From a bacterium HR30 (GTDB taxonomy: Bacteria > Desulfobacterota > Binatia > HRBIN30): a DNA stretch of 33,302 nucleotides. Below the pieces are notes generated by a model. That model did no database searches and was not told where the DNA came from. It saw nothing but the letters and a program-made list of their open reading frames with translations. Location of the stretch: positions 1 to 33,302 of the forward strand of contig BEIG01000028.1 of the NCBI GenBank assembly GCA_002898795.1, in the 5' to 3' direction. The position numbers and the translations under genes are program-made. Positions 1-33,302 of this stretch are shown piece by piece. Numbering within the stretch: position 1 is the stretch's first letter; every line of letters starts with the position of its first letter.

Positions 1-1
1 C

Positions 2-2404
2 GAACTGGCCTGGCACGTGGGGTTCGCGGCGGGTGGAGTCTCCGAAGCAAAGAAGTCGTACGCACGTGTTGCGGCCGACGACGAGCGCGCTACCAGCCCA
101 GGAGACGCCCTGCGGGAGTTGTTCAACACCTACGGTCCGTGCCTGGTCCTGATTGACGAGTGGGTGGCGTACGCCCAGCAGTTGCACGACACCCCGGATC
201 TACCGGGGGGTACCTTCGACACGCAATTCACCTTTGCGCAGGCGCTCACGGAGAGCGCGCGGGCCGTGAAGAACTGTCTGGTGGCGGTCTCCCTGCCGGC
301 TTCTGACACGCTCCCGTCCCCCCACGCCACGGCCGAAGACATCGAGGTGGGCGGAGTGCGCGGGCGGGAGGCACTAGACCGGCTGCGCAATGTGATTGGC
401 CGCATCGAGTCGCCTTGGCGGCCCGCAAGTGCCGACGAGAGTTTCGAGATCGTCCGCCGGCGCCTGTTCCAGCCCATGACGGACCCCGAGCAGTTCAAGG
501 CGCGCGATGTAACGGCCAGGGCCTTTGCCGACCTCTACCGCACCCAGAAGGGCGAGTTCCCCGCCGAGTGCGCCGAGGGCGAATACGAACGTCGGCTCAA
601 GGGTGCGTACCCCATCCACCCCGAGGTGTTCGCACGCCTGTACGAAGACTGGTCTACCCTGGCCAAGTTCCAGCGCACGCGGGGTGTGCTCCGCCTCATG
701 GCGGCGGTGATACACACCCTTTGGGAGCGGGGCGACCGGAACCCGCTGATCCTGCCCTGTACCATTCCGATGGACGACCACCGGGTGCAGTTCGAGCTTA
801 CCCGGTACTTGTCGGAGAACTGGGTACCGGTGATCGAGAAGGACGTGGACGGACCGAACTCGCTGCCGGTGCGGTTGGACTCTGAGGTGCCCAACTTGGG
901 CAAGTACCACGCCTGCCGGCGGGTGGCGCGCACCATCTACCTTGGCTCAGCCCCGACTCAGCGAGCGGCCCATCAGGGGGTCGAGGACCGTCGCATCCGG
1001 CTGGGCTGCGTGATGCCGGGAGAGGCTCCAGCGGTCTTCGGCGACGCGCTGCGGCGGCTAGCGGGCGAGGCGACCTACCTCTACCAAGACGGGACCCGCT
1101 ATTGGTACTCCACGCAGCCCACGGTCACAAAGATTGCGGAAGACCGCGCGGCGCGGCTGGCTCGGGAGCCAGAGAAGGTGGCGCGCGAGATCGAGCGGCG
1201 GGTGCGGGAGGACGTACGACGGCGTTGTGGCGAGTTCTGCCGCGTCCACGACTTTCCGCGCACCAGTCAGGATGTGCCCGACGACTTCGACGCGCGGCTT
1301 GTCATCCTCACGATCGATCACCCCCATACAAAGGGTCAGGAGAGCCCCGCCCTGGTATTCGCCAAGGAGATCCTCGAGCGGCGCGGCCACTCCCCGCGCC
1401 ACTACCGGAACACGTTAGTCTTTCTGGCAGCGGATCAGGCGCGGCTGCAGGACCTTGAGGAGGCCACGCGGCGGTACCTGGCCTGGGAGTCCATCCTACA
1501 GGATAAAGAAGACCTGGACCTTTCCCCGCACCAGGTGCGGCAGGCCGAGTCGCAGAAGGCGGCTGCCGACGCCACGGTGGCGGCGCGCCTGCCCGAAACG
1601 TTTCAGTGGCTACTGGTGCCGGTCCAGACGGATCCGCAGACCGAAGTCACCTGGCAGGAAATCCGTCTGCAGGGCAATGAGGGACTTGCGGTGCGGGCAA
1701 GTACGAGGCTCGTGAGGGAGGAGCTACTGTTGACGCGGCTGGCCGGCACGCGCCTGCGGATGGAGCTGGACAAGATCCCGCTGTGGCGCGGGGATCATGT
1801 GTCCATCCGGCAGCTCATAGAGGACTTCGCTCACTACATCTACTTGCCGCGTCTTAGGAGCCCCGCCGTGCTCGCCGAGGCCGTGCGGGACGGCATGGGA
1901 CTTCTGACCTGGGAACGGGAGTCCTTTGCCTACGCCGACAGTTTCGACGAGACAGGCGGCCGCTATCGAGGGTTGCGGGCTGGAGGGCACATCTCGCTGC
2001 CAGATACCGACCCTCCGGGGCTGCTCGTGAAACCCGAGGTTGCGCGCAGGCAGCTCGATACCGAGCAACGGCCCGCTGGCCAAGTCCCCGAGGGGGTGTC
2101 GGGGGCCGCCGGCGGGGAGCCTGGGGGAACAGCCGGTGGTGGGGCGACCGCGACCTCTGTACCTGCGCGCCCGCGCCGTTTTCACGGCAGCGTGAGCCTC
2201 GATCCGCTGCGTGCCGGCGCCGACGCCGGCAAGATCGCCCAGGAGGTGATTTCCCATTTGGCAGGTCTTCCAGGGGCACAGGTTCGGGTGACCCTGGAGA
2301 TCGAGGCGACCGTGCCGGGAGGTGTTCCTGACCCCGTCGTCCGTACCGTCACAGAGAACAGTCGGACGCTGAAATTCACCAGCCAGGGGTTCGAAGAGGA
2401 ATAG
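2..2404 (+). CDS. DUF499-family ATPase, 5'-truncated by the window edge
   Basis: The reading frame is open back to the first bases (Glu-Leu-Ala-Trp-His precede the GTG at 17), so the N-terminus, probably with the P-loop, lies outside the window. About 800 codons remain. Near the visible start, a hydrophobic strand ending in LVLIDEWVAYAQQL looks like a Walker B strand, followed by the FDTQFTFAQALTE stretch typical of DUF499 proteins. The C-terminal ~90 residues follow a Gly/Ala-rich linker and form a small separate domain. DUF499 proteins are large AAA-type ATPases, usually found beside DUF1156 DNA methyltransferases and helicases in presumed phage-defence loci (family knowledge). No partner is visible here; any would lie upstream. 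Downstream are a RAYT and an hsdR remnant, which fits the edge of a defence island (inference). Confidence 0.75.
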   Translation, partial: ELAWHVGFAAGGVSEAKKSYARVAADDERATSPGDALRELFNTYGPCLVLIDEWVAYAQQLHDTPDLPGGTFDTQFTFAQALTESARAVKNCLVAVSLPASDTLPSPHATAEDIEVGGVRGREALDRLRNVIGRIESPWRPASADESFEIVRRRLFQPMTDPEQFKARDVTARAFADLYRTQKGEFPAECAEGEYERRLKGAYPIHPEVFARLYEDWSTLAKFQRTRGVLRLMAAVIHTLWERGDRNPLILPCTIPMDDHRVQFELTRYLSENWVPVIEKDVDGPNSLPVRLDSEVPNLGKYHACRRVARTIYLGSAPTQRAAHQGVEDRRIRLGCVMPGEAPAVFGDALRRLAGEATYLYQDGTRYWYSTQPTVTKIAEDRAARLAREPEKVAREIERRVREDVRRRCGEFCRVHDFPRTSQDVPDDFDARLVILTIDHPHTKGQESPALVFAKEILERRGHSPRHYRNTLVFLAADQARLQDLEEATRRYLAWESILQDKEDLDLSPHQVRQAESQKAAADATVAARLPETFQWLLVPVQTDPQTEVTWQEIRLQGNEGLAVRASTRLVREELLLTRLAGTRLRMELDKIPLWRGDHVSIRQLIEDFAHYIYLPRLRSPAVLAEAVRDGMGLLTWERESFAYADSFDETGGRYRGLRAGGHISLPDTDPPGLLVKPEVARRQLDTEQRPAGQVPEGVSGAAGGEPGGTAGGGATATSVPARPRRFHGSVSLDPLRAGADAGKIAQEVISHLAGLPGAQVRVTLEIEATVPGGVPDPVVRTVTENSRTLKFTSQGFEEE

Positions 2405-2812
2405 TGATCCACGGGGCGCACACACGGTAGGGGCAGACCCACGTGTCTGCCCCGATCCCCATGACCCGATGGGCGCACACATGGCCGCACGCACGGGTAC
2501 CATGGGCGCACACGGTAGGGGCAGACCGACGTGTCTGCCCCGATCCCCATGACCCGATGGGCGCACACATGGGCACGACGGGCGCACACGCGGGCGCACA
2601 CATGGGCGCGACGGCCGCACACACGCGCACCACGGGCGCGCACGCGGGCGCACACGCCGGCGCGATGGGCACACACATGGGCGCACACACCGGTACCAGG
2701 GGCGCACGCGGTAGGGGCAGACCTACGTGTCTGCCCCCGATCCCCATGATCCCCATGATCCCCGTGATCCACGGGGCGCACACGTAGGTGCGCCCCTACG
2801 CGTCGATGCGGG
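2405..2812. repeat. REP-like palindromic array before the RAYT gene
   Basis: Three copies of a palindrome with arms GGGGCAGAC / GTCTGCCCC and a 6-nt loop lie at 2430-2453, 2518-2541 and 2714-2737. A related palindrome with arms GGGGCGCAC / GTGCGCCCC lies at 2773-2796. The first two copies sit in near-identical units with an 88-bp offset (palindrome, then GATCCCCATGACCCGATGG, then GCGCACAC). Between the second and third copies (about 2560-2712) is a degenerate minisatellite built on GGGCGCACAC. The phrase GTGATCCACGGGGCGCACAC occurs at both ends (about 2404 and 2764), as if bounding a block. Open frames across the array are low-complexity products of the repeat. The location beside a RAYT gene supports a REP/BIME-type element. 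Confidence 0.85.
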
Positions 2813-2849
2813 TGACGGATGCGGAACGGTTTTTGAAGGCACGGGGGTT

Positions 2850-3572
2850 ATGAAATACGACCCCAACAAACACCACCGCCGCAGCATCCGCCTGAAAGAT
2901 TACGATTATTCCCAGCCGGGTGCGTATTTTATCACCATCGTGACCCAGGATCGGGTGTGCCTGTTCGGCGATGTTGTGGATACGGAAATGCGGTTGAATG
3001 ACGCCGGACGGATGGTCCAAAAATGGTGGGGCGAATTGAATCACAAATTTCCGAACGTACAAACCGACGAATACGTCGTCATGCCCAACCATTTCCACGG
3101 AATTGTCCTGATAATGTCCAATCCCGTAGGGGCGGTAGGGGCAGACCCACGTGTCTGCCCCGACAATTCGGGCGCACACATGGGCACCACGGGCGCACAC
3201 GCGGTAGGGGCAGACCCATGTGTCTGCCCCGATCCCGATGACCCGATGCGCGCACACATGGGTACCAGGGGCGCACACGCCGGCGCGGGGGGCGCACACA
3301 TGGGCGCACACATAGGTGCGCCCCTACCGGGGATTGTCCGATGGTTTAAAACGATGACGACCAATGAATACATCCGTGGGGTCAAACAATCCGGCTGGCC
3401 GCCGTTTAACGGTCGGTTGTGGCAACGCAATTATTACGAACACATCATCAGGAACGACGAATCCCTGAACCGCATTCGACAATACATCGCCGACAATCCG
3501 CGGCGCTGGGCCTTCGATCGCGAAAACCCGGCGGCCATAGCACCAGAACCGGAAAACCCATGGCGCATCTGA
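2850..3572 (+). CDS. REP-associated tyrosine transposase (RAYT, Y1/HUH family)
   Basis: Single-strand DNA transposase-like protein of 240 aa. The N-terminus (SIRLKDYDYSQPGAYFITIV, residues 12-31) and the HUH motif in MPNHFHG (78-84) are typical of the family, as is the C-terminal helix WQRNYYEHIIRNDESLNRIR (191-210) with candidate Tyr residues. RAYTs are thought to bind, cut and join REP palindromes. The ATG at 2850 was chosen because the family's usual N-terminus begins here and GAAGG lies 10 nt upstream; the frame is open further 5' only through repeat sequence. Residues about 94-158 are translated REP array rather than family sequence (see the repeat at 3126-3327), lengthening a protein that is otherwise about 175 aa. 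The gene outside the insert is less GC-rich than its neighbours, which suggests transfer. Whether the protein is active is unknown. Confidence 0.9.
   Translation: MKYDPNKHHRRSIRLKDYDYSQPGAYFITIVTQDRVCLFGDVVDTEMRLNDAGRMVQKWWGELNHKFPNVQTDEYVVMPNHFHGIVLIMSNPVGAVGADPRVCPDNSGAHMGTTGAHAVGADPCVCPDPDDPMRAHMGTRGAHAGAGGAHMGAHIGAPLPGIVRWFKTMTTNEYIRGVKQSGWPPFNGRLWQRNYYEHIIRNDESLNRIRQYIADNPRRWAFDRENPAAIAPEPENPWRI
3126..3327. repeat. REP palindrome array inserted in frame inside the RAYT coding sequence
   Basis: The same elements as upstream of the gene: arms GGGGCAGAC / GTCTGCCCC at 3138-3161 and 3207-3230, GGGCGCAC / GTGCGCCC at 3302-3323, and GGGCGCACAC minisatellite copies between them. The block starts and ends with the inverted pair GTAGGGG ... 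CCCCTAC. It encodes low-complexity residues such as GADPRVCP and GAHMGTT without breaking the transposase frame, and lies between the HUH strand and the C-terminal Tyr-containing helix. Confidence 0.9.
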
Positions 3573-3697
3573 CGGAATCCGGCGTCGAATCCGCCGCGCT
3601 TGGCTGGCTCGAGGCCATCGCCTCGCGGATCGCGCACGGAGCCGGCATCGCGCCGGATCAGCGCCTCACCGAGCGGCGCGACTGTGCCGATCTAGTA
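3560..3697 (+). pseudogene. Remnant of a type I restriction enzyme R subunit (HsdR) N-terminus
   Basis: From the ATG at 3560 the frame reads MAHLTESGVESAALGWLEAI ... HGAGIAPD ... ERRDCADLV. It closely resembles the start of HsdR proteins of type I restriction-modification systems (MTES-VE-AAL-WLE, then HG-DIAP, then ER-DY). The similarity stops after about 46 codons. The frame then runs on as an unrelated Arg/Pro-rich reading, and none of the nuclease or helicase motifs of the roughly 1000-residue HsdR follow. It overlaps the 3' end of the RAYT gene by 13 nt, so the transposon end may have joined or captured the hsdR start. The match is to remembered family patterns, not to a search. Confidence 0.6.
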
Positions 3698-3875
3698 CGA
3701 GAGCCCGCTTGCCAAGCTCGACCTTCCCGAGCACCTGAAGCCGAAGCTGGAGAAACACGCAGTGTGGCGCGCCTTGTTCCACGGGTTCGATTGGTCGATG
3801 CCCGCAGCCGGAGGTGGGCCACACCTCCCCGTGTTCTCCCTCGTGCCGGCGGCTTGTTCCCGAGCGGGTAACGTG
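3696..3875 (+). other. Unrecognised coding-like relic between the hsdR remnant and larC
   Basis: Directly after an in-frame TAG (3693-3695) a different + frame opens and reads ESPLAKLDLPEHLKPKLEKH, then AVWRALFHGFDWSMPAAGGG. The composition is protein-like (amphipathic, Leu/Lys/Glu spaced) but there is no start codon with a ribosome site. It is probably the decayed 3' end of another gene from the defence or mobile region. I do not recognise the family. Confidence 0.3.
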
Positions 3876-3904
3876 CCAAGCAAAACCAGAGAGCAGGCGC
3901 GGCC

Positions 3905-5080
3905 ATGCGGATCCTTTACTTCGATGCTTTTGCTGGCGTGAGCGGAGATATGACCGTAGGGGCCCTGCTTTCCTTGGGCCTGCCACTGGATGCGGTGCGC
4001 GATGCGCTGGTCGAACTGGACCTCGGAGACTACGAACTCCTGGCCTTTCCGCGCGAGGTTAGTGGAATCTCTGCTTCGAAATTCCAAGTCAGCCTTCCGC
4101 CCCATGCTCCGCACACGCACCGCTCGTTCCGCGATATCCGCTCGATGATCGAGCGGGCACGTCTTCACCCATCGGTCCAGCAAATCGCCCTCGATATCTT
4201 CCACCGCCTGGCGGTGGCAGAAGCGCGGGTGCACGGTGTGATTCCTGACGACGTGACCTTCCACGAAGTGGGTGCTGTGGACTCCATCGTGGATATCGTG
4301 TCCACGGCCGTAGGTCTCCACCACTTCCAAATCGAAGCCGGCTTCGTCAGCAAACTCCCGCTGGGCAAGGGAGTGATACGCGCCCAGCATGGAGCGTTGC
4401 CGGTGCCTGGACCGGCAACGCTGGAACTGCTGCGCGGCTTTCCGGTTTGCTTCGGCGACGGGGAAGGGGAACTCGTCACCCCGACCGGCGCAGCCATCGT
4501 GGCTACGGTGTGCAAACCGGGGCCGCCTCCGCCGCTCACCGTTTGTGGCATCGGTTACGGCGCCGGCGATCGTCAGTGGACCGACCGCCCGAATCTTTTG
4601 CGCCTCGTGCTCGCCGAGCCCGCACCGATGCCACTCGAGGACGAGTTGCTGGTCGTGGAAACCAACATCGACGACATGCCGCCAGAGTGGTTCGATTGGA
4701 TTTTCGAGCGGCTGTTCCGCGCCGGCGCCCGCGACGTGTGGCTAAGCGCGGCACAAATGAAAAAAAATCGCCCCGCAGTGGTTTTGCACGCGCTCGTCGA
4801 CTCGGCACAACATGCCAACGTGGTCCGCACGATGCTCGATGAAACAACCTCCCTCGGGGTGCGCAGCTACCCGGTTCGACGCCACACTCTCGTCCGCGAA
4901 GAACGCACGGTGGAAACTCCTTACGGCACCGTGCGCATCAAAGCGGCCCGCATGCCCGACGGGCATTGGAACCTGGCGCCCGAGTACGATGACTGCAAAC
5001 GCTTGGCCCAAGAAGCCAACGTACCCTTGAAACTCGTTTACCAAGCCGCGCTGGCGGCGGCGCGATCGAGCGGTAACTGA
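3905..5080 (+). CDS. larC: LarC, nickel-pincer cofactor biosynthesis (nickel insertion) protein
   Basis: LarC inserts nickel, using CTP, into the pyridinium dithiocarboxylate nucleotide made by LarB and LarE, giving the cofactor of lactate racemase LarA and related enzymes (family knowledge). The protein is full length at 391 aa. It starts with the family's MRILYFDAFAGVSGDM and carries FHEVGAVDSIVDI (119-131), VTPTGAAI, ETNIDDMPPEW and the MKKNRPA segment. In some firmicutes larC is split into larC1/larC2 joined by frameshifting; here it is one continuous frame. No larA, larB or larE is in the window, so the client enzyme is unknown. The next gene, a sugar kinase, lies 112 nt downstream on the same strand. 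Confidence 0.93.
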   Translation: MRILYFDAFAGVSGDMTVGALLSLGLPLDAVRDALVELDLGDYELLAFPREVSGISASKFQVSLPPHAPHTHRSFRDIRSMIERARLHPSVQQIALDIFHRLAVAEARVHGVIPDDVTFHEVGAVDSIVDIVSTAVGLHHFQIEAGFVSKLPLGKGVIRAQHGALPVPGPATLELLRGFPVCFGDGEGELVTPTGAAIVATVCKPGPPPPLTVCGIGYGAGDRQWTDRPNLLRLVLAEPAPMPLEDELLVVETNIDDMPPEWFDWIFERLFRAGARDVWLSAAQMKKNRPAVVLHALVDSAQHANVVRTMLDETTSLGVRSYPVRRHTLVREERTVETPYGTVRIKAARMPDGHWNLAPEYDDCKRLAQEANVPLKLVYQAALAAARSSGN

Positions 5081-5192
5081 GCGCAAAGGAGCGTGCCCGC
5101 TTCAACGAACGGAGGCGGCGGTTGCTTGCTGCCCGCACGGCACGCTAGCGTCGCTGCCCATCGTCGGCGTGGAGAAGCAGGAGGTGTCGCGC

Positions 5193-6782
5193 GTGCCAAG
5201 CGAGCCGTGGGTGCTGGCCATCGACATGGGAACGAGTGCGGTAAAAACAGCGCTCGTCTCCGCACGCGGCGAGGTCGCGAGCGTTCAGACTCTGCCCATT
5301 TCCACCCGTTTGCTCGAGCGCGGTGGTGCGGAACAAGACCCCCACGAGTGGTGGGAGCAAGTGATGCGAGCGGCTCGCTCCTCGATTGCCAACCAACCGG
5401 CACTTCGCGATCGCGTAGTCGCTGTGGCGTGCACGACGCAGTGGGCGGTGACCGTACCGGTCGACGAGCGCGGCATGCCTTTGGGCCCGGCCATTTCGTG
5501 GATGGACTCGCGCGGCGCCCCCTACGTGCGCGAGATCGTTTCCGGCTGGCCGCAGGTTTCCGGCTATGCGGTTCACAAACTCTACGCGTGGATCCGGCTT
5601 ACCGGAGGCGCCCCGTCGCGCTCCGGCGTCGATGGCCTTGGGCACCTCTTGTTCTTCAAGCACGAGCGGCCAGACCTTTACCGAGCAGCGTACAAGTTCC
5701 TGGAACCCATGGACTACCTCAATGCCCGCCTCACGGGCCGCATCGCTGCATCGTACGGTACCATGTTTCCATACTGGCTCACGGACAACCGCGACCCGAA
5801 CAGGATTTTCTACCACCCACGCCTCTTGGCCTGGGCTGGAATCGACGAACACAAACTCCCACCGCTCAAACCAGTCAACTCCGTACTCGGCCCGCTCCTG
5901 CCAGAGGTTGCAGACACCCTGGGCCTTCGGCGCGATACGGTGGTGGTCATGGGCTCGTGCGACGGTCAGTCCGCAGCCATCGGCGCCGGTTCGGTGCGAG
6001 ACTTCGTCGGCTACTTCTATGTCGGAACCACTGCGTGGATGAGCTGCCACGTTCCGTGGAAACGCACGGATTTGCGGCACATGATTGCCACCATGCCCGC
6101 GGCACTTGCGGGGCGTTACGTGGTCACCGCAGAACAAGGAATGGCAGGCCGCTGCCTCGAGGTCTTCAAAGACAACGTACTGCTGCCCCAGGCAGACCCG
6201 AGCGTGGCCCCGTTGCAAGACCCGTACGAATACTTGAATGCCCTCGCTGCTTCAGCGCCACCTGGAAGCGACAAACTCCTGTTCACCCCGTGGATTAACG
6301 GAATCCTCGTGCCCGCCGACGACCCCTGGACGCGCAGCGCTTTCGTGAACCAGAGCCACCGCACCACACGGGCGCATTACGTGCGCGCCGTGATGGAGGG
6401 AGTTGCGTTCAACATCCGGTGGTTGCGCATGTACGTCGAGCGCTTTGTGGGGCGGCCTTTTGCCGATCTGCGCTTTATCGGGGGCGGGGCGGTATCTGAC
6501 CTTTGGTGCCAGATCTTTGCCGACGTGCTGGGCTGCCGCATTTTACGCCCGGCACATCCGCGCGTGGCCAACGCGGTTGGCGCCGCGTTCGCTGCCTTGG
6601 CCGCGCTCGGTTACCTACGCCCCGAAGAAATGGAACAGCGGATCGCCATCGAGCGCGAGTTCACACCCAACGACTCTCAGCGCGGCATTTACGAAGAACT
6701 CTTTCGGGAATTTCTCCACGTGTACGAACAACTACGCCCCCTGTACCGACGCTTGAATCGAGGGCGAAACCGCCGCCCCTAG
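5193..6782 (+). CDS. FGGY-family carbohydrate kinase (xylulokinase-like)
   Basis: ATP-dependent phosphorylation of a sugar or polyol; the substrate cannot be read from the sequence. The N-terminal domain has the phosphate-binding AIDMGTSAVKTALV (residues 9-22) and AISWMDSRG. The second domain has GSCDGQSAAIGAG with the expected catalytic Asp257, and RFIGGGAVSDLWCQIFADVL near the C-terminus, the usual FGGY signature. Length is 529 aa, normal for the family. I chose the GTG at 5193 because AGGAGG lies at 5179-5184, 8 nt upstream; the frame is open to a GTG at 5169 that lacks such a site. It follows larC on the same strand and may share its transcript. The 3' end is 14 nt from the convergent DUF3467 gene. 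Confidence 0.88.
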   Translation: MPSEPWVLAIDMGTSAVKTALVSARGEVASVQTLPISTRLLERGGAEQDPHEWWEQVMRAARSSIANQPALRDRVVAVACTTQWAVTVPVDERGMPLGPAISWMDSRGAPYVREIVSGWPQVSGYAVHKLYAWIRLTGGAPSRSGVDGLGHLLFFKHERPDLYRAAYKFLEPMDYLNARLTGRIAASYGTMFPYWLTDNRDPNRIFYHPRLLAWAGIDEHKLPPLKPVNSVLGPLLPEVADTLGLRRDTVVVMGSCDGQSAAIGAGSVRDFVGYFYVGTTAWMSCHVPWKRTDLRHMIATMPAALAGRYVVTAEQGMAGRCLEVFKDNVLLPQADPSVAPLQDPYEYLNALAASAPPGSDKLLFTPWINGILVPADDPWTRSAFVNQSHRTTRAHYVRAVMEGVAFNIRWLRMYVERFVGRPFADLRFIGGGAVSDLWCQIFADVLGCRILRPAHPRVANAVGAAFAALAALGYLRPEEMEQRIAIEREFTPNDSQRGIYEELFREFLHVYEQLRPLYRRLNRGRNRRP

Positions 6783-6796
6783 GAACAGCCACCGAC

Positions 6797-7111
6797 TCAG
6801 TGAGTCACGCGGGGGATGTCCGTAGCCGCCTGGATGGGCCCGTACGCAGCTTCGTAGCGCGCCAAATTTTCTTCGATCGCCTTGAGGATGCGCTTCATGT
6901 GCTCGGGCGAGGTAATCACACGAGCACGCAAATTCGCCAACATTTGCCCCTGCGGAGTTCGCTGTGGCTGCACGAAAAGAAAATCGAGGATGAATTCTTC
7001 CTTGCGGTGACTGATCATCATCAGGTTGGAGTACACGCCACTCGCATGCTCCGGATCCACTTGGATCTGGATTTGGTCGGGCGCGTGGGTGGGTTTTTTC
7101 TCGTCGGTCAT
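6797..7111 (-). CDS. DUF3467 family protein
   Basis: Small soluble protein of 104 aa. The core (IQIQVDPEHASGVYSNLMMI, then FILDFLFVQPQ and ANLRARVITSPEHMKRIL) matches DUF3467, a widespread family of unknown function with a conserved YSN motif and a C-terminal helix. The ATG at 7111 was chosen because AGGAGG lies 5 nt upstream; the frame is open to an ATG at 7132 that would place this ribosome site inside the gene. It is 28 nt downstream of the alpha/beta hydrolase on the same strand and probably cotranscribed with it. No signal peptide or membrane segment. Confidence 0.85.
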   Translation of the reverse strand: MTDEKKPTHAPDQIQIQVDPEHASGVYSNLMMISHRKEEFILDFLFVQPQRTPQGQMLANLRARVITSPEHMKRILKAIEENLARYEAAYGPIQAATDIPRVTH

Positions 7112-7139
7112 GGGAGCCTCCTTCGGAACCACGCCTACT

Positions 7140-7850
7140 TTAGGAAGACCAGTCGCCTTCCTCCACGCAGTTCAACCACCTTGCAACCTGGTCGGCGATT
7201 TCCGCGTAAACCAGCTCTTGGGCTAGGCCAAGCCTGCGCGGCACCACAAAGGAATGATCGCCGTCCCAAATGACGGCGAGCCTTACCTTGCGTCGGTAGC
7301 GCTTGCGCAACTCGTCCAGCACCCCCTCCAAGATGTTCAAGTCGCACAACGGGTCGCGCGAGCCTTGCACAAAGAGCATGGGCACGGCAATCCGCCTCAA
7401 ATGCTCCGTACGGAGCTGCTCGGGCTTGCCCCGCGGATGCAACGGGTAACCGAGGAAAACCAACCCGCACGCCTCCTCGCCTTCGGCCACTAAGTGCGAG
7501 GCCACGCGGCCGCCAAGAGACTTGCCGCCAATCACCCACTGTTGCACGTGCCGAGCTAGGCTCTGCCGCAGCGACCGGAACACTTCTCGGTAGGTTTGCA
7601 CTAAAACCGGCAGCGGGTCGGGTATGCGGCGTCCGCGCTCGGCGTAAAGAAAGTTGAACGTTGCACACACAGCCCCACCACGCCTGGCCAAATTCCGCTG
7701 CACGCCGCACAAGAGGTCGGAGAAACGATCGTTGCCGGCACCGTGCGCGAGCAACACCCCGGTACGCCTGGGCTTGGCATAGGGATAAGCAATGGTAGCC
7801 CCGACACTGTCGGCTTCGCCTACCGGAATCCGCAATTTCTCCGTTCTCAT
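7140..7850 (-). CDS. Alpha/beta hydrolase, KANL3/Tex30-like
   Basis: Predicted cytosolic serine hydrolase of 236 aa. The fold signals are GVLLAHGAGND (31-41, oxyanion region) and the nucleophile elbow GKSLGG with Ser111. Asp166 in QGSRDPLCD and His199 in DGDHSF complete a plausible Ser-Asp-His triad. The HGAGND and FNFLYAERG pattern is that of the KANL3/Tex30 alpha/beta hydrolase group, whose substrates are mostly unknown. It lies between the bactofilin gene (63 nt upstream) and the DUF3467 gene (28 nt downstream), all on the minus strand, so one transcript is likely. No secretion signal. Confidence 0.85.
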   Translation of the reverse strand: MRTEKLRIPVGEADSVGATIAYPYAKPRRTGVLLAHGAGNDRFSDLLCGVQRNLARRGGAVCATFNFLYAERGRRIPDPLPVLVQTYREVFRSLRQSLARHVQQWVIGGKSLGGRVASHLVAEGEEACGLVFLGYPLHPRGKPEQLRTEHLRRIAVPMLFVQGSRDPLCDLNILEGVLDELRKRYRRKVRLAVIWDGDHSFVVPRRLGLAQELVYAEIADQVARWLNCVEEGDWSS

Positions 7851-7913
7851 GCCTGCCCTTGGAGCTAGCGGCCGTGGCCAAAACTCGGCTCGGGCTTGGC
7901 GCCGCAGGCAAGC

Positions 7914-8354
7914 TTATGCGGGCCCACCGATCTTGCAGTCGCCTTCGAGTACCGCACCAGCTTGCACCACCAAGTCCTTGCTCTGGATGGAACCAAAAAG
8001 CCGCCCGCTGGCACCGATTTCCGCCCGGCCCTCCACCAACACCTCGCCGCGCACTTCTCCCAGCACGAGCAGTTGCCGTGCACGCACGGCGCCATCCACC
8101 TTGCCCTCCTCGCCAATCACGAGCAAATCGCTCGCGCGCACTTCTCCGTTCAGCACGCCGTCGATCCGGGTGGGCGCGTTGAAGCTGAGTTTGCCCGTTA
8201 CGGTGGTCTCTCGCCCCAAAAGCTGCCGTACCGCGGGTTGGTGACCGACCGGAGTCGCGGGCATCTCGGGTGCCCGCGCAGGGGCTGGCTCCGCCCGACT
8301 GGAAACACCTTGCTGCACTTTTGCCTCGTCGTTGTCGCGGTTCCAAAACGCCAC
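7914..8354 (-). CDS. Bactofilin (polymer-forming cytoskeletal protein)
   Basis: Bactofilins polymerise without nucleotide into filaments or patches that position cell-wall or appendage machinery. The protein is 146 aa with a disordered Ala/Pro/Arg-rich head (about 1-45). A right-handed beta-helix core of short repeats follows (TVTGKLSFNAPTRIDGVLNG, then EVRASDLLVIGEEGKVDGAV, then GEVRGEVLVEGRAEIGASGR), the normal bactofilin layout. The start is set at the GTG at 8354 (VAFWNRDND), which has AGGGA 6 nt upstream. The frame remains open for 34 more codons, but that part is translated dispersed-repeat sequence. It is the first gene of the minus-strand bactofilin-hydrolase-DUF3467 group. Confidence 0.9.
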   Translation of the reverse strand: MAFWNRDNDEAKVQQGVSSRAEPAPARAPEMPATPVGHQPAVRQLLGRETTVTGKLSFNAPTRIDGVLNGEVRASDLLVIGEEGKVDGAVRARQLLVLGEVRGEVLVEGRAEIGASGRLFGSIQSKDLVVQAGAVLEGDCKIGGPA

Positions 8355-8427
8355 GCTCGTTCCCTCTGCAGTGCCTCTTACCCGCTCCCGAGAGCGCGTG
8401 CAAACCGACCCTGGAATGCCAGCACCC

Positions 8428-8452
8428 CCGGGAGCGCGGGCGTCCCGTCCGG
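8428..8452. repeat. Dispersed GGGAGCGC-GGGCGTC palindromic repeat copy
   Basis: The stretch CCGGGAGCGCGGGCGTCCCG resembles the repeat at 30502-30530 (GGGAGCGCAGGCGTCTCGCC). It is a weaker, partly decayed palindrome. It lies just upstream of the bactofilin start and directly abuts the tandem array that begins at 8453. Confidence 0.5.
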
Positions 8453-9264
8453 ACATCGCCTCAACACATGTGTGCCTACGACGCGTTGGTGGCGTTTCAG
8501 CCGGGTTGGCGACGCACGTGGTGGTGGAGGCAAGGGCGCATTGCCATGCGCCCCTACTCCAAAACGCGCACCGTGGTAGGGGCGCACGGCAGTGCGCCCG
8601 CGGTTTCGATCAGCACCAGTGCGCCCCGTAGACGCAATCGAGCCCAGCGGCGTTACCGCGTGCCCCGGAGAAGTGAAGGTGGGGGTGTGGAGTGCGAAAG
8701 CCATGCTTTCGCGGGCATCGCGTCAGCGATGCCACCGCGACACCCTTCCGGGACCGCACACGTCCCCGTCCGCACATCGCCTCAACACATGTGTGCCTAC
8801 GACGCGTCGGTGGCGTTCCAGCCGGGTTGGCAACGCACGTGGTGGTGGAGGCAAGGGCGCATTGCCATGCGCCCCTACTCCAAAACGCGCACCGTGGTAG
8901 GGGCGCACGGCAGTGCGCCCGCGGTTTCAATCAGCACCAATGTGCCCCGTAGACGCGATCGAGCCCAGCGGCGTTACCGCGTGCCCCGGGAAGTGAAGGT
9001 GGGAGTGTGGAGTGCGAAAGCCATGCTTTCGCGGGCATCGCGTCAGCGATGCCACAGCGACACCCTTCCGGGACCGCACACGTCCCCGTCCGCACATCGC
9101 CCCAACACATGTGTGCCTACGACGCGTCGGTGGCGTTCCAGCCGGGTTGGCAACGCACGTGGTGGTGGAGGCAAGGGCGCACTGCCGTGCGCCCCTACAG
9201 GGTGGCGCCTGGGTGCGCGAGGAGGTCGACCACCCTCCAGGGACCGCACACGTCCCCGTCCGCA
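8453..9264. repeat. Tandem array of a ~321-bp unit with four hairpins per unit
   Basis: Unit 1 is 8453-8773, unit 2 is 8774-9093, and unit 3 starts at 9094 and is interrupted after about 9197. Its last ~25 bp (GACCGCACACGTCCCCGTCC) reappear at 9241-9264. Units 1 and 2 are nearly identical. Each full unit holds four palindromes with 8-bp arms: GGGCGCAT/ATGCGCCC (8534-8553, 8855-8874), GGGCGCAC/GTGCGCCC (8580-8599, 8901-8920), GCGAAAGC/GCTTTCGC (8694-8712, 9014-9032) and GGCATCGC/GCGATGCC (8714-8733, 9034-9053). Loops are 3-4 nt. In unit 3 the first stem reads GGGCGCAC/GTGCGCCC (9175-9194). Open frames across the array are repeat artefacts. It fills the whole space between the bactofilin start and the dppF stop; no gene is supported here. 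Confidence 0.92.
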
Positions 9265-9267
9265 GGC

Positions 9268-10259
<992 letters not shown>

Positions 10260-10263
<4 letters not shown>

Positions 10264-11234
10264 TGCACAAATTCCTCGGCACGGATACAGGCAACGCGGT
10301 GCGACTCGCCACGCACCGCCGCCAGCAACGGATCCACCTCAGCGCAGCGCCCGATTGCGTAGCTGCACCGATCGCGAAAACGGCAGCCAGACGGTAGGGC
10401 CAACGGATTCGGCACCGTACCCGGAATCGCTTCCAGACGTCTCTGGCGCACACCGGGCCGCGGGATCGAGCGCAACAGCCCGCGCGTGTACGGATGCAAC
10501 GGCCGCCGAAAGAGTTCTTCCGTTGGCGCCTGCTCGACGATGCGGCCGGCATACATCACTGCGACACGGCGCGCTCGCTCGGCAACCACACCCAGGTCGT
10601 GGGTGACGAACAACACCGCCATGCCGAACCGCTCTTGCAAATGCCCGAGCAAATCCAGAATCTGCGCTTGGATCGTCACATCCAGAGCCGTGGTCGGCTC
10701 GTCGGCAATGAGCAGTCGTGGGCGACACACGAGCGCCATGGCAATCATCACCCGCTGGCGCATTCCGCCGCTCAACTGGTGCGGGTACGCATCCACGCGC
10801 CGCTCCGGCTCGGGGATTTCCACCAACCGCAGCATCTCGATGGCTTGCGCTCGCGCTTCTTTGCGACTCGCACCACGATGCACCTCCAGCACCTCGCCAA
10901 TTTGGTAGCCCACCGTCAGCACGGGGTTCAGCGCCGTCATCGGCTCCTGGAAAATCATGGCAATCTGCTCCCCGCGAAGGCTGCGCATCGCTTCTTCGTC
11001 CAACGCCAGCAGGTTGCGCCCGGCGAAGGTAATTTCCCCGCCCACGATCCGCCCGTTGCCATCGAGCAAGCGCAAGATGCTCAGCGCCGTGACGGTTTTT
11101 CCGCAGCCCGATTCGCCCACGAGTCCAAAGGTCTCCCCTTCGTCGATGGTCAAGCTCACCCCATCGACGGCTCGCACTTCACCGCGGGGCGTGAAGAAAC
11201 TCACCCGCAAATCGCGCACTTCGAGCAACGGCAC
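10260..11234 (-). CDS. dppD: Dipeptide/oligopeptide ABC transporter ATP-binding subunit (DppD/OppD)
   Basis: Partner ATPase of DppF, 324 aa. It shows Walker A GESGCGKT (about residue 40), Q-loop [12 protein letters not shown], signature [15 protein letters not shown], Walker [13 protein letters not shown] and [11 protein letters not shown], then the C-terminal [15 protein letters not shown] motif. It starts at a GTG ([13 protein letters not shown]) with a purine-rich GAGAG upstream. It begins 64 nt after the recD stop on the same strand, so it may be read from the rec operon; no terminator is evident in the gap. dppD and dppF form an isolated ATPase pair here. The exact peptide substrate class is not resolvable. 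Confidence 0.93.
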
Positions 11235-11298
11235 GCCGGCTCTCTAGCAACGCCGCTAAAGCCGGGGAAGCGAAGCGCAGTTCTTCTCCCGATGTGCT

Positions 11299-13164
11299 CT
11301 AACCCCACAGTGCATCGCGAAGGCCCGAAGAGCGTTGGATCCGTTGGTTCACGGCCTGCTCGAACGTAGCCTGGTCGGCATGCACTCGAACCGAGCTCTT
11401 GGCACGGGTTACCGCCGTGTAAAGCAGCTCCCGTGTCAGCAACGGAGATCCTAGCCGAGGCAGAATCACTTCGACGACATCGAACTCGCTTCCCTGACTT
11501 TTGTGAATGGTCATGGCAAAGGCGGTCTCGTGCTCGGGTAGGCGTCCGGGCGCAAGCTCGCGCACTTCGCCTAGGCGCGAGCCTGGAAACACCACCCTCG
11601 GTGCTTGCTTGCCCTGGGCCATGACGATGCCAAGGTCGCCATTGAACAGTCGAACCCAGTAGTTGTTTTCCGTTACCAACACCGGCCGGGCGTCGTACCA
11701 ACGCTCTCGCGTGTTTTGCAGCAAGCCAGCTCCTTCGAGTTCCCACTCGATGGCCTGGTTCAAGAAAGACACGCCCACCGGTCCGCTGCGGTTCGCGCAG
11801 AGCACCCGAAACTTGCCAAACTCGCGCAATCGCGCCTGCGCATCGCTCTCCCGAATATACGAGGCGAATTGCTCGCGGCACGACTGTCTCAGCTCCGCAC
11901 TGAGCTGCCGCGGCCATAGCGGCGCGGCTGCACGGACGGAGCCATCGTTACTGTGCAGTGCCTGCCATGCCGCCGAAGCATCGCCGCGGCAAATGGCATC
12001 AGCGAGGCGCCCAATCCCGCTGTAAGCACCGTAACGAAAGTTCCGCCGCAAGCGCACGATGCAGTCCCACAAGCCACTGCTCGCGGGAGCATCGCCCGGA
12101 ACAGCAACGGAACCGCCGGTTTCGCGCTCGAGCCACTCCCACTGCGCACGGGAAAACGTGCTGTGCGCGCCAAGGTTGCAAATGTCGCCGAGCACGGAGC
12201 CCGCTTCTACCGAGGCCAACTGGTTTTCGTCGCCTACCAGCACCAACCGCGCGTGGGCGGGTAAAGCGGCAAGGAGGTGAGCCACCAAACTGAGGTCGAT
12301 CATCGACGATTCGTCGACCACCACCACATCCACGGCCAGAGGGTTGTCGGCGTTGTGATAAAAACGAACCGAAGATTCGCCAACCACGCCGAGGCAACGA
12401 TGAATCGTCTTGGCCTCGGTCGGAATGGCCTCGGCAGCCTCGGCAATCGACGTCAAGGCGCGTGCCTGAGCAAGGGCGCGGATTTTTTCCTTGTTTGCCT
12501 GCAACGACTCGCTCAAGCGTTGCGCTGCTTTGCCCGTGGGGGCCAACAACTCCACTCGGGGGCGGCGTTGCCCGCGCTCTTGCGCTTGGGCAAACAGGAG
12601 TGCCAGCACGTTGGCGACCGAGTACGTTTTCCCGGTTCCTGGCCCACCGGTGATCACGCAAAGCTTCCGGCGCAAAGCGACCAGCGCCGCCACTTGCTGC
12701 CAGTTGGGCTCGCGAGGCTCGCCTCCGGGTTCGGTAAACAGTTCCCGCACGAGCTGACGGACAACCGGCGAAAGCGGGCGGTCGTCGCAAGCGAGGGCAC
12801 GCTCCTTCAACGACGCCGCCACTTGGCGTTCATACTCCCAGTAGCGACGGAGGTAGAGCCGGCCTGACGCATCGAGGACCAACGGCGTGTCTCCGTCCCC
12901 CGAACCGACCAAACGACTGCCCCGCAACGCGGCAAGCCAATCGCGAGGGTCCCAATCCGGCGCTTGCCCTTCGAGCGCATCCTCCGCCGTTGCCAGGGCT
13001 GGTGGCCGCCACAAGTCTAAGCACACGTGGCCGCTTCGTACCGCCGCCGACAAGAGGGCCGTGGCTTGTTGTACTTCGGGAGTCGTGTCGCCACTCAATT
13101 CCGCCAACGCCCGTGCCAACTGCCGATCGAGAACTTCGCCGGAATCCACGAAGTTACCGTTCAT
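11299..13164 (-). CDS. recD: RecD, exodeoxyribonuclease V alpha subunit (5'-3' helicase)
   Basis: Helicase subunit of the RecBCD double-strand-break repair complex, 621 aa. The N-terminal domain (about 1-160) is followed by Walker A GGPGTGKT (173-180), motif II VVVDESSMIDLS and DENQLASVEAGSVLGD. Near the end are FAMTIHKSQGSEFDVVEVIL and the last SF1 motif, LLYTAVTRAK. The ATG at 13164 overlaps the recB stop by 11 nt. Gene order recC-recB-recD is compact, without the ptrA gene found between recC and recB in enterobacteria. The subunit is close to the usual ~600-residue length and appears intact. Confidence 0.95.
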   Translation of the reverse strand: MNGNFVDSGEVLDRQLARALAELSGDTTPEVQQATALLSAAVRSGHVCLDLWRPPALATAEDALEGQAPDWDPRDWLAALRGSRLVGSGDGDTPLVLDASGRLYLRRYWEYERQVAASLKERALACDDRPLSPVVRQLVRELFTEPGGEPREPNWQQVAALVALRRKLCVITGGPGTGKTYSVANVLALLFAQAQERGQRRPRVELLAPTGKAAQRLSESLQANKEKIRALAQARALTSIAEAAEAIPTEAKTIHRCLGVVGESSVRFYHNADNPLAVDVVVVDESSMIDLSLVAHLLAALPAHARLVLVGDENQLASVEAGSVLGDICNLGAHSTFSRAQWEWLERETGGSVAVPGDAPASSGLWDCIVRLRRNFRYGAYSGIGRLADAICRGDASAAWQALHSNDGSVRAAAPLWPRQLSAELRQSCREQFASYIRESDAQARLREFGKFRVLCANRSGPVGVSFLNQAIEWELEGAGLLQNTRERWYDARPVLVTENNYWVRLFNGDLGIVMAQGKQAPRVVFPGSRLGEVRELAPGRLPEHETAFAMTIHKSQGSEFDVVEVILPRLGSPLLTRELLYTAVTRAKSSVRVHADQATFEQAVNQRIQRSSGLRDALWG

Positions 13165-16100
13165 CTGCCCGCCTCTTCCCGGTCAACAGTTCCGCCAGTG
13201 TTTCTACCAGTTCGGCTGGCGGCCGGTCGAAATACACCCCAGTGCCCGCGGGATTGCTCGGCGACATTCCGCGCAAGAAAAGGTAGAACACTCCGCCAAA
13301 GTGCGTTTCGTAGTCGTAACCCACGAGCGTCGCTTGCAAGAACCGATGCACCGCAACGGTGTACAAATGGTACTGAAGCAAATAATGATGCGCGGCCATC
13401 GGCACTTCGAGCCGGCTGCTCGCGTAGTCCTCAGCACGAGGACCAAGATCGTTGGACTTGTAGTCCACCACGTACCAACGGCCTCGGTGCTCGAAAACCA
13501 AATCAATGTAGCCTTTCAAAAAGCCGCGCCACCGCGCGAACGGCAAACGGGCAATTTCCTCTGCGTAGCGACGCACCAGCAGCGACTGCCCATGAGCGGC
13601 GAACACATCGGCTAGGTCCTGCGCCACGATACCTCTCCGACCCGAAGCATCGGCTGGCAGGAAGAAATCCAGCTCGTTGAGCCGGCGTTCGAGCGGGATG
13701 TCGCGCAGACGAAGGTCTGCCGTAAGCGGCGTATCCACGATCGCTTGCAGCCCGTGCGCCAGTTCTTCCGGAGAGAGCGCCACCTGTGCAGCCTCGAGAG
13801 CTTCTGCCAAAAGGCGCCGTTGATCCACCATCGGGCAGGTGAAATCCAGCTTTTCCAACAACGCATGCAGCCACTCCCCGGTACGGGCGCCAGGCTGGAG
13901 GCGGTGCAACCACGCGGTTTCGTCGCCCGCAGCTAACTCCCTTTCCACGGGCCGCTGCCCGATACCATCGTGGTCGTAACCTTCGCGACTAGGGGCGGAA
14001 AACTCGGCGCCACCGTGCGCTAGCGTAGAGAAACTGGCCACCTGCCAGCGGACTTCGTCGAAGCGACGGCGAGGCTGGCGGAAACCGAGTTCGAGGGTGG
14101 CCGAACTTCGGTGAGGTTCGGCCATACGGTGGCGACCGGTGCTGGCCGAGCGCACCCAAATATAGCCGTGGGCGTCGCGAGCCAGAGCTTCGAGGTCCGC
14201 CTTCACCGACTCTTCGTTCAGTTTTGCGCCACGGGTGCGACCAGGAGGACGGCTCAACCACGGAAGCTCCAGTGCTGGGTGCAACAGTCCGGCCAGGGGC
14301 GACTCGTGGGCGCTGGTGAATGCTCCCCAGTAAACGACGCAACGGTAGCGCGCGCGGGTAAGGGCTACGTACAGAAGGCGCCTTGCTTCGGCCCGGGATT
14401 CCACCGTGGCTCGCCGGAGCGACTCCGCGGCCGGCGGCGAACGCAAGTCGGCGACCAAGTCGCCGGTGTCGGGCTCGTGCATCAAGATGAAGCGATGGGT
14501 GTTTGGACTCGGGTTGTCCCACAGGAACGGGCAAAACACGATCGGATATTGCAATCCCTTGCTTTTGTGGATGGTAACGATCTTCACCGCTTGCTCGTCG
14601 CTTTCCAGGCGAAGTTGTTGCGCCTCGCCGAGACCACGGTCCGACAAGCGCAGCGATGGTTCCCGGCGCATCGCTGCGAGCCACTGGAACAGTTCTTCCG
14701 GAGGCAGCCGTTTTTCCGTTGCCGCTTGGTGCAGCAACTCCGCTAGGTGGCGCAAGTTGGTCACGCAGCGTTCGCCATCGATGCGCAGCAGCAAGCGTTG
14801 GATCACTTCCAGCTCGTCGAATACCTGCTGCAACGCTTGGAGCACGCCGCCCCGCCGCCACGATTCGCCCCACTGGAAAAATCGCTGGGCCCACTCGTCG
14901 GATTGGCGATCGTTCTCGTCGAGCGCAGCAATTTCCGCTGCGGTGCGGCCCAGTGTCGAGGTCGCCAGTGCCGCCCTCACCTTGCCCGTGCTCGTTGGCT
15001 GCAGCAGCGCTGCCAAGATCAGTTCGAGCTCGGCGGCCTCCGGGGTATCGAACACGCTCGATTCGCTTTCCAGTGCCGAGGGAATGCCTGCCTTTCGCAG
15101 CACCTGCTGAAGCATGGCCGCTTGCCGGTTCGTGCGGCACAACACGGCAACGCTGGAGTAGGTGACCCGCTCGCCGCCAAATTCGGCGCCACTGGCCACA
15201 AGGGCATGAATGTCGACCGCGACGTGCTGCGGTACGTGCTTCTCCGCCCATTGCTTCGTTGGCGACTGCTTGGGCGCAGCGGGCACGAACACAATTTCGA
15301 GCCCCGCGCCAGCAACCTCGTCCAGAGCTGGCTCTGCCGGATAAAATTCAATGCCGTCGATCAAGAACGGATGAGGCTGGCGGGAGAACAGCACGTTCAC
15401 CGCCCTGACCAACCCGGCTGCTGAACGGTGATTGCGGACCAGGGTGTAAAATCGAGTCGCATCCCGCTTCGCGCGCAGGTAGGCGAACACATCGGCCCCC
15501 CGAAATGCGTAAATGGCCTGCTTCGGGTCCCCAATAAGAAACAAGGAGCAGTCGTTTTCGCCTCCGTAAATGCGGTGGAAAATCTCGTACTGGACCGGGT
15601 CCGTGTCCTGGAACTCGTCGATCAGTGCGGCAGGAAACTGGCGGCGGATAAACGCTGCCAACTCCTCTCCTCGAGGTGCGCGCAACGCATCGCGCAGCTC
15701 TTGCAGGAGGTCGTCGAAAGTCCGCACACCGCGCTGCTGACGCTCGCGGCGAAGCCACTGCTCGACGTGTTCCAACCCCCGTTGCAAGAATTCGCGCCAT
15801 GCTTCTTCCTTCGGTGTCGCCCCGAGCGGCCACAACACTTGCAAGTCTGGGCAGCGCCGTTGCCAGCGTGCGAGCTCGAGCAAGGCCTCACGCGCCTCGG
15901 GCTCGAGTAAGCCGGGAATAGGGTCGCCGTCCTTTTTCGTGCGCGGGGCGAGGAAGGGCGCATCCTCGGGGGCGCGTTCGATGGCATCGAGCCAATAGCC
16001 GGTAACCGCCGCTTCGATGGAGCGTTCGCTGTCGGGCGAGAGTTCGGCAGTGAAAACCCGACCTCCCTCGAATGCGTACTGCTGCAACACCCGCTGGCAA

Positions 16101-16480
16101 AAGCTGTGGATCGTGTGGATCGGGGCTAGGTCGAAGTCGTAAAGAGCAGCGCGAAGCCGGGTGCGGTCGCGCTCCGCTGCGCCAGCTTTCAGCCGGCTGC
16201 TTGCCAGAGCGGTCACCTCGGCATCGTTGACGCACTTGCCTTCCATTGCCTCGAGCAGCAGCGCTACACGGCTACGCAAACGCTCGCGCAGTTCCGCGGT
16301 GGCGGCATTGGTAAAGGTAACGACCAGCACTTGTTCCACCCGCAGCTCCCGTTCGAGCAACAAGCGCAAGTAGAGGGTGGTGATCGTGTATGTTTTGCCG
16401 GTGCCGGCGCTTGCTTCGATCAGCGAGCAGCCATGCAGCGGCACTTCCAGGGGCTCGAGCAACGGTGGGCGCTGGCTCAT
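13154..16480 (-). CDS. recB: RecB, exodeoxyribonuclease V beta subunit (3'-5' helicase and nuclease)
   Basis: Motor and nuclease subunit of RecBCD, 1108 aa from the ATG at 16480, which overlaps the recC stop in an ATGA. The frame is open 70 codons further upstream, but that part is antisense to the recC end and was excluded. SF1 helicase motifs: IEASAGTGKT (21-30), ALIDEFQDTDPVQYEIFH, IGDPKQAIYAFRGAD, VKIVTIHKSKGLQYPIVFCP and LLYVALTRAR. The C-terminal RecB-family nuclease is intact: GYIDLVFEHRGRWYVVDYKS from residue 990, with metal-binding Asp993 and Asp1006 and catalytic Lys1008, followed by the QYHLYTVAVHRFL helix. Chi recognition would also need RecC, encoded just upstream. Confidence 0.96.
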   Translation of the reverse strand: MSQRPPLLEPLEVPLHGCSLIEASAGTGKTYTITTLYLRLLLERELRVEQVLVVTFTNAATAELRERLRSRVALLLEAMEGKCVNDAEVTALASSRLKAGAAERDRTRLRAALYDFDLAPIHTIHSFCQRVLQQYAFEGGRVFTAELSPDSERSIEAAVTGYWLDAIERAPEDAPFLAPRTKKDGDPIPGLLEPEAREALLELARWQRRCPDLQVLWPLGATPKEEAWREFLQRGLEHVEQWLRRERQQRGVRTFDDLLQELRDALRAPRGEELAAFIRRQFPAALIDEFQDTDPVQYEIFHRIYGGENDCSLFLIGDPKQAIYAFRGADVFAYLRAKRDATRFYTLVRNHRSAAGLVRAVNVLFSRQPHPFLIDGIEFYPAEPALDEVAGAGLEIVFVPAAPKQSPTKQWAEKHVPQHVAVDIHALVASGAEFGGERVTYSSVAVLCRTNRQAAMLQQVLRKAGIPSALESESSVFDTPEAAELELILAALLQPTSTGKVRAALATSTLGRTAAEIAALDENDRQSDEWAQRFFQWGESWRRGGVLQALQQVFDELEVIQRLLLRIDGERCVTNLRHLAELLHQAATEKRLPPEELFQWLAAMRREPSLRLSDRGLGEAQQLRLESDEQAVKIVTIHKSKGLQYPIVFCPFLWDNPSPNTHRFILMHEPDTGDLVADLRSPPAAESLRRATVESRAEARRLLYVALTRARYRCVVYWGAFTSAHESPLAGLLHPALELPWLSRPPGRTRGAKLNEESVKADLEALARDAHGYIWVRSASTGRHRMAEPHRSSATLELGFRQPRRRFDEVRWQVASFSTLAHGGAEFSAPSREGYDHDGIGQRPVERELAAGDETAWLHRLQPGARTGEWLHALLEKLDFTCPMVDQRRLLAEALEAAQVALSPEELAHGLQAIVDTPLTADLRLRDIPLERRLNELDFFLPADASGRRGIVAQDLADVFAAHGQSLLVRRYAEEIARLPFARWRGFLKGYIDLVFEHRGRWYVVDYKSNDLGPRAEDYASSRLEVPMAAHHYLLQYHLYTVAVHRFLQATLVGYDYETHFGGVFYLFLRGMSPSNPAGTGVYFDRPPAELVETLAELLTGKRRADER

Positions 16481-19400
16481 GAGTCGAAACGCCCCTCCTG
16501 GGCTGGGTTTGCTTGCTCCTGTGCCTGGCACACGTAGCGCTCCATGATTCGGAGCACTCGCTCCGCCAGCACGGAAAACGATGGAATCGTTGCGGGCAGG
16601 TCTGCTTCCAAATCGCTCAAGCTCGGGCTCATCGACCGGTAAAGGAGCAGGTACGCCAGTTTGTGACGCTCCGGCACATTTTGCTGCCAATCCCCTTGCA
16701 GTGCCTGCTCGGCCCGACTTCGTGCCTCCGCCTCTGGTTTGCCCTGGGCAACGCGCTCGAGGAATTCCGCAGCGGGCCGGGCAACAAGGGGCAGCGGGTA
16801 ACGAAGCCCAAGCTCATACAGGGCGACAAGGTCTGAGAGAAGTTCCATCGCCTCGGCGCAGGGCGTAAACTCGAGAAGCTGCGGTTCGTCCCTCTGGCTA
16901 CGCCCAATCAGGAAGGTCGTTCCGGGCAATTGCCGGTCGCCCCGGGAACGTGCGGCGCACAAGGCCAGGTGACTGACCCAGGCGCGCATCATCACGTTGG
17001 CGTGGAGGCGCGAGAACGTCCAAATCACCTGCCCCTTAGGCCAAACGCGTCGCAAGCTGCCGCTCACGCTCCACTCTCCAATCGGCAAATCCAAGTCTAC
17101 GGGTGGAAGCCGTTGCTCTCGGGCAAAGGGAGACACGAGCGCCCACAGCGACTCTGCCATCGTACACACTCGCTCCCAAAGTACCCGACCCAGCCGCCCC
17201 GGCGGCAAGGAACCCATGGCCCGCAGCACATCGTACGTCCCTTCCGGCGCCACACCTTTCGCGCGCAGCTCCAGAAATTGCGTGCCCGCCTTCCACGTAG
17301 CGAGGGCATCCATGTCCAGTGGCAGTTCGTCCTCCGGGCCTTCGCTTTCCGCACCGAGGTACACACCAAGTCGCTGCTGCAAAAAAGCAAGCGGGGCATG
17401 CTCCACCCACGAGGCCAGTTGTTCCACCGTCACGACGCGTTCTCGCGGTGGGGGCAAAAGGTCCACTACCGGCCGTGCTGGCGCGTGTCGCGGGCCGAAC
17501 AATTGCCGAGCGCCCGCGCACAGCGTTGCCGAGAAACTCACGAGTTCCGGCTGACCCGTGAAATACTGGGGACTGAACGGCTGCAAAGGATGCCGGACCC
17601 AAAGCAGTTCGCGCGCGCGGCTACCTGGTACCGGAGGCACAAAGGTACGATCCACAGCGTCGAACAACTCCTCCACGACGACCGCCGGCGGGCGCTCACT
17701 GTTGTTTCGGATGTCGCGGCCCGCGTACGTGACGAAGAAATGATCGCGGGCCGCAAGCAATGCTTGCAAAAACAAAAAGCGGTCTTCTTCACGGCGGTCG
17801 GGGTCGCCAAGCCGGCGTCGCTGCACCGCCTGGTTCATGGGCGACGCAGGCTCGGAGCGCGGAAAGCTTGCGTCGTGCAAGCCGATCAAGCAAACGACCC
17901 GCGCCGGAATGCACCGGGCCAGTCGCAAGGAACAAAAGTTGACCCCGCCGCGCAGGAAGCCAAAGGCGCTCGATCGTTCCTCGAGCGCGGCCAATAACCA
18001 CGGCATCACAGCCTCGAGCGGCACCTCCCCGTCAAAGCCGCCGTCGCTCGCCCCTTTGGCGAGAAGAGACAAGGCATCGCGGAGCTGGCGGTGCGCGTAG
18101 GCGTAAGCATCGGTCTCGGCGATGAAGTCCTGCCGTATCCGGTCTAAGAGCTTCGCCCATTCTTGCACGCGGTGAGTTCGTTGCAGAACGGGTCGCAAAG
18201 CGAACAATCGCTCGCAAAGTTCGGCGAGCTTTCCCGCAAATTGGGCCCCTTCGGCTTCGGCTTCGGGATACGGCGACACTCCAGCGAACAGCCGAGTCGG
18301 ATCCGGCGGCATCGCCACACCCAGAAGCAAGCGCCGCAGGGCAAAGGCCCAACTGTGCTCTTCGAAATTCGGGTAGCCAAAGTTTTGGCGGTGTCGTCCG
18401 TCGATGCCCCACCGCACCCCTACGTCGGCAAGCCACCTCCGAGCCATTTCCAAATCCAGCGAAGTGAACCCGAAGTGCTCGCGCACCGGTTCGCATCCCA
18501 ACAAACTCAAGAGTTCGCTCGCCGACACTCGGCCCTGGAGCAGCTCGATGATGGTGAAGAAGGCATCGATGGCTGGGTCGCTCGCGCGCAGGGCACGGTC
18601 GGCAACCGTGTAGGGGATGTGGTGCGGCGCTTCCCGGTCGCTGCCAAACACGGCATCGATGAGCGGGCCATACGTTTGCAAATCCGGGCAGAGGACCACG
18701 ATGTCTTCGGGCTGCAGGGTCGGATCCTCTTCCAACAAGCTGCGCAGTTGGTCGTGCAGTACTTCGAGCTCCCGCAGCGGGCTGTGGCAGGAGTGAACGC
18801 GAATAGAACGGTCCGTGGGGGAAAGAGCTAAGGCCGGCGCTTCCGGGCTCGGCCGGCTCCGCAAATGAAACACATCGGCCTGCAGCACCTGCAGCGCCGA
18901 CTGACCGGCAGGCGGTACGTAACACGCGACCTCTTCGTAATCCCAGGAGCTTTCCACCAAAGCCTGGAATTCTCGGCCGACGCGACCAAGCGAAGCGAGC
19001 AGCGGATTGCCCTCGTATGCTTGGAACTCGTCCTCGCTCCCTTCCAAAGCACCCCAATGCTCGAGCTGCTCTCGCCAATATTGGCGCCGCGAACGAATCT
19101 CCGCCCAGTATTCCGGCGAGGGACTGGGCACGAACAAGTGCACGTCGATCCGCCGAGCCAGCGCCGCGAAGAGGCTGACATACAACGGGGGCAGGTGGGT
19201 CACCCCGAATACCAGGGCCACAGGGGGCAGGTTCGCATTCTCTTGCGACTGCAACCGCTCCATCCATTGCCGGGCGCAAGCAGCAAAGTGCCGCTCACCG
19301 AGCCGGCGAACCACTGCGCGCCAGAGGATCGCTTGCCAATCATCGGGGGCGACATATCCCGCGGCCCACTGGTGGATCCACTCCGGCCGGTAAACCACAT

Positions 19401-19845
19401 AGTAATCGAACAACTCCCCTAAACGGCGGCAAAGGGTCACGTAAGCGCTCGAGCATTTGCCCGGCTCGCTGCGCAAACCAGCCTGCTCCGCTTGCTCCAG
19501 GTAGCAGCGTACCGGCTCGAACGCGGGCTGCGGGAGCAAGCTTTCGAGTTCCGCGGCAATGGCCCACGCGAGGTTGCGGGGAAGGTATGCACTCTCGCCC
19601 TCCTTTGCACGTGGGCCTACGGCCGCGAAAAGCGACTCGAAGTAGTTCCTCGGAAACGGAAAGCGGGCATTGGCGCATACGCCAAAGTGCGCCGCAAGTT
19701 GCATGGAAAGCCACTGGTCCATCCCGCTGCCGGGAACGACAATGGTGAGCCGTTCGGTGGGGTGGCGCGGTAAGCGCTCGAGCAGTTCGCAAAGCTTCTC
19801 GGCCAGCGTTTCCAACCGATTGCTGCGGTACAACTTTAGGCTCAT
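16477..19845 (-). CDS. recC: RecC, exodeoxyribonuclease V gamma subunit
   Basis: Structural and Chi-scanning subunit of RecBCD, 1122 aa. The start at 19845 (MSLKLYRSNRLETLAEKL) matches the usual RecC N-terminus; the frame is open 12 codons further to 19881. Diagnostic segments are TIVVPGSGMDQWLSMQLA near residue 40, the EDIVVLCPDLQTYGPLIDAVF core, VCLIGLHDASFPRSEPAS, and FFVTYAGRDIRNNSERPPAV. The nuclease-like C-terminal part lacks a DYKSN-type active site, as expected of RecC. It is the first gene of recC-recB-recD with 4-nt coupling to recB. The opposite-strand small membrane protein gene starts 280 nt away, leaving a shared divergent promoter region that shows no clear motifs. Confidence 0.95.
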   Translation of the reverse strand: MSLKLYRSNRLETLAEKLCELLERLPRHPTERLTIVVPGSGMDQWLSMQLAAHFGVCANARFPFPRNYFESLFAAVGPRAKEGESAYLPRNLAWAIAAELESLLPQPAFEPVRCYLEQAEQAGLRSEPGKCSSAYVTLCRRLGELFDYYVVYRPEWIHQWAAGYVAPDDWQAILWRAVVRRLGERHFAACARQWMERLQSQENANLPPVALVFGVTHLPPLYVSLFAALARRIDVHLFVPSPSPEYWAEIRSRRQYWREQLEHWGALEGSEDEFQAYEGNPLLASLGRVGREFQALVESSWDYEEVACYVPPAGQSALQVLQADVFHLRSRPSPEAPALALSPTDRSIRVHSCHSPLRELEVLHDQLRSLLEEDPTLQPEDIVVLCPDLQTYGPLIDAVFGSDREAPHHIPYTVADRALRASDPAIDAFFTIIELLQGRVSASELLSLLGCEPVREHFGFTSLDLEMARRWLADVGVRWGIDGRHRQNFGYPNFEEHSWAFALRRLLLGVAMPPDPTRLFAGVSPYPEAEAEGAQFAGKLAELCERLFALRPVLQRTHRVQEWAKLLDRIRQDFIAETDAYAYAHRQLRDALSLLAKGASDGGFDGEVPLEAVMPWLLAALEERSSAFGFLRGGVNFCSLRLARCIPARVVCLIGLHDASFPRSEPASPMNQAVQRRRLGDPDRREEDRFLFLQALLAARDHFFVTYAGRDIRNNSERPPAVVVEELFDAVDRTFVPPVPGSRARELLWVRHPLQPFSPQYFTGQPELVSFSATLCAGARQLFGPRHAPARPVVDLLPPPRERVVTVEQLASWVEHAPLAFLQQRLGVYLGAESEGPEDELPLDMDALATWKAGTQFLELRAKGVAPEGTYDVLRAMGSLPPGRLGRVLWERVCTMAESLWALVSPFAREQRLPPVDLDLPIGEWSVSGSLRRVWPKGQVIWTFSRLHANVMMRAWVSHLALCAARSRGDRQLPGTTFLIGRSQRDEPQLLEFTPCAEAMELLSDLVALYELGLRYPLPLVARPAAEFLERVAQGKPEAEARSRAEQALQGDWQQNVPERHKLAYLLLYRSMSPSLSDLEADLPATIPSFSVLAERVLRIMERYVCQAQEQANPAQEGRFDS

Positions 19846-20125
19846 CTCGCCCTGCCCACTTAGCAGTTTGCAATTTGCCACACGTCCTCTCGGCTTTGCT
19901 AGTCCCCTCGCCCGCCGGCCAAGGGGATCGACCAGCCCAGGCGGGCTAGGTAGGAGTGAGTGGCCGATCCCCGACCCAACGCTTGCTTCCGACGAGGGCG
20001 AAGTCAGGATTTCGTCTTTCGCGCCTTTCGGAAAGCGGGTCTTGCCCGGCAGCGATGCCTCGGTCGGCGTGTGGAGGCACGCTCGGTGCTAACGCATGTC
20101 GAATTCGTTCTAGAGGTACCTCGCC

Positions 20126-20416
20126 ATGACAGCGATCGATGCAGGCGTGTTGGTGGCTTTGCTGACCACGGTGGTCATGGGGTTAATGGTGCTAGCGTTC
20201 TATCTCATGCGCGATACGGACACCACGCCAGACCGGCGGTTCGTGGTCAGCCTCGTTTGCCCAGTGCGAAAGGAGTCAGCCCGCGTCGACGTACTCGAGC
20301 AGCGCCGCAGTGGAATTGTTGTCCGTACCGTGCGGTGGTGCTCCTTGCGGGCAGCCGGAGAGCGCTGTTGCGAGCAGTGCGTCTGGCGCCTTCCCGCCGC
20401 TGCCACCCACGCCTGA
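20126..20416 (+). CDS. Small Cys-rich single-span membrane protein, hypothetical
   Basis: Predicted 96-aa protein. A single hydrophobic helix (about residues 8-27, VLVALLTTVVMGLMVLAFYL) is followed by a polar domain with VVSLVCPVRKESARVDVLEQ and a cysteine group in RWCSLRAAGERCCEQCVW. The Cys spacing could bind zinc or a redox metal, but that is a guess. GAGG lies about 10 nt before the ATG (TCTAGAGGTACCTCGCC). It is divergent from recC and 127 nt upstream of the aldehyde dehydrogenase on the same strand. The coding signal comes from the clean membrane-helix and polar-domain layout plus the ribosome site. I do not know a named family for it. Confidence 0.6.
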   Translation: MTAIDAGVLVALLTTVVMGLMVLAFYLMRDTDTTPDRRFVVSLVCPVRKESARVDVLEQRRSGIVVRTVRWCSLRAAGERCCEQCVWRLPAAATHA

Positions 20417-20500
20417 CCACACTTTGTCGCCCCCGCCCCGGTTGACAGCAAAGGCAACATCGAAGGCAAGCCTTACGCAAAGTCCCTCTTCCAAGCGTCG

Positions 20501-20523
20501 GCTGGCCTGGAAGCCAGGCCAGC
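20501..20523 (+). promoter_or_regulatory. Perfect 10-bp hairpin in the aldehyde dehydrogenase leader
   Basis: GCTGGCCTGG (20501-20510), AAG loop, CCAGGCCAGC (20514-20523). It ends about 10 nt before the AAGGGG ribosome site and 20 nt before the ATG. There is no U-run after it, so it is not a canonical terminator. A consensus-like -35 (TTGACA, 20442-20447) lies upstream but no good -10 at normal spacing. It could affect translation or mRNA stability, or be a dispersed palindrome. Confidence 0.45.
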
Positions 20524-20543
20524 GCGGTGGCTAAGGGGCAAGT

Positions 20544-21908
20544 ATGGTCTTCACGTCGGTATGCCCCAGTACGGGCAAGGTGTTGCGCACGTTCGAGCCG
20601 TACTCCGACGCAAGGGTGGAACGCATTTTGGCCCAAGCCCGGAAGTATGCTGGGCACTGGCGGGAGCAGCCAATCGCGCGCCGCGCTCAGCTCGTGGGCC
20701 GCGTGGGCGCCGAGTTGCGTCGCCAGCGCGATGCGCTGGCGCGCCTCATCGTGCGCGAGATGGGGAAACCGATCGGGCAAGCGCGCGCAGAAATCGAGAA
20801 ATGCACCTGGGTTTGTGAATACTACGCCGAACACGGGCCGCGCTTTCTTGCGCCGGAAGAGGTGAGCACCGAGGCCAATCGGAGCTATGTGCGGTTCGAC
20901 CCTTTGGGAGTCATCTTGGCCATCATGCCCTGGAATTTTCCCTTTTGGCAGGTGTTCCGCTTTGCTGCTGGTGCGGTGGTGGCGGGCAACACCGTGGTCC
21001 TCAAGCATGCAGCCAACGTTACCCTGTGTGCACTTGCCATCCAGGCGCTTTGGCGGCGGGCAGGGGCCGAGAACGGGCTTTTCCAGGTCGTGCTGGTCGA
21101 AAACGAACGCGTGGGCCGCCTGATCAGCGATCCCCGAGTGGCGGCCGTAACCCTAACCGGAAGCGAGCGAGCGGGTCAGGCCGTTGCCTCGCTCGCCGGG
21201 CAACACGTCAAGAAATGCGTGCTCGAACTCGGTGGTGCCGACGCGTTCCTCGTCTTGGCCGACGCAGGCATCGAGAGCGCGGCCAAGGCCGCCGCCGAAG
21301 CGCGCACCATCAACTCAGGCCAAAGTTGCATTGCGGCAAAACGGATCATCGTGGAGCGGGCAGTTTACCGCGAGTTTCTTCCAGCATTCGTTGCTGCCAT
21401 GGAAGGCTGCAAGGTGGGCGATCCGTTCGACGCTGACACGCGCATTGGTCCGCTAGCCCGAGCCGACCTTGTGGCAACGTTGCACCGGCAAGTGGAAGAG
21501 TCGGTCCGACTGGGCGCCAAAGTGGAACTCGGGGGTAAGCCGTTGAATCGGCCCGGGTTTTTCTACCCACCAACGGTTCTCACCGGGGTGAGGCCCGGAA
21601 TGCCGGCATTCGACGAAGAGGTGTTCGGGCCAGTGGCTGCGGTCATCGTTGCCCGCGACGCTGACCACGCCGTGCACCTGGCCAACGCCAGCCGCTACGG
21701 ACTGGGCGCGGCCATTTGGAGCCGCAACCGCAAGCGTGCAGAGGCACTCGCAGCGCGGCTCGACGTGGGTGCCGTGCACATCAACGACGTAGTGCACTCC
21801 GATCCCCGCCTACCTTTCGGCGGCGTGAAGCACTCCGGCTACGGACGAGAACTCGGAGTTTACGGGATCCGCGAATTCACCAACATCAAAAGCGTCGTGG
21901 TGCGCTAG
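20544..21908 (+). CDS. NAD(P)-dependent aldehyde dehydrogenase, succinate-semialdehyde dehydrogenase-like
   Basis: Oxidises an aldehyde to the acid; succinate semialdehyde is the likeliest substrate by resemblance to the short GabD-type group. The protein is 454 aa. Landmarks: IMPWNFPFWQVFR (Asn131), VVLKHAANV with the cofactor-binding Lys154, LTGSERAG, general-base Glu228 in CVLELGGADAF, catalytic Cys262 in INSGQSCIAAKR, then EEVFGPVAAV and LPFGGVKHSGYGREL near the C-terminus. All key residues are present. AAGGGG precedes the ATG at 20544. It stands alone on the + strand after the small membrane protein; the next + gene is about 0.9 kb away and unrelated. No operon context helps fix the substrate. 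Confidence 0.93.
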   Translation: MVFTSVCPSTGKVLRTFEPYSDARVERILAQARKYAGHWREQPIARRAQLVGRVGAELRRQRDALARLIVREMGKPIGQARAEIEKCTWVCEYYAEHGPRFLAPEEVSTEANRSYVRFDPLGVILAIMPWNFPFWQVFRFAAGAVVAGNTVVLKHAANVTLCALAIQALWRRAGAENGLFQVVLVENERVGRLISDPRVAAVTLTGSERAGQAVASLAGQHVKKCVLELGGADAFLVLADAGIESAAKAAAEARTINSGQSCIAAKRIIVERAVYREFLPAFVAAMEGCKVGDPFDADTRIGPLARADLVATLHRQVEESVRLGAKVELGGKPLNRPGFFYPPTVLTGVRPGMPAFDEEVFGPVAAVIVARDADHAVHLANASRYGLGAAIWSRNRKRAEALAARLDVGAVHINDVVHSDPRLPFGGVKHSGYGRELGVYGIREFTNIKSVVVR

Positions 21909-22321
21909 CTCGTCTTCGACAGAGAAGGGCAACGGCGGCAAGGGTCGAGCCCGTCGCACCGCCAGATGCGATCAGAGCTAGCCTCGCTCCGTTGGCAGAT
22001 TAGAGCTTTCCGCAGCGGACTCGAGTCGGCCGGAAGATCGCCGCTGAACGGGATTTAAGAAGAATCATTCGGCTCAGAGCAGCCCGAGGGGCTCAACGCC
22101 GCACGGAGCACAAAGTCCCATCGTTCTCATGGGCTGCGCTGCGCTTGCCCGGTGCGCCCCACGGGAAGAACAGCATTCCTTTTCCCTCGCCGGCGGGGCG
22201 CTAGCAAGGAGTGTCACCGGAAGCGCGTTGCCGTAGTCATCGCATGCAACGAGAGAGGACAAAGGCGCAACAAGATGCGGTCGTGCCCTTGCCCCTGGTG
22301 CTCTGCAAACTCGGGGTGCCC
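21909..22321. other. Intergenic stretch without a supported gene
   Basis: About 410 bp between the dehydrogenase stop and the cytochrome c stop, a convergent junction. GCTAGCTC (21904-21911) and GAGCTAGC (21975-21982) form a distant 8-bp inverted repeat. No rho-independent terminator with a U-tract was found. A long minus-strand frame passes through but continues antisense under the cytochrome and GIY-YIG genes and has no recognisable protein features. Confidence 0.6.
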
Positions 22322-22645
22322 TCAGCTCCCCCCAGCCAGCCGCTTGATCACGGGGACTACGGCTTGCAGCTCCTCGTCGCTCATTTTCTTCACCGGCTCC
22401 TTGTGTTTCTTGTTCACCCGGACGCTTTTGATGAGCTCCTCGGGCGAGGCATCCTGCACCTTCGGATCGCCGACCATCGACGGCACTTTCATCGATTTGC
22501 CTGTGGGAGTGTCGCCTTTGCCCGTTTCTCCGTGACACTTGGCACACTTCTCTTTGTAGAGCGCCTCGCCATCCAGCGCTTTGGAAGAGGCAGCAAGCAG
22601 GAGCCCTGCCGCAATCGTTACCAGCCACCATCTCCATCGGCCCAT
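22322..22645 (-). CDS. Small periplasmic class I cytochrome c
   Basis: Single-haem electron-transfer protein, 107 aa. An N-terminal signal peptide (MGRWRWWLVTIAAGLLLAAS) is followed by the haem-attachment motif CAKCH at 34-38 with GETGKGD after it. Met88 in KKMSDEEL is the likely sixth ligand, and a C-terminal helix closes the fold. The ATG at 22645 has GGAGGG about 6 nt upstream; the frame extends six codons further to 22663 but that would include the ribosome site. It acts in the periplasm after haem attachment by a Ccm/Ccs system not seen here. The divergent GIY-YIG gene lies about 145 nt away; the electron-transfer partners are unknown. Confidence 0.92.
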   Translation of the reverse strand: MGRWRWWLVTIAAGLLLAASSKALDGEALYKEKCAKCHGETGKGDTPTGKSMKVPSMVGDPKVQDASPEELIKSVRVNKKHKEPVKKMSDEELQAVVPVIKRLAGGS

Positions 22646-22790
22646 AACCAGCCCTCCAGTCATTTAACAACGCAGAGGAACGCTGCTGAGTCAACCCGCC
22701 ACCTTCTCTAGCATGCTCGCCGCGGGTGCGCTGTTGCATTGCGTTGGCACGACTGCCACACAGGGTGCGTGGTGCGGTGACGGAGGCGAG

Positions 22791-23903
22791 GTGCGCAAGC
22801 AGACGCTGACCATTGCGGAGCACGCTCCGCTGTTCGCGGTGGTTCCGCTTCAGCCGGGCGTGTACGTGTTTCGTGACACAACCGGTGCGCCGCTGTACGT
22901 GGGTAAGAGCAAAAACTTGCGCCGGCGCCTGCAAAGTTATTTTGCCACCCGCGCTACAGAGCGGCGCAAGGCAAAGATGGTGCAGCTTTTTGCCGAAACT
23001 GTCAGCATCGAGCTCACCGGTTCCGACTTCGCCGCCATGCTCCGCGAGCTCGAATTGGTGCAACACCTCCATCCTCGATTCAATCGCCGGATGCGTCACC
23101 CGGAACGTTACGCTTACCTTCGGGTGGATTTTCACGCACCCTTCCCGCGAATCACGCTCACGACCCAACTGGACGACCAAGGGGTGTTCTTGGGCCCCTT
23201 CGCAGCACGGCAGCGCATGCGCACGGCATTGGAAGAAATCTGCGATGCCTTCGGGTTGCGAACTTGCACCGATCCGCTGCCAAGTGCGGAGCAAGGGCGA
23301 AGTTGCTGGCGGTACCATGTTCGCACGTGCCTTGCCCCGTGCGTCGGCAATGCGACACCGGGCGCTTACGGCAGGGCCGTACTGCAGGCGGTGCGCACGC
23401 TGACAGGATCGCGCGAAGCATTACGCCAGTGGCAACAACGGCGCACGCAACTAGCCGAGAGCCTGGAGTTCGAACGTGCAGGCCGTTTATTGGATCGCGA
23501 GCTGCGTGTGCGCGCGGCACAGCGGCTGCTCGCCCTTGCGGTGCATCGGGGCGACGATGCCTTGGTCCTTCAGCCGGCGGTCGAACCAGAGCACGCCGTG
23601 CTTTGGGCTATTCGGGATGGTGACGTCGCACGCACGGTAGAAGTTCCACGGCTGGCGCTGGCCAGGGCCTTTCGCGAGCTATGGGCGGCGTTTTCGCCTG
23701 CGCGGCAGACGGTTCTCTTCGTGGGGCAAGGCGACTTGGATCGCCGTTGGATTATCCACCGTTGGCTGAGGAGCGCGGAAGGGCGAGCCTGGAGCATTCC
23801 GGTTCGCGGCCGGCCAATGGCGGCCGTGTGGGAAGACCTTCGAACACACGCCGCCTCGCTGCCCGCCGCTCTCCCTCTCGGCGCGCCTAGCGAGTCGAAG
23901 TAG
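22791..23903 (+). CDS. GIY-YIG nuclease, UvrC N-terminal/Cho-like
   Basis: Corresponds to the N-terminal half of UvrC, which makes the 3' incision in nucleotide excision repair, and to the separate nuclease Cho. The GIY-YIG domain is clear: LQPGVYVFRDTTGAPLYVGK (from residue 20) with SKNLRRRLQSYF after it. A UvrC-type cysteine cluster follows (RTC at Cys159, then Cys172, 180 and 184 in CWRYHVRTCLAPCVG), likely an iron-sulfur site, then a UVR-like motif (AESLEFERAGRLLDRELRV). The RNase H-like second nuclease and HhH domains of UvrC are absent. The start is uncertain: GTG 22791 has GGAGG 4 nt upstream, while ATG 22713 is also in frame without a ribosome site. The 3' end overlaps the convergent WS/DGAT gene by 17 bp. 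Confidence 0.85.
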   Translation: MRKQTLTIAEHAPLFAVVPLQPGVYVFRDTTGAPLYVGKSKNLRRRLQSYFATRATERRKAKMVQLFAETVSIELTGSDFAAMLRELELVQHLHPRFNRRMRHPERYAYLRVDFHAPFPRITLTTQLDDQGVFLGPFAARQRMRTALEEICDAFGLRTCTDPLPSAEQGRSCWRYHVRTCLAPCVGNATPGAYGRAVLQAVRTLTGSREALRQWQQRRTQLAESLEFERAGRLLDRELRVRAAQRLLALAVHRGDDALVLQPAVEPEHAVLWAIRDGDVARTVEVPRLALARAFRELWAAFSPARQTVLFVGQGDLDRRWIIHRWLRSAEGRAWSIPVRGRPMAAVWEDLRTHAASLPAALPLGAPSESK

Positions 23904-25377
23904 TGGCACGCACCCGGCTTCGAACGGGGGCCGTTGTTCTGCCCCCGGCGCCACGCGCGATCGTGCGTCGCGGAAGCCGCGCCTTCAACAGACGGCATTC
24001 CTGTTCGATGGCCGAAACGAAATCGTGCAAGTCGGGAAGCGCATCCCAGTCGGAATTGAACCCCCAAAACAGCTTTCCGTCATAGCTCATCAAGGCCACG
24101 CCCAGCGCTTGATTCGAAAACAGTGGCACCACGGGATAAATTTCCAGCAGGCGGGAGCCGAGGAGGTAGAGCGGACGCCGCGGTCCCGGCACATTGGTCA
24201 CGATCATATTGTAAGAGTGTGTCGTTGCGGCAAGGCGGGCAAAGCTCACGAACAAGGAGGTAACCGTCCGATCGCTTAGGGCTTCGAGCGCTGCCGCCCC
24301 TCGGGCTTGGGTGGAACTCTTCAAGCGGGCGGTTTCGTCGCGCACCAAGCGCAAGCGACGCACGGGATCGGCTTCTGCAATCGGCAAGTCCACCACCAAC
24401 AGCGACACGCGATTCCCGAGCTGAGCCTTTTCCTCCTCGCTTCGAACGCTCACCGGTACGAGTGCGCGAAAGCGCACCTGTTCCACGTCGGTTCCACGGC
24501 GCAGCAAAAGCATCCTGACCGCCCCTGCAGTGAGCGTCAGCGCTACGTCGTTGACCGTACCGCCGAAGTGCTGCCCTATGTTCCGAACCGTTTCGAGATC
24601 CAATTGCAACCAGTCGAAGCGCCGATGGGGGCCAATGGGCCGATTCAGCGGCGTGACCGAGGCTGGCTGAAAGCCGCGGACAATGGCCTCGGCAACGCCC
24701 GCCGCCAAAGCAAGGCCCCGCTGGAGCGTGGAAACCGGGTGGCGCACCGCCGACTGCGCGGCTTGCCAGGCTTCGGTAACCAAACCAGCGCGATGCGCGC
24801 ACTCGCGAAGAAACAGCTCCCAATCGGAAGGGAGCGGCCGCGGACGCCAAGGTTTCGGCGGCCCCTGCGGAGGCGGCTCGGGCTCGGGGCTGAGAAGTCG
24901 CTCCATCAAACTTACCCCAGCCAAACCGTCGATCATGCAATGGTGAACCTTGCTGATCGCCGCAAAGCGCCGCTCCGCCAGCCCTTCGACAAACCACATC
25001 TCCCACAGCGGCTTTCCGCGGTCGAGCTGCTGGGAGAGAATGCGGCCGACTAGGCGCTTGAGCTGCCGCTCGTCCCCAGGGTGCGGCAGTGCGGTATGGC
25101 GAACGTGGTAGTGAATGTTGAAACGCTCGTCGTCTTGCCACACCGGGTGGCCAAAGCCCGGCACCCAGTGAATCTTTTGCCGAAGCCGTGGAACTTCCGC
25201 GACCACTTGCTCGGCCAGGTTCAAGACCCGAGGAAAATCCAAAGCACCGTCCGACCCGACCAAGTTCCCCCCTTCAAAAACCGCCGCCGCGCCCACATGC
25301 ATGTGGACGTTACGGTCTTCGATGTCCAGGAAGAACCGGTCCATCGCGCTCAGCCGCTCGAAAAATTCTCTCGCCAT
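23887..25377 (-). CDS. Wax ester synthase/diacylglycerol O-acyltransferase (WS/DGAT)
   Basis: Transfers an acyl group from acyl-CoA to a long-chain alcohol or diacylglycerol, forming storage neutral lipid. The protein is 496 aa, near the usual 450-500. The N-terminus RLSAMDRFFLDIEDRNVHMH is typical. The active-site motif HHCMIDG lies at 145-151, with PLWEMWFVEGL just before it, and NDVALTLTAGAVRMLLLRRG and MIVTNVPGPRRPLYLLG follow in the C-terminal half. The last ~25 residues are Arg/Thr-rich and probably disordered. It is not in an operon with lipid genes; it ends under the GIY-YIG gene end, and the tRNA lies upstream. Only a weak ribosome site is visible before the ATG. Confidence 0.93.
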   Translation of the reverse strand: MAREFFERLSAMDRFFLDIEDRNVHMHVGAAAVFEGGNLVGSDGALDFPRVLNLAEQVVAEVPRLRQKIHWVPGFGHPVWQDDERFNIHYHVRHTALPHPGDERQLKRLVGRILSQQLDRGKPLWEMWFVEGLAERRFAAISKVHHCMIDGLAGVSLMERLLSPEPEPPPQGPPKPWRPRPLPSDWELFLRECAHRAGLVTEAWQAAQSAVRHPVSTLQRGLALAAGVAEAIVRGFQPASVTPLNRPIGPHRRFDWLQLDLETVRNIGQHFGGTVNDVALTLTAGAVRMLLLRRGTDVEQVRFRALVPVSVRSEEEKAQLGNRVSLLVVDLPIAEADPVRRLRLVRDETARLKSSTQARGAAALEALSDRTVTSLFVSFARLAATTHSYNMIVTNVPGPRRPLYLLGSRLLEIYPVVPLFSNQALGVALMSYDGKLFWGFNSDWDALPDLHDFVSAIEQECRLLKARLPRRTIARGAGGRTTAPVRSRVRATTSTR

Positions 25378-25527
25378 CGCCGAAGCCTTTTGGGAATGTG
25401 TTTACCGCACGCCACGCACGACCCCAACGGACTCCAACGCAATCTCCCTGCCAACGCCGCTGCTGAACTCCATCGGCCCTCGGGGCAATGACGTTTCGCG
25501 GCGCTGCAAAGCAACCCTTGGTCCCCG

Positions 25528-25560
25528 TGTTCCCTTCTCCGAAGGAGAAGACAAAGGGAA
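25528..25560. repeat. Hairpin in the gap between the WS/DGAT gene and the tRNA
   Basis: CTTCTCC (25534-25540), GAA, GGAGAAG (25544-25550), framed by GTTCCC and GGGAAC. No U-tract on either side, so it is not a clear terminator for the minus-strand tRNA. It is the only structure I see in the roughly 330-bp gap 25378-25704, where no gene is supported. Confidence 0.5.
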
Positions 25561-25704
25561 CGGGTCGTTCGTAACCAGGGGGAACGAATTGGCGTTGGAC
25601 CGCCCGGACAGAAACTTTGGTGCTGCCCCACTCCAGCTAGTCCCCGAGGCTCCAAAGAAAGCCCGCTCGAGCCAACCTCGAGCACAACGCTTGCCGTCGA
25701 AGAG

Positions 25705-25778
<74 letters not shown>

Positions 25779-25797
25779 CCAGCGTTGCGAGCGAGTA

Positions 25798-25826
25798 CAG
25801 GTAGCGACGGCAGTTGGTGAAGTCAA
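25798..25826 (-). promoter_or_regulatory. Sigma70-like promoter for tRNA-fMet
   Basis: On the minus strand TTGACT (25826-25821), a 17-bp spacer, then TACCTG (25803-25798). The expected start is about 7 nt on, near 25791, giving a leader of roughly 12 nt before the tRNA 5' end at 25778. Confidence 0.65.
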
Positions 25827-25936
25827 CGCTAGACGCATTTGGAAGCCCAGACGACTTCGCGCAAATGGCGGAAACATTTTCGAATTGCCTCGACGAAGCA
25901 TCGTCAAAAGCCGCCTTGCTTCGAGGAGGTGCCCCG

Positions 25937-26236
25937 ATGGTTGTTGCCCAAATCTTCGCTGGTGGTGGTGGATATGTGTTGCCCATTCGCAGCGCTTACG
26001 ACTGCGAACTCCTCATCCACGCCTTGCAACACTTTTTGCGGGATCGGGAGGTCGTTGCGGTGCGCCTCGACCGTGTTTTGCACGAGGTGCGCCGCACGAG
26101 CCCAGGCACGCGGTGCTCCCTGTGCCAGCAGGGGACGCACGGGGTAGTTTGGGGCAATGGCCATCCTTTTCTCTGCACCCGCTGCGCGTGCGAGAAACTC
26201 CCCGCAGCAAGGCGCGTTCTGGCAAAGGCCGCGTAA
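25937..26236 (+). CDS. Hypothetical small zinc-ribbon-like protein
   Basis: A 99-aa protein starting at the ATG at 25937, preceded by GAGGAGG with good spacing. It reads MVVAQIFAGGGGYVLPIRSA at the start, then an acidic/basic helical middle, and a C-terminal Cys pattern CSLCQQGTHGVVWGNGHPFL followed by CTRC. Two CxxC pairs 18-20 residues apart suggest a treble-clef or zinc-ribbon fold. The frame is open 41 codons further 5' (to 25814), overlapping the tRNA promoter, without a better start. It is divergent from the tRNA and convergent with the sulfate operon. Function unknown; the metal site is inferred from spacing only. Confidence 0.6.
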   Translation: MVVAQIFAGGGGYVLPIRSAYDCELLIHALQHFLRDREVVAVRLDRVLHEVRRTSPGTRCSLCQQGTHGVVWGNGHPFLCTRCACEKLPAARRVLAKAA

Positions 26237-26378
26237 ACCGAGCACGCTGCGGCTGCCCTCAGCTTTCCTAAAGGCCACGAAGGGGAGCAGCCGCCAGAGT
26301 CGCGCACGGGAACGTTGCTTGGCTGAGGTTGCGCCGACAATCTGGCTGCTTGCTCCCGCGGAGGGGGCTGTCGTTTCC

Positions 26379-28406
26379 TCAAATTTGGTAATGTTGCACG
26401 AAGAGGCGCACTTGTTTGGGGAACACGAACACACGATCCCCGCAGTTGATTTGCAACTGCGCAAGCCGCTCCCGAGCGATCTCCACGCGAATGGGAAAAC
26501 CAAAGTCCACAGCAAAGAGTTCGAGCCGCACGGCCGCGCCGATCCGCACAATTCGAATCACTTCGGCCTTGAGGCTCGAGGTGCCCCGCGGGATTCGATC
26601 GACTTCGAACTCGTGCGGGCGAACGTAGGCAGTTACAGGTTGCGACTCCTCGTGCGAGCCGTGCGGGTAAACAACTTCCAAGTTGCCCAGAAGCGCCCGG
26701 CCACCTTCGAGCCGGCCGTGAAAAACGTTCACGTTTCCTAAAAAGTCCATCACGAACGCATTGGCCGGCCGCTCGAACACCTCCTCTGGCGTACCCTCTT
26801 GTTCCACGCGGCCACGACTCATCACCACGATGCGATCGGCTACCTCGAAGGCTTCCTCCTGGTCGTGCGTGACCAAAACCGTGGTCACCGAGAGTTCGTC
26901 GTGAAGCCGGCGCAACCATTGGCGCAGTTCCTTTCGCACCTGAGCGTCGAGCGCGCCAAATGGCTCGTCCAACAGAAGTACCTTTGGGGCCGGGGCCAAC
27001 GCCCGGGCAAGCGCGACGCGTTGCCGCTGGCCTCCGGACAACTGTGAAGGCAGTAACCCGCTCATTCCTTCGAGCTTCACGAGCGAAAGCAATTCGCGGA
27101 CACGCCGTTCGATCTCGGCTTTCTTCCACCCGCGCACCCGCAGCCCGAAGGCAACGTTGTCGAACACCGTCATGTGGCGGAACAAGGCGTAGTGTTGAAA
27201 GACAAAGCCAATGTTGCGCTCGCGCGCCGGACGTTCGGTGACGTCAACGCCGCGGTAAAGGATTGCTCCTTCGTCAGGGAATTCGAGCCCGGCGATGATG
27301 CGCAAAAGCGTGGTTTTGCCCGAGCCAGAGGGGCCGAGCAAAGCCACGAACGAACCATCGGGCACCTCGAGGGACAGGCGGTCCACAGCCGTGAACGCCC
27401 CGAACCGTTTGGTCACTTCACGCACCACGATGCCACCGGCTGCTTCCGCCTGAGGAAGCGGAGCCTTCTTCGCAGGGGCGCTATGGCGAGCGACATCCAC
27501 TCGGGCTTCGCCGGTGGCTCGATCCGCTTCGCCGGTACGCTCGTGAAAGCGGCTTTCGAGGTCGCGCGTGGTTTTCCACTCCACCAACCGTTTCAGCACC
27601 AGCGTAACGATCGCCAGCAGCGACAACACGGAAGCCAAGGCAAATGCGCCTGGCATGTTGTATTCCTGGAAAAGTCGTTCCACGCGCAGGGCCATCGTGT
27701 CGCTTTGGCCAGCGATGCGGCCGGAAACCACGGCAACCGCACCGAATTCCCCGAGGGCACGGGCATTACAGAGAATCAGCCCGTACAAGAGGCCCCATTT
27801 GATGTTCGGGAGCGTGACCCACCAGAAAATCTGCCAGCCTCGTGCTCCTAAGCTCACGCCTGCAACTTCGTCATCCGAGCCAATCGCCTCCATGACTGGG
27901 ATGAGCTCCCGCGCAACGAACGGCAAGGTGACGAAGGCCGTAGCCAGAATGAGCCCGGGGGTGTGGAAGACGATCTCGATGCCGTACTGCCGGAGCCACG
28001 GACCCAAGTAGCCATGTAAGCCGAAGAGGAAGACCAAGCTCATGCCGGCAACCACGGGCGACACGGCAAAGGGCAAATCGATCAAAGCCACCAGCAAGCT
28101 GCGCCCCGGAAACCGAAAGCGCGCTATGGCCCACGCCGCGGCTACGCCAAAGACCGCGTTGGCGGCTACCGCAACCGCTGCAACTCGTAAGGTGAGCCAA
28201 ATGGCCGCACGCGTCTCGGGGTCGTTCACGATGTGATCCCAATACGCCCGCGGGCCTTGCGCCAGCGCCTCGGAAAACACTTGCGCCAAAGGCACCACGA
28301 CGAACACGGCCATCACGGCGATCGCGGTGGCAATCGACACGAGCCGTATCGGCGCAGGATCGTGTGATACCTTGGTCGGGCTCGAAAGCATCTTTTTCCT
28401 AATCAT
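26379..28406 (-). CDS. Sulfate/thiosulfate ABC transporter, fused permease CysW and ATPase CysA
   Basis: One 675-aa frame joins two normally separate subunits. Residues about 1-285 are CysW: several membrane helices (for example [20 protein letters not shown]), [20 protein letters not shown], and the ATPase-docking EAA-type loop around [20 protein letters not shown]. Residues ~285-335 are a charged, Ala/Pro-rich linker. From ~336 is Cys[21 protein letters not shown], Walker [10 protein letters not shown], signature [15 protein letters not shown], Walker [27 protein letters not shown], then the C-terminal TOBE-like regulatory domain. No stop or frameshift is visible at the joint. It is the last gene of sbp-cysT-cysWA and overlaps the cysT stop by 8 nt. 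Role: driving sulfate uptake with CysT and the binding protein. Confidence 0.93.
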
Positions 28407-29223
28407 GGTGACTACTCCAACGTTCCAATCGGTTGATCAAAAGCAGCATCCCCAAAGAGGCCGCGAGCAGCACTGTGCCCATCGCGGCGGCCTCGGCGTA
28501 GTGGAACGACTCCAGGGCGGCGACGATGAGAACCGGCGCGATCTCGGTCCTGAACGGGAGGTTCCCCGATACGAACACGACCGACCCGTACTCGCCCAGC
28601 CCCCGTGCGAAGGCCAAAGCAAATCCGGTAATCAGCGCGGGAAGGATCGAAGGCACGATGACCCATGCGATCGTCTGCCACCAAGATGCGCCCAGAGAGG
28701 CCGCGGCTTCCTCCCATTCCGCGTCGAGATCGGCCAGCACCGACTGTACGGTGCGCACCACAAATGGGATGCCGAGAAAGACGAGCACCAAGACAATCGC
28801 CAGCCGAGAGTAAGCTGCTTGAATCCCGAGAGGCGCGAGATAGCGTCCCAGCCAACCGTTTTTCGCGTACAGGCTCGAATACACCAACCCAGCAACTGCC
28901 GTGGGCAGCGCCAGGGGCAGATCGACCAGAGCGTCGAGAAGCCTCTTTCCGAAAAACTCGTATCGCACGAGCACCCACGCGATGAGCGTGCCCAGGGGGA
29001 CGCTCACCCCTGCCGCAACCAGCGAGGTGCCTAGGCTCAGCGCGTAAGCCGCGCGCGCCCGTGGGGTCCACACCGCGGCCGCGAACTCCTCCCAGCTCAG
29101 CGAAAAAGCCTTGAACACACAGGCGGAGAGCGGAACGAGCACGATGGCCGTGAGATACAAGATCGTGTACCCGAGGCCGGTCGGAAAACCTGGCAACACA
29201 CGCGCAGGGCCCACCTGGGTCAT
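28399..29223 (-). CDS. cysT: Sulfate ABC transporter permease CysT (CysU)
   Basis: Inner-membrane permease subunit, 274 aa, with about six hydrophobic helices. It has the family segments [20 protein letters not shown] near the N-terminus and [20 protein letters not shown]. The cytoplasmic EAA loop is [20 protein letters not shown], followed by [20 protein letters not shown], characteristic of CysT. It pairs with the CysW half of the fusion protein to form the channel. Its ATG overlaps the sbp stop by 4 nt (ATGA) and its TAG overlaps the cysWA start by 8 nt, so all three are tightly coupled. Confidence 0.94.
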
Positions 29224-30236
29224 CGTGCCCCTCCCTGGTAAATCTGATCGAAAAGTGCGCCGTCAGCGAAAAATTTCTCGTGCACCTCGACCCAGTCGCG
29301 GGCGATATCCCCGACGGTAAACAACCGGATGGCGGGAAAAGCCGCGGCAAATCGTTGCTGTACCTCGGCGTTGACTGGCCGGTAGAAATGCCGGGCAACG
29401 ATCTCCTGGGCTTCCGTCGAATAGAGGAACTCCAAGTAAGCCTTGGCCGCCTTTCCCGTTCGGCGCCGCTCTACGTTAGCGTCGACCACCGCAACGGTTG
29501 GCTCTGCCAGGATGCTGATCGGTGGGTGGAGCAACTCCAGTTGGCCCTTGGCTTCTGCCACTTCCAAATGGGCTTCGTTTTCCCAGGTGAGGTGAACGTC
29601 GCCGATTTCCCGTTGCGCAAACGTGACCGTCGAAGCACGTGCACCGGAGTCGAGTACCGGAACCTGGCGGTAAAGCTTCGACACGAACTCTCGCGCTTCT
29701 TTCTCCGTGCCGCCGCGCTGCGTCACGGAACCCCACGCCGCCAAAAACGCAAGCTTGCCGTTGCCCGATGTTTTGGGGCTCGGCACGACGACCTCGATCC
29801 CGGGTCGTACGAGATCCGGCCAGTCGCGGATGGACTTCGGATTGCCTTTCCGCACCACGAACACGATCGTCGAAGTCCAAGGCCCCGAGCGATTCGGAAG
29901 ACGGGTCTCCCAGCCTGGGGCAATGAGTCCGGCTTTGCGAATTGCATCCACGTCGGGCCAAAGGGCCAGCGTCACGACATCGGCGCCAAGGCCGTCGATG
30001 ACTGCTCGCGCCTGTGACGCCGAGCCACCGTGGGATTGCTTGATGGAGAGAGTGATCCCCGTATCTTGCTGGTATTTGGCAACGAAGATTCGGTTGATCG
30101 CCCGAAACAACTCGCGCGTGGTGTCGTAGGAAACGTGAAGAAGCTCCAGCGAGCGAGAATCGCTGTAGCCCGTGATCGGCGACATCACCGACGTGGTGAC
30201 GACGCCAACGAAGACAACAATCTGTGCGAACTTCAT
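29220..30236 (-). CDS. sbp: Periplasmic sulfate-binding protein (Sbp/CysP family)
   Basis: Captures sulfate (or thiosulfate) in the periplasm and delivers it to CysT/CysW. The 338-aa protein has a signal peptide (MKFAQIVVFVGVVTTSVMSP...) and the family hallmarks LLHVSYDTTRELF, SIKQSHGGSASQARAVIDGL with ADVVTLALWPDVD, VVVPSPKTSGNGKLAFLAAW and VHLTWENEAHLE. The ATG at 30236 was preferred over one at 30284 because AGGAGG lies just upstream and the signal peptide starts here. It is first in the sulfate operon and sits about 50 nt after a strong terminator hairpin that belongs to the upstream attenuator, so its expression probably depends on antitermination. Confidence 0.94.
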   Translation of the reverse strand: MKFAQIVVFVGVVTTSVMSPITGYSDSRSLELLHVSYDTTRELFRAINRIFVAKYQQDTGITLSIKQSHGGSASQARAVIDGLGADVVTLALWPDVDAIRKAGLIAPGWETRLPNRSGPWTSTIVFVVRKGNPKSIRDWPDLVRPGIEVVVPSPKTSGNGKLAFLAAWGSVTQRGGTEKEAREFVSKLYRQVPVLDSGARASTVTFAQREIGDVHLTWENEAHLEVAEAKGQLELLHPPISILAEPTVAVVDANVERRRTGKAAKAYLEFLYSTEAQEIVARHFYRPVNAEVQQRFAAAFPAIRLFTVGDIARDWVEVHEKFFADGALFDQIYQGGAR

Positions 30237-30280
30237 AAACCCTCCTGCTTTGGAACTGGTGCGAACGCGGGACTGCGCGA

Positions 30281-30315
30281 ACAAAAAGGCCCGAGAGGCG
30301 ATTCCCTCTCGGGCC
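30281..30315 (-). terminator. Attenuator terminator in the sbp leader (segments 3:4)
   Basis: On the minus strand GGCCCGAGAGG (30315-30305), a 6-nt loop, CCTCTCGGGCC (30298-30288), then TTTTTGT (30287-30281). A perfect 11-bp GC-rich stem followed by a U-tract is a canonical intrinsic terminator, placed about 45 nt before the sbp ATG. Since sbp is the gene it precedes, it must be read through for sulfate uptake genes to be expressed. Confidence 0.9.
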
Positions 30316-30340
30316 TAAGTGACGCGAGCGCGAAGGGGGT

Positions 30341-30439
30341 TTACGAAGCGCGGAGCGACACGTCTCCCCGGCGTGGGGCCCGAGAGGCCTCACGGGCCTG
30401 CGTACAGCAACAACAGTGGATGAAGTTTCCAGGGAGCAT
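30341..30439 (-). CDS. Poly-cysteine leader peptide of the sulfate uptake operon
   Basis: A 32-codon ORF beginning MLPGNFIHCCCCTQAR and ending at TAA (30343-30341). Four consecutive Cys codons, TGT TGT TGC TGT, occupy 30415-30404. The next bases form leader hairpin 1:2. A ribosome stalled on the Cys codons for want of Cys-tRNA would cover segment 1 and free segment 2 to form the antiterminator. A ribosome that reaches the stop would let 1:2 and 3:4 form, ending transcription. No ribosome site is seen; the ATG lies only about 4-6 nt after the predicted transcription start, so translation may be leaderless. Poly-Cys leader ORFs acting as cysteine attenuators are known in mycobacteria; here the role is inferred from layout. 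The residues after the Cys run look unconstrained, as expected. Confidence 0.8.
   Translation of the reverse strand: MLPGNFIHCCCCTQAREASRAPRRGDVSLRAS
30377..30398 (-). promoter_or_regulatory. Leader hairpin 1:2 and antiterminator strand
   Basis: Segment 1 (GGCCCG, 30398-30393) can pair with CGGGCC (30382-30377), making a hairpin that starts 5 nt after the last Cys codon. Segment 2 (CCTCTCGGGCC, 30387-30377) is identical to the terminator's 3' arm, so it can instead pair perfectly over 11 bp with the terminator's 5' arm at 30315-30305 and block termination. Confidence 0.85.
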
Positions 30440-30451
30440 GCGTGCGCGCGC

Positions 30452-30479
30452 ATTTAAACGGGCAAAGCACCTGCGTCAA
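30452..30479 (-). promoter_or_regulatory. Sigma70-like promoter of the sulfate operon
   Basis: On the minus strand TTGACG (30479-30474), a 16-bp spacer, TTAAAT (30457-30452); TAAATG with a 17-bp spacer is an equivalent reading. The predicted start is about 30443-30445, just before the leader-peptide ATG at 30439. This gives a leader of roughly 205 nt ahead of sbp. Confidence 0.65.
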
Positions 30480-30501
30480 GCCCCACGAACCAACTTCGCC
30501 T

Positions 30502-30530
30502 GGGAGCGCAGGCGTCTCGCCTGCATTTGG
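30502..30530. repeat. Dispersed palindromic repeat GGGAGCGCAGGCG-TCT-CGCCTGC
   Basis: GCAGGCG (30508-30514), TCT, CGCCTGC (30518-30524), preceded by GGGAGC. A related, decayed copy lies at 8428-8452. It lies 20-30 bp upstream of the sulfate promoter. From 30530 to about 30870 I see no supported gene; minus-strand frames there read mostly as low-information Arg/Pro/Ser sequence. Confidence 0.65.
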
Positions 30531-30873
30531 AGTGATGCGCCGTTCGGCATCGATCCTCGGGAATCGAGCGCACCCCAGTGGGCGAGTTTCCAACGGTCGC
30601 TTTGGCCATGGGCTCCCATGCGCGTAGGTCGGTGTTGCCCTCGCGGGCTCCGGTGCCCAAGGAAGCTTTCACCTCCGCGTGCTGGGGCACAGTGGCTTCG
30701 AAACTTGCCGAGAACGCTGTTGCCTGGTCCAGGAGAAACGCGCTCTCTAGGATCCACTCCAACCCCCAGCGATGGAAAACTCCTCTGGGCTTGCGTTGCG
30801 GCCAGCAAGGACTGGGGCCCTGTCCCAACTGTGACGGCCGACGTCCCGGATAGGAACTCAGGAGGATCGGGCC

Positions 30874-31023
30874 ATGACTAAGCATCGAAGTCGCGGATCG
30901 TTCCTTCCTCCGGCTCGAACCTTCGTAGCCGTGCTTGTCGCCTGCGTTGTCCGTCCCTTTGGGCAAGAAGCGCAAGCCAATCCGCGCCTTCAGGTAGGCA
31001 CGATTCAAGGCCAGCTCGGTTGA
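30874..31023 (+). pseudogene. Truncated secreted protein: signal peptide followed by an early TGA
   Basis: The ATG at 30874 has CAGGAGG 8 nt upstream, an excellent initiation site. The 49 codons encode a typical signal peptide (basic start MTKHRSRG, hydrophobic TFVAVLVACVV, cleavage-like QEAQA before NPR) and then LQVGTIQGQLG before a TGA at 31021. The frame stays open beyond the stop for about 40 more codons (ESNLLPVAPQAKLTS...). This suggests the 5' end of a secreted or surface protein gene that has been interrupted and lost. A genuine short secreted peptide is possible. No family is identified. Confidence 0.4.
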
Positions 31024-31207
31024 GAGAGCAATCTGCTTCCCGTTGCGCCACAAGCCAAGCTCACGTCGAAACACCAGAGCCTTCGTGCTGCTCCGCAAGG
31101 ATCGGGATGGCAGGCGTGGCACTGCGCTCCGCGCGGGGGTGCAACCGCCCGCTAGGGCACCTTCGCTTGGCGCGGGAAACCTCCGTTCCCAAGCGGCGCC
31201 TTTAGGA

Positions 31208-31233
31208 GCAAAACCCCTGCCGCTTACGGCGGC
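31208..31233 (-). terminator. Possible weak terminator after the CSLREA protein gene
   Basis: On the minus strand GCCGC (31233-31229), CGTAA loop, GCGGC (31223-31219), then AGGGGTTTT. The U-run is short and starts a few bases after the stem. A second small stem (AGCGG/CCGCT) lies at 31245-31261. Confidence 0.35.
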
Positions 31234-31283
31234 GGGAGGGAGAAGCGGCGGAAAACCGCTGCTTGCTCGGGGGGGCAGACCGT

Positions 31284-32879
31284 CTACACCACCACCACCC
31301 GCCGTCGCACCAGGTACAGCCCGGTACACACCAGCAAGAGCACCAGTGCTGCCAGGCCCCTTTGGTCCACGGTGGGGATGGGCTCCACCCGCTGCCAGGC
31401 GGTGATGGTGAGCTCGGCGGTGTCGCAGACGGCTCCCACGCACACCTGGTAAGCCACCACGCAGCTTCCGGAGGACGGCACGGTGAAGGTGGCCTCGCCG
31501 GTGGTGCTGTTGATGTTGGCGGATGGGCAATTGGTGCCGGTCTGCAACAAGCTAAAGGTAGCGCTTCCTGGCAGGCTGCCCGTGCCGTACTGGTCGTTGG
31601 TGCCCACGTTGTAGCTTTGGCTGGTGTTGGCCAGGAAGGTGGCCGCGTCATCCACGGCGTCCACAGGGGGTCCTTGGGCCTCGAAGGAGCCGATGTCGCA
31701 AATAGGTGTGCCGTTACCATCGCTATCCTGTGGGCGGGTGACGCCGTTTTGGGATTGGTTGCTGACCGGTGGATTGGCGCAGGTGGTGTTATCACCAGCG
31801 TCAATGGCCGGGCTGCCGGAGTTGAGCGGGAAGTAGCCGGGGGAGCCGGTGAGCGAGCCGAGAGCGGGGTCTTGGCCGACAATGTTGCCGTTCACGCCGT
31901 TGAGAAGGCCGCAGGCGTTCGTGCCGGTGCTTTCGATGAGGTTGTTGATATTTGAGCCGCTCAACGTTCCGGTGCAATCCCCGCCGCTTGGGCTGTTGGC
32001 GATGATGGTGTTCTGGAGCGTCGCCGAGGAGCCAGTATAGACGGAGATGCCGCCGCCAAGGCTGGCGCTGTTGCCGGAGAAGGTGCTGTTGGTCACGTTC
32101 AGCGTGCCGTAGTTAAAGATGCCGCCGCCGCCGACGGCGCTGTTGCCGGCGAAGGTGCTGTTGGTCACGGTCAGCGTGGCGGCGTTGGAGATGCCGCCGC
32201 CGTGGTAGGCGCTGTTGCCGGAGAAGGTGCTGTTGGTCACGGTCAGGGTGCCGCCGGCGTTGAAGATGCCGCCGCCATGGAACTGAGCGCTGTTGCCGGA
32301 GAAGGTGCTGTTGGTCACGGTCAGCGTACCGCCGGCGTTGAAGATGCCGCCACCGCCGGCCGCACCCGGAGGAATGACCGTGTTGCCGGAGAAGGTGCTG
32401 TTGGTCACGGTCAGGGTGCCGCCATTGTAGATGCCGGCGCCGTCACCACTGCTCGCTCCATTGGCGATGGTCAGGTTTTGCAGGGTGAGGTTGGCGCCAC
32501 TGTCCACCACCATCACCCGCACGCTGCCACCGCCGCTGATGGTGATGGTTTGCCCCGTGCCGTCTATCGTCAGCTTCCCTGCAGTGCTCGCGCTCACGAT
32601 GTTGGGCAGCGTGGAGCCGAGCGTGATCGTGCCGCTGACGTTAAAGTCGATGGTGTCGTCACCTGGGCTATCAGGGCCGCAATTGCCGTTACCGGCGCCG
32701 TTGGCGCTTTGAATGGCTTCGCGCAGCGAGCATTTCCCATCGCTAGAGTCCACCGTGTCGTTTGTGGTGTTCACGGTGTACGTGGCCGCTCCCGCCGGCC
32801 CGGCCGTAAGCCCCAAGACAAAGCAGAAAGCCAGGTCCAAAAACGCCTTGTGCCCCTTCCCTGAAATCCCCTTTGTCAT
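31284..32879 (-). CDS. CSLREA-domain right-handed beta-helix surface protein with IPTL-like C-terminus
   Basis: Exported protein of 531 aa. A signal peptide (about 1-31, cleavage near PAGA-A) is followed by TYTVNTTNDT and the CSLREAI motif (50-56) that names the CSLREA domain. A parallel beta-helix region follows with five repeats of TLTVTNSTFSGNSA..GGGI (155-280), then the segment ending FPLNSGSPAIDAGD and CDIGSFEAQ typical of the choice-of-anchor Q domain, then a VDAVDDAATF Ig/cadherin-like domain. The C-terminus (PIPTVDQRGLAALVLLLVCT, then RRR) resembles the IPTL-CTERM sorting signal but has Val-Asp-Gln-Arg in place of the usual Leu-Ser-Glu-Trp. GGGGAGG lies 6 nt before the ATG. Likely a cell-surface or matrix protein; ligand unknown. 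Confidence 0.9.
   Translation of the reverse strand: MTKGISGKGHKAFLDLAFCFVLGLTAGPAGAATYTVNTTNDTVDSSDGKCSLREAIQSANGAGNGNCGPDSPGDDTIDFNVSGTITLGSTLPNIVSASTAGKLTIDGTGQTITISGGGSVRVMVVDSGANLTLQNLTIANGASSGDGAGIYNGGTLTVTNSTFSGNTVIPPGAAGGGGIFNAGGTLTVTNSTFSGNSAQFHGGGIFNAGGTLTVTNSTFSGNSAYHGGGISNAATLTVTNSTFAGNSAVGGGGIFNYGTLNVTNSTFSGNSASLGGGISVYTGSSATLQNTIIANSPSGGDCTGTLSGSNINNLIESTGTNACGLLNGVNGNIVGQDPALGSLTGSPGYFPLNSGSPAIDAGDNTTCANPPVSNQSQNGVTRPQDSDGNGTPICDIGSFEAQGPPVDAVDDAATFLANTSQSYNVGTNDQYGTGSLPGSATFSLLQTGTNCPSANINSTTGEATFTVPSSGSCVVAYQVCVGAVCDTAELTITAWQRVEPIPTVDQRGLAALVLLLVCTGLYLVRRRVVVV
32040..32417 (-). repeat. Intragenic repeats encoding the beta-helix
   Basis: Five near-identical DNA units of about 69-90 bp encode TLTVTNSTFSGNSA followed by a variable GGGIFN turn. 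Identity at the DNA level indicates recent tandem expansion or conversion, allowing copy-number change between strains. Confidence 0.85.
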
Positions 32880-33302
32880 GTTGAGCCTCCCCTTCCCTTA
32901 CCTTCTCCTTTCGTTGTTCCGTGAAACCGCATCGTTCGTTGCTTGCCTCCCGCAAGCACTCCTAGGGAGGCCGGTTTTTCGGGGCCTCAGCAGGGAAAAA
33001 ACACACCCTGCCTGGCAAGTTCTTCGGGGCCGTGGGGAGGTGTTCGTTCGGGATCGGATGGGCCGGTCGCCGAGCTTTGGGGCCAGATCAGCACGACGGA
33101 CACCTTGGCTTGCGAAAGCCTGGGCCTCGGCGGCGTGACCTCAAAGGGGCCCTTTTGCCGTTTTCCCAGCCCTGGCGTTGCCTTTCGAGCGGGTGGGGCG
33201 CTGGCGCAAAACCGCCACTCGGCAAAAGCGGTTCGACCGTGGCGCTGGCCTGGTGGCCCCGCCAAGGCGAGGAGCCGAAGGTCCCAGAACCCCTCGGGGC
33301 CG
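32880..33302. other. Upstream region of the CSLREA gene, no other gene seen
   Basis: About 420 bp to the window end. Besides the ribosome site before 32879, a 6-bp hairpin GCTTGC/GCAAGC lies at 32941-32957. I found no convincing promoter, riboswitch or coding frame; short open frames here lack ribosome sites and protein-like composition. Confidence 0.5.

Follow-up and report, generated by a model that had tools for sequence, protein, structure and literature searches.

In-frame REP palindromes inside a RAYT transposase gene and their association with the linker and helix that follow

Why should the gene of a RAYT (TnpA-REP) transposase carry, in frame and within its own coding sequence, palindromes that the enzyme may mobilise? 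This question is raised by a gene in the window, by which we mean the whole stretch of 33,302 nucleotides analysed here (contig C28 of a source genome of 3.7 Mb in 211 contigs). At stake is the way in which a RAYT selects its REPs, and what keeps the two matched as enzyme and substrate diversify and move between genomes. The features concerned are as follows.

2404 to 2799, forward strand: array upstream of the gene, with the same REPs and GGGCGCACAC repeats as the insert.
2850 to 3572, forward strand: intact RAYT/TnpA-REP coding sequence of 240 amino acids, matched by NF047646 and in Foldseek.
3081 to 3098, forward strand: HUH motif MPNHFH, residues 78-83, of which 78-81 and 83 are invariant in an alignment of 57 sequences.
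3126 to 3327, forward strand: REPIN-like insert, residues 93-159, from the 5' foot GTAGGGGC to the 3' foot GCCCCTAC; when folded as DNA, it has its two outer ends paired.
3138 to 3161, forward strand: REP palindrome, copy 1, with its GTAG foot at 3135.
3207 to 3230, forward strand: REP palindrome, copy 2, with its GTAG foot at 3204.
3302 to 3327, reverse strand: inverted REP GGGCGCACACATAGGTGCGCCCCTAC, from which the half-palindrome repeats GGGCGCACAC derive (inverted pairs I2 and I3).
3324 to 3392, forward strand: helix alphaC of the AlphaFold2 model, residues 159-181, which together with a short linker is the proposed recognition segment; the homologous segment predicts REP type.
3483 to 3485, forward strand: Tyr212, the presumed catalytic tyrosine, an invariant column in alignments A2 and A3.

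The earlier note on this DNA had recognised a RAYT gene here, and this was borne out. The ORF has no internal stop, and the NCBIfam profile REP_Tyr_transpos (NF047646) matches it with an E-value of 1.2e-15 in two stretches, the match being split by the insert; the score of 57.7 bits is below the curated cut-off of 80, and that of Pfam Y1_Tnp is 21.7 bits (cut-off 23). The predicted structure has the TnpA fold, its Foldseek matches being IS608 TnpA, ISDra2 TnpA and E. coli TnpA-REP (4er8) with E-values of 2e-5 to 3e-5, and all 57 aligned homologues share H81, H83 and Y212. The dN/dS ratio (omega) of the RAYT core was 0.09-0.55 in sixteen pairs, that is, under purifying selection, which rules out a dead gene for the family. 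For the window RAYT against that of locus L047, omega was about 0.10 at a dS near saturation.

The insert lies between strand E81-88, which bears the HUH motif, and helix H159-181 (alphaC), thus in the beta3-alphaC loop, and the placement between the HUH strand and the tyrosine helix that had been read from the sequence is correct. Its size had been given as about 200 bp and 65 residues; with the first GTAGGGGC (3126) and the last GCCCCTAC (3327) as its ends, it measures exactly 202 nt, or about 67 residues. The insert had also been said to keep the frame. The ORF is indeed open, but 202 nt is not a multiple of three, so the frame is kept only jointly with the flanks. The insert is made up of GTAG-footed REP palindromes and GGGCGCACAC repeats; in it are two GTAGGGGCAGACCCAYGTGTCTGCCCC copies, a run of GGGCGCACAC half-palindromes and the inverted GGGCGCACACATAGGTGCGCCCCTAC. 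From its sequence, the GGGCGCACAC minisatellite looks like one arm of the REP rather than a separate repeat. In the AlphaFold2 model the pLDDT of the insert is about 43-62 in ten-residue blocks and that of most of the core is above 90. The insert is therefore predicted to be disordered, in line with the suggestion that it sits in a tolerant surface loop.

The same palindromes are found elsewhere in the source genome. There are 12 copies of GGGGCAGACCNNNGTGTCTGCCCC in the whole genome, as compared with 0 for a reversed-pattern control: those at 3138 and 3207 in the gene, those at 2430, 2518 and 2714 in the adjoining upstream array, and 7 on contig C54. The shared copies bear out the view that insert and upstream array consist of the same repeats. 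On C54 an intergenic array of about 1 kb belongs to the REP family of the window RAYT (about 20030-21110 of the contig, 3023-4110 of locus L039); no RAYT ORF was found inside this array. A palindrome-derived insert occupies the beta3-alphaC loop in each of the five RAYTs or RAYT remnants of the source genome, and several families are represented: the GGGTTT type in C115 (three copies), the GACCCG type in C2 and the ACGGCA type in C46, in addition to that of the window, while C75 holds a decayed remnant with palindrome-derived sequence in its loop. At the same site the encoded peptides read VGADPRVCP, VGAGFKPAPT, VGATRRVAPT and GRGTPCRAPT, with a decayed fifth. An exact search of the source genome, of a kind that misses REPIN-type repeats, found no other copy of the exact double-foot palindrome of C46.

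To what extent is such an insert a general property of RAYTs? Loops were collected by a related-locus search (80 loci from many phyla) and by searching whole genomes from the phylum of the window, 97 of 395 of which matched. Together these yielded 149 usable RAYT loops, a sample selected for similarity to queries that bear inserts. In 139 of the 149 loops REP feet were present when one mismatch at most was allowed; in control stretches of the same genes the 5' foot was found in 4/150 and the 3' foot in 3/150. In a second phylum, reached via one Chloroflexota genome, 44 of 49 loops had feet. Among the RAYTs sampled, the internal palindrome insert is nearly universal. Its palindromes belong to many families, but the feet are nearly always of the GTAGGGGC/GCCCCTAC type. 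Neither objection that the earlier note had raised against itself held: other assemblies have the insert too, and only a small minority of homologues (10/149) lack a detectable foot. A misassembly or one-off insertion is ruled out by the other RAYTs of the source genome and by more than 180 loops elsewhere. In the loops of L078, L097, L109 and L222, tandem repetition extends up to several hundred nucleotides and the frame is still open.

RAYT group 4 of Bertels et al. 2017 is reportedly the same as TnpA-REP subclass 2.4. We assign the window gene to this group on the strength of its in-frame REPs between the HuH and Y motifs, in the beta3-alphaC loop, and the assignment is accordingly a probable one. 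What had been taken for the invasion of one gene by palindromes is instead the normal state of this group, and it is already published, so that the window gene adds one more example. In the part of their paper that concerns us, Quentin et al. 2018 (PMC6006769) describe REPs in frame inside tnpA-REP genes of subclass 2.4, generally between the HuH and Y motifs, and say that they may have little effect on activity. The likeness extends to REPs with a GT[AG]G foot or double foot both flanking and inside the gene, in frame in the beta3-alphaC loop, and to a distribution scattered across many phyla. The window insert differs in being long (202 nt), with tandem half-palindrome repeats.

Other systems resemble this one in part. 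E. coli TnpA-REP (REPtron; 4er8) shares the HUH/Tyr fold, GTAG-tagged palindromes, co-evolution of enzyme and REP, and contact of helix alpha3 with the REP; it belongs to group 2, however, and has bulged REPs flanking the gene, no described internal REP and a C-terminal extension. Corneloup et al. 2021 (PMC8266576), who studied three enzymes of groups 2 and 3, found that K82 in the conserved DNA-binding helix alpha3 of the E. coli enzyme contacts the REP, and we take alpha3, by analogy, as the equivalent of alphaC. The TnpA proteins of IS608 and ISDra2 (IS200/IS605) also have the HUH/Tyr fold and recognise hairpins in single-strand DNA, but their palindromes bound the element outside the gene and no internal copies are known. 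Palindromes in frame in protein genes are known from the intragenic GTAG REPs that Di Nocera et al. 2013 (PMC3733652) describe in other genes and from the Rickettsia palindromic elements (works cited there). These occupy varied sites in many unrelated host genes, whereas the internal REPs of RAYTs are confined to a single loop of their probable mobilising enzyme.

What is conserved is the DNA of the palindrome, in either stop-free frame, and not the encoded peptide. The 5' foot is in frame 0 in 109 loops, in frame 1 in 25 and never in frame 2, in which GTAG would read as the stop TAG. One and the same palindrome, GTAGGGGCACGGCATGCCGTGCCCCTAC, translates to RGTACRAPT in one set of genes and to VGARHAVPLP in another. 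Where a loop has just one double-foot palindrome (29 loops), 169 of 174 positions of the inner arms are complementary. Palindromes of the same type are 95.8% identical as compared with 36% at fourfold sites, but this comparison is partly circular because the types were defined from the palindrome, so the case for conservation rests on arm complementarity and frame use.

REP type follows the residues next to the insert. Two geometries were found: a single double-foot palindrome with a helix-to-W spacing of 17-22, and two different REPs in inverted orientation with a spacing of 23-25 (long helix), the class to which the window RAYT belongs. In the short-spacing class the segment KPLGRLIGAFKTVSTK goes with GGTTCG, HGLSEIVRAFKTFSAR with GGGTTT, SPSQTIGAIVRGFKS with GTATTG, GSIPTIVRSFKSAVTK with ACGGCA, RRKMLLPKIVGWFKM with AATTCA and GTSKTIGSIVRGFKIG with GAAAAA, and further pairings exist. 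The 13 REP types used below are our own and were set by six bases each, with the label of L170 corrected on inspection (n = 61 and 16). With close relatives removed, leave-one-out nearest-neighbour assignment recovered the type in 55/61 cases when based on the 12-residue linker, 41/61 with alphaC, 28/61 with the N domain and 10/61 with the C domain; under the strictest cap the counts were 19/27, 17/27, 1/27 and 2/27, respectively. For held-out Chloroflexota they were 15/16 for the linker, 14/16 for linker plus alphaC, 10/16 for alphaC alone, 9/16 for N and 4/16 for C, the 16 scored being those within the 13 types, outside which 21 other short-spacing Chloroflexota loops fall. Mean mutual information with REP type was 0.132 for linker plus alphaC, 0.042 for N and 0.011 for C.

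In partial Mantel tests of the short-spacing class, REP correlated with alphaC once the N and C domains were controlled for (r 0.31, p 0.001); no significant correlation was found with the N domain given the others (r 0.03), and none with the C domain. For long-helix genes a contribution of the N domain was significant as well (r 0.16 and 0.14, p 0.01 and 0.04), and shared ancestry therefore explains part of the association there. The changes of REP type needed were 20 on a helix-only alphaC tree and 26 on an N+C tree. Because 20 changes are still needed, the helix alone is an imperfect key and the linker is the better marker. As judged from these comparisons of sequence, REP type is tied to the approximately 12-22 residues right after the insert (the linker and the start of alphaC) and not to the rest of the protein. 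The relevant part of PMC6006769 does not mention such a matched unit of REP, linker and alphaC, and no description of it was found in the open-licence literature searched. Within 3 kb of the genes there were 93 REP copies of the gene's own type and 36 of all other types together; for 33 of 61 internal REPs, no own-type copy was found within 3 kb. From this cognate matching it is plausible that the window RAYT mobilises these palindromes.

One pair of genes points to an exchange of the whole stretch. Between L164 and L172, DNA identity is 202/240 (84%) upstream, 22/39 (56%) in the linker up to FK and 140/159 (88%) downstream, and their REPs differ. The linker of L164 is closer to that of L103 (30/39), a gene with the same REP type (ACGGC-type genes), yet the N domain of L103 is more distant (163/240). 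The REP-linker-alphaC stretch thus looks swapped between two otherwise very similar genes. L190/L182 shows a weaker version of the pattern, and L164/L172 is the only clear swap pair. In L125, L162, L164 and also L170, which differ in REP type, there is a common C-terminal tail like PITEYGVEAWMV, which suggests a further exchangeable end segment.

We consider it fairly probable that the window gene is a group-4 RAYT (TnpA-REP subclass 2.4) whose insert is the cognate substrate, kept beside its reader as a specificity cassette. The wider proposal is that group-4 RAYTs carry a swappable cassette of palindrome, linker and recognition helix in one frame, the gene sequence stating which hairpin is read, which would provide a natural code of recognition for more than a dozen families of palindromes; to this we give an even chance. 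The RAYT would act as a single-strand DNA nuclease of the HUH/Tyr kind, with a REPIN of its own cognate REPs encoded in the beta3-alphaC loop. AlphaC, corresponding to the DNA-binding helix of E. coli TnpA-REP, may read the REP hairpin together with the linker, and the gene would therefore hold the substrate right beside its recognition part. Recombination between the shared feet and the conserved alphaC codons would exchange both halves at once, and this joint exchange would keep enzyme and substrate matched as RAYTs diversify or change genomes. A disordered loop would make the encoded peptide harmless. Substrate and reader in one exchangeable stretch may be the reason for the wide spread of the insert. 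If each group-4 gene labels its substrate in this way, hundreds of ready enzyme-substrate pairs would be available for decoding hairpin recognition by HUH enzymes, with the natural swaps L164/L172 and L190/L182 as built-in tests. This would be a transposase with its substrate held in its own coding sequence as DNA, not as protein.

The main rival is neutral self-insertion, which we regard as rather unlikely. A REP multiplied by the RAYT would land mostly near the gene and survive in the tolerant, disordered beta3-alphaC loop; REP type would follow alphaC only since alphaC sets what moves, with no gain from the internal copy. The predicted disorder of the insert fits this, as does the small impact on activity suggested by Quentin et al. 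2018 (PMC6006769, in the part concerned). Other tolerant spots also carry REPs, namely the C-terminal tails of C46 and L164/L172, the tail REP of C46 being of another type, and the tandem expansion of inserts such as that of the window resembles unselected growth. The site and the cognate type are thereby explained. An occupancy of about 93% across phyla, however, is high for neutral insertion, and it is the non-REP linker codons beside the insert that predict REP type best, which argues for joint transfer. Among asymmetric REPIN pairs, most of those classifiable are in one orientation (22 left-right and 2 reversed, not independent events), and in some genomes, such as G116, the internal REP is the only exact copy; both are less expected of neutral insertion.

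Autoregulation, in which the protein would hold down its own expression by binding or cutting REP hairpins in the mRNA or transcribed DNA, appears very unlikely to us. Preservation of the palindrome as DNA rather than peptide agrees with it, and as single-strand DNA the insert folds better than all 200 shuffles (z -3.8). As RNA, however, it is only modestly more stable than its shuffles (z -2.5, with 4 of 200 as good), and the minimum-energy fold lacks the REP hairpins, which weakens the suggestion in the earlier note of regulation through mRNA hairpins. Tethering of the protein to its own transcript, also raised there, drew no support from these observations. REPs documented in translational control are not far from start and stop, unlike those considered here. 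That the low-complexity peptide itself is functional, through linker length, oligomerisation or DNA tethering, is highly improbable. The insert is present in nearly all members and its feet yield recurring VGA...APT/APLP peptides, but the reading of one palindrome in two frames, giving different peptides, disfavours a conserved peptide function, and the HUH-to-helix loop of the surveyed RAYTs ranges from 21 to more than 120 residues and varies widely in composition.

The neighbourhood of the window RAYT contains traces of other genes. A short frame at 2806-2853, RVTDAERFLKARGL, resembles the C-terminus of HsdS and is overlapped by the RAYT start (ATGA); a decayed frame at 3561-3710, like the HsdR N-terminus of L042, is overlapped by the RAYT stop. 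The RAYT of L042 has an HsdS-like tail on one side and an intact HsdR on the other. A regular-expression scan found an hsdS-like tail upstream in 10/135 loci and both sides in 3/135, so RAYTs as a general feature of hsdS-hsdR junctions were rejected. Upstream of the array, 17-2404 encodes a DUF499/HmaC-like AAA+ ATPase belonging to a candidate defence system (PADLOC HmaC, E 6e-260). Further along the window, at 8444-9198, there is a tandem repeat with a period of 321, 2.4 copies and 96% matches.
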